A stretch of DNA of 64,000 nt from Thermincola carboxydiphila (GTDB taxonomy: Bacteria; Bacillota; Thermincolia; Thermincolales; UBA2595). Location: NCBI GenBank assembly GCA_016841725.1, contig JAENYP010000003.1, positions 62,001 to 126,000 on the forward strand. The letters are read 5' to 3'. How positions within the stretch are numbered: position 1 is the first letter of the stretch; each line of letters opens with the position of its first letter. Positions 1 to 64,000 of this stretch are shown here, in pieces. Made by a program: the position numbers and the translations under genes. A model generated the notes under the pieces. That model saw only the letters and a program-made list of their open reading frames with translations. It was not told the origin of the DNA and ran no database searches.

Positions 1-480
1 AGAACCTGATTATATTTGCCGGGGTCCTCTGGCAGCAGGTATGCTGAGCACCGGTTTTGGGGCGGTTTCTGCTTGTATAATTGCAGTGACGGCTATTTCG
101 GGAGCTTTTTGGTATGTACCTTTCTCCTGGCGCTGTTCCTGGCATTGGCTAAGCGCAGGCATGAATTGCTTTATGACAATGTTTCCCGGCTGTGCCGGCA
201 GAGCCTTTACCAATACCGGCCCGGGATGCTTGACGGATTGATCCATGCTGCTGCTTTGGCCGCCGTTATCGGCTATTCGCTGTATACAGTCAGCCAGAAT
301 CACTCTGTATATTTTGTGGGAACCGTACCTCTGGTAGCCTTCGGCATTTTCAGATACCGGTATCTGATATACCATAGGCGCCTGGGGGGCAGCCCGGAAA
401 CCGCTCTGCTGGGGGACAGGCCTCTGTATTTAACGGTGTTATGCTGGGTTCTCAGTTCACTTATAATTATTTATACATAA
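1..480 (+). pseudogene. Remnant of a UbiA-family polyprenyl-phosphate phosphoribosyltransferase-like gene
   Basis: The intact part, from about position 100 to the stop at 478-480, encodes the C-terminal half of a UbiA-superfamily membrane enzyme resembling decaprenyl-phosphate phosphoribosyltransferase. It contains LVCTFLLALFLALAKRRHEL, then YSLYT and IFRYRYLIYHRR, and ends in a hydrophobic segment. Upstream the frame breaks. The matching segment before it (AAGMLSTGFG, then AVTAIS) is read one frame away, and one extra T in the run near position 108 would join them. A third frame at 3-44 reads NLIIFAGVLWQQ, like the N-terminus of the same family, so about 100 residues seem to be missing. The window edge hides the true start. 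A sequencing error could explain the frameshift but not the deletion. DUF362 follows after 30 bases. Confidence 0.6.
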
Positions 481-510
481 GAATCATTTATAAATAAGGG
501 CGGGAGACCG

Positions 511-1593
511 ATGAGCAGGGTTTATGTATTAAAAACCAATCCGGAAACAGTGCTTGACGACTATGCCAGGTTGTTAAAAATGGCCGGGGTCAGCCACTCT
601 CTTGACCCCGGGAGAACAACAATCCTCAAAGACAATATTTCCTGGCATTTTCCCTGCCTCGGCGCCAATACCACACCGTGGCAGTTGGAAGGGGTTATTA
701 AGGGACTCCGGGAACAGGGCTTTTCCCGGATTACCTGTGTTCGCAACAAAACAGTGGTTACCAACCCCTTTAAGGGGGAAAAATTGAACAAGTACCAGCC
801 TGTACTGCAGAAGTACGGCATCCCTGTCCTGTATAATTTCAGGGATGCGGATATGAAATGGGTGAGGTATGAACCAAAGGGCGAAATGCTTGCTCTGGAC
901 AGGATATTTCCCGAAGGCATCTTTATTCCTGATTACTTTATGGGCAAAAACATAGTGCATCTGCCCACTGTCAAGTGCCATGTTTATACCACGACTACGG
1001 GGGCCATGAAAAATGCCTTTGGAGGACTGCTGAATACTAAAAGGTATTACGCCCACAGTGATATCCATAAAGCCCTGGTTGATCTCCTGATGATTCAGCA
1101 GGAGATACACTCCGGGATATTTGCGGTGATGGATGGCACTGTCTGCGGCAGCGGTTCGGGGCCGCGCACCATGACACCGGTTGAGAAGGATTATATCCTG
1201 GCCGGAGATGACCAGGTGGCTATAGATGCCATAGCGGCCAAAATGATGGGGTTTGACCCGATGACAATTCCATATATCAGGATGGCCCATGAACGTGGTC
1301 TGGGGGTTGGCGCCCCTAAAAATATTGAAGTAATCGGGGCAGATATCAGAGGGGTGAATTTTGGATTCAGAGTCGGCGTCAATCCGGCATCCGGGGTGGG
1401 CAGGCTGCTCTGGTTTGGGCCGCTGCGCCGGCTGCAGCATATTTTTTTCCATACACCCCTGGTGTATTTGTTCATTTTGGGGTCGTTTTTATATCATGAT
1501 TACTTCTGGTGGCCTGTGAAGGGCAGAAAAAGGATGGAGCATTTGCGGACACAGGGCCGCTGGGGTAAGCTTTTTGAAGATTACTCTGAGTAA
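511..1593 (+). CDS. DUF362 domain-containing protein
   Basis: This 360-residue protein resembles the DUF362 family (uncharacterised proteins, sometimes joined to ferredoxin domains). The family-like core runs from about residue 30 to 285, with blocks such as KDNISWHFPC, HLPTVKCHVYTTTTGAMKN and ILAGDDQVAIDAIAAKMMG. There is no CxxCxxC ferredoxin cluster. The C-terminus has a hydrophobic, aromatic stretch (about 315-342) and a basic end, which suggests membrane association. The ATG at 511 follows a GGGAG-type ribosome binding site. It sits 30 bases after the prenyltransferase remnant and 40 bases before galE, so it was probably cotranscribed with both. Its substrate is unknown; the neighbours hint at envelope lipid or sugar metabolism. 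Confidence 0.8.
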   Translation: MSRVYVLKTNPETVLDDYARLLKMAGVSHSLDPGRTTILKDNISWHFPCLGANTTPWQLEGVIKGLREQGFSRITCVRNKTVVTNPFKGEKLNKYQPVLQKYGIPVLYNFRDADMKWVRYEPKGEMLALDRIFPEGIFIPDYFMGKNIVHLPTVKCHVYTTTTGAMKNAFGGLLNTKRYYAHSDIHKALVDLLMIQQEIHSGIFAVMDGTVCGSGSGPRTMTPVEKDYILAGDDQVAIDAIAAKMMGFDPMTIPYIRMAHERGLGVGAPKNIEVIGADIRGVNFGFRVGVNPASGVGRLLWFGPLRRLQHIFFHTPLVYLFILGSFLYHDYFWWPVKGRKRMEHLRTQGRWGKLFEDYSE

Positions 1594-1633
1594 GGGAGCG
1601 TTCCACTTATTCTTGTCAAAGGAGGTTTTTACC

Positions 1634-2641
1634 TTGCGCGTACTTGTTACCGGCGGCGCCGGATATATAGGCAGCCATACAGTGAGGGAACTGATGCGGA
1701 ATAAACATGAGGTTGTTATTTTGGACAACTTATGCAAGGGACACATTGGCGCGGTGCCTGCAGGAATTTCTTTTGAACAGGGGGATATTGCCGACCGGGC
1801 GCTGGTGGATGATATCCTGCGGCGTTACGGTATCGAGGCGGTCATACATTTTGCCGCCTTCAGCCTGGTGGGGGAGTCGATGGTTGACCCGGCGCCGTAT
1901 TTCAGGAACAATGTGGCCGGAAGCCTGGCGCTCTTTGAGACCCTGCTGGAAAATAAAATTAATAAGGTTATTTTTTCATCAACCGCTGCCGTTTATGGCG
2001 AACCGGAACACTGTCCGATTACGGAAAATGCTGCCAAAACGCCGACTAACAATTACGGTATGTCTAAGCTAATGATAGAAGAGATTCTCAAGAGCTTTGA
2101 CCGGGCCTATGGGTTGAATTATACCAGTCTGCGTTACTTTAATGCCGCCGGGGCGCACATTTCGGGAGAAATAGGTGAAGACCATGACCCGGAGACCCAC
2201 CTGATTCCCCTGGTGCTGCAGGCCGCCATGGGTCAGCGGGACAGCGTCAAGATCTTCGGGACTGATTACCCCACACCTGACGGGACGTGTGTCAGGGACT
2301 ACATCCATGTTACAGACCTGGCCAATGCCCATGTCCTGGCCTTGGAGTACCTGGACCGGGAAAGTACCTCCAATATTTTCAACCTGGGCAATGGGGAAGG
2401 CTTTTCCGTCAGGCAGGTAATCGATTCAGCCATCAGGGTGACCGGACGGGAGATAGCTGTTATGGAAGATGAACGGCGGGCAGGAGATCCTGCCGTGCTG
2501 GTGGCCGGGTCTGACAGGATAAGAAAGGAGCTGGGGTGGAAACCACAGTTTGCAGGTATTGATACCATTGTGGACACAGCCTGGAAATGGCACCTGAATC
2601 ACCCGGAGGGGTTTGGGGACAAACTTACCGGGCAGGGTTAA
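1634..2641 (+). CDS. galE: UDP-glucose 4-epimerase (GalE)
   Basis: GalE interconverts UDP-glucose and UDP-galactose with bound NAD and supplies galactose for surface polymers. The extended SDR signature is present: the dinucleotide loop GGAGYIGS at residues 7-14, the SSTAAVYG segment with the catalytic Ser/Thr, and the YGMSK pair carrying catalytic Tyr and Lys. RYFNAAGAH and the C-terminal sugar-binding part (DYIHVTDLANAH, LGWKPQF) are typical of GalE rather than a dehydratase. The reading frame is open from 1574, overlapping the DUF362 stop. A clear AAAGGAGG at 1618-1624 instead points to TTG at 1634, giving 335 residues, the normal GalE length. Confidence 0.9.
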   Translation: MRVLVTGGAGYIGSHTVRELMRNKHEVVILDNLCKGHIGAVPAGISFEQGDIADRALVDDILRRYGIEAVIHFAAFSLVGESMVDPAPYFRNNVAGSLALFETLLENKINKVIFSSTAAVYGEPEHCPITENAAKTPTNNYGMSKLMIEEILKSFDRAYGLNYTSLRYFNAAGAHISGEIGEDHDPETHLIPLVLQAAMGQRDSVKIFGTDYPTPDGTCVRDYIHVTDLANAHVLALEYLDRESTSNIFNLGNGEGFSVRQVIDSAIRVTGREIAVMEDERRAGDPAVLVAGSDRIRKELGWKPQFAGIDTIVDTAWKWHLNHPEGFGDKLTGQG

Positions 2642-2687
2642 CCTGTCCGGTTTTACGTTTTCGCTACACGTTTTCGCCGGCTCGTTA

Positions 2688-2717
2688 TTGACAAATACAG
2701 GGCATAGGAGGTATACT
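2688..2717 (+). promoter_or_regulatory. Sigma-A-type promoter of the efflux-like operon
   Basis: TTGACA at 2688-2693, an 18-base spacer and TATACT at 2712-2717 make a good vegetative promoter. It ends 47 bases before the adaptor gene start at 2765. Confidence 0.7.
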
Positions 2718-2724
2718 GTTTTTA

Positions 2725-2740
2725 GACTGACCCGTCGGTC
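2725..2740 (+). promoter_or_regulatory. Probable TetR-family operator
   Basis: GACTGACCCGTCGGTC is an imperfect palindrome (12 of 16 positions symmetric). It lies directly downstream of the -10 box, where a bound repressor would block transcription. It resembles the GACYGACC-GGTCGGTC type operators known for several TetR-family efflux regulators. A TetR-type gene closes the same operon (5124-5714), so autogenous repression is the natural reading. Confidence 0.55.
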
Positions 2741-2764
2741 GGAAATGTAATGGAGGGGAATAAT

Positions 2765-3922
2765 ATGTTCTATAACAGGGTGGTCAGACTTCCGGTCTTA
2801 CTGCTGCTGGCCTTTGCTTTGATTTTAGCTGCCGGATGCGGGAACAAAGACAATAATGCCACAGGTGAGGACAAAGCTGTACCGGTTACGGCAATGGAGG
2901 CCACGAAGGACAATATTTCGGCAAAGACGGTGATAACCGGAAAGGTTGCCCCGTCCTCTGAAGTAATAATCGTTCCCAAGATTGGCGGAAGGGTTGCCCA
3001 GGTACCGGTGGATATTGGTTCCAAAGTGAAAAAGGGTGACCTGCTGCTGAAAACCGACACCACTGACCTGGAGATACAGCTTACCGCCGCCATTAATGGC
3101 CTCACCAATGCAAAGCTTACCCATGACCAGGCAGTGCTGAACCATAATAACGCCAAAGCCAATTATGAACGTATGAAGTCCCTGTTTCAGGAAGGAGCTG
3201 TATCCCAGCAGCAGCTGGAACAGGCCGAACTGCAGTATAACCTGGCAAAGGATGCCATGAGCCAGCCGGTATCGGAGACTGCCATGAACCAGGTTGAAGG
3301 CATCAGACAGCAGATTGCAGATGCCGCGATAATTTCACCTATAGACGGTGAAGTAGCCACCAGGCAGATTGACCCTGGTGAGATGGCTGGACCGTCTGCA
3401 CCGGTAATGAGTATAGTGAATATTGACAGGGTATTTGTGGAAGGGACTATATCAGAAAGCGATATTGCCCTGGTTAAAGAGGGGCAAGAGGTGATTGTCA
3501 GGGTAGATGCGACCGGAGGCAGTTTCACGGGAAAGGTAAAGCTGCTGAGTCCTGTGGCCAATCCCCAGACAAAGGGCTATCCTGTTAAAATTGAGATAGA
3601 TAATACAGACCGCAAGCTTAAACCGGGGATGTTTGCTGAAATCGAGCTGGTAACCAAAAATAAAGAGAGTGTTGTGGTGATTCCTAAAGAAGCCCTGATA
3701 ACCAGAGGTTCCGGGAAGGTAATCTATGTGGTGAAGGGCAGTATAGTGGAACAGCGCCAGGTGGAGACAGGGATTGAGACAGATAACATGACAGAGATTG
3801 TGAAAGGGCTGTCAGAGGGTGAAAAATTCGTCACAGAAGGCCAACACTCACTTGCAGACAAGACTAAGGTAACCGTCACAAATGCAAAGGATACCGTCAA
3901 TAATGCAAAAGGTAGTAATTAA
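2765..3922 (+). CDS. RND/HlyD-type efflux periplasmic adaptor (membrane fusion lipoprotein)
   Basis: Adaptor proteins of this family link an inner-membrane exporter to an outer channel or to the cell exterior. The 385-residue product starts with a lipoprotein signal peptide ending in the lipobox LAAGC (cysteine near residue 25). A biotinyl-lipoyl-like half motif follows (GRVAQVPVDIGSKVKKGDLL), then a coiled-coil hairpin of about 80 residues rich in Gln, Glu and Ala, the second lipoyl half (ISPIDGEVATRQIDPGEMA), and beta-barrel plus membrane-proximal domains. The frame is open from ATG 2750, but GGAGGGG at 2752-2758 places the start at ATG 2765. It is 12 bases from the TolC-like gene. No RND or ABC pump gene is nearby, so the partner is unknown. 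Confidence 0.85.
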   Translation: MFYNRVVRLPVLLLLAFALILAAGCGNKDNNATGEDKAVPVTAMEATKDNISAKTVITGKVAPSSEVIIVPKIGGRVAQVPVDIGSKVKKGDLLLKTDTTDLEIQLTAAINGLTNAKLTHDQAVLNHNNAKANYERMKSLFQEGAVSQQQLEQAELQYNLAKDAMSQPVSETAMNQVEGIRQQIADAAIISPIDGEVATRQIDPGEMAGPSAPVMSIVNIDRVFVEGTISESDIALVKEGQEVIVRVDATGGSFTGKVKLLSPVANPQTKGYPVKIEIDNTDRKLKPGMFAEIELVTKNKESVVVIPKEALITRGSGKVIYVVKGSIVEQRQVETGIETDNMTEIVKGLSEGEKFVTEGQHSLADKTKVTVTNAKDTVNNAKGSN

Positions 3923-3934
3923 GGGGGAGATTCA

Positions 3935-5065
3935 ATGCTTAAGCGGATATCTGTCAATAAACTTATTTTAGGGTTCCTGGTTTCCATGTTAATGCTGTCT
4001 GCTCTGGGGATCAATTACGCAGTTGGGGAAGATGGACCTGAAGTTAAGAATTTAAGCCTGGAAGAGGCTGTTGAACTGGCAATGCAAAACAACCCTGATA
4101 TTGAAATAGCCGGTTTAGCTGTGGAGAAGGCCAAAGCGGAACACAAGTTAGCCAGGGATCAGGCTAACGATGCGAAAAATGATGCGAAAGAACTAGATAT
4201 TAATACTTATGAAATTGATATAGCAAAGCGGTTTAACCCCAAGGCGAAGGAAGTTGCCTTGGTAATGGAAGAAAAGAAGCGGGATGTAGGTGAAAAGAAA
4301 CTGAAGCTTGATGTTGAGAGGGCCTATTATGATGTCCTTAGGGCTGAAAAAAGCCTGGAAATAGAGCGTGCCGGGCTGAAATATATCCAGGATCAATTAA
4401 AAATAGCTGAGACGGCTTATAAAATAGGCACAAAAGCAAAACTTGATGTGACCACAGCTGAAGCTGCTGTGGCAGGTTATCAGGCATCGGTTACCCGCGC
4501 GGAAAATACCTACCGGACCTCTGTGCTGGATTTAAACCGTATTACCGGACTGGATTTGGATACACCCCTTAAGTTAACCTCAAAGTTTGCTGTGGAAAAA
4601 GCGGGAGATTCCATCAATCTTGAGGATTCCATTAATCAGGCCCTTGAGGATAATGTCGATATCCTGGCAGCGAAAAAGACACTGGAGCTTAAGGAAGTCC
4701 AGTATGATGTGGCCAAGAAGTTTTACGGTCAGGGGATAATTGCTTACGATACTGCCGAAATTGATAAACAGAGCGCTGAAGCAACTGTCCGCAAACAGGA
4801 AGTGAATACACGGGCCACTGTCCGAAAAAGCTACCTGACTTTGTTCAGCCTGGAGAAAATGATAGACTGGCAGACCAAGGAAGTGGAAAAGGCCAGGGAA
4901 AATGCGCGGGTCTTCATGCTGAAGTACGAGGCCGGACTGTCTACCAGCCTGGATGCCAGAAATGCTGCCATAGACCTGGAAAAGGCTGAGCAAAGCCTTT
5001 CAAATAGTATCTATGATTACAATTTAACCAAGAGTCAGTTTAAATACCAACTCTTTACACCCTAA
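3935..5065 (+). CDS. TolC-family (outer membrane efflux protein) homologue
   Basis: A 376-residue protein with an N-terminal signal peptide (hydrophobic core about residues 9-30, AVGEDGP after it). It has two long alpha-helical repeats typical of the OEP/TolC fold: one begins NLSLEEAVELAMQNNPDIEI and the other EDSINQALEDNVDIL. The helices are rich in Lys, Glu and Ala. TolC forms a trimeric channel in the outer membrane of diderm bacteria. Such homologues also occur in some presumed monoderm Clostridia, where their role is unclear. It sits between the adaptor lipoprotein and a TetR regulator, consistent with export or stress defence. The family assignment is good; the substrate and the actual membrane location are unknown. 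Confidence 0.8.
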   Translation: MLKRISVNKLILGFLVSMLMLSALGINYAVGEDGPEVKNLSLEEAVELAMQNNPDIEIAGLAVEKAKAEHKLARDQANDAKNDAKELDINTYEIDIAKRFNPKAKEVALVMEEKKRDVGEKKLKLDVERAYYDVLRAEKSLEIERAGLKYIQDQLKIAETAYKIGTKAKLDVTTAEAAVAGYQASVTRAENTYRTSVLDLNRITGLDLDTPLKLTSKFAVEKAGDSINLEDSINQALEDNVDILAAKKTLELKEVQYDVAKKFYGQGIIAYDTAEIDKQSAEATVRKQEVNTRATVRKSYLTLFSLEKMIDWQTKEVEKARENARVFMLKYEAGLSTSLDARNAAIDLEKAEQSLSNSIYDYNLTKSQFKYQLFTP

Positions 5066-5123
5066 GCAGGGATATGTTCATAGATTAAATGTAAGAGGAA
5101 TTATTTTAAAAGCAGGTGATATG

Positions 5124-5714
5124 ATGGACCGCCCGGCTGAAAAGGATAAGCGGATAAAGATCATCAAAGCGGCAGTTGAAGTCTTTTCCCGGAAAGGATT
5201 TCATGAAGCCAGGGTTGAGGAAATAGCCCAACTGGCTGATGTTGGGAAAGGGACGGTGTACGAATATTTTTCCAGTAAAACGGAACTGTTTCAGGAGATG
5301 TTTAAGGCCGGGATCCGGTTTTACCTGGACAGTTTGATTAATGACATCAGTCCAGACCTATCCTCTAAAGAGAAGCTCTCCCGAATTGCCCGGCTTCACC
5401 TGAGGTTTGTCAGCAATTACAGGGACCTGGCCAAAATTACTATGACAGAACATGCGTATTTTAATGAGGACTTCCGCAAATGGATTTGGGAGTACCGGGC
5501 CAAAAAGCTCGAAATGCTGAAGCAGATAATTGATGAAGGCATAGACAGAGGGGAGTTCAGGAAGATTGATTCCCAGGCGGTTGCTCTGGTTTTTATGGGG
5601 TCACTTGGAGCCCTGTTTTCGCCGGTTGTATTTTCCGAAGATCATGTCAATGCCAAAGATTTTGTTGAACCGGTCCTTGATGTCATTATGCATGGACTTC
5701 TGGCTGACAGATAG
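5124..5714 (+). CDS. TetR/AcrR family transcriptional regulator
   Basis: A 196-residue one-component repressor. Residues about 10-55 form the TetR DNA-binding domain (AAVEVFSRKGFHEARVEEIA, then DVGKGTVYEYFSSKTELF). The rest is the helical ligand-binding and dimerisation domain. ATG codons occur at 5121 and 5124; the AGGTGA at 5114-5119 spaces better to 5124. It is the last gene of the adaptor/TolC operon and probably represses it through the palindrome at 2725-2740. The inducer cannot be predicted. Confidence 0.9.
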   Translation: MDRPAEKDKRIKIIKAAVEVFSRKGFHEARVEEIAQLADVGKGTVYEYFSSKTELFQEMFKAGIRFYLDSLINDISPDLSSKEKLSRIARLHLRFVSNYRDLAKITMTEHAYFNEDFRKWIWEYRAKKLEMLKQIIDEGIDRGEFRKIDSQAVALVFMGSLGALFSPVVFSEDHVNAKDFVEPVLDVIMHGLLADR

Positions 5715-5752
5715 TATTTTTGGTAAAAAGTAAAGGATTTTGAAAAATTGTA

Positions 5753-5778
5753 AACCCCAATTCATATTGGGGTTTTGT
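5753..5778 (+). terminator. Rho-independent terminator after the TetR gene
   Basis: AACCCCAA (5753-5760) pairs with TTGGGGTT (5767-5774) around a 6-base loop, followed by a T run. It ends the adaptor-TolC-TetR operon. Confidence 0.85.
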
Positions 5779-5901
5779 TACTGGTAAAACGTTACAGTTT
5801 TGCTGCCGGTACTACGCAGGAAAAATGAAAACAGTTGTCGAATTAAAGATATGATTTACCCATAAGGGCAACAAGCGTAAATAACCACAAGGAGAGGCTG
5901 G

Positions 5902-7005
5902 ATGAATCAAATTTCAGGAAAGAATGGGCTTAATATTTATGCTGTAATCCTGGCCGGAGGCAGGGGGGAGCGCTTTTGGCCCCGCAGCAGGGCCGGAAAA
6001 CCCAAACAGTTTACCGACCTGACCGGTGAGGGCAGCATGCTTTATCTTACATATCGCAGGTCTTTATTACTGGCGCCTCCGGAAAGGATATTTGTGGTCA
6101 CCGGTGCGGAATACCGGGAAGCAACCAGGGAATGCCTGCCGGATTTACCTGAAGAAAACATTGTTATTGAGCCTGAGGGCCGTAATACAGCACCCTGTAT
6201 AGGCTTGGCAGCAATGGTTATTGAAAAAAGAGACCCTGGGGGAATCATGGCGATTTTCCCAGCTGACCACTTGATTAAAAATACGGATATATTTAGTGAA
6301 ACAATGAAGACAGCAGCGGTCCTGGCAGAGACAGGTGAAGGGTTAGTAACTGTGGGTATTACTCCTACCAGGCCGGAGACCGGGTACGGTTATCTGAAAA
6401 TAGGGGAGAAGGTGGCTGCCGGAATCGGCAAAACAGCATACCGGGTGGACCGTTTTGTTGAAAAACCGGGGCCGGGGTTAGCCCAACATTACCTTGATGA
6501 TGGAGGCTACCTTTGGAATGCCGGAATCTTTGTCGGGAAGACCTCGGTTATTTTGAGAGAAATCAGCGTCTACCTTCCTGAAATGTATGCCGGTCTAAAG
6601 GAGATAAGCAATGTTGTGGGTAAAGAGAATTACCGGCAGGTATTAGAGCGGATATATCCCACATTTACCAGGGTTTCTATTGATTATGGCATTATGGAAA
6701 GAGCTGCCGGTGTTTTCACTGTGTCGGGAGAGTTTTATTGGGATGATGTGGGGACTTGGCATGCCTTGGAACGTGTTTTCGGGACTGATGACAGTGGGAA
6801 TGTAATCAAGGGCAAGGTGATTTCCCTTAATACCAAAAACAGTATTATTCACTCGGGGGAGCGCATGGTAGCAGTAATTGGCGCTGAAGACATGATAATT
6901 GTGGAAACTGATGATATAACTTTTGTCTGCCATAAAAAAGAAAGTGATAAAGTTAGGGAACTATTGGAGGAACTCCGTCGTCTAAATATGGAGGAGTACC
7001 TTTAG
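5902..7005 (+). CDS. manC: Mannose-1-phosphate guanylyltransferase (GDP-mannose pyrophosphorylase)
   Basis: This enzyme makes GDP-mannose from mannose-1-phosphate and GTP for surface glycans. The 367-residue product has the nucleotidyltransferase signature GGRGERFWPRSR followed by PKQF near the N-terminus. It also has the GRNTAPCI and FPADHLI blocks, the FVEKP motif and the YLWNAGIF segment. It lacks the C-terminal phosphomannose-isomerase cupin of bifunctional enzymes, so it is the short monofunctional form. ATG 5902 follows AAGGAGAG. The phosphohexomutase at 21461 may supply its substrate. The SLH subtilase gene starts only 10 bases downstream, so the two are probably cotranscribed. Confidence 0.9.
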   Translation: MNQISGKNGLNIYAVILAGGRGERFWPRSRAGKPKQFTDLTGEGSMLYLTYRRSLLLAPPERIFVVTGAEYREATRECLPDLPEENIVIEPEGRNTAPCIGLAAMVIEKRDPGGIMAIFPADHLIKNTDIFSETMKTAAVLAETGEGLVTVGITPTRPETGYGYLKIGEKVAAGIGKTAYRVDRFVEKPGPGLAQHYLDDGGYLWNAGIFVGKTSVILREISVYLPEMYAGLKEISNVVGKENYRQVLERIYPTFTRVSIDYGIMERAAGVFTVSGEFYWDDVGTWHALERVFGTDDSGNVIKGKVISLNTKNSIIHSGERMVAVIGAEDMIIVETDDITFVCHKKESDKVRELLEELRRLNMEEYL

Positions 7006-7015
7006 GGGGAGAACA

Positions 7016-10000
7016 ATGTTTCTAAGAGCCATTACTAAAGCAATTGTCGCAGGGTTTACGATTATTAGTTTAATATTATATAGTGTTTTACCGGCGTATG
7101 GACTAACTTTTTCTGATACTTCCGGTTATTGGGCAAGGAATTCCATTGCGCGGCTGGCTGCATTGGAAATAGTGAATGGATTTGGCGGACAATTCCATCC
7201 ACAAGCAGGAGTTACCAGGGCAGAATTTGCGGCTATGATTGTTAGGGCATTAGGACTCGCTGGGGAAGCTGAGGTTGTCAGAGGCATCCCAACTGGATAT
7301 ACTGATGTGGCTGCCGGCCATTGGGCTGCAGGTGATATTATTGTGGCCAGGGAAATGGGTTTGATAAACGGTTACCCGGACGGCAGCTTTAAACCGTCTG
7401 CCCAAATTCGCCGGGTCGAAATAACCTCAATTCTTGTTAGAGCATTGGAACTGGAATCAGATGATAAAATGAAGGATCCCCAGGAGACATTTACTGATGG
7501 AAGTCAGATTGCGGTATGGGCTTATGATGCCGTCAAAACAGCCTGTAATTATGACCTGATAAATGGTTATCCAGATGGAAGTTTTGGACCGGAACGAAAT
7601 GCCACCAGGGGAGAGACGGCAGCGCTTATTGAAAAGGTATTAAAACAAATGGGAGCAGAATTTACCTTTTCCGGCATTTTACAGAGTACAAATGTTTCAG
7701 CTAATTTGCTGACAATGGATATCATTGGCCAGATGGAGACATTTGCGGTCAGTTCTCAGGCAGAGGTTTGGATTGACAATAATGAAGGGTCTATTTCTAA
7801 TCTAAAATCAGGCAGCCAAGTTTCCATAATATTGGATGATAACGGTGTGGTAAAGTTTATCCAGGCAAGTGAACCGGCGTTACTCAGTCAGTCAATAGAT
7901 GAGGTTCTGCCATTAACTCTCAGTTTTAAAGATGACACGGCTGGTATTGCTCTGGGGGCTGTACAGGGTTTTAACTTACCCCGAAAAGATTTATTAACAG
8001 CTATCATGATAGCAAAAGACGGATATTTTGATCAGGTGTACCAGACTGTGAAGAACAGTTCAGGTATGATTGATTATATTAACAAAGATATCAGTCTTCT
8101 AATTGCGGATATTACCAATGAAGTATATCTGGATTTAAAAAAGAGTTATCAGCTTGAATGGATTTCTGTTGATCAAGAAGTAAAAGTTGAAAGTTTAACG
8201 GCCGGGTCCGGAAGTGAGGGAGAACCCTTAACTAATGTGATGAATCCTGGCAGAAGCCTATCTGTTGCCAAAGAAGAAATAAATGCACCTGAATTTGTTG
8301 AATTGACAAATTCCGATGGCAAACACCAGACAATTGCCATTATTGATACAGGTGTGGATCCAGGTCATCCAGACCTGCAGCTTACCTCACATAACCAACG
8401 GAAAATTGTAGACTGGCAGGATTTTACCGGTGAAGGGGATATTGATACAAGCTCGGTTGCTGTCCCAAACGGGAAGTATCTGAATCTTGCCGACGGGGAG
8501 TATCAGATTGGCGATATTGCCTCTATCAGCGGGAAGTTCAGGTACGGCTACTTAAGGGAAATTGACTTGGTCAATGCCGGTGGCAACAGTATGGATATCA
8601 ATTTTAATGAAAATGCAAGTGATATTTTTGGAATTATTGTTGTCGATAGCAAGAGAAACGGAGGCTATGACACCGTTTATGTAGATACCAATATGAATAA
8701 GGATTTTTCTGATGAACAGCCCCTGACCCTGTTTTCATTAAATCCTGTATATGGAACATTTATGAGTGAAGAGGGGAAAGACAGTCTTAACTTTGTTTTG
8801 ACAAAGGTTGATAGTGGAGGGGCCTTAATAAATCTGGGCTTTGACGGTAATGACCATGGTACTCATATAGCAGGAATTGCCGGAGCTAATGGAAAAATAA
8901 AAGGTGTTGCCCCCGGTGCCCAGATAATGGCTCTTAAGGTTTTGGACTCAGGGGGATATGGTGACAGGAATTTAAGCTCTTTCGTTAAGGCTATGTCCTA
9001 CGCTGCGGAACATGGAGCCGATATTATTAATATGAGCTTAGGTTTTCCTGTAAGTGCCGATGACGATGATGGTGTCTTAACACAGATATTTGATGCTTTA
9101 ATAGAAAGGTATGGAGTTGTATTCGTAGTGGCTGCCGGTAATCAGGGTCCCGGCCTTACTACTGTTATGTCTCCGGCTGATTCTTCGGCAGCTATAAGCG
9201 TGGGTGCTTTTAGCAGCCCACAAATCTGGAAAACAGACTACGGTTGGAATGTTCCTGAAAAGGGTCTTTGGTTTTTTAGTGCAGCAGGTCCTCGGCTTGA
9301 TGGTTCTAAGTCCCCGTCAATAGTTGCTCCCGGAAGCGCTTTATCTAGCGTACCACTGCGCAATGGAGAGTTATATTCATTAAGTGAAGGAACCAGTATG
9401 GCAGTTCCATATGTTACCGGAAGTATTGCCTTATTAATGGAGGTTGCGGATAGAAATAGCATAAATGCGTCTCCGGCAGTTATTAAGAAGGCTCTCGAAT
9501 ACGGAGCCCAGCCTATACCTGGTTACGGTCCTGCTGAACAGGGTCACGGTGCGTTAAATGTTGTTATGTCCTGGGCTGCAATTTTGTCTATTGATGAAAT
9601 TCCCAATATAGGTATTGAAACCACTAATCCAGGGCTTCTTCACGGAGGCGGTATATTTATTAAAGAGTGGTTACCTAAAAAACTTACAGTACAGCTGAAA
9701 AATAATTCTGACAGAAACTTTGATTTGAAATTGAATAATGAACCATGGGTTGATTTTCGGCAAGATGAGGCAAATATCCCATCCGGACAAAGACGGACTT
9801 TGGATTTACAGCTGAATTCTCCCGAGAAAAAGGGGTTATTCTCCTTCATGATAACCGGGGACGATTCTTCCACTTATGGCAAAGATGCTGAGATATTAAC
9901 CACAATAATTAACCCTTATTACTTAACAGAAGACAATAAATATCGTGTTAAGATTGAAGATGAGCAAAACGCAGCCCAATATAAGAGATATTTCTTCAAA

Positions 10001-10573
10001 GTACCTCCCGGTGCGGAAGCGGTTACTGCTAAGCTGACCGTAGACGAGAACAGGGGCCGGTCGATGGTGTATCTTTACAATCCATCAGGGCGCCTGGTCA
10101 GTGAGTCCGGGTATGCCGGCAATAACCCCGGGGCTTATGTGGCGGAGGCAGCGGCAGTGGGCAAGTTCCCTTCCGCAGGTGTGTGGGAGGCGGTTGTATA
10201 TACCTCGGCAGCCCTCAGTGCCTATGACCTGAAACAATCGCATTATGACCTGGAGGTATCCCTTAAAGGTCAGGATATCGGAAAGTACAAATACGAGGAC
10301 CGTAAATTGATTGTTGGAGTTGTGCCAAAGGTGATAACTCCCGGCAGGAAAAACTTGGTCACCGTTCAGGTAAGGGACAGATATACCAAAAAACCTTTTG
10401 AAGGGTTTATAGAAATTAATGGTATGCTCTACTTTACCAGGGGAGGCAGAGCAATAATTCCGGCGGAGGCTGATGCCGTTAGTGCCACCCTCAGGGTTAG
10501 GACTGTCCCGGATGCGCCGGATATTGAGCCGTGGGAGCTTAACTTTACCCTGCCGGTCGGCAATGAGCCATAA
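7016..10573 (+). CDS. SLH-anchored subtilisin-like (S8) serine protease
   Basis: An 1185-residue secreted protease. It has an N-terminal signal peptide (about residues 1-29), then three SLH repeats (about 30-210; DTSGYWARNSIARLAALEIV, YTDVAAGHWAAGDI, NGYPDGSFGPERNATRGETA) that bind secondary wall polymer. The S8 domain follows, with catalytic Asp in IIDTGVDPGHPDLQ (residue 444), His in GNDHGTHIAGIAG (614), oxyanion Asn in VVAAGNQGPG and Ser in GTSMAVPYVTG (794). About 170 residues separate Asp and His, much more than in simple subtilisins, so an insertion domain is present. A long C-terminal beta-rich region without SLH motifs completes the protein. It should be exported and held on the S-layer; the substrate is unknown. 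Confidence 0.92.
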   Translation: MFLRAITKAIVAGFTIISLILYSVLPAYGLTFSDTSGYWARNSIARLAALEIVNGFGGQFHPQAGVTRAEFAAMIVRALGLAGEAEVVRGIPTGYTDVAAGHWAAGDIIVAREMGLINGYPDGSFKPSAQIRRVEITSILVRALELESDDKMKDPQETFTDGSQIAVWAYDAVKTACNYDLINGYPDGSFGPERNATRGETAALIEKVLKQMGAEFTFSGILQSTNVSANLLTMDIIGQMETFAVSSQAEVWIDNNEGSISNLKSGSQVSIILDDNGVVKFIQASEPALLSQSIDEVLPLTLSFKDDTAGIALGAVQGFNLPRKDLLTAIMIAKDGYFDQVYQTVKNSSGMIDYINKDISLLIADITNEVYLDLKKSYQLEWISVDQEVKVESLTAGSGSEGEPLTNVMNPGRSLSVAKEEINAPEFVELTNSDGKHQTIAIIDTGVDPGHPDLQLTSHNQRKIVDWQDFTGEGDIDTSSVAVPNGKYLNLADGEYQIGDIASISGKFRYGYLREIDLVNAGGNSMDINFNENASDIFGIIVVDSKRNGGYDTVYVDTNMNKDFSDEQPLTLFSLNPVYGTFMSEEGKDSLNFVLTKVDSGGALINLGFDGNDHGTHIAGIAGANGKIKGVAPGAQIMALKVLDSGGYGDRNLSSFVKAMSYAAEHGADIINMSLGFPVSADDDDGVLTQIFDALIERYGVVFVVAAGNQGPGLTTVMSPADSSAAISVGAFSSPQIWKTDYGWNVPEKGLWFFSAAGPRLDGSKSPSIVAPGSALSSVPLRNGELYSLSEGTSMAVPYVTGSIALLMEVADRNSINASPAVIKKALEYGAQPIPGYGPAEQGHGALNVVMSWAAILSIDEIPNIGIETTNPGLLHGGGIFIKEWLPKKLTVQLKNNSDRNFDLKLNNEPWVDFRQDEANIPSGQRRTLDLQLNSPEKKGLFSFMITGDDSSTYGKDAEILTTIINPYYLTEDNKYRVKIEDEQNAAQYKRYFFKVPPGAEAVTAKLTVDENRGRSMVYLYNPSGRLVSESGYAGNNPGAYVAEAAAVGKFPSAGVWEAVVYTSAALSAYDLKQSHYDLEVSLKGQDIGKYKYEDRKLIVGVVPKVITPGRKNLVTVQVRDRYTKKPFEGFIEINGMLYFTRGGRAIIPAEADAVSATLRVRTVPDAPDIEPWELNFTLPVGNEP

Positions 10574-10618
10574 GTTTACTGCTCTGTCTGCCGGAAAACT
10601 ATTTCCAGTAAGTTAATA

Positions 10619-10647
10619 TTGATTGTGCTAGCAAATTACGGTAAAAT
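10619..10647 (+). promoter_or_regulatory. Candidate sigma-A promoter for the LCP gene
   Basis: TTGATT at 10619-10624, a 17-base spacer and TAAAAT at 10642-10647, 56 bases before the LCP start codon. Confidence 0.5.
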
Positions 10648-10702
10648 TATTTGAGGGACCAATTCAGTGGGAGTATTTCGAGTGATTTGAGGTGATTGCG
10701 GG

Positions 10703-12025
10703 ATGATGCCAGCCAAACGCAGAAAGGCTTCTCCTTTAAAGATTCTGGCTTTATTGCTGGTTTTTACGGTTTCATTCTTTGGGGGGAAATTTATAGCAAC
10801 CCTGGCTGGGGATTCAGGTCTGGATGAGAGTGACGGCTTAGAGACCGTTGCCCAGGATGAAGCGGAGTTTCCGGTTAACAGGTTAAATGTACTTCTTTTG
10901 GGAGTTGATGCCCGTCCGGGTGAAGCGGATGCCAGGACTGATTCGATGATCCTGGTCAGCATTGACCGGGATACCAAGAAGATTGCCATGGTTTCTATTC
11001 CCAGGGACACAATGGTGGAAATCCCCGGGCATGGCACAGACAAAATTAATTCTGCCAATGCCTTTGGCGGAGCTGATCTGGCAACAGAGACCGTTGAAAG
11101 TCTGCTTGACATCAAGATACCTTATTATGTAAAGACAAATTTTGAAGGTTTTAAGGACATAGTTGATACCCTTGGCGGGGTAGACCTGGAAGTGGAAAAA
11201 CGAATGTACTACCCCCAGGAGGATATTGATTTAAGGCCCGGACAGCAGAGGTTGATGGGTGATGACGCCCTGGGTTATGTGAGATACCGGCATGACGCCC
11301 TGGGTGACATTACCCGGGCAGAACGCCAGCAAAAGTTCTTAGCTTCCCTGACCAGGGAAATGCTTAGGGCCAAGACTATTATTAAATTGCCTAAGCTGGT
11401 GCCGCAGCTTATGGATGCTGTGGAAACCAACCTGGGTATCAAGGATGCCATTTTCCTGGCAAAGGCAGGGGCAAATCTGGATTCCGACAGTATAGTCACA
11501 GCGACACTGCCCGGAACCTTCCTGAATTACAAGGGAGTAAGTTATTGGAAGGCTGATGATGAAAAGGCCAAAATCGTATTAAATGATTTGTTCCGCGGGG
11601 TGAAGCTAGCTACTATTACGGGACCTGATATTACCGTGCCGCGGGAAGTTAAGAAACCTGAGGAACCGGCTCAGGAAACGGAAACTCCGGAAAATGGCGA
11701 TTCTGAAACAGGGGCACCCGGTCAGGAAGACGGCACCGGGGAAACGGGAAATCCAGAGGAGACCGGTGACACTCCGGGACAGGGGTCTGGTAATAGCGGA
11801 GCGGGTACTGGCGGTCAGCCGGGCCAGACTGACCCGAGCCTGCCGCCTCAGGGGCTTCCTGCACCTGTTAACCCGGTGGAAGACAATGCAACCCAACCGG
11901 TAGACCCGGCGGCCCCGACAATTCCTGTCAGCCCGCAGCAGGATTCCTCAGTGGATGAACAGGATCTGCCGGTCAGCAGTGAAACTACTACAAACAGCGC
12001 CACAACCCCGGTTGTTAATGGGTAA
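10703..12025 (+). CDS. LytR-CpsA-Psr (LCP) family wall-polymer ligase
   Basis: LCP enzymes transfer undecaprenyl-linked polymers such as teichoic acid or capsule onto peptidoglycan outside the membrane. The 440-residue product has one N-terminal transmembrane anchor (about residues 13-32). The LCP core follows, with LLLGVDARPGEADARTDSMI, SIPRDTMVEIPGHGTDKINS, GGVDLEV and YVRYRHDALGDITRAERQQK, which carry the conserved Asp/Arg residues of the phosphate-binding pocket. After about residue 315 comes a low-complexity tail of some 125 residues rich in Pro, Glu, Gly and Thr, probably a wall-spanning spacer. GAGGTGAT at 10689-10696 supports ATG 10703. The downstream WecG/TagA gene fits a wall-polymer operon. 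Confidence 0.9.
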   Translation: MMPAKRRKASPLKILALLLVFTVSFFGGKFIATLAGDSGLDESDGLETVAQDEAEFPVNRLNVLLLGVDARPGEADARTDSMILVSIDRDTKKIAMVSIPRDTMVEIPGHGTDKINSANAFGGADLATETVESLLDIKIPYYVKTNFEGFKDIVDTLGGVDLEVEKRMYYPQEDIDLRPGQQRLMGDDALGYVRYRHDALGDITRAERQQKFLASLTREMLRAKTIIKLPKLVPQLMDAVETNLGIKDAIFLAKAGANLDSDSIVTATLPGTFLNYKGVSYWKADDEKAKIVLNDLFRGVKLATITGPDITVPREVKKPEEPAQETETPENGDSETGAPGQEDGTGETGNPEETGDTPGQGSGNSGAGTGGQPGQTDPSLPPQGLPAPVNPVEDNATQPVDPAAPTIPVSPQQDSSVDEQDLPVSSETTTNSATTPVVNG

Positions 12026-12114
12026 TATTGAGATAATGTAACAGATGAAAAAAAGTTTGTGAGGGATAGGTAATGCCTGTCCCTTTTTACTATCATTTCA
12101 GGAGATGTTGTTTC

Positions 12115-12885
12115 ATGGATGGCAGCAGGAATGCCAATGACAAAGAGATGTGTAAGGCAGAGAGAGTACCGGTCCTTGGAGTCGGCATTGATAATGTTGA
12201 CCTGGCTGAGGCTCTGGGGAAAATTGAGGAGTACGTTAAAAATAGGGAACCGGGTTTGGTGGTGACCGCTAACCCGGAGATTGTCATGCTGGCAAGAAAG
12301 GCTCCTGATTTTAAGGCTTGTCTTGATGATGCCCTGCTGGTGACTGCTGATGGGGTAGGGATAGTTATTGCTGCCAGGCTGCTGGGCAGGCCCCTCAAAC
12401 AACGGGTTACCGGGATCGACCTAACTACAGCCTTATTTCAACAGGCAGCTGCTAAGAAGTACAGGTTATATTTTGTGGGGGCAAAACCCGGAATTGCGGA
12501 AAAAGCAGCGGAAAATATCAGCAGGTCTTACCCCGGGATTCAGATTGTCGGGATTCAACACGGCTATTTTACCGATGATCACGAAATCATTGAGGATATT
12601 ATAATCAAGAAGCCGGATATTCTGCTGGCAGCCCTTGGCATGGGCAAACAGGAGAAGTGGATTGCTGAAAGGGTGGAGCCTGCCGGGGTCCCGGTAAGCA
12701 TAGGGGTTGGCGGCAGTTTTGACGTTTTTGCCGGGGAAGCTAAAAGGGCGCCCAAATGGGTACAGGATGCGGGTGTTGAGTGGCTGTACCGGCTGCTCAG
12801 GCAGCCATCCCGCTTTTGGAGGATGCTCCAGCTCCCCAGATTCCTGGCTGCTGTGCTGTTATCGAGGTTCTTTCCTGGTAAATAA
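12115..12885 (+). CDS. WecG/TagA/CpsF family N-acetyl-mannosaminyltransferase
   Basis: Members add ManNAc or a related sugar to undecaprenyl-PP-GlcNAc, an early step of wall teichoic acid or secondary wall polymer synthesis on the cytoplasmic face of the membrane. The 256-residue protein has the family blocks TANPEIVMLARK, DGVGIVIAARLLG, RVTGIDL and LAALGMGKQEKWI, and ends in a short basic, hydrophobic tail. The frame is open from ATG 12073, but GGAG at 12101-12104 lies 10 bases before ATG 12115, and the family similarity starts just after it. It follows the LCP ligase by about 90 bases. The lipid-carrier transferase that would make its substrate is probably the WecA-like enzyme at 19640. Confidence 0.88.
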   Translation: MDGSRNANDKEMCKAERVPVLGVGIDNVDLAEALGKIEEYVKNREPGLVVTANPEIVMLARKAPDFKACLDDALLVTADGVGIVIAARLLGRPLKQRVTGIDLTTALFQQAAAKKYRLYFVGAKPGIAEKAAENISRSYPGIQIVGIQHGYFTDDHEIIEDIIIKKPDILLAALGMGKQEKWIAERVEPAGVPVSIGVGGSFDVFAGEAKRAPKWVQDAGVEWLYRLLRQPSRFWRMLQLPRFLAAVLLSRFFPGK

Positions 12886-12928
12886 TCAAGTTTGCTGCAA
12901 GGCCGGCCGATTATGCATGCAGTCCCCA

Positions 12929-13060
12929 AGTATAATGAGGAAGGGGTAGATGTGTTCCGGAGGGATGTGTCTGACGTCAGCCGGCCCACGAGCCGTGCGA
13001 GTGGCTAGCCGGCTGAGTTGTAGCCATCCCGGAGGAATATATCTACCCCTTCCTTACTTT
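12929..13060 (+). repeat. Structured palindromic repeat, copy A
   Basis: A long imperfect palindrome fills most of the gap between the WecG/TagA gene and the SLH gene. The outer stem pairs 12939-12951 with 13041-13053 (13 perfect pairs). Then TTCC/GGAA (12955-12958 with 13034-13037), a symmetric 3-base internal loop and a 6-bp stem (12962-12967 with 13025-13030) follow. An apical hairpin (12978-12985 with 13008-13015) closes the structure. A second copy lies inverted at 38229-38359. The copies share GTCTGACGTC (12969-12978) and the opposing CTGAGT-G-AGCC strand nearly unchanged, while stem bases change in compensating pairs. No coding capacity or long T run is seen. Confidence 0.75.
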
Positions 13061-13132
13061 ACAGTCAGGGAACGCTGCATTATTGATGGTCATTTCTGTG
13101 TCTCTGACCATTAATTACCAGAAAAGAAACAA

Positions 13133-13221
13133 CCTCCAAAAGCAGGACATTTCTAGGGTCTGTAGAATTTATTACCCTTAGAATTTAATAATAGTTATCG
13201 AAGCGATTATATTTTTGGAGG
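13133..13221 (+). promoter_or_regulatory. Leader with possible ribosome-binding-site sequestration
   Basis: CCTCCAAAA at 13133-13141 is perfectly complementary to TTTTGGAGG at 13213-13221, which contains the ribosome binding site of the SLH gene. A fold pairing them would hide the site. No known riboswitch class is recognised in the intervening 71 bases. Confidence 0.35.
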
Positions 13222-13229
13222 AAGTACAT

Positions 13230-14315
13230 ATGAAAAAGGCGGCAGCAGTTGTATTAATGGTTACAGTACTGGTTTCTCTGTATTATGTACCGGTAATGGC
13301 TAACAGGACAGATTACCTTACCGCGGATTTTTATGACCTTACAGACCAAAACGGAAGCAGGCACTGGGCGTATGAAGAAATGACCGAGCTTATCGCCATG
13401 GGGATACTCCAGGGGTATACAGAAAGGATTTATGACCGGAATACGGGAAGGTACATAGAAGTCCAGACAGCTAAACCATACCAGCAAATTACCAGGGCGG
13501 AGTTTGCCAAAATTCTTTATGAAGCCCTGAATCTTGAGCCGGCAGAAGCCAAGGCACATTTTAACGACCAGATTCCGTCCTGGGCGGAAGACGCAGTAAA
13601 CACTCTTTATGCAAATGGAATAGTGATGGGGAATCCGGATGGCACTTTCCGGGCAGGGAGGCAGATTTCCAGGGCAGAAATCGCGGCCATGCTTGTCAGG
13701 GCTGTATCTGATGAGCCCGATACAGATGAGACTGAAGCACAAGCTGCAGATGAAGAAAGTGTTTTCCCAGATGTATCGACCGGGTACTGGGCTTATCCAA
13801 GCATCCAAAAGGCTTCAGAAATGGGTCTGATAACAGGGTTCCCTGATGGCAGTTTTGCCCCCGAACAGGGAGCCAAACGGGATGAGGTTATGGTAATGCT
13901 GTACAGGTATCTTATAAATGACAAGTCAGATGTACCGGACAATGATACCCTTCTTTCACAGACCGCTGAGGTAAGCAGTGGGATCGAGTCATTGATAAAT
14001 GACGGTAGTTCTGCAGGTGTGGAAAGTTTGCTGCCCTATCTGACAGGGGAGATGGCTGTATACATGGCGGATGCGGAAACCCTGAAGATGATAGATGCCA
14101 TGAAACAGGGAGAATTCCTCGGTTATGAGATAACCTCCCGGGGCCGGGTGGTAAACAAGAGTTCATACTGGGCCGAAGTTGTATATGACAGCCTGGCCAC
14201 ATTCCAGAAGGACGATATCTATGTAGAAGCCGACATGCCCATACATTACTACCTGATGAAGACAGGGGATGAATGGCAGGTATACAAGGAGTCTTACGAG
14301 TCTGAAAGCAATTAA
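13230..14315 (+). CDS. SLH-domain surface protein
   Basis: A 361-residue exported protein. A short signal peptide (MKKAAAVVLMVTVLVSLYYV, cleavage probably after VMA) is followed by three SLH repeats at about residues 40-225. The best-conserved blocks are QITRAEFAKILYEALNL, NPDGTFRAGRQISRAEIAAM and GFPDGSFAPEQGAKRDEVMV. The last 130 residues are not SLH. They look like a small alpha+beta module of the kind often found as a C-terminal sensor or binding domain, with no recognised family. GGAGG at 13217-13221 fixes ATG 13230, although the frame is open from TTG 13215. It stands as a single-gene unit between the palindromic repeat and a terminator. Confidence 0.85.
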   Translation: MKKAAAVVLMVTVLVSLYYVPVMANRTDYLTADFYDLTDQNGSRHWAYEEMTELIAMGILQGYTERIYDRNTGRYIEVQTAKPYQQITRAEFAKILYEALNLEPAEAKAHFNDQIPSWAEDAVNTLYANGIVMGNPDGTFRAGRQISRAEIAAMLVRAVSDEPDTDETEAQAADEESVFPDVSTGYWAYPSIQKASEMGLITGFPDGSFAPEQGAKRDEVMVMLYRYLINDKSDVPDNDTLLSQTAEVSSGIESLINDGSSAGVESLLPYLTGEMAVYMADAETLKMIDAMKQGEFLGYEITSRGRVVNKSSYWAEVVYDSLATFQKDDIYVEADMPIHYYLMKTGDEWQVYKESYESESN

Positions 14316-14348
14316 GTACAGTTGTTAGAATAAGGAATTCAGGGAGCT

Positions 14349-14390
14349 GACCGCCTCTTAACCTAAAAAGGGTTTGGGGCGGTTGTTTTT
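14349..14390 (+). terminator. Rho-independent terminator after the SLH gene
   Basis: A long hairpin (ACCGCC near 14350 pairing with GGCGGT near 14378-14383, plus an inner TTAACC/GGGTTT arm) is followed by a T run at 14386-14390. Confidence 0.75.
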
Positions 14391-14448
14391 GTTGGCAGAT
14401 AGGAAAGAAAAAGATCGGCTAACTTGCCATCTGCTGTAAAATATGACG

Positions 14449-14477
14449 TTGTATTTTGGGGCATATTAGCATATAAT
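14449..14477 (+). promoter_or_regulatory. Promoter of the toxin-antitoxin operon
   Basis: TTGTAT at 14449-14454, a 17-base spacer and a consensus TATAAT at 14472-14477, 29 bases upstream of the antitoxin start. Confidence 0.6.
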
Positions 14478-14506
14478 AATAACAACAAGTTGTGGGGGTG
14501 TGAATA

Positions 14507-14755
14507 ATGCCACATATTAAACCGATCTCAGATTTAAGAAACTATACTGATGTTCTTCGCTCATGCCATATTGGTGAGCCTGTATTTTTGACTAAAAATG
14601 GCAGAGGTCGTTATGTTATTCTGGATATTGAGGAGTACGAAAAACAGCAGGCTGTGATAAAGCTGCTGTCCAAGCTCTCCGAGGCAGAGGATGCTATTAA
14701 AACAGGGGAGGAATGGAAATCACTCGATGATCTCAAGAAGGCATTGGAGGTCTGA
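14507..14755 (+). CDS. Type II antitoxin, Phd/YefM family
   Basis: An 82-residue protein with the Phd/YefM fold: PISDLRNYTDVLRSCHIGEP (N-terminal DNA-binding dimer region), FLTKNGRGRYVILDIEEYEK, and an acidic C-terminal helix (EAEDAIKTGEEWKSLDDLKK) that would wrap the toxin. Family antitoxins neutralise a RelE/ParE-type toxin and repress their own operon. GGGGGTG precedes ATG 14507. It is 5 bases from the toxin gene, the usual antitoxin-first order. Confidence 0.88.
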   Translation: MPHIKPISDLRNYTDVLRSCHIGEPVFLTKNGRGRYVILDIEEYEKQQAVIKLLSKLSEAEDAIKTGEEWKSLDDLKKALEV

Positions 14756-14760
14756 GTAAA

Positions 14761-15078
14761 ATGAAAATTCGAATTAACCCTGTGGCAATAGCTGATGTTC
14801 AGGAGATAAGGGCTTATATCTCTGAGGACAGTCCGGCTGCGGCAGAAAAAATGGGGAATGACATTTATTCTATGATAGAAAAGCTAGCTGACTTTCCTGA
14901 AATGGGAAGTTCTCTTAGTGCCAAGGTTGATATAAATACGGATTACCGCTTCCTTATTTGCGGTGTTTATCTTATTTTTTATAAGGTTGAGGGAGAATTT
15001 GTTTCAGTTCATCGCATTTTAAATGGTAAGAGGGGCTATCTGTCAATTCTTTTTTCAGATGAGCCGACCAAAAGTTAG
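14761..15078 (+). CDS. Type II toxin, RelE/ParE family
   Basis: A 105-residue basic protein with the RelE/ParE pattern: an N-terminal strand (MKIRINPVAIADVQEIRAYI), a helix pair with DSPAAAEKMGNDIYSMIEKL, then DYRFLICGVYLIFYKV and VSVHRILNGKRGY. The RVLH-like RILNG end is typical of ParE/RelE toxins, which either cleave mRNA on the ribosome or poison gyrase. Sequence alone does not separate these two activities. It is translationally linked to the antitoxin upstream. The pair sits between two envelope gene groups and may have arrived as a unit. Confidence 0.85.
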   Translation: MKIRINPVAIADVQEIRAYISEDSPAAAEKMGNDIYSMIEKLADFPEMGSSLSAKVDINTDYRFLICGVYLIFYKVEGEFVSVHRILNGKRGYLSILFSDEPTKS

Positions 15079-15085
15079 AAACATG

Positions 15086-15111
15086 GGGCCTGGCTTAAAA
15101 TAGCCGGGCCC
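15086..15111 (+). terminator. Hairpin after the toxin gene, possible terminator
   Basis: GGGCCTGGCT (15086-15095) pairs with AGCCGGGCCC (15102-15111), all pairs with one wobble, around a 6-base loop. The tail is not T-rich, so termination is likely but not certain. Confidence 0.5.
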
Positions 15112-15186
15112 TGACTGTTGCCACTTGTTAAACCCATTTCTAACTGATAAAATATAGTAATAGGGGAGATGAGGCCCTGAGAAAGG

Positions 15187-16125
15187 ATGAAGACCTTGAA
15201 AGTGCTGGTCACAGGCGGGGCCGGTTTTATTGGTTCCCATACAGTGGATAAACTGATTAGCGACGGGGCAGATGTGGTGGTTATTGACGACCTGTCAACC
15301 GGAACAAAAGAAAATCTTCCATCCGAAGCTGAGTTTGTTATTATGGATATCGCCTCAGAAAAGGTGTCTGAGGTTTTTCTGCGCCACAGGCCTGAATGTG
15401 TTATTCACCTGGCAGCACAGGTAAGTGTTCCCGGGTCTCTTGACAATCCGGTGCGAGACTGTATGATAAATGCTGCCGGTTCAGTAAATATCCTGGAAAA
15501 TTGCCAAATCTATGGCGTGAAGAAGGTAGTATATGCATCTTCGGCGGCTGTGTACGGGAATCCGCCGGGTATTACCGTTTCCGAATCAGATCCCCAGGTG
15601 CCTATGTCCTTTTATGGAATTTCCAAACTGATCCCTGAATATTACCTGAGAGTATTTGGCAGGCTATATGGACTTAAATATACAGTGCTTCGTTATGCCA
15701 ATGTGTTTGGACCCAGGCAGGGGGCCTCAGGTGAGGGCGGGGTTGTCTCCATATTTGCAGCCGGGCTGTTTAGTGGGGATAAACTCTGTATTCACGGAGA
15801 CGGGGAACAGACCAGGGATTTTATCTATGTGGGCGATGTTGCCCGGGCTAATGTTAAGGCCCTAGGCAGGGGAGACGGGTTAACCCTTAATGTGGGTACC
15901 GGACTGCGGGTCTCAGTTAATAAGCTGTATAACACGATGTCAGGAATAGCGGGGGTTGATTCCGCTCCGGTCTATAGCGCTGAGCGTGAAGGTGACATCA
16001 GGCATATGTGTATGGATATTAAAAATACGATTGCGGCCCTGGAATGGCAGCCGCAGTTTTCACTTGAAGAGGGTCTGCAAAACACACTGGAATTTTGGAG
16101 ACCGGACAGCATGGACAGGGGGTAG
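15187..16125 (+). CDS. NAD-dependent nucleotide-sugar epimerase/dehydratase
   Basis: A 312-residue extended SDR enzyme acting on a nucleotide sugar. It carries GGAGFIGS at residues 11-18, the SSAAVYG segment with catalytic Ser and the YGISK active site. The RYANVFGPRQ motif and C-terminal GDGEQTRDFIYVGDVARA are common to UDP-glucose/UDP-GlcNAc 4-epimerases and related enzymes. It differs clearly from the GalE at 1634, so it probably uses another sugar such as UDP-GlcNAc or a uronic acid. It heads a tight group with the GT4 glycosyltransferase (4 bases downstream) and murJ, which suggests a surface glycan operon. Exact substrate unknown. Confidence 0.82.
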   Translation: MKTLKVLVTGGAGFIGSHTVDKLISDGADVVVIDDLSTGTKENLPSEAEFVIMDIASEKVSEVFLRHRPECVIHLAAQVSVPGSLDNPVRDCMINAAGSVNILENCQIYGVKKVVYASSAAVYGNPPGITVSESDPQVPMSFYGISKLIPEYYLRVFGRLYGLKYTVLRYANVFGPRQGASGEGGVVSIFAAGLFSGDKLCIHGDGEQTRDFIYVGDVARANVKALGRGDGLTLNVGTGLRVSVNKLYNTMSGIAGVDSAPVYSAEREGDIRHMCMDIKNTIAALEWQPQFSLEEGLQNTLEFWRPDSMDRG

Positions 16126-16129
16126 GCAG

Positions 16130-17272
16130 ATGGGGCGGATTAAGGTACTGCATATAATCGGCGGTGGTGAGTTCGGAGGTGCGGAACAGCACCTGCTCAC
16201 CCTGATGAGGCATGTAAATCCTGCAGAATTTGAGCTGCATGCAGCCTGTTTTTTTTCGGGGCCCCTGGCTCCACTGGTTGTTAATGAGGGATTTCCGGCA
16301 TATGTTTTTCCGATGCAGAGCAAATTTGATCTGTCACCTGTCAATGAGATAGCCTCTCTAATAAGAAGGGAAGGCTTTTGTATTGTACATACCCATGGGG
16401 TGCGCGCCAATCTGATCGGCCGCCTGGCAGCAAGACGGGCCCGGGTCAGCCGGGTGGTGACAACCGTCCACAGTGTGCTGCACTTTGACTACCCAAGGCG
16501 TTTGGACAGGCTTGTGAACAGGTTGTGTGAAAACCTTACCCGGCGCTTTACATCCAGGTTTATTGCAGTTAGTGAAATGCTCCGGGAACAACTGGTTAGG
16601 GAAGGTATTCCCGGGGACAGGATAACAACGGTGTATAATGGGCTGGAACTCGGCCAATACAACCCCCTGTTGTCAGGCCTGACAGTCAGGGAGGAACTGG
16701 GTCTGAGTCCGGAACAAACGATTGCGGGCATTATTGCCAGACTGCACCCGGTAAAAGGGCATGACAGCCTCCTGGAAGCCATGGCCAGGGTGGCCCCCGA
16801 TTTTCCGGATCTGGTACTGTTAGTTGTGGGTTCCGGGTTAGAGCGCCAAAGGCTTGAACAGGCAGCCGAAGGGCTGGGAATTAAGGATAAAGTGATATTT
16901 ACCGGGTTTCGCTCAGATGTCCCCGAAGTTATTGCGGCCCTGAATTTTCTGGTATTGTCGTCTCATTCTGAGGGTTTAGGACTTATTGTTATGGAAGCTA
17001 TGGCAATGCAGAAACCGGTCCTGGCAACTCGTGTCGGGGGCATTCCTGAGGTGGTAACCTCAGGCAGGGACGGGCTTTTAGTTCCTTCCGGCGACCCTGA
17101 GGCCTTGGCTCAGGGCATCAGGACCCTGGCCGGGGACAGAGAATTGGCATCACAATTAGCTGCTGCCGCCAGGCAGACCATTGAGGCGAAATTTTCGGCT
17201 GAGAAAATGGGTGCAGAAACAGCGGCCCTTTACCAGGAAATGACTGAGACTGGAAGTGGGCTGAACATATGA
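16130..17272 (+). CDS. Glycosyltransferase family 4 protein
   Basis: A 380-residue GT-B-fold enzyme that adds a sugar from an activated donor to a cell-surface glycan or lipid intermediate. The N-terminal acceptor-side motif GGGEFGGAEQHLL is typical of GT4. The C-terminal half has TVYNGLELGQYNP, GIIARLHPVKGHDSLLEAM and the donor-site block SHSEGLGLIVMEAMAMQKPV, with the E-x7-E arrangement. ATG 16130 lies 4 bases after the epimerase stop and starts right at the family similarity. The longer open frame from 15956 only overlaps the epimerase. The stop overlaps the murJ start by 4 bases (ATGA), indicating translational coupling. Confidence 0.9.
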   Translation: MGRIKVLHIIGGGEFGGAEQHLLTLMRHVNPAEFELHAACFFSGPLAPLVVNEGFPAYVFPMQSKFDLSPVNEIASLIRREGFCIVHTHGVRANLIGRLAARRARVSRVVTTVHSVLHFDYPRRLDRLVNRLCENLTRRFTSRFIAVSEMLREQLVREGIPGDRITTVYNGLELGQYNPLLSGLTVREELGLSPEQTIAGIIARLHPVKGHDSLLEAMARVAPDFPDLVLLVVGSGLERQRLEQAAEGLGIKDKVIFTGFRSDVPEVIAALNFLVLSSHSEGLGLIVMEAMAMQKPVLATRVGGIPEVVTSGRDGLLVPSGDPEALAQGIRTLAGDRELASQLAAAARQTIEAKFSAEKMGAETAALYQEMTETGSGLNI

Positions 17273-18837
17273 TTACAGGAAAGTCGATAGCAAAGGGAGC
17301 TCTGGTAGTGATGGCAGCAACACTGCTAAGCCGTCTGTTCGGGTTTTTCAGGGAGATGGTCATTGCCGGCCACTTCGGGCTTACATGGGAGACCGATGCC
17401 TATCTGGTGGCTTTTGCTGTTCCCAGTGGCATAGCCATGGCAATTTCCGCCGGGGCCAGCGCGGGATTTATTCCGGTTTTGAACAGTTACCTGGTCCAGG
17501 ATAAAAGAGATGATGCCAACAAAATTGCCAGCACCCTGATAAATGTATTGGCTGTAGTCCTGCTGCTAATGGTGGCAGTGGCGATGGCATATGCCCCTTT
17601 GTTGGTGAATTTGCTTGCCCCCGGTTTTGAGGGTGACAGTGTCCCACTGACGGCAGAAATGATCCGGATCATGTTTCCGGCTCTTATTTTTGTCAGCCTG
17701 ATGGGTGTTGCCTCAGGGTTTCTCAATTCCCACCAGCATTTTCTGTTTCCGGCGCTGGGACCGATGATAACCAGTGTGGTTATTATAGCCTCGGCTGTTA
17801 TCCTGGGACCGGTTATGGGTATCAGAGGACTGGCCGTGGGGACTATGGCTGGTTTTGCCTGTCAGTTTTTGCTGCAGGTTCCGGTAATGTATAAGAAGGG
17901 TTTTCGTTACCGGCTGGAAATTGCCCTTGACCATCCGGGGGTAGTCAGGGTATTTAAACTGATGCTCCCGGTTTTGGCAGCTTCTATGGCTCCTTCGCTG
18001 ATTTTGATGGTTGAGCGCGGGCTGGCTTCAGGCCTTGATACAGGCAGTATTTCCGCTTTGAACTATGCCTTCAGGCTGATGCAGCTGCCCCTGGGACTGT
18101 TTCTGATGGCGGTTAGTGTGCCGCTTTTTCCCGCCCTGTCAGCTTTTGCGGCCCAAAACAGGCTGGACAGGCTCAGGGAAACCCTGGTCAAGGGTGTGAA
18201 AGTCCTGTCACTGATTATGCTGCCTGCCTGTGCCGGCCTGATAGCGTTAAGTGTACCTATCGTGAGGCTGCTTTTTGAACGGGGCGCCTTTAATGCCGGT
18301 GACACGGTGCCGACAGCATATGCACTGTCACTGTATGCCCTGGCTTTGCTGCCTTTTTCTGTAAGAGATATCTTCCGGAGGGGTTTTTATTCACTGCAGA
18401 ATACGCTGATCCCTGTTGTTATAACTGTAGCGGCATTTATTTTGAATGTGGTTCTGGACTTTATACTGGTCAGATTCATGGGCATTGGAGGCCTGGCCCT
18501 GGGTGCGGTCCTTACTGCTCTGGTTGAGGCAGCGGCCCTCTACATCCTCCTGTCAGGCAGGCTTGGGGAGCTGCAGGGCAGAAGCCTTGCCGTCCTGCTG
18601 GTAAAACTGGCAGCAGCATCAGTTGTCATGGGTGTTTTAACTTATTTCTGCGGCGGTATAATAGGCCTGAGGGTTGACTTGGGTACAGGAATGGGAAGGA
18701 TGATTCAGGTAGCAGGTGCGGTGATTTTCGGGCTTATCGTCTATGTCGCTGCTTTGGCAGTTCTCGAAGTATCTGAAATAAGGGAAGCCATGGACCTGCT
18801 CAGGGGAATGTATAAGAAGGTCAGGGGACAGGCATGA
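17269..18837 (+). CDS. murJ: MurJ/MviN-family lipid II flippase
   Basis: A 522-residue polytopic membrane protein with about 14 hydrophobic segments. MurJ of the MOP superfamily flips lipid II, or in some operons another lipid-linked oligosaccharide, to the outer face. The N-terminal block AATLLSRLFGFFREMVIAGH and LNYAFRLMQLPLGLFLMAVS near the middle are strong MurJ signatures. The charged FGFFRE and ER-rich loops are expected for the substrate cavity. It overlaps the GT4 gene by 4 bases. That context leaves open whether it moves peptidoglycan precursor or the glycan made by its neighbours. Confidence 0.88.
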   Translation: MITGKSIAKGALVVMAATLLSRLFGFFREMVIAGHFGLTWETDAYLVAFAVPSGIAMAISAGASAGFIPVLNSYLVQDKRDDANKIASTLINVLAVVLLLMVAVAMAYAPLLVNLLAPGFEGDSVPLTAEMIRIMFPALIFVSLMGVASGFLNSHQHFLFPALGPMITSVVIIASAVILGPVMGIRGLAVGTMAGFACQFLLQVPVMYKKGFRYRLEIALDHPGVVRVFKLMLPVLAASMAPSLILMVERGLASGLDTGSISALNYAFRLMQLPLGLFLMAVSVPLFPALSAFAAQNRLDRLRETLVKGVKVLSLIMLPACAGLIALSVPIVRLLFERGAFNAGDTVPTAYALSLYALALLPFSVRDIFRRGFYSLQNTLIPVVITVAAFILNVVLDFILVRFMGIGGLALGAVLTALVEAAALYILLSGRLGELQGRSLAVLLVKLAAASVVMGVLTYFCGGIIGLRVDLGTGMGRMIQVAGAVIFGLIVYVAALAVLEVSEIREAMDLLRGMYKKVRGQA

Positions 18838-18874
18838 TTATGACTGATGACCTGACCATAACTATTAAAGGATA

Positions 18875-18902
18875 TTGTTTTCATATGTAGAATCAATAAT
18901 AT
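18875..18902 (+). promoter_or_regulatory. Weak candidate promoter for fabZ
   Basis: TTGTTT at 18875-18880, a 16-base spacer and TAATAT at 18897-18902, 40 bases before the fabZ start. Confidence 0.35.
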
Positions 18903-18942
18903 AAATCTATTGATCAAATTAATTTGTCTGGAGGTTGCGCCT

Positions 18943-19365
18943 ATGCTTGATATCAGAGAAATTCAGGAAATTTTGCCCCACCGTTATCCATTTTTGCTTG
19001 TGGACAGAATACTGGAAATGAATGACAATAAAATTGTGGGACTTAAAAATGTCAGTGCCAACGAATCTTTTTTTCAGGGGCACTTTCCCGGTTATCCGGT
19101 TATGCCCGGAGTGCTTATTATTGAGGCCATGGCCCAGGTGGGAGCGGCATGGATACTGAACAAACCGGAATATAAAGGGAAGGTGGCTTTCTTTGCGGGT
19201 ATTGACAATGCCAGGTTCCGCCGCCAGGTTGTTCCGGGGGACAGGCTTATCATAGAAGTGGAGGTTATTAAGCTGCGGGGCAAAATTGGAAAAGCAAAAG
19301 CAAGGGCTATGGTTGAAGACCAGTTGGCAGCAGAGGCTGAGTTTATGTTTGCCATAGGCCAGTAA
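18943..19365 (+). CDS. fabZ: 3-hydroxyacyl-[acyl-carrier-protein] dehydratase FabZ
   Basis: FabZ removes water from 3-hydroxyacyl-ACP in fatty-acid elongation in the cytoplasm. The 140-residue hot-dog-fold protein shows [10 protein letters not shown] at the N-terminus, the catalytic His in [16 protein letters not shown] and the catalytic Glu in [14 protein letters not shown] at 18930-18933 supports ATG 18943; the frame is open from 18910 but the family begins at [16 protein letters not shown]. The gene stands alone among envelope genes rather than in a fab operon. Confidence 0.93.
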
Positions 19366-19402
19366 TTTAATAGGTCCGGCAGACGAAATTTTGATTTTTT
19401 TG

Positions 19403-19431
19403 GTGACATCTGTAATAACTTATGATAAAAT
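19403..19431 (+). promoter_or_regulatory. Candidate promoter for the WecA-like gene
   Basis: GTGACA at 19403-19408, a 17-base spacer and TAAAAT at 19426-19431. It would give a leader of about 200 bases. Confidence 0.4.
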
Positions 19432-19440
19432 TTTTAATTA

Positions 19441-19613
19441 GGGGACAAGGATTTATTATTTTTTGCAGGAATCCCGCATAAAAATAGACGGGAGCTCACC
19501 TTGTCTGTTTGCTTTGTAGTTTTGGACAAATTTTGCGAACTTATTTTTGACTAAAACGTCCTATTAGAGAGACCAATTTTCGGAGAGAGATAAAGTTACA
19601 GAGAGAGATAAAG
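19441..19613 (+). other. Structured untranslated leader with a short direct repeat
   Basis: GACAAGG (19444-19450) is complementary to CCTTGTC (19499-19505), and CCCG/CGGG (19473-19476 with 19489-19492) could form an inner stem. Further down GAGAGATAAAG occurs twice (ending at 19595 and 19613) just before the gene. No known riboswitch class is recognised, and the gap between fabZ and the next gene holds no convincing ORF. Confidence 0.3.
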
Positions 19614-19639
19614 AAACTGCACCAGAGAGGAGACTCATA

Positions 19640-20722
19640 ATGGCGGGGCTGTATCAAGGCTTTATAATTGCGTTTCTGATTTCCCTGACGGTTACCCCGG
19701 TTATCCGGAAACTGGCATTTCGGTTTGGCGCTGTAGACCGGCCCGATGCCAGGAAGGTTCACTCGGGGCTGATGCCGCGCATGGGAGGGCTGGCAGTATA
19801 TCTTGCTTTTACTGTTACGGTACTTATCATGGGAGATCTAACTGAATCCATGAAGGGGCTGCTTATTGGCGGAACTCTGATAATGCTGCTGGGATTGGCT
19901 GATGATATCAAGGATATTTCACCGAGGGTCAAGCTTCTGGGACAGGTTATTGCAGCAGCTGTACTGGTTGCTTTCGGGATTCAGGTTGACTTTATCACAA
20001 ATCCATGGGGCGGCACTTTTAGCCTGACGCATTTCGGGATTAATTTTGGCATTCCGTTAACCATATTGTGGATTGTGGGTATCACCAATGCCGTTAATCT
20101 GATAGATGGCCTCGATGGTCTGGCCGGCGGGCTGGCTTCAATTGCAGCCCTGACCCTGGCGGTTGTGGGATGGGTCAATGGCCAGATGTGGATAGTACTT
20201 CCTGCGGTTATTTTAAGCGCCGCTGTGATAGGTTTCCTCAGGTATAACTTTTATCCGGCAAAAATATTCCTCGGGGATTCGGGGAGCCTTTTCTTAGGTT
20301 TTATGCTGGCAGGTATGTCTGTAATTGGCCTGACCAAACAGGCTGCCATGTTTTCAGTATTTGTCCCTGTTTTAATCTTTGGGATTCCCATATTTGATAC
20401 ACTGTTCGCTATTCTCAGGAGATATATCAACAACCAGCCGATATTTTCAGCAGATAAGGAACATTTACACCACAGGCTGCTGGCAATCGGGCTTTCCCAC
20501 AGGCAGACAGTACTGGCAATTTACGTAGTCAGCTGCTTGCTGGGCGGTAGTGCGGTAATGATGACATTCATGACCAGTGAACAGGCTTTTGCAGCATTTA
20601 TCGGAATTACCCTGCTGGTACTCATAGGCGCCAACCGGGTGGGAGTCCTCAGCACCAGGGCGGGACGCCGGGTACAGCGTCAATATGTGGAAGCTGAGAA
20701 TAAATCAAATTACGGAGCATAA
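19640..20722 (+). CDS. Polyprenyl-phosphate GlcNAc-1-phosphate transferase (WecA/TagO/MraY family)
   Basis: A 360-residue membrane enzyme with about 10-11 transmembrane segments. It loads a sugar-1-phosphate, usually GlcNAc, onto undecaprenyl phosphate to start wall teichoic acid or another secondary polymer. Seen motifs are RKVHSGLMPRMGGLAVY with GAVDRPD before it, LGLADDIKDISPRVKLLGQ (the DD metal/substrate site), NLIDGLDGLAGG, FLGDSGSLFLG and the cytoplasmic HLHHRLL histidine motif. These favour WecA/TagO over MraY. The product would feed the WecG/TagA-type transferase at 12115 and finally the LCP ligase at 10703. It is preceded by an unusually long leader and followed by a terminator. Confidence 0.9.
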   Translation: MAGLYQGFIIAFLISLTVTPVIRKLAFRFGAVDRPDARKVHSGLMPRMGGLAVYLAFTVTVLIMGDLTESMKGLLIGGTLIMLLGLADDIKDISPRVKLLGQVIAAAVLVAFGIQVDFITNPWGGTFSLTHFGINFGIPLTILWIVGITNAVNLIDGLDGLAGGLASIAALTLAVVGWVNGQMWIVLPAVILSAAVIGFLRYNFYPAKIFLGDSGSLFLGFMLAGMSVIGLTKQAAMFSVFVPVLIFGIPIFDTLFAILRRYINNQPIFSADKEHLHHRLLAIGLSHRQTVLAIYVVSCLLGGSAVMMTFMTSEQAFAAFIGITLLVLIGANRVGVLSTRAGRRVQRQYVEAENKSNYGA

Positions 20723-20761
20723 AATTCCGAGCTTGAAGTTCGGAGCATAATCATGATAGAA

Positions 20762-20787
20762 AGCAGGCTGAGGGCCTGCTTTTTTTG
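20762..20787 (+). terminator. Rho-independent terminator after the WecA-like gene
   Basis: AGCAGGC (20762-20768) pairs with GCCTGCT (20774-20780) around a 5-base loop, followed by a run of eight T. Confidence 0.9.
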
Positions 20788-20871
20788 TTGAATGGATGGA
20801 CCTTCAGGCATAATCAACCTTGCAGCTACAAATAATACAGGGGTTGATAAAAGGTTTAGGAGGTCTGAAAA

Positions 20872-21333
20872 ATGCCTGTAATTATGGAAGGAGTTATGCG
20901 AGCGGTTTTTGCCTTTATTGCGCTGTTGGTGCTGGCCAGGCTGGCCGGGAAACAGAGTTTTTCCCAGCTGACTTTTTTTGACTTTGTATCAGGGACTGCC
21001 CTTGGAGGGATGAGCGCTTTGCTGGCAGCAGGACTCACTATCAATGTCTGGGGGGTCTTTGCAGCACTATTGACCTTTGTTGTCCTGATGATTCTTAACG
21101 GCTACCTTGTTTTGGAGAGCAGGCCATTAAGGAAACTGCTTAGGGGAGAACCTGTGGTGGTTGTCCACAATGGCAGGATCCTCCGGGAAAACATGGTGCG
21201 GCTGAGGTATTCGGACGACGATCTGATGACCCAGCTGCGGCAAAAGGGGTGTTTTGACATCAATGATGTCGAGTTTGCTGTTTTGGAGAACAGCGGGCAG
21301 CTAAGTGTTCTGCCTAAAAGCCGGGAAGCATAA
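20872..21333 (+). CDS. DUF421 (YetF-family) membrane protein, short form
   Basis: A 153-residue protein with three N-terminal hydrophobic segments (about residues 5-80) carrying the DUF421 signatures LVLARLAGKQSFSQLTFFDF and GTALGGMSALL. A cytoplasmic domain follows (RKLLRGEPVVVVHNGRI, MVRLRYSDDDLMTQLRQKG, DVEFAVLENSGQLSV). B. subtilis YetF-like members are some 60-80 residues longer, so this protein stops soon after the SVLPK point. The family is poorly characterised, and some members are linked to spore germination or stress. GGAGG precedes ATG 20872. It is a lone gene between a terminator and a promoter. Confidence 0.82.
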   Translation: MPVIMEGVMRAVFAFIALLVLARLAGKQSFSQLTFFDFVSGTALGGMSALLAAGLTINVWGVFAALLTFVVLMILNGYLVLESRPLRKLLRGEPVVVVHNGRILRENMVRLRYSDDDLMTQLRQKGCFDINDVEFAVLENSGQLSVLPKSREA

Positions 21334-21392
21334 TTCTGCTGCAAAACCTGCAGTACATCCGTTAGAAACTTTTGGTTCCCCAAAAGGAAATA

Positions 21393-21421
21393 TTTGCACA
21401 TATACAGAAATAGAATATAAT
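21393..21421 (+). promoter_or_regulatory. Promoter of the phosphohexomutase gene
   Basis: TTTGCA at 21393-21398, a 17-base spacer and a consensus TATAAT at 21416-21421. Just upstream, CTTTTGG/CCAAAAG (21369-21386) forms a small hairpin without a T tail. Confidence 0.5.
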
Positions 21422-21460
21422 AGTTTGTTTTTTTGGATTCCGATATAAGGGGGACGATTA

Positions 21461-22882
21461 ATGTCAAAAATTAAATTTGGAACAGATGGCTGGAGAGAGA
21501 TTATCGCCAGGGAATTTACCTTTGAGAATGTCAAGTTTGTATCCCAGGCCATAGCGGATTATGTGGCCGGTCACGGGATGTCGGGGCGCGGTGTGGTTAT
21601 CGGTTATGATAACAGGTTCCTGTCAGAACATTTTGCCAGGGCAGTTGCCGAAGTGTTATGTGGCAACGGGGTCAGAGTCTGGATGACCGGGAGGGCAACA
21701 CCTACTCCGGTGACTGCTTTTGCGGTGAGACACCTTCAGGCCGCCGGGGCGGTTATGCTTACCGCCAGCCATAACCCTCCGGAATATAATGGGATTAAGT
21801 TTATTCCGGAGTATGCGGGGCCTGCTCTGCCCTATATCACAGACGAGATCGAAGGACACCTGAAAAGGGTGACCGGTGAAGAAAAATTTACTGAAATACC
21901 TTACGATACAGCGGTTGACCGGGGACTGGCTGCCGGTATAGATCCATTTGATGACTACATTGAGCACCTAAAGACGATAGTTGATTTGGAAGCTATTTGC
22001 CGGGCCGGTCTTAAGGTAATTGTTGACCCCATGTATGGGGCGGGGATAGGATACCTGTCCCGGGTTCTCGAAGAGGCCGGCTGCCAGGTGGAGGTGATTC
22101 ACGGATACCGGGACCCGCTTTTTGGGGGGTCTATGCCTGAACCTTCGGCCAAGGTTCTGACCGAACTCCGGGACCGGGTGATTTCTTCCGGGGCTGATCT
22201 GGGGCTGGCAATGGACGGGGATGCCGACCGGTTTGGCATCATTGACAGTGACGGGACATACATAATTGCTAACCAGGTTCTCTACCTCTTATATTACCAC
22301 CTGATTAACTTTCGCGGGCTTAAGGGACCGGTGGCCCGGTCTGTGGCCACTACCCACATGTTAGACAAAATAGCTGCTCACTACGGGTTTGAAGTTGATG
22401 AGACTCCGGTTGGTTTTAAATATATCGGTGAATCCATGATGAAAAGGGGCAGCATTTTAGGTGGCGAAGAAAGCGGCGGTATGAGTATGACCGGACATAT
22501 TCCGGAAAAAGACGGGATTTTGGCTGCTGCCCTGATTGCCGAGCTGGTAGCGGTGGAAAAGCTGCCGGTGCGGGAGATACTTCAGAAACTGGCAAGGGAG
22601 TTTGGTGTCCTCATTAGCCAGAGACTGGATATCAGGACAACTGAGGAAAATAAGGAAAAAGTGCTCACAAACCTGCAGGGGTTGGCTCCCCGGGAAATTG
22701 CCGGGAAAGCAGTAACCCGGACTGTGGCAGTTGACGGAAAGAAGTTTCTCCTGGAGGACGGCAGCTGGGTCCTGATAAGGGCTTCAGGAACAGAGCCGCT
22801 TTTCAGGATTTATGTGGAAACAGAGAATGAAGCAAAGGTGAAGATTTTACAGACCGCTACCAGGGAAATGCTGGGATTGTAA
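21461..22882 (+). CDS. Phosphoglucomutase/phosphomannomutase family protein
   Basis: A 473-residue alpha-D-phosphohexomutase interconverting hexose-6-phosphate and hexose-1-phosphate. The four domain signatures are present: the phosphoserine loop TASHNPPEYNGIKF, the metal loop DGDADRFG, the sugar loop GEESGGMSM and the phosphate loop RASGTEPLFRIY. These proteins accept glucose or mannose phosphates, so it could feed both galE and the GDP-mannose pyrophosphorylase at 5902. Substrate preference cannot be read from the motifs. ATG 21461 follows AAGGGGG. The gene has its own promoter and terminator. Confidence 0.9.
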   Translation: MSKIKFGTDGWREIIAREFTFENVKFVSQAIADYVAGHGMSGRGVVIGYDNRFLSEHFARAVAEVLCGNGVRVWMTGRATPTPVTAFAVRHLQAAGAVMLTASHNPPEYNGIKFIPEYAGPALPYITDEIEGHLKRVTGEEKFTEIPYDTAVDRGLAAGIDPFDDYIEHLKTIVDLEAICRAGLKVIVDPMYGAGIGYLSRVLEEAGCQVEVIHGYRDPLFGGSMPEPSAKVLTELRDRVISSGADLGLAMDGDADRFGIIDSDGTYIIANQVLYLLYYHLINFRGLKGPVARSVATTHMLDKIAAHYGFEVDETPVGFKYIGESMMKRGSILGGEESGGMSMTGHIPEKDGILAAALIAELVAVEKLPVREILQKLAREFGVLISQRLDIRTTEENKEKVLTNLQGLAPREIAGKAVTRTVAVDGKKFLLEDGSWVLIRASGTEPLFRIYVETENEAKVKILQTATREMLGL

Positions 22883-22886
22883 GCTG

Positions 22887-22914
22887 AGAGGGGCCGTACG
22901 GCTCCTCTTTTTCG
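22887..22914 (+). terminator. Rho-independent terminator after the phosphohexomutase gene
   Basis: AGAGGGGCCG and CGGCTCCTCT (about 22887-22908) form a hairpin with a T run at its 3' side. Confidence 0.85.
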
Positions 22915-23026
22915 TGTTTTAGGAACTGAAATATGCGTGCTTTTTTGTTATGTTTACCATGGGAAGGGCTTCCTGTTTGCAGGATTTTGGGAAAATATAT
23001 CGAATTTTGTTATTGGGAGGTATATT

Positions 23027-24190
23027 ATGACTAATGTTGGCGGTAATGGAAGCTCTTTTGAGTTGACAGCCCTTGATACAGTGATAAAAGAAACCATGAG
23101 GACCCTGGGTGCGGGCAGGGAACAGTTATTTGCCGTGGCCGAGAATGCCCGCAGTGAGTGTTCACGGATTAAGAACAGTATGGTGGAGACAGATAGCCAG
23201 TTGGCAGCTATTAACTCAGAACTGGCAGCAGCCCAACAAGAAGAAGACATTGTTCAGGAGCGGGTTGCCAAAGTTACCGGAGCTTTTGAAAGGCATTCCG
23301 AGGAAGAAATCAAAGCTGCCTATGAGGAGGTCAGGGAGCTGCAGGTTAGGTTGACCCTGTTGAAGGAACGGCGGGACCAAATGCTGCACAAAAAAGAGGA
23401 CTTTGAAACCAGCAGGCTCAATCTCCAGCAGACGGCAGAAAAGGCTGAAAACATGGTTTCCCAGGTTGGAGTTGTTATGGACTTCATTGGGGGAAACCTG
23501 AGGGATATAAATATTAAACTGGAAAGCCTGCAGCAGCGGCAGCAGATGGGTCTGCAGATTGTAAAGGCCCAGGAGGAGGAACGGAAGCGGGTGGCCAGGG
23601 AAATCCATGATGGCCCCGCTCAGTCTATGGCTAATGTTGTCCTTCGGATGGAATTTTGTGAAAAACTGATGGAAGTCGAACCGGCCAAGGTGAGCCAGGA
23701 GTTGAAAGAGCTTAAGGGTATTGTGCGCAGCAACCTCCAGGATATGCGGAAAATCATTTTTGACCTGCGCCCGATGGCGCTTGATGATCTGGGTGTGATT
23801 CCTGCTCTCAAAAGATATATTGAAGATTTTCGCGAAAAAAACGATATAGATATTGAGATGAACTTTTTTGGGAGAGAGGCCAGGCTGGAACCTGTTTTGG
23901 AAATTGCCCTGTTCCGCCTGATACAGGAGGCTTTAAACAATGTTGTAAAACATGCCCATGCCTCAAAAGTGAAGGTTGTTGTGGAATTAAAGGATGATCT
24001 GGTGAGGGCATTCGTTGAGGATGACGGGATAGGTTTTGACCTTAATGATTATCTTTCCAATCAGACCGGAGACAATTTTGGACTGGTAAGTATGAGAGAA
24101 AGAACTGACCTTCTCGGTGGGGAAATGAAAATTGAAGCTAAGCCGGGAATGGGAACAAAAGTCCATTTTGTAGTTCCGGTAGCCAGGTAG
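23027..24190 (+). CDS. DegS-like cytoplasmic sensor histidine kinase
   Basis: A 387-residue kinase without membrane segments. Residues about 30-180 are a long coiled coil rich in Glu, Gln and Lys, as in the DegS sensor domain. The HisKA_3 block EEERKRVAREIHDGPAQSMA holds the phosphorylated histidine (residue 194). The ATPase domain has ALNNVVKHAHASKV (N box), VEDDGIGF (G1) and GLVSMRERTDLLGG (G2). GGGAGG at 23015-23020 places the start at ATG 23027; the frame is open from 22937. It is followed after 11 bases by its response regulator. In relatives DegS/DegU controls motility, exoenzymes and biofilm, fitting the pilus and flagellar genes downstream. Confidence 0.9.
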   Translation: MTNVGGNGSSFELTALDTVIKETMRTLGAGREQLFAVAENARSECSRIKNSMVETDSQLAAINSELAAAQQEEDIVQERVAKVTGAFERHSEEEIKAAYEEVRELQVRLTLLKERRDQMLHKKEDFETSRLNLQQTAEKAENMVSQVGVVMDFIGGNLRDINIKLESLQQRQQMGLQIVKAQEEERKRVAREIHDGPAQSMANVVLRMEFCEKLMEVEPAKVSQELKELKGIVRSNLQDMRKIIFDLRPMALDDLGVIPALKRYIEDFREKNDIDIEMNFFGREARLEPVLEIALFRLIQEALNNVVKHAHASKVKVVVELKDDLVRAFVEDDGIGFDLNDYLSNQTGDNFGLVSMRERTDLLGGEMKIEAKPGMGTKVHFVVPVAR

Positions 24191-24201
24191 GAGGAGGTTG
24201 T

Positions 24202-24894
24202 ATGGACCGGGTAAAGGTACTGATTGCCGATGACCATCCGCTTATCCGCCAGGGACTGGTTAAGGTTATAAGGCTTGACCCTTCGCTTGATGTTATCGGT
24301 GAAGCAGCTGATGGGGAAGAGGTCATCGAAAAAGCTGCGCAATTACGCCCTCACATTATCATTATGGACCTTAATATGCCCAGGATGGACGGCCTGGAAG
24401 CCACCAAACAAATCAAACAAAGATTCCCTGATATCAAGGTGGTTGCTCTTACGGTTGAAGACAGTGAGCAAAAGGTAGTCGAGGTTATCCGTGCAGGAGT
24501 CAGTGGTTATATCCTCAAGGATGTTGATCCTGATGCTCTGGCCTCAACCATAAAGGCTGTCTATAAAGGAGAGATGGTGATCCACCCGGGGATCACGGCA
24601 ATGCTCTGCAGGGAACTGGGACAGAAGGGCAGTGAACCAAACGGTAATCAAGGACATTGCGGAGTTGATTCCCCGTGTCCAGGGGAATACGTGGATGTCT
24701 GCCTTACTCCGAGAGAGGTACAGATATTGAAACACATTGCCAGCGGCATCCATAATAAGGATATTGCCAGGCGCCTCTTTATCAGTGAGAAAACAGTGAA
24801 AAATCACATTTCAAGCATCTTCAGGAAACTTAATGTTGAAGATAGGACCCAGGCGGTGATATCTGCAGTTAAATTGAAGCTGGTCAATCTTTAG
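24202..24894 (+). CDS. DegU/NarL-family response regulator
   Basis: A 230-residue regulator: a receiver domain (residues 1-120) with the acidic DDHP pocket, the phosphoacceptor Asp in IIIMDLNMPRMDG and Lys in YILKDVD. A linker of about 35 residues follows, then a C-terminal LuxR-type helix-turn-helix (LTPREVQILKHIASGIHNKD, ARRLFISEKTVKNHISSIFR). The linker, with two cysteines and poor conservation, is longer than usual. GGAGG precedes ATG 24202. It is probably phosphorylated by the kinase 11 bases upstream. The riboswitch-headed pilus locus follows at once. Confidence 0.92.
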   Translation: MDRVKVLIADDHPLIRQGLVKVIRLDPSLDVIGEAADGEEVIEKAAQLRPHIIIMDLNMPRMDGLEATKQIKQRFPDIKVVALTVEDSEQKVVEVIRAGVSGYILKDVDPDALASTIKAVYKGEMVIHPGITAMLCRELGQKGSEPNGNQGHCGVDSPCPGEYVDVCLTPREVQILKHIASGIHNKDIARRLFISEKTVKNHISSIFRKLNVEDRTQAVISAVKLKLVNL

Positions 24895-24936
24895 ACTGTC
24901 AACGAAACAACAGTGAAAAAAATTTTTAAAAAACTA

Positions 24937-24965
24937 TAGACAAGCAAAGTAAAATATTGTATTAT
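24937..24965 (+). promoter_or_regulatory. Promoter of the first riboswitch transcript
   Basis: TAGACA at 24937-24942, a 17-base spacer and TATTAT at 24960-24965, about 48 bases before the riboswitch core. Confidence 0.5.
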
Positions 24966-25012
24966 AAAATTACTATTTTGTGTAAATTTAATATAGCAAC
25001 TCTGTCGATAAT

Positions 25013-25085
25013 AGCAAAACCGCCGAAAGACGGTGACGCAAAGCTATGGGTCTAAGGTGTCTGTCACTATGATTGCCAAGCTGCC
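25013..25085 (+). ncRNA. Cyclic di-GMP-I (GEMM-I) riboswitch, first copy
   Basis: The segment has the GEMM-I aptamer layout: GCAAAACC, a first hairpin closed by a GAAA tetraloop (GCCGAAAGACGG), the signature GACGCAAAGC, then GGGTCTAA. A second arm and the closing strand TTGCCAAGCTGC follow. The tetraloop and the receptor-side bases are kept. A terminator follows at 25108-25146, so it probably controls transcription into the gene at 25282 in response to c-di-GMP. Whether ligand turns expression on or off is not clear from inspection. Confidence 0.85.
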
Positions 25086-25107
25086 GAAAAAGAGCCAGGG
25101 TAGTTAT

Positions 25108-25149
25108 ACCTTTCTCTTGACTGCAGTTTGGAGAAAGGTTTTTGTTCTT
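25108..25149 (+). terminator. Expression-platform terminator of riboswitch 1
   Basis: ACCTTTCTC (25108-25116) pairs perfectly with GAGAAAGGT (25131-25139), followed by a T-rich run. Confidence 0.8.
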
Positions 25150-25239
25150 TCCACTGCCTTTAATAGTGCGGTTCCAAAAATAATAAAGGGGGACGCCCCT
25201 GTTTATCACTTATCTGATTAGCGGTTGAGACGTTTCTTT

Positions 25240-25268
25240 CATAAGATGGTGTAAGGAATAATCTTATG
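25240..25268 (+). promoter_or_regulatory. Hairpin just upstream of the ribosome binding site of the gene at 25282
   Basis: CATAAGAT (25240-25247) pairs perfectly with ATCTTATG (25261-25268) around a 13-base loop and abuts the AGAGGTG ribosome binding site. It is an additional structured element after the riboswitch terminator; its role is unknown. Confidence 0.4.
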
Positions 25269-25281
25269 AGAGGTGAAAACG

Positions 25282-25806
25282 ATGTACCTTGGCTGGTTAA
25301 TTGGGGTAACCGTACTGTTAATTGTTATATATTGTTTCACATTTTATACACGGACGGTGGTGATGTGCAAAAAGTCAGGGAACAGTAAAGTTTTTCAAAA
25401 GACAAGTCTGGTATTGATGGTCAGGAATCAGGAAGACATTATCGAAGGCCTGGTGCGTGAAATTTTTGCATACGGCTATCTTATTCCTATTGAAGTTCTG
25501 GTATTTGATTTTGGGTCTTCCGATAAGACCGGACTGATCCTGGAACGGCTGGCAAGGGACTACCCGGGTCTGAGGTTTTTTGCCTGCTGTGGGGAAGAAA
25601 AAGGTATTCCAAAAAAGGTAATGGATTTGTATCAAAGTGATGTTGTTTATTGTTTCGATTTGACGAGTTCGGTAAACTACAGTTTAATTAACAGAACGGT
25701 TGAGTCGATACTGGGTGGTACTAAAATGAGTTTATATAGGACCACGGTCCTATATAAAAATAAGACCCAGGGTCGATGTACAGTTAGTAGAAATGTGTTA
25801 AAATAA
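25282..25806 (+). CDS. Small membrane-anchored glycosyltransferase-2-like protein of unknown function
   Basis: A 174-residue protein with one N-terminal transmembrane helix (about residues 2-22). It is followed by about 125 residues resembling only the nucleotide-sugar-binding first half of a GT2 (GT-A) glycosyltransferase: KTSLVLMVRNQEDIIEGLVR, IEVLVFDFGSSDKTGLILER and YPGLRFFACC. The catalytic second half is absent and the usual DxD is not evident, so it may be a binding or regulatory protein or a degraded enzyme. AGAGGTG supports ATG 25282. It is the only gene between two c-di-GMP riboswitches, so it is probably tied to pilus or exopolysaccharide function. No family is recognised with certainty. 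Confidence 0.6.
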   Translation: MYLGWLIGVTVLLIVIYCFTFYTRTVVMCKKSGNSKVFQKTSLVLMVRNQEDIIEGLVREIFAYGYLIPIEVLVFDFGSSDKTGLILERLARDYPGLRFFACCGEEKGIPKKVMDLYQSDVVYCFDLTSSVNYSLINRTVESILGGTKMSLYRTTVLYKNKTQGRCTVSRNVLK

Positions 25807-25833
25807 AACTGAAAATGATACCTTCAGTGAAAA

Positions 25834-25907
25834 AGGCAAAACCGTTGAAAGACGGCGGCGCAAAGCCATGGGTCTAAGGTGGTAACACTATGATCGCCAG
25901 GCTGCCA
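25834..25907 (+). ncRNA. Cyclic di-GMP-I (GEMM-I) riboswitch, second copy
   Basis: The aptamer reads GGCAAAACC, a GAAA-loop hairpin (CGTTGAAAGACGG), the GCGCAAAGCC signature and GGGTCTAAGG. A second arm and CGCCAGGCTGCC close it. It is clearly related to copy one (25013-25085), most conserved in the central CAAAGC-ATGGGTCTAAGGT block. A terminator follows and then the Flp pilin gene, so it probably sets pilin synthesis by c-di-GMP. It begins only 28 bases after the preceding stop codon, and no strong separate promoter was found. Confidence 0.88.
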
Positions 25908-25929
25908 AAGGGGGGAGTGTATAAAAAGC

Positions 25930-25967
25930 AACCCTTCTCTACAGGCAGTGTGGAGAAGGGTTTTATG
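25930..25967 (+). terminator. Expression-platform terminator of riboswitch 2
   Basis: AACCCTTCTC (25930-25939) pairs perfectly with GAGAAGGGTT (25953-25962), followed by TTTATGTTTT. Confidence 0.82.
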
Positions 25968-26020
25968 TTTTGGTAAAAACTAGGACGGAATAAATCAAAA
26001 AAATTGAAGGAGGTAATATT

Positions 26021-26209
26021 ATGTTATCAATGGTAAAAAGACTGTGGAGTGAAGAAAGAGGACAAGGCATGACCGAGTACGGCCTGATTTTGGCGCTGCT
26101 GGTTATCGGGGTAATCGCTGTAATGGCCACTCTCGGCCCGAAAATTGCCCAAAAGTTTACAGATGTTCAAACTGAACTTGATAAGGCTCCTACTCCTACT
26201 ACTCCCTAA
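26021..26209 (+). CDS. Flp/Fap-type type IVb pilin
   Basis: A 62-residue prepilin, the major subunit of a Tad/Flp pilus. A short basic leader is followed by the prepilin motif ERGQGMTEYGLILALLVIGV. Cleavage after Gly in RG/QGMTEY puts the conserved Glu-Tyr at positions 5-6 of the mature pilin, as in other Flp proteins. The hydrophobic assembly helix follows, then a short tail ending in a Pro/Thr repeat. GGAGG precedes ATG 26021. It lies directly downstream of a c-di-GMP riboswitch and ahead of the prepilin peptidase and assembly genes. Confidence 0.92.
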   Translation: MLSMVKRLWSEERGQGMTEYGLILALLVIGVIAVMATLGPKIAQKFTDVQTELDKAPTPTTP

Positions 26210-26227
26210 TCAGAAAAACAGAATAAG

Positions 26228-26255
26228 TCAGGCGGTGGTGCAACCCACCGCCTGA
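26228..26255 (+). other. Strong hairpin after the pilin gene
   Basis: TCAGGCGGTGG (26228-26238) pairs perfectly with CCACCGCCTGA (26245-26255). There is no T tail, so it is more likely an mRNA-stabilising or partial attenuation structure than a full terminator. Confidence 0.6.
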
Positions 26256-26276
26256 TACATCTGGATAAGATGACAG

Positions 26277-26310
26277 ACCCTACTTAATTAACAAAGTAGG
26301 GTTCGTTTAT
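26277..26310 (+). terminator. Second hairpin before the peptidase gene, possible attenuator
   Basis: ACCCTACTT (26277-26285) pairs with AAGTAGGGT (26294-26302), followed by a weak T-rich tail. With the hairpin at 26228 it could keep pilin transcript above that of the assembly genes. Confidence 0.45.
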
Positions 26311-26326
26311 AAAAAGGGTGAATTTG

Positions 26327-26857
26327 ATGAACGGCGTAATTTCATATTTAATAGATATTGTCGTAGCTGTTATCGTAATTGTTTCTGTATATACCGATGT
26401 CAAGGAACGGAAAATTCTAAACATCGTGGTCCTTCCGGCCATGCTTGCAGGACTGGCCCTGAACACAATCAGCGCCGGACTTGAGGGGCTGTTATTCAGC
26501 CTCAAGGGTCTGGGAACAGGAATCGGATTGCTGTTTATCCTGTTTGCTTTGGGCGGATTTGGCGCCGGTGATGTTAAATTAATCGGGGCGATAGGCTCAT
26601 TAAAAGGAACTGTTTTCGTACTTAAAGCTTTTGCCGCTACGGGAATAGCTGGCGGGATCTTGGCTGTACTGGTTTTAATTAAGCAGAAACGATTGTTTGC
26701 TACTCTTAAACGAATAGGTATCAGCCTGTATTACTTTGTCGGGAGCGTGTTTAAAGTAAATACGCTGAAGAGCCTGGATAAAGCTGAATATGATGAATCC
26801 CTGCCATATGGGGTGGCCATAGGTATCGGAACTGTAGCGGCATATCTTGTGGGGTGA
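26327..26857 (+). CDS. Prepilin peptidase, A24 family (CpaA/TadV-like)
   Basis: A 176-residue membrane aspartic protease that cleaves the Flp prepilin and the TadE/G pseudopilin-like leaders. It has about five hydrophobic segments, the first catalytic Asp in YTDVKERKILN and the second in the GxGD motif FGAGDVKLIGAIG. AAGGGTG at 26314-26320 supports ATG 26327; GTG 26318 is also in frame. It is the minimal A24 form without the N-terminal methyltransferase domain. It follows the pilin after two hairpins and is directly adjacent to the TadE-like gene. Confidence 0.9.
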   Translation: MNGVISYLIDIVVAVIVIVSVYTDVKERKILNIVVLPAMLAGLALNTISAGLEGLLFSLKGLGTGIGLLFILFALGGFGAGDVKLIGAIGSLKGTVFVLKAFAATGIAGGILAVLVLIKQKRLFATLKRIGISLYYFVGSVFKVNTLKSLDKAEYDESLPYGVAIGIGTVAAYLVG

Positions 26858-26862
26858 TTAAA

Positions 26863-27267
26863 ATGTTATGGTTGCATGATTTCCGCAAAACACAGCATGG
26901 ACAGGCTGTGGTGGAAATGGCCCTGGTACTCCCCATACTGATTATGTTGGTTTTCGGCATTGTTGAGTTTGGACGGATTCTGAATACCTATATGACAGTG
27001 ACAAACATATCCCGGGAGGGGGCCAGGGAAGGTGCGGTCGGCGGAACAGATGCCGAAATTATTGACGCGGTAGAAATGGGTGCAAGTCTTGATGCTGCTC
27101 TGCTAAATATAGAGATTGACCCGATATCTGCCGGCACGAGGTCCAGAGGATCATCGGTCACGGTTGTTGTTTCTTATGATGTTGATATCATTGCCCCCAT
27201 AATCGGGAATTTAATCGGGGACCCGTATACTGTCAGAGCGCAGACCACGATGCGGGTAGAGGGGTGA
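26863..27267 (+). CDS. TadE-like pseudopilin
   Basis: A 134-residue minor pilin-like protein with the TadE signature GQAVVEMALVLPILIMLVFG followed by IVEFGRILNTYM, a single N-terminal transmembrane helix and an extracellular beta-rich tail. TadE-type proteins are processed by the prepilin peptidase and are thought to join the pilus base or tip. ATG 26863 follows GGGGTGA, which overlaps the peptidase stop codon; GTG 26854 is an alternative start. Confidence 0.88.
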   Translation: MLWLHDFRKTQHGQAVVEMALVLPILIMLVFGIVEFGRILNTYMTVTNISREGAREGAVGGTDAEIIDAVEMGASLDAALLNIEIDPISAGTRSRGSSVTVVVSYDVDIIAPIIGNLIGDPYTVRAQTTMRVEG

Positions 27268-27276
27268 TGTAACCTC

Positions 27277-28194
27277 ATGAATTTAATAAAAAGAACACTG
27301 GCAGATCAGAGTGGCAATGCTGCGGTCATTGTAACTATAGCCTTTGTAGTTCTGTTGGGTTTTGTAGCTTTGGCTGTTGACGGGGGCCTCCTTTATGTGG
27401 AATACACGCGTATTTCACGGGCGGCAGATGCCGCGGCCCTTGCTGGGGCCCAAGAGCTGCCGGATAATCTTAAGGCACAGGCCAGAGCTGTGGAATATCT
27501 CCAGAAAAATGATGTTGATACTGCTGTACCCGGCAGTCTTACAATTTCCTTTGCCCCTGATAACAGAGAAATTACGGTCGAAATCAGGAAAAGTGTCCAG
27601 CTTTATTTTGCCAGGGTATTGGGGTTTAATGCGTCCGATGTCAGCGGCAGGGCTGTTGCCAGGATTTCTCCCGTTTCCAGAGTCAGCGGCTTACTTCCCC
27701 TGGGTATTGATGAAAGCCTGCTTCCCCTGAGCGCCGGACACCAGTATATTATTAAAGTTGGTGCTCCCAACACAGGGTGGACCGGAATCATTGAATATCC
27801 GGGGCAGTCAGGGAAAGATGATTATAAAGAAGCTGCTGCCAATGGCTATGACGGCATTGTTGGTATTGGTGAAACTCAGGGGAAGGCTCCCGGAAATGCC
27901 ACCGGACCGACCATAGAGGGTATTCTGGAACGAATTAACGGGATTAATGAGACCTGGGTAGATTATAGCCCTGATAGTCCCCGTGTGGTACTTATCCCTG
28001 TTTACCGGAATCTTGGGGATCTTCCTACTGATGGGCTTGAAATTGTAGGTTTTGTAAGTGTTTTTCTGGAAAAGGTTGTTGGCCACGGGCTGGAGAATGA
28101 GGTATACGTCAGGTATGTAAATCATACCATATCAGCGGAAACAGATGACACCATCACAGATTCTTACCTGAACAGTGTTAAGTTGATTGAGTAG
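27277..28194 (+). CDS. TadG-like pilus protein, first paralogue
   Basis: A 305-residue protein with the Tad N-terminal module: DQSGNAAVIVTIAFVVLLGF, then ALAVDGGLLYVEYTRISRAA and DAAALAGAQELP. The rest is a long extracytoplasmic region that includes WVDYSPDSPRVVLIPVYRN and ends ISAETDDTITDSYLNSVKL. The protein is anchored by one N-terminal helix. It is homologous over nearly its whole length to the next gene, so the pair arose by tandem duplication. The function in the pilus is unknown; full TadG proteins often carry a VWA domain, which is not evident here. Confidence 0.82.
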   Translation: MNLIKRTLADQSGNAAVIVTIAFVVLLGFVALAVDGGLLYVEYTRISRAADAAALAGAQELPDNLKAQARAVEYLQKNDVDTAVPGSLTISFAPDNREITVEIRKSVQLYFARVLGFNASDVSGRAVARISPVSRVSGLLPLGIDESLLPLSAGHQYIIKVGAPNTGWTGIIEYPGQSGKDDYKEAAANGYDGIVGIGETQGKAPGNATGPTIEGILERINGINETWVDYSPDSPRVVLIPVYRNLGDLPTDGLEIVGFVSVFLEKVVGHGLENEVYVRYVNHTISAETDDTITDSYLNSVKLIE

Positions 28195-28226
28195 CAGAAT
28201 GTGGGTTCCGCAGCGATTTTAGAAAA

Positions 28227-28277
28227 CCTCTTTTGTTTGGGGCCTTCATCAGCCAAATGTGGTGAGTCGAAAAGAGG
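28227..28277 (+). promoter_or_regulatory. Possible ribosome-binding-site-sequestering hairpin
   Basis: CCTCTTTT (28227-28234) is complementary to AAAAGAGG (28270-28277), the ribosome binding site of the second TadG-like gene. It could tune the ratio of the two paralogues. Confidence 0.35.
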
Positions 28278-28285
28278 TGTTTTAA

Positions 28286-29239
28286 ATGTATGAGTTCTTC
28301 AGAAAATCCATCAATAATGAAGACGGGCAGGTTGCGGTTATCATCGCAGCCGCGTTTACCGTGCTGCTGGGATTTACCGCTTTGGCTGTGGATGCGGGAG
28401 TAATGTACGTAGAGCATACCCGCCTCGTCAGGGCCGCAGATGCTGCTGCCCTGGCGGGGGCTCAGGAATTGCCGGGTAATCCCGGAAGGGCCGCAGAACT
28501 GGCGGAGGAATATGCAGAAATGAATGGGGTTGACCCGGAACAGGTTATTGTGGATATAAGTGGTAACAACAGGCAGATACAGGTGTCTATAGATAAAACT
28601 ATTGAACTGGTGTTTGCCAGGGTTTTTGGGTATGATGCCTCTGATGTCAGCGCCTCTGTAACAGCACAGGTATCTCCGGTAAAAAGCCTTAACGGGGCGG
28701 TCCCTTTTTCTATAAAGAATCAGACATTTTACTATGGTGAGCCTTATGTTTTAAAGGAGGGCGCCAGCGGTTCCGATTCTGACGGGTCCAGGTGGTGTGG
28801 TTGGTTTGGCGCCCTGGATTTTACCGGGGGCGGAGGCGGCGCCAACGAATATGAAGATATGATTATAGAAGGTTTTTCGGAAAAAATTTCCATAGGGGAT
28901 ATTATTGATATTGAACCGGGAAATATGGCCGGGCCGACTGCTGACGGTGTTCAGGAACGCATCGAAAGCTGTAATCATATCCCTTCGTGTACATGGGATA
29001 ACCATGCACCTGAATGTCCCAGGGTCATTTATGTGCCCATCGTGGAAGAGTATGACGGGAGTGGTGGCAACAGAAGGGTTGAGGTAGTGGGTTTTGCCGC
29101 CTTTTTCCTGGAAGGACTGGAAAACCACCAGGGCAATAACGGTGATGTGGTGGGCCGATTCGTTTTTGAGACAGTATCTGCAGAGACTGACGATTCTCTT
29201 GTTGGATTTGGGTTAACAAGTGTAAAGCTGCTGGAATAA
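28286..29239 (+). CDS. TadG-like pilus protein, second paralogue
   Basis: A 317-residue paralogue of the preceding protein. It has the same N-terminal module (EDGQVAVIIAAAFTVLLGFT, ALAVDAGVMYVEHTRLVRAA, DAAALAGAQELPGNPG) and the same C-terminal signature ETVSAETDDSLVGFGLTSVK. It differs by a Gly-rich insertion (FTGGGGGANEYEDMI) and by cysteines (RWCGWFG, ESCNHIPSCTWDNHAPECPR) that could form disulfides outside the cell. The first paralogue lacks these cysteines, so the duplicates have probably taken different structural roles. ATG 28286 follows AAGAGGTG. Confidence 0.82.
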   Translation: MYEFFRKSINNEDGQVAVIIAAAFTVLLGFTALAVDAGVMYVEHTRLVRAADAAALAGAQELPGNPGRAAELAEEYAEMNGVDPEQVIVDISGNNRQIQVSIDKTIELVFARVFGYDASDVSASVTAQVSPVKSLNGAVPFSIKNQTFYYGEPYVLKEGASGSDSDGSRWCGWFGALDFTGGGGGANEYEDMIIEGFSEKISIGDIIDIEPGNMAGPTADGVQERIESCNHIPSCTWDNHAPECPRVIYVPIVEEYDGSGGNRRVEVVGFAAFFLEGLENHQGNNGDVVGRFVFETVSAETDDSLVGFGLTSVKLLE

Positions 29240-29272
29240 CACTTTTCATTACAGTGGAAGGAAGGGAAAGGA

Positions 29273-30019
29273 ATGTCCAATAAAAAAGTCTTACTGCTGG
29301 CGCTCATTTGCGGCCTTCTGACCGCAGTTGCACTGAATTTCTACCTGAAGTCGGTTCAGGAAGCAGCTACCAATATAAAAACCAGAGCTGTGGCAGTGGC
29401 TACTGTCAGGATTCCGGAAAGGACCCTGATAACTGCTAACATGGTTACCGTGAAAGACATTCCGGTAGAATATGTCAACAGCTATGCAGTTACTGACCTG
29501 TCCCAGATTGTGGGGTCAACGGCGCGGGCTGAAATTGAAACCGAAGAACAGATATTACAGACTAAAATTGTCAAGAGGGATAGCAATCAACAATCACTGG
29601 CTTATTCGGTCCCTCTTGGGATGAGGGCAATAGCCATTAAAGTAGATGAACAGACAGGTGTTGGCGGGCTTCTTAAACACGGAGACCGTGTCGATGTCCT
29701 GGGGACGGTGGAGATTGAGATTTTTAGCACAGACCCTAATATTAATACCGTTAGAGAAACAAAGACACATGTTATCTTGCAAAATGTTGAAGTACTGGCT
29801 GTTGGCAAAAACATCGGACAACCGGTGATTGTTGATGGGGAGCAAAAAGAAGTTAAACAGGAACCTGCCAAAACTGTGACCTTGTCTGTACCTGCAGAAA
29901 AGACACAGTTATTAGCCCATATTGCTGCCAAGGGTGATCTATACCTTACACTTCGGGCGCCGGCGGATAACAGCATGGAAGAGCGGCCTTCAATGGATGC
30001 ATTGGAGCTTCTCAGGTAA
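29273..30019 (+). CDS. cpaB: Flp pilus assembly protein CpaB
   Basis: A 248-residue protein with an N-terminal membrane anchor (about residues 5-24). A SAF domain follows (VRIPERTLITANMVTVKDIP, EIETEEQILQTKIV), then the RcpC/CpaB domain with AIAIKVDEQTGVGGLLKHGD and RVDVLGTV. In Gram-negative Tad systems it works with the secretin. No secretin gene is present here, consistent with a monoderm-type Tad machine in which CpaB may act in the wall. AGGGAAAGG precedes ATG 29273. Confidence 0.88.
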   Translation: MSNKKVLLLALICGLLTAVALNFYLKSVQEAATNIKTRAVAVATVRIPERTLITANMVTVKDIPVEYVNSYAVTDLSQIVGSTARAEIETEEQILQTKIVKRDSNQQSLAYSVPLGMRAIAIKVDEQTGVGGLLKHGDRVDVLGTVEIEIFSTDPNINTVRETKTHVILQNVEVLAVGKNIGQPVIVDGEQKEVKQEPAKTVTLSVPAEKTQLLAHIAAKGDLYLTLRAPADNSMEERPSMDALELLR

Positions 30020-30038
30020 CAGGAGGTGAAACGGTAAA

Positions 30039-31253
30039 ATGGCAATTAAAATACTGATAGTTGATGATGTCACAGAGACCAGGGAAAACATCAAGCGCCT
30101 GCTGTATTTTGAAAAGGATATGATGATTGTCGGTGAGGCCGCTGACGGAGAGGAAGCTGTCAGGCAGACGGTAAAGCTCAACCCTGATATCCTGCTAATG
30201 GATATCAATATGCCGTTAAAAGATGGAATTACGGCAACAGAGGAAATTTCACTTAAGCATCCCAAAGCGGCAATTATAATTATGTCTGTCCAGGGTGAGC
30301 AGGAGTACCTGAAAAAAGCCATGGTGGCGGGAGCCCGTGAATACATGGTAAAGCCTTTCAGTACTGATGAACTGGTAAATACTATCAGAAAGGTTTATGA
30401 ACTGGAACAGAAACGCCGAATCCAATTAAGTGAGCCGTCCATCGTCCGGGAAATGCAGCGGGACCCGCAGATAATTACCGTTTTCTCTACCAAGGGCGGG
30501 GTCGGCAGAACTACCGTAGCCACCAATTTGGCGATAAGTCTGGCTGAGGAGACCCGAAAAAGAGTGGTCGTAATTGACCTGGACCTGCAGTTTGGGGATG
30601 TGGCTATAATGCTGAATGTAGTCCCCAAAAGGACCATTACCGAATTGATTCAGGACATCGGGCAGATGGATGCAGAGCTCATGGAAAGTTATCTGGTTAC
30701 ACATCCGACTGGGGTAAAGGTGCTTCCTTGTCCCACCAGGCCTGAGTATTCAGAACTGATTACGGGAAGCCATGTCGAAAAAATTCTGGGTATTCTGAAA
30801 CAAACCTATGACTATGTGGTCATAGATACCCCGTCCTTTTTTCATGAGACAACCCTGAGCGCTCTGGACCTCTGCCACCAGATATTACTGCTGATTTCCC
30901 TTGACCTGCCAACAATAAAGAATGTGAAGCTGGGTCTGGAGGTACTTGATTCCTTGCACCTGAAGGGAAAAGTCAAGCTTATTCTGAACCGGTCCTCACA
31001 AGACATCGGCATAAAATGTGAAGATATGGAAGAAAGCATCGGGCTCAAAGTTGTAGCACATGTCCCCAGTGATGGCAGGACTGTCATCGGGTCTGTCAAC
31101 AAGGGGAACCCCTTTGTTATTTCCAGTCCTCATACCAAAATTACTGAGAGTATTAGGGAATTGACCCATTTGGTGATGCAGGATGAGGTTAAGCCGCAGA
31201 AGACTGTTTTCGGTGAGAAGAAGAAAGGCCTTTTGGTAAAGTTGTTTGGGTGA
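30039..31253 (+). CDS. CpaE/TadZ-like protein: receiver domain fused to MinD-type ATPase
   Basis: A 404-residue localisation factor for the Tad pilus. Residues 1-120 are a receiver domain with an apparently complete phosphorylation site (VDDVTETREN, phosphoacceptor Asp in ILLMDINMPLKDG, Lys in YMVKPFSTDE). Residues about 140-385 are a ParA/MinD ATPase with a deviant Walker A FSTKGGVGRTTVATNLA and VVIDLDLQFGD. TadZ receivers are often degenerate, whereas this one looks able to be phosphorylated. That offers a link to a kinase such as the DegS-like protein at 23027, though the link is only inferred. Confidence 0.9.
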   Translation: MAIKILIVDDVTETRENIKRLLYFEKDMMIVGEAADGEEAVRQTVKLNPDILLMDINMPLKDGITATEEISLKHPKAAIIIMSVQGEQEYLKKAMVAGAREYMVKPFSTDELVNTIRKVYELEQKRRIQLSEPSIVREMQRDPQIITVFSTKGGVGRTTVATNLAISLAEETRKRVVVIDLDLQFGDVAIMLNVVPKRTITELIQDIGQMDAELMESYLVTHPTGVKVLPCPTRPEYSELITGSHVEKILGILKQTYDYVVIDTPSFFHETTLSALDLCHQILLLISLDLPTIKNVKLGLEVLDSLHLKGKVKLILNRSSQDIGIKCEDMEESIGLKVVAHVPSDGRTVIGSVNKGNPFVISSPHTKITESIRELTHLVMQDEVKPQKTVFGEKKKGLLVKLFG

Positions 31254-31266
31254 GAGGTGTTAGAGG

Positions 31267-32640
31267 ATGTCATTATTAAAAAGACTGGAAAAAGAGAAAA
31301 CCGCCCATTCTGAGAAGACAGATGCAGTTGAAGCGGCAAAGACTGTTGTGATTAAGCAGGACCCCTTCAGAGACCTTAAAATTCAAATCCATAAAAAGGT
31401 TATTGAGGAACTGGATGCTGAGACAATGCATGCTGATGATAAAGATGATGATGATGTGGAAAAAATCAGGGAAACAATTGATGTTATTGTAAATAAGATG
31501 CTTGACCAGGAGGCCGGTTATATTCCCCGGACAGACAGGTCAAGGATTATCTCAGAGATAGTTGACGAAGTAATCGGACTGGGCCCGATAACTCCGCTGC
31601 TTAATGATCCGACTGTATCTGAGGTAATGGTTAACCATCCACAGCAGGTATATGTTGAGCGTAACGGGAAGCTGACTCTCACAGAGGTCACTTTCAGGGA
31701 TAATGAACACGTTATGCACATTATTGAAAAGATTGTTGCTCCCATAGGCAGGCGGGTGGATGAAAGTTCTCCTATGGTTGATGCGCGTCTGCCGGACGGG
31801 TCAAGGGTTAATGCAATAATTCCGCCCCTTTCACTGAAAGGGCCAAGTATAACCATCAGGAAGTTTTCTAAAGATCCGCTGAAAATCGAAGACCTGATCA
31901 GGTTCGGGTCTCTGACTCCTGAGATGGCTAAATTCCTGGAGGTATGTGTTAAGGGCAGGCTGAATGTAGTGGTATCGGGAGGTACCGGTTCAGGGAAGAC
32001 AACTACACTTAACGTATTATCTTCCTTCATTCCCAATGATGAGCGAATCGTTACCTGTGAGGATGCTGCTGAAATTCAGCTCAGGCAGGAGCATGTCATC
32101 ACTCTGGAAAGCCGTCCGCCAAATATAGAAGGCAAGGGCGCCGTGACCATCAGGGATCTGGTTAAGAACTGTCTGAGGATGAGGCCGGACAGGATAGTTG
32201 TCGGAGAGGTCCGGAGCGGTGAAGCCCTTGATATGCTGCAGGCTATGAACACCGGCCATGACGGTTCCCTGACCACCGGCCATGCCAACTCGCCAAGGGA
32301 TATGTTGGCAAGGCTGGAGACCATGGTCCTGATGGCGGGCATGGACCTTCCTGTTAGAGCCATCAGGGAACAGATGGCGTCTGCCGTTGATATGATTGTC
32401 CAGCAGAGCCGGTTAAAGGACGGGTCCAGGAAGATTACGCATATTACCGAAGTCCTGGGACTTGAAGGAGATACGGTAGTTCTTCAGGATATCTTTATCT
32501 TTGATCAAAAAGGCGTGGACGATAATGGGAAAATAGTCGGGCAATTTAAACCTACAGGCATCAGGCCTAAGTTCCTGAGCAAACTTGAGGCCTCGGGAGT
32601 CAGAGTGCCTGATGATATTTTTGCGGCGCCTGTGTTTTAA
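31267..32640 (+). CDS. cpaF: Tad pilus secretion ATPase (CpaF/TadA family)
   Basis: A 457-residue hexameric ATPase that powers pilus extension and possibly retraction. An N-terminal helical region (about 1-100) precedes the CpaF core with VMVNHPQQVYVERNGKL, SGGTGSGKTTTLN (Walker A), the Asp box DERIVTCEDAAEIQ, MRPDRIVVGEVRSGEALDML (Walker B) and the His box TGHDGSLTTGHANS. ATG 31267 follows a GAGGTG-type site. It is flanked by cpaE and the two membrane platform genes, the standard Tad order. Confidence 0.94.
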   Translation: MSLLKRLEKEKTAHSEKTDAVEAAKTVVIKQDPFRDLKIQIHKKVIEELDAETMHADDKDDDDVEKIRETIDVIVNKMLDQEAGYIPRTDRSRIISEIVDEVIGLGPITPLLNDPTVSEVMVNHPQQVYVERNGKLTLTEVTFRDNEHVMHIIEKIVAPIGRRVDESSPMVDARLPDGSRVNAIIPPLSLKGPSITIRKFSKDPLKIEDLIRFGSLTPEMAKFLEVCVKGRLNVVVSGGTGSGKTTTLNVLSSFIPNDERIVTCEDAAEIQLRQEHVITLESRPPNIEGKGAVTIRDLVKNCLRMRPDRIVVGEVRSGEALDMLQAMNTGHDGSLTTGHANSPRDMLARLETMVLMAGMDLPVRAIREQMASAVDMIVQQSRLKDGSRKITHITEVLGLEGDTVVLQDIFIFDQKGVDDNGKIVGQFKPTGIRPKFLSKLEASGVRVPDDIFAAPVF

Positions 32641-32664
32641 TTGCACGTACAGGAGGGGAAAATA

Positions 32665-33636
32665 TTGTACCTGTCAATAATCCTGGTGCTGACTTTCTTT
32701 TTTGTTTCAACCCTTATCTACGGAACTTATCTTACTGCTACTGCAGGTAAAAGGGAATTGAGCCAGAGGATGCATACATTTACGGCAAAAGCCGGTGAAC
32801 TTGAAGGCAACTCCGGATTAAAGGGGAAAATGAGAAACCTTGACTGGAAAACCTCGTTCCAGGAAGCCAGCAAAATATTTGCAGCAAAGGAGTTTACCAA
32901 AAAGGTTGAAAAGGAATTGATGAAAGCAGATCTCCCCTTAAGAGGGGAAGAATTCGTAATGATGATTATTCTTTTGATGCTGGGGCTGGGCATACTATTA
33001 ATTCTGGTTACCCAAAATATTCTTTTTGGTTGGTTTGGCGCTGTTATCGGGTTTATTATTCCCCGGGTCATGGTTAAAAGGGCTAAAACCAAGCGGGTCC
33101 AGAAGTTCAACCTGCAGATAGGAGACTCTCTAATTGTAATGGCTAATTCCATGAGAGCCGGTTTTAGCTTCCTTCAGGCGATGGAGATGGTTTCCAAAGA
33201 GATGCCTTCTCCGATCAGTGATGAATATACCAGAGCCTTAAGGGAAATGAACCTGGGTACCCCAACTGAAGAAGCGCTGATGAATATGACGGAACGGATA
33301 GAGAGTGATGACCTGGATTTGGTCATCACAGCTGTTCTTATTCAGAGGCAGGTTGGGGGCAATCTGTCAGAGGTGCTTGACGGTATATCCCATACTATCA
33401 GGGAACGTATCAGAATCAAAGGAGAGATAAAAACACTTACTGCCCAGGGACGTATTTCCGGGATGATTGTAGGAATTCTTCCGATTGCTATAGGTGTATT
33501 GCTTTCATTTATAAACCCGGAATACATCGGAGCCCTTTTTACCAACCCCCTGGGATGGGCGCTGCTGGCAGCGGGAGCAATTTCCCAGACCATAGGGATA
33601 GCTCTTATTAAAAAGACTGTGGACATAAAGGTATAA
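32665..33636 (+). CDS. Tad platform protein, TadB-like (T2SF domain)
   Basis: A 323-residue inner-membrane protein of the type II secretion F family. It has an N-terminal helix, two central helices (about residues 95-135) and two C-terminal ones, with the cytoplasmic T2SF domain between (GDSLIVMANSMRAGFSFLQA, LRIKGEIKTLTAQGR-like end). It pairs with TadC to form the rotor platform for CpaF. AGGAGGGG at 32651-32658 favours TTG 32665 over the TTG at 32641 immediately after the cpaF stop. Confidence 0.88.
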   Translation: MYLSIILVLTFFFVSTLIYGTYLTATAGKRELSQRMHTFTAKAGELEGNSGLKGKMRNLDWKTSFQEASKIFAAKEFTKKVEKELMKADLPLRGEEFVMMIILLMLGLGILLILVTQNILFGWFGAVIGFIIPRVMVKRAKTKRVQKFNLQIGDSLIVMANSMRAGFSFLQAMEMVSKEMPSPISDEYTRALREMNLGTPTEEALMNMTERIESDDLDLVITAVLIQRQVGGNLSEVLDGISHTIRERIRIKGEIKTLTAQGRISGMIVGILPIAIGVLLSFINPEYIGALFTNPLGWALLAAGAISQTIGIALIKKTVDIKV

Positions 33637-33650
33637 GAAGGGGGATTACC

Positions 33651-34568
33651 ATGAAACATGTAATTCTAGGGTTGGCCTTTATGGCGGTTTTTCTCCTTGT
33701 TTATGGTATTTACATGTCCGTATATAAGGAGCGGTTTGCGGTTACCCGAAGGATGCAGGAAATAGCCAACACTATCCGGCGGAAAAAACAGCTTGACGAG
33801 GAACTCAGCAGGCCTTTTACGGAACGGGTATTTCGCCCGGTGCTGTTAAAAATGGCAATAATTATAGGTAAGCTGACACCTGTTAAGAAGAAGATTGACC
33901 TGAACAAAAAGCTTTCCATGGCAGGCAATCCGGGAGGCTTATCGGCAAATGAATTTGTGGTCATTCAATACGGGTTTACTGTAGGATTCCCGATATGTTT
34001 GCTGCTGGCAGCTCTGCCAATGGGCTGGAGCCTGACCTCTACGGCTGCAGGTCTGTCTCTGGCAGTGGCTGCTGGATTCATACTTCCGGATTATTACCTG
34101 AAAATGTGTGCCGGAAAACGCCGCGAAGAAATTCAGGATAACCTTCCGGATGTATTGGACCTGCTCACTGTAAGTGTTGAGGCAGGCCTTGGATTTGATG
34201 GCGCCCTGGTTAAGGTTGTGGAAAAGACCAAGGGGGTAGTTTCCCGGGAATTTAACCGGGTGTTACAGGAAATAAAGATGGGCAAACCAAGGCGTGATGC
34301 CTTGCGTGATCTGGGGAACCGTTCCGGAGTAGATGATATGGTTTCATTTGTGGGTTCAATTATCCAGGCTGACCAGTTGGGTGTCAGTATCGGTAATGTA
34401 CTCCGTCTCCAGTCGGAACAGATGCGCCAGAAAAGGAGGCAGAGGGCTGAGGAAAAAGCGATGAAGGCGCCGATCAAGATGCTTATTCCGCTGGTCCTGT
34501 TTATCTTCCCGACCATATTTATCGTGGTCCTGGGTCCGGCTGCTCTGCAGATAATGGATACCTTCTAA
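33651..34568 (+). CDS. Tad platform protein, TadC-like (T2SF domain)
   Basis: A 305-residue membrane protein, the partner of the TadB-like protein upstream. The T2SF domain carries LPDVLDLLTVSVEAGLGFDG, REFNRVLQEIKMGKPRRDAL and VSFVGSIIQADQLGVSIGNV, followed by a C-terminal membrane segment (MLIPLVLFIFPTIFIVVLGP). GAAGGGGG precedes ATG 33651. It is the last recognisable Tad gene. Confidence 0.9.
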   Translation: MKHVILGLAFMAVFLLVYGIYMSVYKERFAVTRRMQEIANTIRRKKQLDEELSRPFTERVFRPVLLKMAIIIGKLTPVKKKIDLNKKLSMAGNPGGLSANEFVVIQYGFTVGFPICLLLAALPMGWSLTSTAAGLSLAVAAGFILPDYYLKMCAGKRREEIQDNLPDVLDLLTVSVEAGLGFDGALVKVVEKTKGVVSREFNRVLQEIKMGKPRRDALRDLGNRSGVDDMVSFVGSIIQADQLGVSIGNVLRLQSEQMRQKRRQRAEEKAMKAPIKMLIPLVLFIFPTIFIVVLGPAALQIMDTF

Positions 34569-34606
34569 GCGGGTGTGGATGCATCAATGAAAAGGCTGGT
34601 GTACTA

Positions 34607-34987
34607 ATGGAATCAATTATTGCAGCTGACAGTGTTATCAATCTTACCCAAAACGCCACTCTTGCTGACCGGGTTGAAATTGCCCGGACGTGGCTGACCC
34701 GGCTGAAAGGCCTTCTGGGAAGGGACCGGCTCCCGGAAGGACATTGCCTGATAATCACCCCGTGCAAATCTGTACACACCCATTTTATGAAGTTCAATCT
34801 TGACATTCTGTTTATTGACACCTCCGGAAGGATAGTCTACCTGGCGGAAAACCTGCCTCCCTTCAGAATTACCCCCAATGTCAGGCAGGCCTGTTTTGTT
34901 GTTGAATTACCCGCAGGTACTGTTAGTTCTACGGGAACCTCAATAAATGACTGCCTGAATGTTTTCCCTGAAACCCTGAAAAGGTGA
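34607..34987 (+). CDS. DUF192 family protein
   Basis: A 126-residue protein with the DUF192 (COG1430) core: ARTWLTRLKGLLGRDRLPEG, IITPCKSVHTHFMKFNLDIL, FIDTSGRIVYL and ACFVVELPAGTV. The molecular function is unknown. Genes of this family commonly follow the Tad platform genes in Firmicutes and Actinobacteria, which suggests a link to the pilus. It lies about 40 bases after the TadC-like gene and may be cotranscribed. Confidence 0.88.
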   Translation: MESIIAADSVINLTQNATLADRVEIARTWLTRLKGLLGRDRLPEGHCLIITPCKSVHTHFMKFNLDILFIDTSGRIVYLAENLPPFRITPNVRQACFVVELPAGTVSSTGTSINDCLNVFPETLKR

Positions 34988-35059
34988 TCTTCACCTGCCT
35001 ATACATCATAGCAACAAGTCCCGGTGGCACTTAGCTGTTGGATAAATGCTTGTCTTTAT

Positions 35060-35087
35060 TTGGCAAATTTGCAGGGATTAGTATATT
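35060..35087 (+). promoter_or_regulatory. Candidate promoter for the first diguanylate cyclase gene
   Basis: TTGGCA at 35060-35065, a 16-base spacer and TATATT at 35082-35087. A TGTCGAA heptamer resembling a Spo0A box follows at 35091-35097. Confidence 0.45.
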
Positions 35088-35119
35088 GTATGTCGAATAT
35101 GGTTACAGGGGGTGTGACC

Positions 35120-36844
35120 ATGAGTGGGGCCAGAAAGAGCTTTTTTCACGGACTTTATGTATGGCTGATTATTTTTTTGGGTTATGGTATGCTTACTGCC
35201 ATGTTGAAGGCAAAGCCCCTGGATGTAGACCTCTGGAGAGAATATGCAGTATTGGTCGTTCTCGGGGTCCTGGCTGAATGGTTCGTAGTCTCTGTACCCC
35301 AGGGAAGTCTCTCTCTGGGGTTTGCTGTTGTCTTTGTCTCCTTCATCAGGTTTGATGCAACCACAACTGTGCTGGTAAGTGTACTCAGCGCTTTTATTGC
35401 TAACAGCATCATCAGCAAAGACAGCTTTTTCCGGTCGACACTCTTCAATGGCGCCCAGTATACAATCTCTGCCGTGGCTGCATCGACAGTATATTTATAT
35501 ACAGGCGGGCAGATAGTTGATAAGATATCGGCTCCGAACTTTATTCCACTTGCGCTTTTTGTCCTGACCTATTTCTTTGTAAATCATTTTCTGGTTACCC
35601 TGTTTTTGTGGCCATCCTTCCGCATGCAGAGGTGGACTGTATGGAGGTCGGCCATGAAATGGGACTGCCTTACTTACCTGTTTGCGGCTCCCATAGGAAT
35701 TCTGATGGCCATGATTTACGAGAAAACAGGGACTCTTGGAGCGGTGCTGCTTTTTATTCCACTGCTGACTTTAAAGTATCTGCTCAGACTTTATATTAAC
35801 CTGGAGACAGCCAACAAGGAGCTCTCTGCCCTTTATGAGGTGGCTAAAAACCTTGGCTCAAACCTGGAACTGTCCAAAACTCTGGGCCTGATTCTTTCTG
35901 AAACCAAAAGGGTGGTTAATTACCATACAGGTATAATCTACCTCTGGGAGGAGGAGGAACAACTGCTAGTCCCGGCCGCTATCAGGAGCCCCTTTGCAGA
36001 AAAGCTTAAGAGTATTGTTTATCCTTTGGAAGAGGGGCTGATAGGGCAGGTTGCCAAAACGGGTCAGCCGGAAATCGTTTTTGACTCCAAAAGAGACAGC
36101 AGGCTGAGGAGTATTCCCGGGATAAATCAGTTCCTCAGGTCAATCCTGATTATTCCGCTTGCCATGGATAGTAAACTGATAGGCGTAATTGCCATTGGCA
36201 AAAAAGAACCATACGCCTTTGGGCAGAAGCAGGTCCAGATATTGAGCAGTTTGGGTGGTCAGGCTGCAGTTGCCATGGCCAATGCAATGCTCTATAAAAA
36301 GATTGAAAAACTGGCTATTACCGATGGCCTTACAAAGGTATACAATCACAGGTACTTTTATAAGAAAATGGAGGAAGAAAGGGAGCGATACCGCAGGTAT
36401 GGGACTGTTTTTTCCTTTGTTATGCTTGACCTGGATTATTTCAAAAGATTCAATGATAAATACGGTCACCGTGCCGGAGACCATGCCCTGTACACTGTGG
36501 CCCAGGTAATCAAAAAAAGTACGCGTATGCTTGATGTAGTCAGCCGTTACGGCGGGGAAGAGTTTGCTGTTATCCTGCCGGAGACTGATGCTGCCAGCGC
36601 CCGGGTGGTTGCCGAAAGAATTCTCCATGCAGTCCATGATACCTACTTTTCTGTTTCGGAGGATCATCCTCCGGTACACATTACCGTGAGTATTGGTGTA
36701 GCCACCTGCCCACAGGATGCTGAAAGTACTAATGACCTGATTGAATTGGCTGATAAGGCGCTTTATTATTCAAAAGAAACCGGCAAAAACAAGATATCGG
36801 TCTGGTCTGAAGTACCTGTCAACGCACTGGTTGATAACGGCTAA
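35120..36844 (+). CDS. Membrane diguanylate cyclase with GAF and GGDEF domains
   Basis: A 574-residue enzyme making c-di-GMP from two GTP. The first 220 residues hold six or more hydrophobic segments. A GAF domain follows (about 245-385: LSKTLGLILSETKRVV, YPLEEGLIGQVAKTGQPEIV), then a GGDEF domain (about 405-565) with DGLTKVYNHRYFYKKMEEE and the intact active site RYGGEEFAVILPETD (GGEEF near 478-482). RMLD lies five residues before GGEEF and matches the product-inhibition I-site RxxD. AGGGGGTG supports ATG 35120 inside a longer frame open from 35024. Its product is the ligand of the riboswitches at 25013 and 25834. Confidence 0.9.
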   Translation: MSGARKSFFHGLYVWLIIFLGYGMLTAMLKAKPLDVDLWREYAVLVVLGVLAEWFVVSVPQGSLSLGFAVVFVSFIRFDATTTVLVSVLSAFIANSIISKDSFFRSTLFNGAQYTISAVAASTVYLYTGGQIVDKISAPNFIPLALFVLTYFFVNHFLVTLFLWPSFRMQRWTVWRSAMKWDCLTYLFAAPIGILMAMIYEKTGTLGAVLLFIPLLTLKYLLRLYINLETANKELSALYEVAKNLGSNLELSKTLGLILSETKRVVNYHTGIIYLWEEEEQLLVPAAIRSPFAEKLKSIVYPLEEGLIGQVAKTGQPEIVFDSKRDSRLRSIPGINQFLRSILIIPLAMDSKLIGVIAIGKKEPYAFGQKQVQILSSLGGQAAVAMANAMLYKKIEKLAITDGLTKVYNHRYFYKKMEEERERYRRYGTVFSFVMLDLDYFKRFNDKYGHRAGDHALYTVAQVIKKSTRMLDVVSRYGGEEFAVILPETDAASARVVAERILHAVHDTYFSVSEDHPPVHITVSIGVATCPQDAESTNDLIELADKALYYSKETGKNKISVWSEVPVNALVDNG

Positions 36845-37028
36845 ACCGGCATTCACCAGTGCTTGGGCAAAATATGACAAAAAGCAGCTTGGATGAAGGA
36901 AATTTGCGTTTTTTAGCGAAATATTATCATGTGTCGACAAACTCCTAAACGGCTTTAGGGAACATAACCGGAGCAAAAGACCAAGGGTTTTTGGGAACAA
37001 ATGCTGATATGTGCAGGGGGAAGGGTTA

Positions 37029-38153
37029 ATGACCGGAGACAGCAGTACCAACAGGAATTTATGGATTATCACGGGTATAGCCAGTGTGCCTTTTGCCATC
37101 CTGGCCTTTAATGACCTCAGCCTGTTAAAAACTCCTCATATTTATTACTTGTTTGCCGTGGCAGTTATTTTTAACGGGTTCCTGGTTCCATTTATATTGT
37201 TTAAGGAGGAACCCAACTGGCTCAAAAAGACTCTTGCGCTTGGTATCAACATGGTGATAGCTGTATTGTGGATTGAGTTTACAGGGGGGATAAAGAGTAT
37301 TTTTTACCCCGGCTTTTTCCTGTTGCCAATCTTTGCGGCAACAATATATTGTGGTTTTCTCGATGCGCTCCTGACCGCATTTTTTGGCAGCGCCCTGACC
37401 CTGTTTTTCAGGTATAATCAGTTCGGGTCAGCCAAAGAAGCTTTTATTGATGCGGCTGTTTTGGTCAATATTATATTCTTTTTTCTCATTGCGGCAATTG
37501 TCGGTTATATCGTTAGGATATTAAGGGAACAGCGGGCCAGTACTCTGAGAATAACTTCAGAACTGGAAACTGCTTATCACCAATTGTCATCTTCCCATGA
37601 GCAGCTCCAAAGTTATACTGAAATCATAGAAAAGATGAATAAAGAAATGGAACAGCTGGCGATTACAGATGAACTCACAATGCTTTACAATTACAGGTAT
37701 TTTCAGATAGCTTTGGACAAGGAACTCAAAAAGAACAAGGCCGGTAGTGTCAGCCTGCTGATGCTGGATGTGGACCACTTCAAACAGTTTAACGAGTTAC
37801 ATGGGCATTTGACCGGAAACAAACTGTTGTCGGAGATAGGCCGGATAATCCGGGAAAATGTCCGGGATGTGGATACGGTTTTCAGGTATGGGGGCGAGGA
37901 GTTTACGGTAATTTTCCCCGAACTTGAGCCGCAGCAGGTTGTGGAAACTGCAGAAAAAATCAGAAGAATTATCGAAAATACCACAATCAAAACGGCGGCC
38001 GGCAAACAGGTAACTTTTACAGTCAGTGCGGGGATATCGCATTATCCCGGTGATTCCAGGAATAAGAGCGAACTAATCAGCCATGCCGACCTGGCCCTGG
38101 CAGAAGCCAAACAGGGTGGGCGGAATCAGGTCAGGATATTTGCCGATGGATAA
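37029..38153 (+). CDS. Membrane diguanylate cyclase (GGDEF)
   Basis: A 374-residue c-di-GMP synthase. Five or six hydrophobic segments occupy residues 10-165, followed by a short coiled coil (SELETAYHQLSSSHEQLQSY) and a GGDEF domain with DELTMLYNYRYFQIALDKEL and RYGGEEFTVIFPELE (GGEEF near 288-292). The RDVD tetrad before TVFRY forms an I-site. No GAF domain is present, unlike the upstream cyclase. GGGGGAAGGG precedes ATG 37029. The 184-base gap from the first cyclase holds a small CCTAAA/TTTAGG hairpin and no clear terminator. Confidence 0.9.
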   Translation: MTGDSSTNRNLWIITGIASVPFAILAFNDLSLLKTPHIYYLFAVAVIFNGFLVPFILFKEEPNWLKKTLALGINMVIAVLWIEFTGGIKSIFYPGFFLLPIFAATIYCGFLDALLTAFFGSALTLFFRYNQFGSAKEAFIDAAVLVNIIFFFLIAAIVGYIVRILREQRASTLRITSELETAYHQLSSSHEQLQSYTEIIEKMNKEMEQLAITDELTMLYNYRYFQIALDKELKKNKAGSVSLLMLDVDHFKQFNELHGHLTGNKLLSEIGRIIRENVRDVDTVFRYGGEEFTVIFPELEPQQVVETAEKIRRIIENTTIKTAAGKQVTFTVSAGISHYPGDSRNKSELISHADLALAEAKQGGRNQVRIFADG

Positions 38154-38170
38154 GAATGCAGGGGTGTCTC

Positions 38171-38196
38171 AAAGGAGGCATCCTTTAGTTTTTTTA
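38171..38196 (+). terminator. Rho-independent terminator after the second cyclase gene
   Basis: AAAGGA (38171-38176) pairs with TCCTTT (38181-38186), followed by AGTTTTTTT. Confidence 0.65.
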
Positions 38197-38228
38197 TAAG
38201 TGGAATCAGTTATTTATATTTGGCTATT

Positions 38229-38359
38229 AAGGTATGAAGTGGTAGATAAATTCCTCCAGAACGGCTGCGACTCAGTTTGTTACCGGTTCCCGCTATGCGG
38301 GAACCGACAAACGGACGTCAGACTCGTTCTTCCGGAACATATCTACCACTTCATACTTT
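38229..38359 (-). repeat. Structured palindromic repeat, copy B (inverted relative to copy A)
   Basis: The outer stem pairs 38232-38247 with 38341-38356 (16 perfect pairs). Inside are TTCC/GGAA (38251-38254 with 38334-38337), a 3-base internal loop and a 6-bp stem (38258-38263 with 38325-38330). Further in are TTTGT/ACAAA (38276-38280 with 38307-38311) and an apical 10-bp hairpin (38284-38293 with 38297-38306). Read on the minus strand it matches copy A at 12929-13060 in length, architecture and conserved core. Compared with copy A, three of six pairs in the inner stem have changed in a compensating way. The rest of the 38154-38562 gap is AT-rich and shows no convincing gene. Confidence 0.75.
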
Positions 38360-38562
38360 TACCCAAAATATTTACCCTTCCACTTAAAATAAACCTGCCC
38401 TTGGGAAAACACCTGCCTCTCCCTTACAATAAAACAGATGAGCGATGCCCTGGATAAATAAAATTCCCTCCGGCGGCTGTGCGGGAAATCGGTACAATAC
38501 CTCACCATATTTTAACATAAAATTACAAGGAAAAAACTGTAAAGTGTCGAATTGATATCTTC

Positions 38563-40635
38563 ATGAAGGACTTACATACTTGTATTTATATGGTTAAACT
38601 GAAAAGCGGCGGTTATCATGCATTTATGACCCATGACCCCAGGGTTGATGCTGTGTTTATGTTTCCTGAGCAGGACTGTGCTGCATTGGAGATTCTCACA
38701 CCCTACCTGCCTGTGGGGATTTCAGCATTTCTGCTGGAAACGGTTTTTGCCGGCAAAAGGATGAATGGTAAAGATACAGCTTATGAAACTCTGGTTCAGG
38801 CCAGGGCAAAAGAAGTATACAGTCTTCTGGCACAATTGGAGCGGATTCTCGGACAGGGGACATTATTGAAGAGTATGGAAGGTTATCCTGCCAGGCTGGT
38901 GATGAAAAACCTGAAGACACTAAGGGTGCCGGAACCCCCGGTTTGCCAGGAGGTGCTGGGCGCCTTAAGTGGTCGTATCTTATTCCGCGAAGAATTGGAA
39001 ATCAGCCTGGCGGAAAACAGTCACAGCGCCGGAGATAGTTTCGGGGAATGTGGCTTTTGGAAATGGAAAATTGAAGATATTTTGCAGGTTCTTGCCCTGA
39101 AGGGTGAAATTGAGGTGCTGCCTGCGCTGGGCTTCACCAGACTAACTGTGGTAACCTGTTTCAGGTGTGGAAACCGAACAGAGCTGCGGAGCAGGTTTTG
39201 GGAGCCGGAATTTTCCGGGCGCAATGGGCAGGTGTTTCGGGCGGGCTGCCAGGTGTGTGGATTTCCCTCAGTATATTGTGAACAGTGCAATACTCTAGGG
39301 GATTCCAGGCTATGCCGCGGCTTATATGCTGCTCCGGGCAGTAAGCGGCCTCTCGAGATGGAGCTAAGCATTGAGCCCCGGGGGGTTCCTCCTCTGACAC
39401 CTGCCCAGCAGGCTGCTTCAGAGGAACTGGTCCGCTTTGTCGGCAGGATACCGGCTTTGCAGAGCAAAGAAGACCGGGATGAAGGACCGGGTGAGGTCGT
39501 AACTGCCGGGAAAGTTTTTTGGAGAAAGCCAAAAAGGCATATAAAAGAAATATTAATATGGGCAGTATGCGGAGCCGGCAAAACGGAGGTTGTTTTTGGC
39601 GCAATTGCTAAAGCTCTAAATCGGGGAGGCCGGGTCCTGTATGCTATCCCCAGAAGGGATGTCGTCCGGGAACTGGCGCCGCGGCTGCAGTCTGCATTTA
39701 CAGATGTGGAGCTGCTGGCCAGCTATGGCGGGAGTACCGGGAAATACCGCCCGGCCAGGCTGGTAACAGCTACAACACATCAGGTTGTCCGTTATTACAG
39801 GAATTTTGATCTGGTTATTCTTGATGAGGTTGATGCCTATCCTTACCAGGGGAACGATATGCTCCGTATGGCTGTACAGAGAGCGGTAAAACCTGAAGGA
39901 GGAACTATTTACCTAACGGCGACTCCCGACAGAGCAATGCTGGTAAATACCAGGAGCGGGGTCACCGGGTTGGTGACAATTCCGGCCAGGTATCATGGTT
40001 ATCCGGTGCCCGAGCCACAGCTGGAAAAGGCTGCCCTGCTTCTTAACAGGCATCGTGACAGCAGCCGTGACAGCGGCCATAACTGTGGCCGCAACAGCAG
40101 GGAAGTTAATCAGGTGATTATAAACCTGCTGCTGGGCTGGCTTTCTGATCCGGGCCGGCAGGTATTTGTTTTTCTGCCGACAGTCGGTATGGTTGAGGAA
40201 TATGGACCGGTGCTGGCAGATGCGGTTTTTGCTGCTGTTCAGAGCAGTGCACATACCGTAAATGCCGGTTGTAAAGCCGCCTCCCGTGATGATTTGCTGC
40301 GTTTCAGTCACGCCAGAGACGCACAGCGGGACCGGAAAAGAGATGATTTCAAGAATGGGAAATTCCCTCTGTTTGTTACCACTACAATAATGGAGCGCGG
40401 GATAACGGTTAAAAAAGCCAATGTACTGGTGCTGGAAGCCGATAGGGAACAGGTATTTGACGAAGGGACCCTGATTCAGATGGCCGGGAGGGCAGGGAGG
40501 TCGGCTGAGTACCCCCAAGGGGAAGTAGTGTTTGCCGGGAAGACCATCAGTGATGCTATGAGAAATGCCAGGAAAAAAATAATTTTTCTTAACAGGACAG
40601 CCAGAGAGCAGGGATATCTGAAACCAGGACTGTAA
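38563..40635 (+). CDS. comFA: ComFA-like DEAD/DEAH-box helicase
   Basis: A 690-residue ATP-dependent translocase. ComFA drives single-stranded DNA uptake on the cytoplasmic side of the membrane in transformable Firmicutes. A poorly conserved N-terminal region of about 190 residues is followed by a four-cysteine zinc site (CFRCGNRTEL, CQVCGFPSVYCEQCN), Walker A AVCGAGKTEV (near 335), Walker B LDEVDAYPYQGND and YLTATPD. The C-terminal helicase lobe has TTTIMERGITVKKANVLVLE and QMAGRAGRS. A Ser/Arg/Asn-rich loop (RHRDSSRDSGHNCGRNSRE) interrupts the second lobe. It is longer than B. subtilis ComFA (about 460). No good ribosome binding site is seen at ATG 38563, so ATG 38590 is also possible. Confidence 0.88.
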   Translation: MKDLHTCIYMVKLKSGGYHAFMTHDPRVDAVFMFPEQDCAALEILTPYLPVGISAFLLETVFAGKRMNGKDTAYETLVQARAKEVYSLLAQLERILGQGTLLKSMEGYPARLVMKNLKTLRVPEPPVCQEVLGALSGRILFREELEISLAENSHSAGDSFGECGFWKWKIEDILQVLALKGEIEVLPALGFTRLTVVTCFRCGNRTELRSRFWEPEFSGRNGQVFRAGCQVCGFPSVYCEQCNTLGDSRLCRGLYAAPGSKRPLEMELSIEPRGVPPLTPAQQAASEELVRFVGRIPALQSKEDRDEGPGEVVTAGKVFWRKPKRHIKEILIWAVCGAGKTEVVFGAIAKALNRGGRVLYAIPRRDVVRELAPRLQSAFTDVELLASYGGSTGKYRPARLVTATTHQVVRYYRNFDLVILDEVDAYPYQGNDMLRMAVQRAVKPEGGTIYLTATPDRAMLVNTRSGVTGLVTIPARYHGYPVPEPQLEKAALLLNRHRDSSRDSGHNCGRNSREVNQVIINLLLGWLSDPGRQVFVFLPTVGMVEEYGPVLADAVFAAVQSSAHTVNAGCKAASRDDLLRFSHARDAQRDRKRDDFKNGKFPLFVTTTIMERGITVKKANVLVLEADREQVFDEGTLIQMAGRAGRSAEYPQGEVVFAGKTISDAMRNARKKIIFLNRTAREQGYLKPGL

Positions 40636-40682
40636 AATTTCCAATAGGATGCTGAAAACCCTAAAAAGGGAGGTGTGGCAAT

Positions 40683-41438
40683 TTGGGACTGCTGGAAAAG
40701 ATGCTGCGGGTGCTTTTCCCTGAAAAAAGCAGCTGCCTTGTTTGTGGCTGTCCGGCCGAGGCAGAAATCATATGCGAAGGTTGTATGAAGCGGATTGGCA
40801 GCAGGCAGGGTTTTTCTTTATGCCCTCGATGCGGTCGTTATCTGCCCGAAACCGGTGAAGGCAGTCGGTACTGTTCGGAATGCCGGGAAGCGCCTCCGGC
40901 GTTTTTTATGGCCAGGTCACTGGGGCCTTATGGAGGGGACCTGAAACAGGTGATATATATGTACAAATACACCGGATACCGGTCTCTGTGCAGCTCTCTG
41001 GGAATGTTGATGGCAGAACTCTTCCTTAAAGAGCAGTGTTTTTGGGATTCGAGTATCATAGTGCCAGTCCCCTTGAGTGCAGAAAAGATGAGGATAAGGG
41101 GGTTTAACCAGTCCGAACTCCTGGCAGAACGAATGGGGCAACTGCTTAATCTTCCGGTGGCCAGGTGTTTGCTGCGCACTATTGACACTCCCAGCCAGAG
41201 TAAGCTGACGAGAAAAGGTCGGCAGAATAACATCAGAGGCGCATTTAACATTAATGGGCCGGTATGGTCTCCGGGCGGGCCCGGCGCAATAGAACGGCGG
41301 TACGCCAAAGTCCTGCTGGTGGATGACATCCTTACCACCGGAGCAACAGCAGCTGAGTGTTCACGGGTTCTGCTCAGGGCTGGAGCCGAAAGTATCTATG
41401 TAATAACACTGGCATCAGGGCTGCAGGAAAAAATATAA
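40683..41438 (+). CDS. comFC: ComFC-like phosphoribosyltransferase-fold protein
   Basis: A 251-residue ComF protein needed for transformation in Firmicutes. It has an N-terminal zinc-binding region (CLVCGCPAEAEIICEGCMKR, LCPRCGRYLPETGEGSRYCS) and a type I phosphoribosyltransferase fold. That fold includes GDLKQVIYMYKYTGYRSL, the RGFNQSELLAERM segment and the PRPP loop VLLVDDILTTGATAAECSRV. AAGGGAGGTG about 10 bases upstream supports TTG 40683. It follows comFA by 47 bases; as in Bacillus, the competence pair precedes yvyF and flgM. Confidence 0.92.
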   Translation: MGLLEKMLRVLFPEKSSCLVCGCPAEAEIICEGCMKRIGSRQGFSLCPRCGRYLPETGEGSRYCSECREAPPAFFMARSLGPYGGDLKQVIYMYKYTGYRSLCSSLGMLMAELFLKEQCFWDSSIIVPVPLSAEKMRIRGFNQSELLAERMGQLLNLPVARCLLRTIDTPSQSKLTRKGRQNNIRGAFNINGPVWSPGGPGAIERRYAKVLLVDDILTTGATAAECSRVLLRAGAESIYVITLASGLQEKI

Positions 41439-41525
41439 ATCTTTCCTTTACAGAGAAGGAAAATGCAGGAATTTGTCGAAGGATGACAGAGAAAGTAAAC
41501 GGTTTTCTGAACGGGAGGTATGAGC

Positions 41526-41945
41526 ATGGGTGATTTGAGAAATTGTCCCGAGTGCGGTAAGGTATTTGTCAAAATTAATAAAAACCTCTGCCCGGACTGT
41601 ATTGACAAAGAGGAAGTCGCCTTTGAGAATGTGAGAAAATATCTGAAAGACAACCCTAATGCCTCTGTTGAGGAGATTGTGGAAATTACCGGGGTTGAGG
41701 AAAAGAAAGTACTCAGGTGGATGCGTGAAGGGCGTGTTGATGTCAGCTTCTCTGACGGCAGCAGCGGCCTGACCTGCAAGAGCTGTGGAACCAGTATCAG
41801 GACAGGCAACTTTTGTTCCAATTGTGCCAAAACGCTGTCTGCCCAGATGAAAGGCGCTGCGGGACAGAAGATAATTAGGCAGGAAGAGCCCGAAAAGGAA
41901 AAAAGAAGGGGTATGTATACTGCCGACAGGATGAGAGATGACTAA
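41526..41945 (+). CDS. yvyF: YvyF-like flagellar operon protein (TIGR03826 type)
   Basis: A 139-residue protein found in front of flgM in Firmicutes. It has an N-terminal zinc-finger-like CPECGKVF plus LCPDC pair and a helical domain with ASVEEIVEITGVEEKKVLRW typical of a small helix-turn-helix. A second cysteine cluster follows (CKSCGTSIRTGNFCSNCAK), then a charged tail. Its role in flagellar gene control is not well defined. GGGAGG at 41513-41518 fits ATG 41526 better than ATG 41520. A TGTCGAA box lies at 41474-41480 upstream. Confidence 0.88.
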   Translation: MGDLRNCPECGKVFVKINKNLCPDCIDKEEVAFENVRKYLKDNPNASVEEIVEITGVEEKKVLRWMREGRVDVSFSDGSSGLTCKSCGTSIRTGNFCSNCAKTLSAQMKGAAGQKIIRQEEPEKEKRRGMYTADRMRDD

Positions 41946-42092
41946 ACCGGGCAGGAATTGTAAGTGTTTCCCGGCTTGTGATTAAAATAACATAATTTTC
42001 AGACAAAACGGCAGGCAGCCTTATTGGGGAGCTAACTGATGCAATATAAAGAAAAACTGAATAATTGTGAGATAATATGAGGAATTCCGGCC

Positions 42093-42120
42093 TAAATAAA
42101 AATAAACGTTTTGCCGACAT
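42093..42120 (+). promoter_or_regulatory. Candidate sigma-D (sigma-28) promoter upstream of flgM
   Basis: TAAA at 42093-42096, a 16-base spacer and GCCGACAT at 42113-42120, close to the TAAA-N15-GCCGATAA consensus of flagellar sigma-D. Confidence 0.5.
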
Positions 42121-42189
42121 TAACTGTAAGTTACATTAACGTTGCGAAAAGGTTAAATCCATTTGAGTATTTTTAAAGAGGTGGCCGGA

Positions 42190-42492
42190 ATGATTATCTC
42201 AAACAGTCAGATCAGGTCCCTGATTGCCATGTATGCCAATCAGGACAAGAAAGAGGCCCAGAGCCCCGGAAAAGGCCATAAAAAGTTTAACGAAGAGGCA
42301 TACCAGATTTCTGTTTCCAGTGATGCCCAGGCCTACATGACAGCCAAAGAGGTTATCAGTTCCCTTCCTGAGATTAGGGAAGACAGGCTGGCCAATATCA
42401 GAAAACAGGTACAGTCCGGTACTTATGAGGTAACCGATGAAGAGGTTGCTGAAAAGATGATCGGGAGGAGCCTGGTTGATAAACTGGTATAA
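42190..42492 (+). CDS. flgM: Anti-sigma-28 factor FlgM
   Basis: A 100-residue protein that binds and inhibits sigma-D until the hook-basal body is complete. The C-terminal half has the FlgM binding region: VSSDAQAYMTAKEVISSLPE, EDRLANIRKQVQSGTYEVTD and EEVAEKMIGRSLVD. The N-terminal half is polar and probably disordered. AAAGAGGTGG at 42176-42185 supports ATG 42190; the open frame continues back to TTG 42163. It is followed by flgN. Confidence 0.92.
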   Translation: MIISNSQIRSLIAMYANQDKKEAQSPGKGHKKFNEEAYQISVSSDAQAYMTAKEVISSLPEIREDRLANIRKQVQSGTYEVTDEEVAEKMIGRSLVDKLV

Positions 42493-42543
42493 GCGTCTTT
42501 GGGGCATATGGAAAAGATTCATTAAAGATACGGGGGAATAAAG

Positions 42544-43038
42544 GTGGAAAAAATTCTTGCCGGGCTGTTGGAAAACATGATGAGCCAGTATGAGCTGTAT
42601 CAAAGAGTGCTTTCCCTGGGTTCAGAAAAACAGCCGGTGCTGGTAAAAGGTGACCTCCACGAGCTTGAGAGGATAACAAGGGAAGAAGAGAGGTTGATTT
42701 TACAGGTTGGCAGGCTGGAGGAGCAGAGGTTGTCCTTCCACCGGGATTTGGCCGGCCATTTCGCACTTTCTCCCGAAGAGTTAACTGTCTCTGAGATTAT
42801 CAACCGCGTTGATGAGCCAACCGGTGTGCAGTTCAGGCAGGTTATGGAAAACATGACAGATGTGCTGCAGAAGCTTGCTGAAACTAATGAGGCCAATACG
42901 GAGCTGGTAAGGAGTTCACTTGAGTTTGTGAATTTTTGTTTTAATATACTTACTGATAATGACAGCGCTCCTTCATATGGAGATAAGGAGGATTCCCCAA
43001 AGGGGAATGCTGCCAAGATATTTGACCGGAAGGTCTGA
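42544..43038 (+). CDS. flgN: Flagellar chaperone FlgN
   Basis: A 164-residue, largely helical cytoplasmic chaperone for the hook-associated proteins FlgK and FlgL. It shows the FlgN pattern of an N-terminal coiled coil (LLENMMSQYELYQRVLSLGS, RITREEERLILQVGRLEEQR) and a second helix pair ending in EFVNFCFNIL, with an acidic tail. GTG 42544 follows GGGGGAATAAAG. Its client flgK is the next gene, 35 bases downstream. Confidence 0.87.
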   Translation: MEKILAGLLENMMSQYELYQRVLSLGSEKQPVLVKGDLHELERITREEERLILQVGRLEEQRLSFHRDLAGHFALSPEELTVSEIINRVDEPTGVQFRQVMENMTDVLQKLAETNEANTELVRSSLEFVNFCFNILTDNDSAPSYGDKEDSPKGNAAKIFDRKV

Positions 43039-43073
43039 GTTTAAAAAAACCTCGAAAAGGCGGGTAGTACTTT

Positions 43074-44534
43074 ATGAGCTCAACATTTTTCGGACTGGAA
43101 ATAGGAAGAAAGGCGCTGCAGGTACAGCAGACTGCCCTTAATGTAACCGGTCATAATATTGCCAATGCCAATACAACAGGGTTTACCCGGCAGCAGGCAG
43201 TTATGTCTGCAACCAAGCCGTTCGCCATGCCTTCTTATAACAGGCCGATAGGAGCAGGACAAATTGGGACAGGTGTAGAGGTCCAGGAAATACGCAGGTT
43301 AAGGGATGACTTTATTGATTTACAGGTGAGACAGGAAATTAATAAGTTCACCGAATGGGAAGAGAAACAAGATGCCTTGCAAAAACTGGAAGTCATTTTT
43401 AATGAGCCATCTGAATCCGGCCTGAGAACTGTTATGGACCAGTTCTGGGAAGCGTGGCAGGATTTGTCCCGCAAACCTGAACTGGAAGCTGTCCGCAAGA
43501 CAGTGCGTGAGAGAGGGATAACCCTTGCGGAGACCTTTAATCATCTGGACAGGCAGCTTAGCGAACTGGCTGCTGATATTGATGCATCGGTAAGGATTAA
43601 GGTTGACGAAATCAATAATATAGCCAGCCAGATAGCAACACTAAATGACCAGATTGTGAGGATAGAGGTCCAGGATGACAATGCCAATGATCTCAGGGAC
43701 AAGAGGGACCTTTTGGTTGACGAATTGTCCAAAAGCATCCAGGTTACTGTCAGTGAGGATGAATATGGTTCACTTAAGGTTACCATAGGAGGAAGGGCCT
43801 TGGTTTCGGGGGCAGAGACCTTTGGCATCTCGGCGGTACCGGACCCGGGCAATAACGGCTATGCTGAACTGCAGTGGGATTCAGACGGGACTGCTGTTAT
43901 GGTACGGTCAGGGGAACTCAAAGGCATGCTGGACAACAGAGATAATATTGTACCAAGCTACCTGAACCAACTGGATGAACTGGCCAGGACAGTGGTAGTG
44001 GAGTTGAATGCTGTCCACGCTGCGGGTTACGGGTTGGATGATGATGTTGGCGGAATTAACTTCTTTGACCCCATTGACCCTCTTGACCCCAGCTATCCAG
44101 ATAACATCACTGCAGCCAATATTGCGGTTGATGCTGCGATCATGGCCAACCTGGACAATATTGCTGCAGCAACGACACCCGGTGACCCGCTTGACCCAGG
44201 GGCGAATGCCGGTGACGGGTCAAATGCGATAAACATCGTGGGATTGAAACACCAGAATCTCATTGGTACTGCCAGTATTGATGATTATTACCGTGGTATG
44301 ATTGCCGAGCTGGGTGTCCAGGCTCAGGAAGCCGGACGAATGACTGACAACCAGGAACTGCTGGTGGCCCAGCTGGGGAACCGCAGGGAACAGGTATCCG
44401 GGGTTTCCCTGGATGAGGAAATGACAAATATGATAAAATTTCAGCATGCCTATAATGCGGCGGCACGTGTGGTTACTGCAATGGACGAACTGCTGGATAC
44501 TGTTGTTAACAGGCTTGGCCTGGTAGGAAGATAA
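43074..44534 (+). CDS. flgK: Flagellar hook-associated protein 1 (FlgK)
   Basis: A 486-residue hook-filament junction protein. The conserved N-terminus SSTFFGLEIGRKALQVQQTA with NVTGHNIANANTTGFTRQQA carries the flagellar rod/hook signature. The C-terminus ends with VSLDEEMTNMIKFQHAYNAA and LLDTVVNRLG, the typical coiled coil. Both terminal helices are intact, so it should be functional. The ATG at 43074 follows a moderate site (GGGTAG). Its partner flgL no longer follows directly: an insertion with a four-helix-bundle gene lies between. Confidence 0.94.
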   Translation: MSSTFFGLEIGRKALQVQQTALNVTGHNIANANTTGFTRQQAVMSATKPFAMPSYNRPIGAGQIGTGVEVQEIRRLRDDFIDLQVRQEINKFTEWEEKQDALQKLEVIFNEPSESGLRTVMDQFWEAWQDLSRKPELEAVRKTVRERGITLAETFNHLDRQLSELAADIDASVRIKVDEINNIASQIATLNDQIVRIEVQDDNANDLRDKRDLLVDELSKSIQVTVSEDEYGSLKVTIGGRALVSGAETFGISAVPDPGNNGYAELQWDSDGTAVMVRSGELKGMLDNRDNIVPSYLNQLDELARTVVVELNAVHAAGYGLDDDVGGINFFDPIDPLDPSYPDNITAANIAVDAAIMANLDNIAAATTPGDPLDPGANAGDGSNAINIVGLKHQNLIGTASIDDYYRGMIAELGVQAQEAGRMTDNQELLVAQLGNRREQVSGVSLDEEMTNMIKFQHAYNAAARVVTAMDELLDTVVNRLGLVGR

Positions 44535-44558
44535 GATAGGAGTTAGGAGTCAGGAGAC

Positions 44559-44574
44559 AGGAGACAGGAGTCAG
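44559..44574 (+). repeat. Left arm of a 16-bp perfect inverted repeat
   Basis: AGGAGACAGGAGTCAG here is exactly repeated in inverted orientation at 44945-44960. The left side also lies within tandem AGGAGTCAGG/AGGAGACAGG units from about 44537 to 44578. Confidence 0.85.
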
Positions 44575-44582
44575 GAGAGGAA

Positions 44583-44948
44583 ATGAGAGATCCGGCGAAA
44601 ACATTTGAAGATTTGGTAGTATGGCAGAAGGCGCATTTGTTCGTGCTTGCTGTTTATCGTTTAACAGGGACGTTTCCGAAGTATGAGATATACGGGTTGT
44701 CTTCTCAATTTCGGCGGGCCGCCACCTCTATAGCAGCGAATATTGCTGAAGGTTTTCGTAAACGCGGCAAAGCTGATAAAATCCGTTTCTTTAACATTGC
44801 ACAAGGTTCTGTTGAAGAGTGCAGATACTACCTAATTCTTACTAAGGATCTTGGATATGCTGATGTTTCCGAACTCAAACTCCTTTTACAGGAGGTCAGT
44901 AAATTGTTAGAAGCATATTCACGGGGTATTCTGAATTCTGACTACTGA
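44583..44948 (+). CDS. Four-helix-bundle protein (S23 / 23S rRNA intervening-sequence family)
   Basis: A 121-residue protein of the S23 family: TFEDLVVWQKAHLFVLAVYR, FPKYEIYGLSSQFRRAATSI and AANIAEGFRKRGKADKIRFF are the hallmark blocks, followed by a helix with EECRYYLILTKDLGY. Homologues form pentameric four-helix bundles. They are found inside intervening sequences of 23S rRNA genes and widely as dispersed single genes of unknown function. Here it sits between flgK and flgL, bounded by AGGAGTCAGG-type repeats and a 16-bp inverted repeat whose right arm overlaps its last codons. It looks like an inserted unit rather than a flagellar gene. Confidence 0.88.
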   Translation: MRDPAKTFEDLVVWQKAHLFVLAVYRLTGTFPKYEIYGLSSQFRRAATSIAANIAEGFRKRGKADKIRFFNIAQGSVEECRYYLILTKDLGYADVSELKLLLQEVSKLLEAYSRGILNSDY

Positions 44949-44960
44949 CTCCTGTCTCCT
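44945..44960 (-). repeat. Right arm of the 16-bp perfect inverted repeat
   Basis: CTGACTCCTGTCTCCT is the exact reverse complement of 44559-44574 and includes the last codons of the S23-family gene. Confidence 0.85.
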
Positions 44961-45006
44961 ATTCGCATAATATATCTACTAATTATAAACCAAAGGGGTG
45001 TCATTG

Positions 45007-45882
45007 ATGCGCATTACTCAGGGTATGCTGGTCGGCAACTTCCTCAACAACCTGAATACCAACTACCGAAATATGAACAAAATTCAGGAACAACTTTCAA
45101 CAACAAAAAAAATAAACAGGCCCTCAGATGACCCTGTGGGGGTCATCACGTCCCTCAGACTGTATACCGGTCTGACGGAAACCGAAAAATACCTAAGCAA
45201 TGTGGAAGATGCCATGGGGTGGCTGAATACCACCGATACTGCTTTGGGGCAGGCGTGTGATGTCATGGACCGGGTGCGGGAGATAATTATTGCCGGGGCT
45301 GCTGATTCCCTGTCCCAGTCGGCTCGGGATGCCTTAGCTGCTGAGGTTTCCCAGCTGAGGGAACAGCTTGAACAGATTGGCAATACTGCCCATGACGGGC
45401 GGTATATCTTCGGGGGTTTCCGGACCACTGAACCTCCCTTTGCAGCAGGTGCTTATGCAGGAGATACGGGAAGCATGAACTATGAAATAGGAGTTAATAT
45501 CACCGTGCCGATTAACCTCACCGGTGATGATGTTTTAATAAATACAGTGGATGCATTTGCACTGCTGACAGATATTGAGAATGACATCAGTGGAGGGAAC
45601 ACGGCTTCCCTGTCTGGAACCAGGCTGGGAGAACTGGATCAGGCCATAGATAATGTATTATCACTTCGTACGGAAGTCGGAGCAAAAACAAACCGCCTTG
45701 AATTAACTAACAACCGGTTGGAAGATGCAAACCTCAATTTAAATCAAATCCTGTCAAATACGGAAGACATAAACACCGCCGAGGTCATTACGCAGTTGAA
45801 AATGCAGGAAAATACATATCAGACTGCTTTAGCAGCTGGGGCAAGGATTATTCAGCCTACCCTGATAGACTTCCTGCGCTAG
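45007..45882 (+). CDS. flgL: Flagellar hook-associated protein 3 (FlgL)
   Basis: A 291-residue junction protein between FlgK and the filament. It shares the flagellin-type N-terminal helix MRITQGMLVGNFLNNLNTNY with QLSTTKKINRPSDDPVGVIT, and the C-terminal helix VITQLKMQENTYQTALAAGA. AAAGGGGTG at 44992-45000 supports ATG 45007, and the family starts exactly there. The upstream insertion ends 46 bases before, so flgL keeps its own ribosome binding site. Confidence 0.94.
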   Translation: MRITQGMLVGNFLNNLNTNYRNMNKIQEQLSTTKKINRPSDDPVGVITSLRLYTGLTETEKYLSNVEDAMGWLNTTDTALGQACDVMDRVREIIIAGAADSLSQSARDALAAEVSQLREQLEQIGNTAHDGRYIFGGFRTTEPPFAAGAYAGDTGSMNYEIGVNITVPINLTGDDVLINTVDAFALLTDIENDISGGNTASLSGTRLGELDQAIDNVLSLRTEVGAKTNRLELTNNRLEDANLNLNQILSNTEDINTAEVITQLKMQENTYQTALAAGARIIQPTLIDFLR

Positions 45883-45894
45883 AGGTGATTCATC

Positions 45895-46455
45895 GTGATG
45901 CAGGTAAGCATTGACCAGACTTTTGGGCAAATTGGGATCAGACAAAAAAAGGCTTCTTTTAAAATTTACATCCGGCCGCCGGATGTAAAAGTATCTCAAA
46001 AACCTGCTGAAATTAAGATAATTAGAGACCGGCCTGCGGTTCATATTAATCAAACTGAAACCTTGGCCAGTATGGGGTACAGGAACATAACCGCTTTTCA
46101 GAAACATTTTGCCCAAAAGGGCAGAAGTGCGGTTTTATCTGGCATTAGAAAAACAGTTACTGAGGGTGACCGGATGGGAAGAATTGTTTCTGGTGAAGAC
46201 CCTATCCCAGCTATGGCAGCAGAGTCCTTTAGAGATAAAAGGGAATTTAATCTGGCACTAATGCCGAAGGTGGCGCCGGATATTTCTTTTACCGGCAAAA
46301 CCGACATTAAGGCAACTTGGGGAGAAGTCACGGTTCGGTCAAGAATCAACTTCCCCGAAATATTGGCAACCAGGGCAAATCTAAAAGTATATCTAAAGTT
46401 TAGGCCTGAATTAAATGTTAAGGTGACAGGAAACTGGATAAATGTTTCGGGATAA
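45895..46455 (+). CDS. yviE: YviE-like protein (DUF6470 family)
   Basis: A 186-residue protein occupying the position of B. subtilis yviE between flgL and fliW. It has an N-terminal IDQTFGQIGIRQKKASFKIY with IRPPDVKV, a central conserved DRMGRIVSGEDPIPAMAAES and a C-terminal strand-rich part ending in LNVKVTGNWINVSG. The function is unknown. AGAGGTG at 45881-45887 fits GTG 45895 (ATG 45898 is possible). Tight spacing on both sides indicates one operon. Confidence 0.82.
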   Translation: MMQVSIDQTFGQIGIRQKKASFKIYIRPPDVKVSQKPAEIKIIRDRPAVHINQTETLASMGYRNITAFQKHFAQKGRSAVLSGIRKTVTEGDRMGRIVSGEDPIPAMAAESFRDKREFNLALMPKVAPDISFTGKTDIKATWGEVTVRSRINFPEILATRANLKVYLKFRPELNVKVTGNWINVSG

Positions 46456-46475
46456 GAAACTATGAGGTGAGATAC

Positions 46476-46913
46476 GTGATAATTAAGACTTCGCGCTTTG
46501 GTGAGGTTGAATGTCAGGAAGAGCATATTTTTAGGTTTGTGGAAGGGCCTTTGGGATTTTCGGAGGCTAAAAATTTTATAATTTTGAACCATCCGGGTAA
46601 TGCTGTATTTAAATGGCTGCAGTCCACAGATAATCCGGAACTCGCATTTGTGGTAGCTGAGCCTTTTTATTTTTTCCCGGATTATGCCTTTGATTTGGAA
46701 GATAATGACGTAAAGGTTCTGGGGATTCAGGATCGGGAAAAAGTTCTGGTTTATACCATCATATTGATTCCTGGTGACCCGAAAAAAATTACTACAAATT
46801 TAAAGGCGCCTGTTATAGTTAACGGAGAGAACCGGAAGGGAAAACAGGTTGTATTGTTAGACGAACGTTATTCGACAAAACACTATATTTTTCCGCAGGA
46901 GACTCAGGATTAA
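46476..46913 (+). CDS. fliW: Flagellar assembly factor FliW
   Basis: A 145-residue protein that binds flagellin and CsrA in turn. Free FliW removes CsrA from the flagellin mRNA, so flagellin is made only when it is being exported. The family blocks EEHIFRFVEGPLGFSEAKNF, FKWLQSTDNPELAFVVAEP and NLKAPVIVNGENRKGKQVVL are present. GAGGTGA at 46464-46470 supports GTG 46476. csrA follows after 27 bases, and flagellin comes next. Confidence 0.93.
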   Translation: MIIKTSRFGEVECQEEHIFRFVEGPLGFSEAKNFIILNHPGNAVFKWLQSTDNPELAFVVAEPFYFFPDYAFDLEDNDVKVLGIQDREKVLVYTIILIPGDPKKITTNLKAPVIVNGENRKGKQVVLLDERYSTKHYIFPQETQD

Positions 46914-46940
46914 TAGATTTTAGCCAGGGAGGGCAAAGGA

Positions 46941-47204
46941 ATGTTAGCACTGACACGTAAAGTGGGACAAAGCATTGTAATAGGCGATAGGATTGAAATT
47001 ACTGTGGTTGAAGTTAAAGGAGACCAGATACGGCTGGGAATAAAGGCACCGAAAGAAGTTTCAATCTACAGGAAAGAAATCTATGATGAAATTCAGGCTG
47101 AAAACCAGGCAGCTGCTGATTTACTTGGGCTTTCCCCGAATGATTTGGACGGAGTCTTATCAGAAGCTGTTGAGGTAACGAAAAAACATACAAAAAAAAT
47201 CTAA
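46941..47204 (+). CDS. csrA: Carbon storage regulator CsrA
   Basis: An 87-residue RNA-binding dimer that represses translation by binding GGA motifs. It has the canonical N-terminus [20 protein letters not shown], the core [20 protein letters not shown] with the RNA-contacting Arg, and a slightly extended C-terminal tail (about 15 residues longer than typical). GGGAGGG precedes ATG 46941. The likely target is the flagellin leader at 47415-47449. Confidence 0.95.
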
Positions 47205-47244
47205 ATAACTCGAAATAAGCTGAAATATAGAGTAAGACGAAGAT

Positions 47245-47290
47245 AAGATGCTGTTTATCGGCCATAATGGCTGCAAACAGCATCTTTTGG
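47245..47290 (+). terminator. Rho-independent terminator after csrA
   Basis: AAGATGCTGTTT (47245-47256) pairs perfectly with AAACAGCATCTT (47275-47286), with an inner GCCA/TGGC arm and a short T tail. Confidence 0.8.
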
Positions 47291-47293
47291 ATT

Positions 47294-47320
47294 TAAAGAT
47301 TTAACAGTTTTTACCGATAC
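47294..47320 (+). promoter_or_regulatory. Sigma-D (sigma-28) promoter of the flagellin gene
   Basis: TAAA at 47294-47297, a 15-base spacer and ACCGATAC at 47313-47320, close to TAAA-N15-GCCGATAA. It starts a leader of about 130 bases. Confidence 0.7.
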
Positions 47321-47414
47321 ATATTACGGAAGGTTAACTCTGCTGTATTTTCCACTTTATCCGGTGCGGCCGACCGAATAGAGAGAAGGGATAGCTGAGC
47401 TGACAAAAAATGAA

Positions 47415-47449
47415 GAGCAAGGATGCTCAGATCAAATTCAAGGAGGATG
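47415..47449 (+). promoter_or_regulatory. Probable CsrA binding sites in the flagellin leader
   Basis: GAGC-AAGGAT-GCTC (47415-47428) is a compact hairpin presenting GGA in its loop. The second GGA-rich site AAGGAGGATG (47440-47449) is the ribosome binding site itself. This two-site layout matches the CsrA control known for B. subtilis hag. Confidence 0.65.
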
Positions 47450-47456
47450 ATATTTT

Positions 47457-48299
47457 ATGAGAATTCAAAACAATATTGAGGCGTTATTCGCCAGCAACAG
47501 GTTATCGGCAACTAACACTAACCTGGCTAAATCGTTGGAAAAACTGTCTTCCGGCTATCGTATTAACCGTGCCGGTGACGATGCTGCAGGTCTGGCGATT
47601 TCCGAAAAAATGAGGGCACAGATAGGTGGCTTGAATAAGGCCATTCAGAACGCTCAGGATGGAATTTCCCTCATCCAGACAGCAGAAGGTGCTTTAAATC
47701 AAAGCCACAGTATCCTGCAGAGGATGAGAGACCTGGCTGTTCAAGCCTCTAACGGAACAAACACTACATCTGACCGGACTAAAATATCAGATGAGTTAAA
47801 GCAGTTAAAAGAGGAAATTACCAGGATTGGTAATGATACCGAATTTAACACCCAAAAACTTTTGGACAGCAGTTTCTCAAGTACAGCTCTGCAACTGCAG
47901 ATTGGTGCTAATGAAAATCAGACCATTGAATTCAATATTAAAGATATGAGGGCTACTGCGTTAGCACTAACCGCCGGAGCAGTCAGTTTGGCTGATGGGA
48001 CAGCAACTGCTCAAATTAGTGCGGCAAGTGCTCTTATCACTACTATTGATAGCGCTATAAGCTCTGTATCAACTCAGCGTTCTGAATTGGGTGCCAAGCA
48101 GAACAGGCTGGAAAACACCATTGCAAATCTCCAAACTTCTGCTGAGAACCTTACTGCTGCTGAATCCCGTATCCGTGACGTAGATATGGCTTCTGAAATG
48201 GTTAAGTTCACCAAGAATCAAATCCTCCTGCAGGCAGGTACGGCAATGCTTGCCCAGGCTAATGCGAAGCCTCAGGCTGTTTTACAGCTGTTGGGTTAA
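47457..48299 (+). CDS. hag: Flagellin
   Basis: A 280-residue filament subunit. The D0/D1 N-terminal helices are intact ([60 protein letters not shown]), as are the C-terminal ones ([60 protein letters not shown]). The central variable region is short, giving a compact flagellin rich in Ser, Thr and Ala that offers many O-glycosylation positions. It has its own sigma-D promoter, a CsrA-controlled leader and a strong terminator. The Maf proteins downstream probably glycosylate it. Confidence 0.96.
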
Positions 48300-48307
48300 G
48301 GTTAAGC

Positions 48308-48340
48308 AGGCCAGCCAACTGAGGTTGGCTGGCCTTTTAA
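48308..48340 (+). terminator. Rho-independent terminator after flagellin
   Basis: AGGCCAGCCAAC (48308-48319) pairs perfectly with GTTGGCTGGCCT (48324-48335) around TGAG, followed by a T tail. Confidence 0.92.
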
Positions 48341-48378
48341 TATCACCGGCATTGTACTGCCGAGGATGGTGACTTGTA

Positions 48379-48780
48379 GTGAAGGTTAACAGTATAAATA
48401 ATGCGCCTCCATTGAAAGAAAATAGGGATGCTTCTCTGATGCCTAAGGGCTCAATGCCAGAGGACCGTGAGGACATCCCCAGCAAGAGAAAAGATATTGG
48501 AATGGCTAAGAATTCTCCGGTTCAAAAAGAAAATCAGAAAAATGATCAGAAAGTCCTTGAAAAGAAAATAAATGAAGCTATAGATACAGTTGATAAAGCG
48601 GTAAGTATTTTTAACCATAAATTACATTTTGTTAAGCATAAGGAATCTGACCGGATTATGGTTCAGGTTATTGACACAGACACTGACAAGGTTATACGGG
48701 AAATCCCTCCGGAGGAAATTCTTGACATAGTGGCCAGGCTGAAACAGTTTGTGGGTCTTCTGGTTGATGAAAGGGCGTAG
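48379..48780 (+). CDS. flaG: FlaG family protein
   Basis: A 133-residue protein with an unconserved polar N-terminus. Its C-terminal FlaG domain contains VSIFNHKLHFVKHKESDRIM, VIDTDTDKVIREIPPEEILD and IVARLKQFVGLLVDERA. FlaG affects filament length in some bacteria and normally precedes fliD, as here. The start at GTG 48379 has only a weak ribosome binding site. Confidence 0.88.
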   Translation: MKVNSINNAPPLKENRDASLMPKGSMPEDREDIPSKRKDIGMAKNSPVQKENQKNDQKVLEKKINEAIDTVDKAVSIFNHKLHFVKHKESDRIMVQVIDTDTDKVIREIPPEEILDIVARLKQFVGLLVDERA

Positions 48781-48791
48781 GGGGTGAAATT

Positions 48792-50255
48792 ATGGATTTG
48801 AAACTTGGTGGTATAGTATCGGGTTTGGATACACAGGACATCGTTTCTAAACTTATGTTAATTGAAAAACAGCCAATGGTTTTGCTGGAGAACAGAAAAC
48901 ATGAATATGAGCTTAAAAAGGAACTATGGCAGGAAATAAATACAAACTTACTGGCATTAAAAACAGCTAATGAAAAACTATTGTCTGCCGATGATTTTAA
49001 GAAAAGAACGGTTTCTTCCACAGATGAGAATATTGTGACTGCAACGGCAGATACTGCCGCTGCTGAAGCCAATTACAGTATAACTGTCACTAACCTGGCC
49101 CAAAATCACCAGATAAGGGGCAGTAAAATGGCCGATACCTGGGTATCAGGTGCCGGTACTTTTACCCTTTCTGATGGCACATATAGTTCCACAATAAGTA
49201 TTTCAGCTACAGATGACCTGCAGCACGTGGCAGATAAAATAAATGAGGCTAAAGATAATACAGATTCATCCAAAGATTTGAAGATTACTGCTTCGATTAT
49301 TGATAATACCCTCGTTCTTTCACATGATGAGACAGGGGCTGGAAATAACGTAACTGTAACAGATGATTCATCTGGCATAATGCAGACCCTTGGTGTGGTT
49401 AATTCAAGCCTGGTAAACCTTAATGTTTTACAAAATCCTGAAGATGCACAGTTTACGGTAAATGGTATGAACATAACCCGCTCCAGGAATAACAGCCTTA
49501 ATGATGTCATTTCCGGATTAACATTAGATTTGAAAGCGGAAAGCGCTACTGCTGTAACTATTTCTGTCCAAAAGGATTTGGACACCGCTTTAAATGCAGT
49601 CAAGGATTTCATCGATAAGTATAACAGTACTATGGACTTAATTAACAGCAAACTGAGCGAAAAGAAAGTAAAGGATCCCCTGTCTGACACTGATCGGAAA
49701 AAAGGGATTCTAAAAGGTAGCACTATTCTCATGAATATTAAAAGTACGCTGCGTAGAAATATAAGTGATCCTGTGGTCGGTCTATCTATTGCCAATGACC
49801 GTCTTTCAGTCATTGGAATCACGACTATTGCTGATGATTACGGGACCTCCGGTAAACTGCAGATTGATGAAACCAAGTTTAGAGAAGCATTGGCATCTAA
49901 TCCCGATGAAGTTATTCAGCTTTTCACTAGTAACGTAGATATTGATTCTGATGGTAACATTGGATTTGATGAAAAAGGTGTATTAACCAGAATAGGTGAA
50001 CAACTTGAGGCCCTAACGAGTACTTCTACTACAAGTGCGGGAGGAGCTACTGTTAAAAAGGGGATTATTTCTAATACGATTGATTCTTTTGATAAGACAA
50101 TTAAGGGATTTACAGAGGCGATCGACGCTTTTGAAGAGCGATTGAAAGTACGGGAAAAAAATCTTTGGGCACAATTTACGGCAATGGAACAAGCCCTATC
50201 AACCATGAATAATCAGGCTACGTGGCTGGCGGGCCAGCTTAACGGTCTTGAGTAA
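48792..50255 (+). CDS. fliD: Flagellar filament capping protein FliD (HAP2)
   Basis: A 487-residue cap protein that folds flagellin at the filament tip. The N-terminus LKLGGIVSGLDTQDIVSKLM with EKQPMVLLENRKHEYELKKE and the C-terminus FEERLKVREKNLWAQFTAME with NNQATWLAGQLNGLE are diagnostic. Central domains with the FliD insertion are present, including TVNGMNITRSRNNSLNDVIS. GGGGGTG precedes ATG 48792. No fliS or fliT follows; instead come two small unknown genes and the Maf genes. Confidence 0.94.
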   Translation: MDLKLGGIVSGLDTQDIVSKLMLIEKQPMVLLENRKHEYELKKELWQEINTNLLALKTANEKLLSADDFKKRTVSSTDENIVTATADTAAAEANYSITVTNLAQNHQIRGSKMADTWVSGAGTFTLSDGTYSSTISISATDDLQHVADKINEAKDNTDSSKDLKITASIIDNTLVLSHDETGAGNNVTVTDDSSGIMQTLGVVNSSLVNLNVLQNPEDAQFTVNGMNITRSRNNSLNDVISGLTLDLKAESATAVTISVQKDLDTALNAVKDFIDKYNSTMDLINSKLSEKKVKDPLSDTDRKKGILKGSTILMNIKSTLRRNISDPVVGLSIANDRLSVIGITTIADDYGTSGKLQIDETKFREALASNPDEVIQLFTSNVDIDSDGNIGFDEKGVLTRIGEQLEALTSTSTTSAGGATVKKGIISNTIDSFDKTIKGFTEAIDAFEERLKVREKNLWAQFTAMEQALSTMNNQATWLAGQLNGLE

Positions 50256-50353
50256 TATAATAGTCCGGTAGAGGCTGGATTGATACAGGCAGTTTGGTAT
50301 AACCATGCTGCTTGTTTTAGGAGTAAAGTGTCGACTTAAGTAAGGAAGAGTAT

Positions 50354-50590
50354 ATGGAGTGGTGGAATTTGGAGAAAGAAATCACTGATGTACAAAAAGA
50401 AATACTAAATGTTTTAAAGCAGAATTATGCCTCATATGCATGTCCTATCTCGTCTATGGAGATAAGCAGGGCAATTAATGTAACGCCTTCTTATGTCAGG
50501 GAACAGGCCAATGAAATGCAGATTCTGGGACTGATAAAGGCCAGAAGGGGACCGGGCGGAGGGTACTACTTAAATAATCAGGGAGGTTAA
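50354..50590 (+). CDS. Small winged-helix protein, Rrf2-like DNA-binding fold
   Basis: A 78-residue protein with a predicted winged helix-turn-helix: ITDVQKEILNVLKQNYASYA, CPISSMEISRAINVTPSYVR, EQANEMQILGLIKARRGPGG and GYYL. The RRGPGGGYYL wing resembles Rrf2 regulators, but the protein lacks their dimer helix and cysteine cluster. It may bind DNA as a local regulator of the flagellin-modification genes. ATG 50354 follows AAGGAAG; TTG 50369 is an alternative start. No exact family is recognised. Confidence 0.65.
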   Translation: MEWWNLEKEITDVQKEILNVLKQNYASYACPISSMEISRAINVTPSYVREQANEMQILGLIKARRGPGGGYYLNNQGG

Positions 50591-50595
50591 ATAAT

Positions 50596-50973
50596 ATGGA
50601 TTCAGGTTCTGCCAACAAGATTCTTGATGAAGCAGTAAGTGACGGTATTAATTATTTGCCAAAGTTAGAAGAGGGACTTATGTCAGTAGTTACATTATTT
50701 CGGGAAGGACAGGAAGGAGAGGGAATCAGCTTATTCCAACAATCCATTGAAGGTTTGGAGTGGTTTGGTACCGTATTGGCTGCATTGGGAAGGTTCCGTG
50801 ACAGTGAAAATACCTACTCCGGTTTAACATTGACTTATAATGACAAGCTCAACGAATTATTAGAGGCATGGCAGAATATGGACATGGTTTTAATCGGGGA
50901 CTTAATTGAATACGAAATAGTTCCTATTATAGATAAAGTAATGAATGATATTAAAGAAGGGACACAGAATTGA
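50596..50973 (+). CDS. Conserved-looking small acidic helical protein of unknown function
   Basis: A 125-residue acidic protein, predicted almost fully helical (SANKILDEAVSDGINYLPKL, ISLFQQSIEGLEWFGTVLAA, LNELLEAWQNMDMVLIGDLI, EYEIVPIIDKVMNDIKEGTQ). No signal peptide, membrane segment or catalytic motif is visible. The length and helical pattern recall flagellar chaperones such as FliS or FliT, which would otherwise be missing after fliD, but no sequence similarity is recognised. It overlaps the start of the first Maf gene by 4 bases, so it probably works with flagellin modification or export. Confidence 0.6.
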   Translation: MDSGSANKILDEAVSDGINYLPKLEEGLMSVVTLFREGQEGEGISLFQQSIEGLEWFGTVLAALGRFRDSENTYSGLTLTYNDKLNELLEAWQNMDMVLIGDLIEYEIVPIIDKVMNDIKEGTQN

Positions 50974-52415
50974 CAGGACTTTACAAAAAAAACCTGATGC
51001 TTCTGGAAGGTTTAAATCCCGAGGGGTTTAAAATGCTTTCCGGGATTTTTGATAAAAAAATGATTATTAAGCCCGTTATGACCCGCACAGGAGATATGAC
51101 TCTTGAAATACAAACAGGAGAGCGCAGGGTTTTTCTTCACAGTAAGTATGACCCCGGAAAAGAAGCGGCACAATTGGTAGGCAGAAAAGCTTTGAAGCCG
51201 GGAGATATGGTTTTGGTTTTGGGTTTCGGTTTAGGGTATCATGTTGCAGAAGTACTCAGAGTGATTGGTGATAATGCTAAGGTCGTGGTAATAGAACCCA
51301 ATAAGGAGATTTTTAGAGAAGCATTGAAGTATATAGATATGGAGCAGTTTTTAACCGAGTCCAGATTGAAAATTATATTGGAAGAGGATATAGCTCAATT
51401 ATCAAAGCTGTTTAGTCACTGGATGGACTTAGTTTTAGAAAAAGAAGGACAGTTCATTATTCACCGAGCCTCACTTGAACTCATGTCAGATTATGTAAAA
51501 CCTTTGCAGGAGCTGTTTCTGGAATGGCGGGTCAGACAAGATACAATATCGAGATTTGAATCCCGGCTCAGTGACAATTTTTCTCAAAATGTTAATTCTG
51601 TAAAAAATCTTCCTAGAGTAAGTAAATTATTTGACAGGTTTAAAGGAGTACCGGCCTTGCTGGTAGCAGCGGGACCCAGTCTGGATGATTCCGTTAGATG
51701 GTTACCGTCTCTAAGGAACCGGTGTTTGGTTATCTGTGTAGGGAGAGCTCTGAAATCCTTGTTGAATTTCGGATTAATTCCGGACCTGGTTGTGATAACT
51801 GATCCCCAGCCCTCTGTATATTCTTCGCAGCTTGAAGGTTTGGATATTGGTGTTCCTATCGTCTTACTTCCCACTGTTCACCCAAACCTCATGCGTAATT
51901 ATTCCGGTGCGAAGCTTGTAGCCTTTCAAGCCGGTATGAACGAAGCGGAGGAAATGGCTGCTGTCTTGGGGGAACAGTTGGTTGAAACAGGAGGCTCTGT
52001 ATCAACAACTGCTCTGGATATCATAATTCGTATGGGCTGCAGCCCCGTTTTATTTGCCGGTTTGGACCTCGCATATATAAAAGGAAGAAGTCATAGTAAA
52101 GATGTGGGGGGTATTAAGGTTGATTCAGCAGATGGGTTTAGGTTGGTTGAAGTACAGGGCAATCAGGGCGGTCTTACTAAAGCTCCATTAAATTTGAATA
52201 TTTATAGAAAATGGGTAGAACGGCGTATTGAAAAAAGCCATGGGAAAACCATTTTTTACAACTTATCTCCGGAAGGTGCAGTTATTACCGGGGCGCCGTA
52301 TTTAGATTCTCGGGAGGCCATTGATAAATTGTTGACCGAAGATATTGGAAATCAAAAGAAGTTATTATCAGAGATTTGTCTGACTAAAGGGAGAGACGAA
52401 ATTGAATCTATATGA
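50970..52415 (+). CDS. Motility accessory factor (Maf, DUF115/MptE-like) glycosyltransferase, first copy
   Basis: A 481-residue protein of the Maf family, which transfers nonulosonic acids to Ser/Thr of flagellin before export. An N-terminal domain (LVLGFGLGYHVAEVLRVIGD, VVVIEPNKEIFREAL) is followed by the DUF115 core: PALLVAAGPSLDDSVRWL, LVICVGRALKSLLNFGLIPD, VVITDPQP and PVLFAGLDLAYIKGRSHSKD. It lacks the C-terminal helical extension of the second copy. The TTG start at 50970 overlaps the upstream stop, and its own stop overlaps the next start by 14 bases. Confidence 0.86.
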   Translation: MTGLYKKNLMLLEGLNPEGFKMLSGIFDKKMIIKPVMTRTGDMTLEIQTGERRVFLHSKYDPGKEAAQLVGRKALKPGDMVLVLGFGLGYHVAEVLRVIGDNAKVVVIEPNKEIFREALKYIDMEQFLTESRLKIILEEDIAQLSKLFSHWMDLVLEKEGQFIIHRASLELMSDYVKPLQELFLEWRVRQDTISRFESRLSDNFSQNVNSVKNLPRVSKLFDRFKGVPALLVAAGPSLDDSVRWLPSLRNRCLVICVGRALKSLLNFGLIPDLVVITDPQPSVYSSQLEGLDIGVPIVLLPTVHPNLMRNYSGAKLVAFQAGMNEAEEMAAVLGEQLVETGGSVSTTALDIIIRMGCSPVLFAGLDLAYIKGRSHSKDVGGIKVDSADGFRLVEVQGNQGGLTKAPLNLNIYRKWVERRIEKSHGKTIFYNLSPEGAVITGAPYLDSREAIDKLLTEDIGNQKKLLSEICLTKGRDEIESI

Positions 52416-54276
52416 ATTAAATTTAGCTGCCTTTAGTGAACGTTATCCTACCGATGCACGCTTTTTGGAAACGGTGAATTGCGATGCGTATCATGTCATA
52501 ACTGCCAAAACCGGTAAACCCACTATACAGGTTCAGGCTAATGACAGGAAGGTTTTTGTGCACAGTTCATATGACCCAGAAGGGGAGGCCCGGCGCTGGG
52601 CAGCCAATGTCAGTCTAAGCACACGGGATTTATTGATAATTTTAGGATTCGGGATGGGATATCATGTTACTGAAATCTTGAAGGATGCTCCTGAAGATAT
52701 CGAGATAATCATAGTGGAAACAGAACCTGGTTTACTCAAACAAGCGTTTTATCACCGTGATTTTCGTGTGATGCTGAAATCAAAAAACATTCATATTGTT
52801 TTGGGAGATGATGTTTTAAAACTTATCCGTATTTTTCGAAGCAAATACGACTTTTACAGACTTGATAAAATAAAGATTGAAGCATATCCACCACTGCTCA
52901 GAATTCATGAAACATCTTATGATTTATTCCAAAGAACATTGTTTGACCAATTATTAATGAGTCTATTTACTCTTAATACCATTTTGAGATATTCCTTTGA
53001 TTGGACACGGAATTTTTTCCTTAACCTAAAGGAATCAACCATAAATCCCGGAGTTAATAACCTGTTCGGCAGGCTTAATAATAAACCCGCCATATTAGTT
53101 TCCGCCGGGCCATCTGTGAAAAAAAACATACACCTGCTTAAAAAAGCCAAGAACAAGGTTTTTATCCTGTGTGTAGGAAGCATATTGAGGGTTTTACTAA
53201 ATGAGGGAATCATTCCTGATTTAGTTATTTCCATAGATGGAGGGATAGGAAATTACGGTCATTTTAAAGGCTTGACAAACCATAAGGTACCGTTAGTTTT
53301 TGACCCCATGCTGCATCACCGTATTGTGGAAGAACATCCGGGTATTAAGTTTGTGGCCCATTGTAATGAGCAGTTTATTAGGGAAATGGACTATGTAGTT
53401 TTTGAAGATAAAGGCAGATTAAATCTTGGCCCTTCGGTAGCCAATATAGGTTTGGATTTATTGGTCAAAATGGGGGCTAACCCAATTATATTTGTTGGTC
53501 AGGATTTAGCATATACCGGTGGACGATCTCATGCAACAGGTACCAAGCATGGGGTCAGAACAGTAGAAAATCTGAAACAAAGTAAGAGGTATCTTGAGGT
53601 TGAAGGTATAAATGGGGAGACACTGTTAACTGACAGGGCTTTGTACAGCTTTCTAAAATGGTTTGAATCTTATATTAAAAAACATGGGGGAATAGATTTT
53701 ATTAATGCTTCTGAGGGTGGGGCAAGAATTCCCGGTACTAGGGCGATGAGGCTGGAAGAGTTTCTGGCCGTAAATCAGTATGAAACAACTGATTATGAGA
53801 AATGGCTTTCTGAAATACATAGAGATGTAGGTCCACTGGAATTCGATGTAAAGGAATGGATGGACAGGATTTCAGAGGTTAAGGAACAGGTGGGGAAAAT
53901 AAGAAAAGCAGCCTGGCGTGGTTTTCAGAAGGCCCAAGAGTTAAGAGAGTATTATGATAGACAAACACTGGATTATAGAAAAATCAGGAAGACCATTAAA
54001 AGTTTGGAGAGAATTGACGCTAAGATAAAGGAAAATCAGCAGGTATCAAAGATGATTAATTTGTTATTTCAGCCATTTATAACATCTTTGAGTCATTTTA
54101 TTGACAAGAAATCACCTGATGAAACTGAGAGAGATAAAGGTCAAAGGATATCGCATGAAAATGTTCTGTTATATTCAGGGATTTACCAGGTTGCTGCTAC
54201 TGCAGAACAGATAGTAAATATAACCATAAACAGGGCGAAAAATGAGTTCGGATATTTAGAGGGGGAAGGCGAATGA
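52402..54276 (+). CDS. Motility accessory factor (Maf, DUF115/MptE-like) glycosyltransferase, second copy
   Basis: A 624-residue paralogue of the upstream protein. Matching blocks are LIILGFGMGYHVTEILKDAP, PAILVSAGPSVKKNIHLLKK, VFILCVGSILRVLLNEGIIP, DLVISIDGG and PIIFVGQDLAYTGGRSHATG. A C-terminal helical region of about 150 residues (WMDRISEVKEQVGKIRKAAW onward) is unique to it. Tandem Maf genes with different lengths suggest different sugars or sites on flagellin. The TTG start at 52402 lies inside the previous gene, and the next gene overlaps its stop by 4 bases, so all are translationally coupled. Confidence 0.87.
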   Translation: MNLYELNLAAFSERYPTDARFLETVNCDAYHVITAKTGKPTIQVQANDRKVFVHSSYDPEGEARRWAANVSLSTRDLLIILGFGMGYHVTEILKDAPEDIEIIIVETEPGLLKQAFYHRDFRVMLKSKNIHIVLGDDVLKLIRIFRSKYDFYRLDKIKIEAYPPLLRIHETSYDLFQRTLFDQLLMSLFTLNTILRYSFDWTRNFFLNLKESTINPGVNNLFGRLNNKPAILVSAGPSVKKNIHLLKKAKNKVFILCVGSILRVLLNEGIIPDLVISIDGGIGNYGHFKGLTNHKVPLVFDPMLHHRIVEEHPGIKFVAHCNEQFIREMDYVVFEDKGRLNLGPSVANIGLDLLVKMGANPIIFVGQDLAYTGGRSHATGTKHGVRTVENLKQSKRYLEVEGINGETLLTDRALYSFLKWFESYIKKHGGIDFINASEGGARIPGTRAMRLEEFLAVNQYETTDYEKWLSEIHRDVGPLEFDVKEWMDRISEVKEQVGKIRKAAWRGFQKAQELREYYDRQTLDYRKIRKTIKSLERIDAKIKENQQVSKMINLLFQPFITSLSHFIDKKSPDETERDKGQRISHENVLLYSGIYQVAATAEQIVNITINRAKNEFGYLEGEGE

Positions 54277-55388
54277 AAAGCCTTTTTACAGGGAAAAAAA
54301 TACTAGTTACTGGTGGGACAGGCACGTTAGGGAAAGCTCTGGTGAAGGAGATTCTAAAATATGATCCCAAAGTTGTACGGATTTTCAGCCGTGATGAAGC
54401 CAAGCAATTTGACCTGCAATTTGAATTGGGTCAATATACTGGTGTCCGTTATCTCCTGGGAGACGTTCGGGATAAAGAACGCCTTAACAGGGCTATGGAA
54501 GGAATTGATGTAGTATTTCATACAGCAGCCCTTAAGCATGTCCCGGCCTGTGAGTATAATCCCTTTGAGGGTGTTAAGACCAACATTATGGGCACTCAGA
54601 ACATAATTGAGGCTGCCCTGGAAAACGAGGTCGAGAGAGTTGTTTATACCAGCAGTGATAAGGCTATCAGCCCTACTAATACTATGGGAGCTACAAAACT
54701 AGTCGCTGAAAGATTAATATCAGCAGCTGATTATTATAAAGGTGACAGAAAAACTGTATTTGCTGCGGTGAGGTTTGGTAATGTGATGGGGTCCAGGGGA
54801 TCGGTTATCCCCTTATTTAAGAAGCAAATTTTAAAGGATGGCGTGGTGACTGTAACTTTACCTGAAATGACACGATTCATGATGACAGTAAGCCAGGCAG
54901 TCATGTTGACTTTGGAAGCGGCCTTCCGAGCAAAAGGCGGAGAGACTTTTGTTCTAAAGATGCCCGTGGTATGTTTGGGTGACTTAGCTGAAATCATTAT
55001 CAAAGATTTTGCCCCGTTATGTGGTAAGGACCCCAAAGACATAAGTATCAAGACTATCGGCCTACGACCCGGAGAAAAAATGTACGAGGAATTAATGACC
55101 TATGAGGAAGCGAAATTCGCCATGGAATTTCCACATATGTTTGCAGTGCCACCTGTTTTTGCCGGAAAAAGGTACAGTTACAGAGGAGCAAAACCGGCGG
55201 CTGTAAAAACATACCGGTCTGATGAGGTAGTACATTTGAGTAAAGAACAGGTTGAAAGGCTTTTAAGAGAAGAAAAAATTCTCGACCGGCGCAGAGAACG
55301 AATAGAATTACACCAAAGTTTGGGAGGCCAGAATAATGAAGGTATTAGTGACAGGAGGAGCTGGGTTTATAGGCAGGTGGACGGTTAA
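54273..55388 (+). CDS. UDP-GlcNAc 4,6-dehydratase-like SDR (PseB/CapD type)
   Basis: A 371-residue soluble SDR that probably starts the flagellin-sugar pathway by converting UDP-GlcNAc to a 4-keto-6-deoxy intermediate. It has KKILVTGGTGTLGKALVKEI, HTAALKHVPACEYNPFEGVK, the YTSSDKAISPTNTMGATKLV active-site region (Met in place of the usual Tyr, as in the PseB/FlaA1 group) and RFGNVMGSRGSVIPLF. The C-terminal extension beyond PseB length (about 40 residues) overlaps the next gene by 53 bases. It lacks the membrane domain of full CapD proteins. Confidence 0.85.
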   Translation: MKSLFTGKKILVTGGTGTLGKALVKEILKYDPKVVRIFSRDEAKQFDLQFELGQYTGVRYLLGDVRDKERLNRAMEGIDVVFHTAALKHVPACEYNPFEGVKTNIMGTQNIIEAALENEVERVVYTSSDKAISPTNTMGATKLVAERLISAADYYKGDRKTVFAAVRFGNVMGSRGSVIPLFKKQILKDGVVTVTLPEMTRFMMTVSQAVMLTLEAAFRAKGGETFVLKMPVVCLGDLAEIIIKDFAPLCGKDPKDISIKTIGLRPGEKMYEELMTYEEAKFAMEFPHMFAVPPVFAGKRYSYRGAKPAAVKTYRSDEVVHLSKEQVERLLREEKILDRRRERIELHQSLGGQNNEGISDRRSWVYRQVDG

Positions 55389-56286
55389 TCACCTTTTAAA
55401 AGACGGGCATAAAGTTTGGGTGCTTGATAACTTATCAAATGGTAACAGGTCAAACTTAAAATGCTTAGCTGGACATTCAGAATTCATGGGGCTGACCGTA
55501 GGTGATGTAAAAGAAGTCGCAACATTAAGTTTGCTGTTTAAGAACAATTTTGATATTTGTTATCACTTAGCTGCAAGTATAAATGTTCAGGACAGTATTG
55601 ATGACCCTAAAACAACATTTGAAAATGATGCCATCGGTACTTTTAATGTTTTGGAACAGTGCCGCAAAACGGGAACCAAGATGGTTTTTATGAGCACATG
55701 TATGGTTTATGATAGGGCTACTTCTGATAAAGGGATTGGTGAAAGCTGGCCGGTGAAACCGGCTTCACCTTATGCAGGTTCTAAGATTGCGGGAGAGAAT
55801 ATGGTACTATCGTATTATTATGCATACGGACTTCCTGTTACTGTCGTCCGGCCCTTTAATACCTATGGCCCTTTTCAGAAATCTTCAGGTGAGGGGGGAG
55901 TTGTGGCAATTTTTATTAAAAGGGATTTAGAGGGTAAAACTCTTAATATTTATGGGGACGGGACACAGACCCGTGACCTCCTCTATGTTGAAGACTGTGC
56001 TAGGTTTGTTGTGGAAGCCGGTTATTCAGATAAAGTTAATGGAAAAGTTGTTAATGCAGGTTCAGGAAAGGATATATGTATAAACGATTTGGCCCGGTTG
56101 ATAGCCGGTGCGGAGGATAAAGTAAAACACGTCCCTCATATTCATCCACAAAGTGAAATTCAGAAACTTTTATGTGATTCTGAATTAGCTGATAAACTAC
56201 TCGGCTGGAAACCTGCAGTTTCCCTGGAAGAGGGAATTGAACTTACAAGGGATTGGATTCGCAACAACATTGGCCTTACACAATAA
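55336..56286 (+). CDS. NAD-dependent nucleotide-sugar epimerase
   Basis: A 316-residue extended SDR enzyme with GGAGFIGRWTVNHLLKDGHK, the active site PYAGSKIAGENMVLSYYYA (Tyr and Lys present), RPFNTYGPFQKSSGEGGVV and YGDGTQTRDLLYVEDCARF. It probably epimerises a sugar made by the dehydratase just upstream. The start overlaps that gene by 53 bases. The catalytic Ser/Thr position reads STCMVYD instead of the usual SSAAVYG, so the fine chemistry may differ. Confidence 0.82.
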   Translation: MKVLVTGGAGFIGRWTVNHLLKDGHKVWVLDNLSNGNRSNLKCLAGHSEFMGLTVGDVKEVATLSLLFKNNFDICYHLAASINVQDSIDDPKTTFENDAIGTFNVLEQCRKTGTKMVFMSTCMVYDRATSDKGIGESWPVKPASPYAGSKIAGENMVLSYYYAYGLPVTVVRPFNTYGPFQKSSGEGGVVAIFIKRDLEGKTLNIYGDGTQTRDLLYVEDCARFVVEAGYSDKVNGKVVNAGSGKDICINDLARLIAGAEDKVKHVPHIHPQSEIQKLLCDSELADKLLGWKPAVSLEEGIELTRDWIRNNIGLTQ

Positions 56287-56310
56287 AATATTTAGTCAGA
56301 GGAGATATTT

Positions 56311-57657
56311 ATGGAATACCATAATGAAATTGAAGCAATGGATTATCTCTTTGACAGGCTTTTCCCCATTTGCAGAAGTATTACAGGACCGGGATTGCGT
56401 GAGACTCTGGATATTCTGGGGGAATATCTGCCCCTTGAACAATTTGGAGTCAAAACCGGGACCAGGGTTTTTGACTGGGAAATCCCCAAAGAATGGCATA
56501 TCAGAAATGCATGGTTAAAGGGGCCGAATGGGGAAATAATTGCAGATTTTAAGAAAAACAACCTTCATGTAGTTAATTACAGTGCCCCGGTTAATAGAAA
56601 AATTGAACTTGAGGAATTAAAAAACCATTTATTTACTGATCCTAATTTACCTGATGCCATCCCTTATGTTACCTCTTATTATAAAGAAAGATGGGGGTTT
56701 TGCTTAAGCCATAATGAATATCTAAAGCTTAGTCCCGGAGAATACCATGTATTTATCGACAGTGAATTTATTAACGGGGAATTAAATTACAGCCAGACAA
56801 TTCTTCCCGGTCAGACCGACAGGGAAATTCTAATCAGCAGTTATGTATGTCATCCCTCCATGGCCAATAATGAGTTAAGCGGCCCCATAGTGGCAGCCTT
56901 TCTTTATAACCGTCTGGCAAAGTGGAAGAAACGGCGTTTTACTTACAGGTTTGTATTTGCTCCAGAAACAATAGGAAGTATTACTTACTTAAACAGATTT
57001 GGGGAGCATTTAATCGACAAGCTTCATTCCGGGCTGGTTTTTACATGTCTGGGCGGGCAAACAGGTTTAAACTATAAATTATCTCGAAGGCAAAACAGTT
57101 CTATAGACAACATGGTGAACCACTTATTTAAAACCGGGGTACTGAAGGGAACTTTAAGACCTTTTACACCAATAGGCGGTTCAGATGAACGACAGTATTG
57201 TTCACCGGGTTTTAACCTTCCTGTGGGGCAAATTGCGAGGATGGTTTACGGATCATATCCTGGGTACCACAACTCCCTTGATGATAAGGATACAATGACT
57301 ATTAAGTCATTATATCAAAGTGTCAATGAAATTGAACTGATTTTACGGGGGCTAGAGCTAGACGGTATTTATATTAATCAATCTCCCTACGGTGAAGTAA
57401 AACTGGACAGGCATGGCTTGTATCCGGATATTAATGCACCGGGTGCACGAAAGCACTCAACGAACCAGGTAATGGACCAGCGCAAACAGTTAAACTGCAT
57501 ATTGACTTTGCTGAACTTTGCAGATGGTGAACACACTCTGCTTGAGATTGCAAAAAAGTGTAATTGTAGTGTTTTTGACCTTAAAGATATAATCGACCTT
57601 CTTATAAATAAAGGACTTATAAAGGGGCCTTTTATTGAGAAAGGAGTGGGGTTCTAA
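56311..57657 (+). CDS. DUF4910-type aminopeptidase-like protein with C-terminal winged helix
   Basis: A 448-residue protein with an M28-like zinc-peptidase fold. Candidate metal or catalytic residues are in SSYVCHPSMANNELSGPIVA, FAPETIGSITYL, GGSDERQYCSPGFNLPVG and YPGYHNSLDDKDTM. The C-terminal 80 residues look like a winged helix (GEHTLLEIAKKCNCSVFDLK, DIIDLLINKGLI). Members occur in surface-polysaccharide and nonulosonate clusters. They may hydrolyse amide-linked groups on sugars rather than peptides, but this is not established. RBS AGGAG at 56300-56304. It is coupled to the formyltransferase-like gene (ATG shares a base with its stop). Confidence 0.82.
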   Translation: MEYHNEIEAMDYLFDRLFPICRSITGPGLRETLDILGEYLPLEQFGVKTGTRVFDWEIPKEWHIRNAWLKGPNGEIIADFKKNNLHVVNYSAPVNRKIELEELKNHLFTDPNLPDAIPYVTSYYKERWGFCLSHNEYLKLSPGEYHVFIDSEFINGELNYSQTILPGQTDREILISSYVCHPSMANNELSGPIVAAFLYNRLAKWKKRRFTYRFVFAPETIGSITYLNRFGEHLIDKLHSGLVFTCLGGQTGLNYKLSRRQNSSIDNMVNHLFKTGVLKGTLRPFTPIGGSDERQYCSPGFNLPVGQIARMVYGSYPGYHNSLDDKDTMTIKSLYQSVNEIELILRGLELDGIYINQSPYGEVKLDRHGLYPDINAPGARKHSTNQVMDQRKQLNCILTLLNFADGEHTLLEIAKKCNCSVFDLKDIIDLLINKGLIKGPFIEKGVGF

Positions 57658-58460
57658 TGAATTTGGTACTGTTAACAGGCTCACATCCACGTCATCTGTA
57701 TGTAGCACGCAGATTACTGGAAGCGGGTTATCTCAAAGGACTCCTTGTTGAGGAGAGGGGACAGTTCGTACCATCGCCGCCTTCCGGCTTGTCGGCACAG
57801 GATAAGGATAATTTTATCAGGCATTTCCGTGAGCGGGCTGAGGCGGAGGAAAGGGCATTCGGCAGACTTGATACCGGTATTTTTAAAGAAATTGAAATGA
57901 TTAATATGCCGCCTGAAAGGCTAAACAGCATTCAGGTTGAGGAATGGATTGTCAAACGATGTGCAGATGTGGTTTTATCCTATGGCGTTCATAAGATTGA
58001 AAAAAGTCTTCTGGATAAGTTTCCCCAGTTGGCTTGGAACATTCACGGCGGGTTGTCCCCATGGTACAGGGGAAATATAACCCTGTTCTGGCCTTTCTAT
58101 TTCCTGCAGCCCAACTGGGCAGGTATGACTATTCATGAGCTTACAGACAAGATAGACGGAGGAGCCATAATTCACCACTCCGTACCTGAGTTAAAAAGAG
58201 GGGATGGCATTCATGACGTTGCCAGCCGGGCGGTTATTCAGGCAGCTGAAGATCTGATTACCATTTTGGAATTGGTTGGTTCGGGAAGAGAAGTATTGGG
58301 TGTACGACAAAAGACCAGTGGAAAACTGTTTACAGGGGTCGATTGGAGGCCGCAACATTTGAGGCTGATATATAACTATTTTAATAATGATATTGTTGAC
58401 CGTTATCTTGACGGTGAACTAGGTCATACAGAGCCTCCTTTGGTTAAGGCTTTTTATTAA
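57657..58460 (+). CDS. Formyltransferase-like sugar-modifying enzyme
   Basis: A 267-residue protein with the formyltransferase fold and the signature NIHGGLSPWYRGNITLFWPF, matching the N-x-H-x-G-LLP-x-YRG active site of folate-dependent formyltransferases, followed by HELTDKIDGGAIIHH. In a sugar cluster this suggests N-formylation of an amino sugar with 10-formyl-tetrahydrofolate, as in enzymes making formamido-deoxysugars. The usual SLLP reads GLSP here, and the expected catalytic Asp is probably in DKIDGG. The start overlaps the upstream stop by one base. Confidence 0.78.
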   Translation: MNLVLLTGSHPRHLYVARRLLEAGYLKGLLVEERGQFVPSPPSGLSAQDKDNFIRHFRERAEAEERAFGRLDTGIFKEIEMINMPPERLNSIQVEEWIVKRCADVVLSYGVHKIEKSLLDKFPQLAWNIHGGLSPWYRGNITLFWPFYFLQPNWAGMTIHELTDKIDGGAIIHHSVPELKRGDGIHDVASRAVIQAAEDLITILELVGSGREVLGVRQKTSGKLFTGVDWRPQHLRLIYNYFNNDIVDRYLDGELGHTEPPLVKAFY

Positions 58461-58480
58461 GCTTGGATGGAGGCATAATT

Positions 58481-59692
58481 GTGGGAAGTAATATTAAACT
58501 GGCCAAAGACGGAGGAACTCCTGTGCGGGAGAGTCTCCTGCCTTATGCGGCACAATGGCTGGATGAAGATGATATAGAGGCAGTTATTGATGTTTTGCGG
58601 AGTCCTTACCTTACCACAGGGCCTAAAATAAAAGAATTTGAAGATGAGTTTGCCAAATATTCAGGCGCCAAATATGCAGTTGCCGTGTCTAATGGTACTG
58701 CAGCTTTACATGCCGCAATGTTCGCTGCCGGGATTGGTGCGGGTGATGAGGTAATCACAACTCCCATGACTTTTGCAGCATCTGCAAACTGTGTCCTTTA
58801 TATGGGGGCAACCCCCGTCTTTGCCGATATTGACCCTGAGACTTATAACATAGACTTAAAGGAAATAGAACGGCATATTACATCACGAACAAGAGCCATT
58901 ATTCCGGTGCATTATACCGGTCAGCCGTGTGAGATGGACGAAATTCACGGTGTTGCAAAGAAACATGGATTAGCGGTTGTCGAAGACGCTGCCCATGCAT
59001 TGGGTGCAGAGTATAAAGGCCGCCGGGTAGGTGGTTTAAGTGATATGACAACCTTTAGTTTTCATCCGGTAAAACATATTACCAGCGGTGAAGGTGGAAT
59101 GATTACTACAAATGACAGCGCCCTTTATAGGCAATTGGTTTTGTTCAGAACTCATGGCATAACGAGAGATGCAGAGCTGATGTTACGTAATGACGGCCCA
59201 TGGTATTATGAAATGAATAATCTGGGGTACAATAGTCGCCTAACAGATGTGCAGGCTGCACTTGGAAAGACGCAGTTAGCTAAGATTGAACAGTTTCTTA
59301 AATTAAGGAAAAAGTATGTGGACATGTATAACGAAGGATTTTTAGATTTTGCGGAGCTTATCATCCCTTTCCAGAAGGCCGGTACTAAATCAGCATGGCA
59401 CCTCTATGTAATTCAGTTAAGGACAGAAATGCTCTCTGTTGGCAGAAAAGAAATATTTCAGGCACTTAGGGCGGAAAACATAGGAGTTAATGTACATTAT
59501 CTTCCAGTTTACCAGCATCCTTATTACACTAAGCTGGGTTATCAGAGAGGTCTCTGCCCAAATGCAGAAGAGTTGTATAACAGAATAATAACCTTACCGT
59601 TATTTCCTAAAATGTCAGAACAGGATGTAAATGATGTAATCAAGGCAGTAAAGAAGGTTATTAATTTTTATCGAAATAGGACCCGGGGGTGA
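58481..59692 (+). CDS. DegT/DnrJ/EryC1/StrS-family sugar aminotransferase (PseC-like)
   Basis: A 403-residue PLP enzyme that converts a 4-keto sugar to the 4-amino sugar. It has YLTTGPKIKEFEDEFAKYSG, AVSNGTAALHAAMFAAGIGA, PMTFAASANCVLYMGATPVF, the AEYKGRRVGGLSD region and the PLP lysine in SFHPVKHITSGEGGM. GGAGG at 58469-58473 supports GTG 58481; the frame is open from TTG 58463. Together with the dehydratase at 54273 it matches the PseB/PseC pair of pseudaminic acid synthesis. The stop overlaps the methyltransferase frame. Confidence 0.9.
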   Translation: MGSNIKLAKDGGTPVRESLLPYAAQWLDEDDIEAVIDVLRSPYLTTGPKIKEFEDEFAKYSGAKYAVAVSNGTAALHAAMFAAGIGAGDEVITTPMTFAASANCVLYMGATPVFADIDPETYNIDLKEIERHITSRTRAIIPVHYTGQPCEMDEIHGVAKKHGLAVVEDAAHALGAEYKGRRVGGLSDMTTFSFHPVKHITSGEGGMITTNDSALYRQLVLFRTHGITRDAELMLRNDGPWYYEMNNLGYNSRLTDVQAALGKTQLAKIEQFLKLRKKYVDMYNEGFLDFAELIIPFQKAGTKSAWHLYVIQLRTEMLSVGRKEIFQALRAENIGVNVHYLPVYQHPYYTKLGYQRGLCPNAEELYNRIITLPLFPKMSEQDVNDVIKAVKKVINFYRNRTRG

Positions 59693-59697
59693 GATGT

Positions 59698-60888
59698 TTG
59701 GAAACCGTTAGGTGCAATATTTGCGGCGGAAACGAATTTGAAGAAGCCCTTCTGACAAAAGATTTTGAGATTATTACTACGAAGGGGTCCTTAAATATTG
59801 ACGTAAGAAATGTAGTGTGTAAAACATGTGGATTAGTTTTTCAGAATCCCCGTTTTGACGAGGATGAGGCGAAATTCTTTTATACCAACCAATTTAGAGA
59901 TGAGATTAATAGTAACGATAAAGTTAATGGAGCCTGGATCAGAATACAACAAAAAGATTTCTTGATAAATAACCTGCCTGCCGGTAGAATCGGTAGAATT
60001 TTAGACATTGGTTGCTACGAGGGATATTTTCTCCATCTTCTGGAAAATATGGGTTGGGAACCTTATGGTATAGAACCTTCTGTATCTTCCGTTAAAATTG
60101 CCCGTGAGCGCTACGGTTTAGAGGTCTTTTGCGGTATATTTGAAGAGAGTAATTTTATGGAGGAATTTTTTGATGTAATTTCTATACGCAATGTTTTAGA
60201 GCATATAAGAGACCCGAAATATTTTCTGCAGTTGGCCTGTTCGAAGCTAAAGCCATTTGGATATTTGTTTATTGAAGTGCCTAACTTATATAAGCCCTTT
60301 ACTACTGATCTTAATGACTTTTTTTCATTTCAGCACCTGTATCACTTCTCACCTGTCACTTTACGCAACTTACTGGACAAGGTTGGTTTTAAAATTATTT
60401 ATCAAGAAGAATGCAGTTATCCTGCTTTAAGAATATTGGCGACTAAGGATGAAAATGTCCCGGGAATCAGATACGAAAATGATTATGCGGCGGCCGTTGA
60501 GATTATTAGAAGGTATCAAGTGAACAGGGTTGAAAATATTGAACTTATTAATTCTAGAATCCGACAGTTTGCAACAAGGTTAAGTAACAAAAAGGTTCTG
60601 CTTTATGGTGCGGGATTCAACACAGAGTTTCTTTTAAACAATTGCGATTTAACAGAATTGGACATTGTAGGCTTAAGTGATAAGAATGGCGAAAAACATG
60701 GTCAAACAATCTTTGGATACAAGGTTTATAGGCCTGACGAAGTAATCAACCTAGAAATCGGTGCAGTAATAATTTCTTCATATAAATTTCAAGAAGAAAT
60801 TTATGATGAAATCTTATTTTATGAGGATTATGGGATTCATGTTATTAAACTATATGATAACGTGATATGGTTAGAATCTGTCAAATAG
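59698..60888 (+). CDS. SAM-dependent methyltransferase with N-terminal zinc-binding motif
   Basis: A 396-residue protein. The N-terminal CNICGGNEFEE and CKTCGLVFQNPRF cysteine pairs form a zinc-ribbon as in sugar methyltransferases. The class I SAM domain has ILDIGCYEGYFLHLLENMGW, YGIEPS and ISIRNVLEHIRDPKYFLQL. The C-terminal domain (KVLLYGAGFNTEFLLNNCDL, VGLSDKNGEKHGQTIFGY) resembles the nucleotide-sugar-binding part of C-methyltransferases. It probably methylates the surface sugar. GGGGGTGAG favours TTG 59698 over GTG 59689. Confidence 0.82.
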   Translation: METVRCNICGGNEFEEALLTKDFEIITTKGSLNIDVRNVVCKTCGLVFQNPRFDEDEAKFFYTNQFRDEINSNDKVNGAWIRIQQKDFLINNLPAGRIGRILDIGCYEGYFLHLLENMGWEPYGIEPSVSSVKIARERYGLEVFCGIFEESNFMEEFFDVISIRNVLEHIRDPKYFLQLACSKLKPFGYLFIEVPNLYKPFTTDLNDFFSFQHLYHFSPVTLRNLLDKVGFKIIYQEECSYPALRILATKDENVPGIRYENDYAAAVEIIRRYQVNRVENIELINSRIRQFATRLSNKKVLLYGAGFNTEFLLNNCDLTELDIVGLSDKNGEKHGQTIFGYKVYRPDEVINLEIGAVIISSYKFQEEIYDEILFYEDYGIHVIKLYDNVIWLESVK

Positions 60889-60913
60889 TGTGCACCGGGA
60901 GGTTTAACTAATA

Positions 60914-61768
60914 GTGGTTAAATTTATTGCAGAAGTTTCTAGTAACCATAATAAGGATTTGGGGCGATGTTTGAGTTTTGTGGATGTAGCTGCTGAAATT
61001 GGCTGTGATGCAATGAAATTCCAATTATTCAGAGTTAACGAACTTTTTGCTCCGGAAATACTTGCGAAAAGTAAAATTCATCGCGATAGGGAAGCCTGGG
61101 AACTACCGTGCGAGTTTTTACCGAAACTCGCTGAACGCTGCCAAAAGGTAGGGATTGAGTTTTCCTGTACACCTTTTTACCTGGAAGCAGTAAAAGAGCT
61201 GCTCCCATATGTGGATTTTTATAAAATTGCGTCTTATGAACTGCCCTGGAATGATTTATTGATAAATTGTGCCCGAACGGGAAAACCAGTAGTGTTGTCA
61301 ACAGGGATGGCCACTATGGATGAAATTACTCAAGCTGTAAAAATTATAAATGAAAATGGGTGTACCGATTTAACTCTGCTTCACTGTGTTTCGGGTTATC
61401 CCACACCTGTAGAGCAGTGTAATCTAGCTGCGATAGAGACCCTTAGAAAGAATTTTAATTTGCCGGTTGGATGGTCAGACCATAGTGTAAGCAGTGGAGT
61501 TGTTTTAAGGGCGGTTTATCGTTGGAAGGCTAAGGCAGTTGAATTTCACCTGGATTTAGACGGCAGGGGAAAAGAATTTAGTGCCGGGCATTGTTGGCTG
61601 CCAAAACAAATTAAGTGGGTGATAGAAAACACTAAATCTGGTGAAGCAGCTGACGGAGACGGTCTGAAAATTCCTACTGCAGCCGAGATGCCGGACCGCT
61701 TATGGCGGGCGGATCCTTCAGATGGGTTGAGGCCATTTGTTACTGTCAGAAAGGAGTGGTTAGGTTAA
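60914..61768 (+). CDS. NeuB-family nonulosonic acid synthase-like protein
   Basis: A 284-residue TIM-barrel enzyme that condenses phosphoenolpyruvate with a hexose to give a nine-carbon acid. It has FIAEVSSNHNKDLGRCLSFV, CDAMKFQLFRVNELFAPEIL, FYKIASYELPWNDLLINCAR, GKPVVLSTGMATMDEITQAV, LHCVSGYPTPVEQCNLAAIE and VGWSDHSVSSGVVLRAV. It is about 60 residues shorter than classical NeuB/PseI and lacks the C-terminal SAF (antifreeze-like) domain, so substrate handling may differ. GTG 60914 follows GGGAGG. It precedes the SpsF/PseG fusion by 3 bases. Confidence 0.87.
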   Translation: MVKFIAEVSSNHNKDLGRCLSFVDVAAEIGCDAMKFQLFRVNELFAPEILAKSKIHRDREAWELPCEFLPKLAERCQKVGIEFSCTPFYLEAVKELLPYVDFYKIASYELPWNDLLINCARTGKPVVLSTGMATMDEITQAVKIINENGCTDLTLLHCVSGYPTPVEQCNLAAIETLRKNFNLPVGWSDHSVSSGVVLRAVYRWKAKAVEFHLDLDGRGKEFSAGHCWLPKQIKWVIENTKSGEAADGDGLKIPTAAEMPDRLWRADPSDGLRPFVTVRKEWLG

Positions 61769-61771
61769 TAT

Positions 61772-63556
61772 ATGCGCACTGTAGCGATTATTCAGTCCCG
61801 CATGGGTTCAACCAGACTTCCTGGAAAAGTACTTAAAGAAATATGTGGCAAACCAATTTTGGAACATATAGTTGAACGTCTCCAACGGGTTCCTTCTCTA
61901 GATGATATTGTTTTGGCTACCACAACCAATGAAAAGGACGACCAACTGGCGGAGTTTTCGTTAAAGCTAGGTATCTGCTGCTTTCGGGGTAGTGAGGATG
62001 ATGTTCTTAGTCGTTATCTTAAAGCTGCAGAGATGTCACAGGCTGAGTTGATAATTAGAATAACAGGGGATTGTCCATTAATCGACCCGCCAACTATTGA
62101 TACTATGATTCAGTTAGCTAAAAAAGAAAAAGCAGAGTATGTTATCTGTAATCCCTCTGAACCTGTAATTCATGAAGGGTTTGAGGTTGTTTCAATTGAG
62201 GCACTAAGGAAAGTCGATCAGTTGGCTTCAGAAGATTATCACCGGGAACATGTGACTATCTATATCAAAGAGAATTCGAACCTTTTTAATATCAAATATG
62301 CTGATACAGATCCCGAATATAAAGGTGAGGGATATAGGATTTCAGTAGATAATAATTGTGACTTCAGGTTTATGCAGGAAGTCTACAAAAGATTATACAT
62401 TCCCGGGGAGATTCTTGATTTAAAAAGAGTTATAGCACTGCTAAAGGATCATCCAGAAATCCGGGAATTAAATAGACACATTAGTCAAAAGAGTGTCAGA
62501 GCGGCAAGTTACAGGGTAGTCTTTTTAATTGAAGGGGGTTCTCAGAGTGGATTAGGTCATTTAAGGCGCTGCCTGAGCCTGGCAAAGGTGCTTCATGAAT
62601 CTTATCACTGTGGGATTGAATTTATCACTAACAATGATCCCAAAGTTACTGAAAGGATTGTCAAAAGGGGTTTTAGCGTTAGGGCGATACTTGATAGTGA
62701 AGATATTGTTAAGTGTCTTGGAGATTTATATTCAAATGATTTGATTAACGTATTAGTAGTTGATACTAAGAACTATTATGGTGAGGGTTTAATCCAAAGA
62801 TTGAGAAGAGAATTTCCTAATCTTTTAATAGCTGTCATTGACAAAGTTGATGGCGAATGTGAAATGGCCAACTTAGTAGTGATACCTGCAGCGCATGTAC
62901 CTTATAACCAGGAGCCAACTTTTAAAAAAGCTAAACTATTAATAGGGCCTCAATACATAATTCTTGGCGAGGAGTTTTCAAAGGAACACAGAATAGGGAG
63001 GTTAAGGCAAAAGGATAAAAACAACCTGATAGTATCTATGGGAGGTAGCGACCCTAACAATATCACCCTTAAGGTTTTAAGGGCCCTGGAAGCCTCCCGT
63101 GACAGGTATAATATTACGGTGATAATTGGTCCAGCTTATGTACATAAAGATGAATTATTTAGTTTTACGAACAATTGTAAACGAAAAATTGAGGTGGTTG
63201 AAAATCCATCTGATATTGTTAGGTACTTTAAGACGGCAGCTGTAGCTATAGTTGCTTTTGGTGTTACAGTGTACGAAATGGCTGCTCTAGGTGTTCCGGC
63301 AGTTGTTATCACGCATACACCCAAAGATATCATTTATGCTGAACAGTTAGAAAAGACCGGTCTATGCTTAAATTTGGGTTACCACAATGATATATCTGTA
63401 GAGGGACTTGCATCAAAATTGGAAACCATTTTATCTCAAACAGAATCATTTCAACAAATTGAAAAAAAAAACGCATCCATTGTAGATGGAGGAGGAGCAT
63501 TAAGGGTATCCGAGGAAATCTACAAGTTAATACAATCCTATAACTTATCCACGTAA
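61772..63556 (+). CDS. Fusion of SpsF-like cytidylyltransferase and PseG-like nucleotide-sugar hydrolase
   Basis: A 594-residue two-domain protein. Residues 1-240 are an SpsF/CMP-sugar synthase-like nucleotidyltransferase (RTVAIIQSRMGSTRLPGKVL, ATTTNEKDDQLAEFSLKLGI, IIRITGDCPLIDPPTIDTMI). Residues about 250-590 are a GT-B-fold PseG-like hydrolase (FLIEGGSQSGLGHLRRCLSL, VVDTKNYYGEGLIQRL, IVSMGGSDPNNITLKVLRAL, MAALGVPAVVITHTPKD). PseG cleaves UDP from the 2,4-diamino-trideoxy sugar, and SpsF/PseF-type enzymes activate the final acid with CTP. The fusion therefore joins the steps before and after NeuB. ATG 61772 lies 3 bases after the NeuB stop. Confidence 0.85.
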   Translation: MRTVAIIQSRMGSTRLPGKVLKEICGKPILEHIVERLQRVPSLDDIVLATTTNEKDDQLAEFSLKLGICCFRGSEDDVLSRYLKAAEMSQAELIIRITGDCPLIDPPTIDTMIQLAKKEKAEYVICNPSEPVIHEGFEVVSIEALRKVDQLASEDYHREHVTIYIKENSNLFNIKYADTDPEYKGEGYRISVDNNCDFRFMQEVYKRLYIPGEILDLKRVIALLKDHPEIRELNRHISQKSVRAASYRVVFLIEGGSQSGLGHLRRCLSLAKVLHESYHCGIEFITNNDPKVTERIVKRGFSVRAILDSEDIVKCLGDLYSNDLINVLVVDTKNYYGEGLIQRLRREFPNLLIAVIDKVDGECEMANLVVIPAAHVPYNQEPTFKKAKLLIGPQYIILGEEFSKEHRIGRLRQKDKNNLIVSMGGSDPNNITLKVLRALEASRDRYNITVIIGPAYVHKDELFSFTNNCKRKIEVVENPSDIVRYFKTAAVAIVAFGVTVYEMAALGVPAVVITHTPKDIIYAEQLEKTGLCLNLGYHNDISVEGLASKLETILSQTESFQQIEKKNASIVDGGGALRVSEEIYKLIQSYNLST

Positions 63557-63581
63557 ATCTGAAGGGAAGAAGGGATATTGT

Positions 63582-64000
63582 TTGAATCCCCAAATGAAGT
63601 TACCTGATGCTGTCATCTGTCTGGCGGCTGGTATGTCTCAACTGATAGTGATTCGTAAGGCTAAGGAGTTAGGATTTGCTGTTATTTCAGTTGATAGAAA
63701 TCCTAATGCACCGGGTTTTGCTGAAAGTGATAAACGAATTAATTTGAGTACTTATGATTCAAAACCTATCTTAGCCGAAATCAAAAAACTTCAGACCAGA
63801 TTCAACATTGTTGGTGTTATCAATAGATCTTCTGGCCCGCCGGTTATAACAAATGCTGAGATTTGCAGGGCTTTAGGCCTACCTGGTATATCTATCGAAT
63901 CAGCTAGATGCATTTTGAATAAAGCAGAGTTACTTTCAATGTGCGCTTCCAAAAAATTGTTAACACCTACCTGCTTTTCCTTAAGCTCGATAGATGAAAA
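63582..64000 (+). CDS. ATP-grasp family protein, N-terminal part (cut by window end)
   Basis: About 139 residues are visible and the frame is open to the edge. The start is like the pre-ATP-grasp domain of biotin-carboxylase or carbamoyl-phosphate-synthase type enzymes: DAVICLAAGMSQLIVIRKAK, ELGFAVISVDRNPNAPGFAE, then IVGVINRSSGPPVITNAEIC, RALGLPGISIESARCILNKA and ELLSMCASKKLLTPTCF. Such proteins ligate an acid to an amine or similar group and often decorate sugars in surface clusters. AGAAGGGA supports TTG 63582; ATG 63594 is also in frame. The substrate is unknown. Confidence 0.75.
   Translation, partial: MNPQMKLPDAVICLAAGMSQLIVIRKAKELGFAVISVDRNPNAPGFAESDKRINLSTYDSKPILAEIKKLQTRFNIVGVINRSSGPPVITNAEICRALGLPGISIESARCILNKAELLSMCASKKLLTPTCFSLSSIDE

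Follow-up and report, generated by a model that had tools for sequence, protein, structure and literature searches.

The window (the whole stretch of DNA that was analysed, 64,000 nucleotides from Thermincola carboxydiphila) carries two copies of a palindromic element, copy A and copy B, in opposite orientations (Table 1). The 3′ end of a glycosyltransferase gene is found 43 bp before copy A, and that of a diguanylate cyclase gene about 73 bp from copy B. An earlier note on this DNA had placed both copies and had described the order of their stems and the bases that change between them; direct reading of the sequence gave the same places, stem order and base changes. The limits given in that note hold for the core; the palindromic element itself extends further out, most clearly in the subfamily named G2 (about 35-40 bp per side; see below). 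For copy A, a possible outer repeat is CTTTCCTGGTAAATAAT at 12870-12886, with its counterpart ATTAATTACCAGAAAAG at about 13111-13127. As single strands, copies A and B have fold z-scores of -10.66 and -11.85, respectively; shuffled sequences that folded as well: 0/200. The orthologue of copy A in the sister species G002 is 98% identical. At the orthologous place of copy B, G002 carries a complete copy of the element that starts with the letters of the relic arm listed in Table 1, and G001 retains part of such a unit; copy B thus sits inside an older copy, of which the relic half-copy beside it is a remnant.

Table 1. Features of the two copies in the window and of the genes next to them. Positions are counted from the first letter of the window.
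Feature	Position	Strand	Basis or remark
WecG/TagA/CpsF glycosyltransferase gene	12073..12885	+	Pfam PF03808, E 3.9e-64
Copy A with possible outer inverted repeat (tentative limits of the full unit)	12870..13127	+	read from the sequence
Copy A, element core, subfamily G1	12929..13061	+	model R1 match, 131.1 bits, E 1.2e-32
Copy A, P1 5′ arm (ends in TTCC)	12936..12958	+	minimum free energy (MFE) pairing with 13034-13056
Copy A, P2 5′ arm GGGATG	12962..12967	+	pairs with 13025-13030; both-side changes in the family
Copy A, core left strand TGTCTGACGTC	12968..12978	+	holds P3 strand GAC 12973-12975 and bulged G 12976
Copy A, P4 5′ arm TCAGCCGGC	12977..12985	+	pairs with 13008-13016
Copy A, apical hairpin P5	12986..13004	+	CCAC 12986-12989 / GTGG 13001-13004
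Copy A, P4 3′ arm GCCGGCTGA	13008..13016	+	as P4 5′ arm
Copy A, core right strand GAGTTGTAGC	13015..13024	+	holds P3 strand GTT 13017-13019
Copy A, P2 3′ arm CATCCC	13025..13030	+	as P2 5′ arm
Copy A, P1 3′ arm (starts with GGAA)	13034..13056	+	MFE pairing; covariation as 5′ arm
GGDEF diguanylate cyclase gene	37011..38153	+	Pfam PF00990, E 6.4e-44
Copy B, element core, subfamily G1 (opposite orientation)	38227..38363	-	model R1 match, 125.9 bits, E 3.2e-31
Relic left arm GGGAGAGGCAGGTGTTTTCCCAAGGGCAGG of an older third copy	~38394..38423	-	alignment with G002

The element had been described as present in two copies; this count was far too low. About 50 full-size copies, together with shortened ones, are found in the Thermincola-genus genome, and a search for further copies, which the earlier note had proposed as a check, found many more in this genome and in all sampled genomes of the order. 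BLAST with copy A gave 46 matches in its own genome; a covariance model built from 33 copies gave 115, a number that includes weaker antisense matches to the same palindromes. The size classes found there with the covariance model are full-size (about 50 copies), 84 nt (about 17) and about 65 nt (a few). Several copies reach 180-206 nt; these carry an additional apical branch of about 53 nt (190-nt form). The architecture of this branch recurs with different letters elsewhere in the family, both in one more copy and in further species (L108, L204, L203), and its pairing thus also seems to be kept. L022:997-1133 and L147:2863-3051 are one orthologous copy, without or with the 53-nt branch, in the two sister species; this copy has thus acquired or lost the branch without a change of site.

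Of 398 genomes sampled from the phylum, those of Thermincolales all carry the family (10/10) and the others do not (0/388). No family match was found in the phages, plasmids and viral contigs searched, and carriage by a phage or a plasmid was therefore dropped. Copies A and B have no match in Rfam, and four other copies have no credible match to it, even at permissive thresholds; the idea of a known RNA family was discarded, no match exceeding the Rfam gathering score. The Rfam search of the window returned only two c-di-GMP-I riboswitches, located elsewhere (25003-25088 and 25825-25909, within 900 bases); a diguanylate cyclase gene lies in the same window. Chance similarity is ruled out by copy number, range and covariation (see below). 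The family is real, widespread in one order, outside Rfam and the collections searched, and not an ordinary one.

From the outside inwards, the fold consists of P1 (21-23 bp, with G-U pairs near TTCC/GGAA), a GGA/GGA loop, P2, an AGTCT/GTAGCC loop, P3 (3 bp), a bulged G, P4, P5 and a variable tip. The core had been described as conserved and unpaired. It is conserved; it is unpaired in part only, as the covarying helix P3 lies inside it (GAC paired with GTT in copy A). P3 (A2 pairs 47/103, 48/102 and 49/101) is paired in 33/33 copies; its variants across copies are G-T/G-C, A-T/T-A and C-G/T-A, with pairs 27 and 28 at E<0.05. The outer pairs of P1 also covary, all four Watson-Crick types being present. 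Among the 33 copies, changes on both sides were found in 28/42 pairs, compared with 14.5 after shuffling; when the partners were shifted by one base, pairing fell from 89% to less than 47%. Covariation above phylogenetic expectation, another check suggested in the earlier note, was assessed on 129 distinct copies from ten genomes with a simplified substitution-shuffling null of our own (FastTree tree, parsimony substitutions redistributed along branches, APC-corrected G statistic, 12 replicates): E<0.05 was reached by 15/41 pairs of the structure versus 0/3280 other column pairs.

The non-Watson-Crick pairs are biased: G-U exceeds A-C both in cells (317 versus 62) and in pairs (25 versus 5; sign test, p 1.6e-4). 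A strandless DNA palindrome should show no such bias; one strand is therefore the folded one. This suggests RNA, the other candidate being one DNA strand. The fold and the strand bias are observed; selection on one strand would be their cause. Promoter scans of the element gave nothing convincing. A putative internal promoter in the left end (CTGACA-18-TATAAA), suspected on inspection, was dropped because a G2 copy gave no promoter in a consensus scan.

Insertion sites are clearest in subfamily G2. Its unit is about 205 bp long including ends of CAGnCTGnTGACAAA type, has inverted termini and contains no gene. On either side lies a direct repeat that forms an entire hairpin and whose sequence is particular to that site. 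Seventeen of these hairpin duplications were measured (15-38 bp; mean best z -6.2), 16/17 of which fold over almost their full length. Empty sites, which the earlier note had proposed to look for in sister strains, were found between sister species: four G2 sites correspond to a single hairpin, without the element, in one sister species. At L010 (29 bp) and L009 (18 bp), the genome of the window has the element and G002 lacks it; at L162 (~38 bp) and L175 (~32 bp), the reverse holds. Each empty site has one hairpin. The target stem-loops have no sequence consensus, and the duplication tracks the length of the hairpin, which indicates that the target is read by its shape. Duplications of the length of the target hairpin thus support shape-guided insertion. 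Some target hairpins resemble intrinsic terminators with a T or A run; at least one, that of L188 (GTGGCAGGTATGTTCCTGCCAC), seems to be a remnant of the family itself. The hairpin duplications were found within the genus only: 45 copies from eight other genomes showed none, and the direct repeats above threshold among them were three long, different-looking ones in G005.

Subfamily G1, which includes copies A and B, gave no clear-cut empty site accompanied by a hairpin duplication, and A and B show no clear duplication. G1 units of several species carry a CCCATAATTAAATGGGG-type hairpin near each end, often with a T run on its inner side. In G1 as in G2, the core thus tends to sit between two hairpins. 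G1 is assumed to move similarly to G2.

The elements adjoin gene 3′ ends in the genome of the window. The neighbouring genes of 74 copies are convergent (24) or co-directional (50), and never divergent (0/74). The lack of copies between divergent genes is consistent with the targeting of terminator-like hairpins. Insertion at such hairpins leaves one hairpin on each side and is therefore likely to be harmless to the neighbours, which would explain the high copy numbers.

The reading that is favoured, and considered fairly probable, is that A and B are members of a family of palindromic, non-autonomous mobile elements that spans Thermincolales, with hairpin-guided insertion in G2 and a fold-constrained core. 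The earlier note had proposed a structured RNA or a hairpin DNA under selection, for example a non-autonomous mobile element; the copies, the covariation and the empty sites support this. An enzyme acting in trans would recognise the terminal repeats (CAGnCTGnTGACAAA type) and, on both strands, would link the element to the feet of a target hairpin that has been extruded; filling of the gaps by repair would then duplicate the whole hairpin, which would account for the equal lengths of duplication and hairpin. The core would stay foldable because the mobilising machinery, or a protein of the host, has to bind its folded strand (RNA, or single-stranded DNA during transfer). Hairpin-guided insertion is proposed because the four site comparisons match the branch of a published model in which the whole stem-loop is duplicated (see below).

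Several observations go against this reading: no enzyme or autonomous partner was found (see below), A and B show no clear hairpin duplication, such duplications were seen in the genus only, some joint changes of the two arms are replacements of the inner hairpin, and the near-stasis of the core in some orthologues exceeds what a purely selfish element needs. Twelve orthologous pairs of copies were compared between two sister species. Six are conserved, with about 1% difference in the core versus about 10% in distant flanks; in the six others, the core is partly or wholly replaced or strongly diverged. The conserved pairs, together with the constant location at gene 3′ ends, the strand-specific G-U excess and a fold kept across the order, would fit a structured RNA used by the host, which spread once and is now kept as 3′-end structures that serve to end transcription, protect mRNA or bind a protein; mobility would be history, as in ERIC, BOX or SPRITE repeats that were co-opted. 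This is possible, though held to be distinctly less probable than the favoured reading. The copies occur in both orientations relative to the neighbouring gene (31 versus 19 of the co-directional cases), their sites are polymorphic between sister species, and targeting of terminator-like hairpins also gives a location at 3′ ends. The low divergence is not counted as proof of host selection, since the six conserved pairs, picked out of twelve, were recognised by their similarity. The orthologue comparison as proof of selection was also dropped because it is confounded by replacement of inner hairpins.

Such replacement is seen in the orthologous pairs L003/L153 and L005/L121: the outer stem is almost unchanged and the inner hairpin, both arms included, is swapped for that of another member. 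The earlier claim that pairing is kept while bases change thus stands, except that some joint changes of the arms are whole inner-hairpin replacements and not stepwise compensation; conversion contributes to these joint changes. Another orthologous copy (L032:1067-1203 and L175:15458-15594, in two sister species) has its element orientation reversed relative to the flanks, as would follow from a flip or a replacement of the palindrome. With the shortened forms, which fit deletions between GGCGGAG repeats, these swaps and this reversal favour a process that acts on DNA only, in which hairpin-templated repair and gene conversion between copies would restore pairing, with no selection on a folded molecule. 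This is judged unlikely: templated repair would not prefer G-U to A-C (317 to 62), the internal loops and the asymmetric core are conserved instead of being corrected to perfect pairing, and the outer pairs covary independently. Conversion thus accounts neither for the G-U bias and the kept internal loops nor for outer pairs that vary independently.

The favoured reading, a non-autonomous mobile family, calls for an enzyme encoded elsewhere. The earlier note had seen no transposase near the copies, and indeed none is adjacent to them. In 1.33 Mb searched, no transposase shares the ends of the element; no longer element with G2 ends was found in these sequences or in the search of the genome of the window, although draft assemblies could miss one. 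Two candidates were rejected: a lone end at G000:C25:335603, considered as an autonomous partner, is a truncated relic that ends in the neighbouring gene, and a DUF772 gene beside a G002 copy belongs to a truncated insertion inside that copy. This insertion, with its DUF772 transposase fragment (L157:13491-14270, G002 C2), lies within the core of the element.

The element might also be a miniature form derived from an insertion sequence of the IS1182 family (IS1272-like). In one branch of the model published for IS1272, joining of the element's ends to an extruded stem-loop at its 5′ feet leads to duplication of the entire stem-loop (PMC5678879). As in IS1272/IS1182, the targets found here are stem-loops of unrelated sequence and varying size, and the element has terminal inverted repeats (PMC5678879). 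IS1272 itself, however, replaces (deletes) its target stem-loop without duplication (PMC5678879), whereas a stem-loop is found here on both sides. Most carriers have no IS1182-type transposase: DDE_Tnp_1_6 (PF13751) has no match in 7/10 carriers, including G000, G001, G002 and G003, and DUF772 (PF05598) is found in 2/10 only, is absent from G000 and, in G002, belongs to the truncated insertion mentioned above. Such a derivation is therefore improbable; the mode is like structure-dependent transposition, and membership of the IS1182 family is not supported. The site comparisons appear to show that the duplication branch of the IS1272 model occurs in nature.

A folded transcript might even be part of the transposition machinery, as a guide, scaffold or template; the element would then be RNA-dependent, with hairpins read by shape and duplicated whole by an enzyme. 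This is regarded as quite improbable. It is very improbable that a Y1 transposase (REP/RAYT-like), or a reverse transcriptase acting on a folded transcript (SINE-like), copies the element: SINEs in general also have variable-length duplications and a folded, RNA-like body, and Y1_Tnp genes are present in 7/10 carriers, but they are absent from carriers G001, G004 and G006, terminal inverted repeats are present and no poly-A tail was seen.

Bacteria often carry small folded repeats; to our knowledge, covariation beyond a phylogenetic null has rarely been shown for them, and their choice of sites is seldom known. The family described here gives both: statistical support for a conserved fold, and duplications equal to the target hairpin whatever its length. 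Group IIC introns are structured RNA elements that insert beside intrinsic terminators and, as far as we know, do not duplicate the hairpin; here, the hairpin is duplicated and no Rfam match was found. Bacterial MITEs resemble the family: they are shorter than 300 bp, non-coding and intergenic, they have terminal inverted repeats, and related genomes show empty sites (PMC10969869); they differ from it in that the duplication has here the length of the target hairpin, the body shows covariation and a strand bias, and no parent IS was identified. The BOX, RUP and SPRITE repeats of Streptococcus pneumoniae are present in tens to more than 100 copies per genome and are folded if transcribed; the middle part of BOX is modular and SPRITE is enriched at gene 3′ ends (PMC3049150). 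By description, the family is like them in copy numbers, fold, modularity (BOX) and 3′-end placement (SPRITE), and unlike them in its hairpin target and in the optional 53-nt branch of its apical region. REP/BIME sequences, associated with RAYT (Y1), are likewise palindromic, intergenic and present in many copies (PMC2817692); the element is much longer, its insertions are accompanied by duplications and Y1_Tnp is not found in every carrier. The family, previously uncatalogued, is best read as a new variant among non-autonomous mobile elements.

Other repeats were noticed in these genomes. A second small folded repeat (GATTAGAAATCGTTATCCAGGAGCTTAGCGCCGC...GCGGCGGTTAGCTATCGGAC) is found in L009 (~870-1020) and in the right flank of L006, and is absent at the orthologous place in G002. 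Further repeats, about 150 and 330 bp in length and often near an element, lie at L162:16804-16954, L027:657-981 and L112:1218-1517; the one of about 150 bp has some 30 matches in the genome of the window. In the window itself, a 45-bp sequence at 38468-38512 (GGTACAATACCTCACCAT...), upstream of a helicase gene, recurs dozens of times in two sister genomes.
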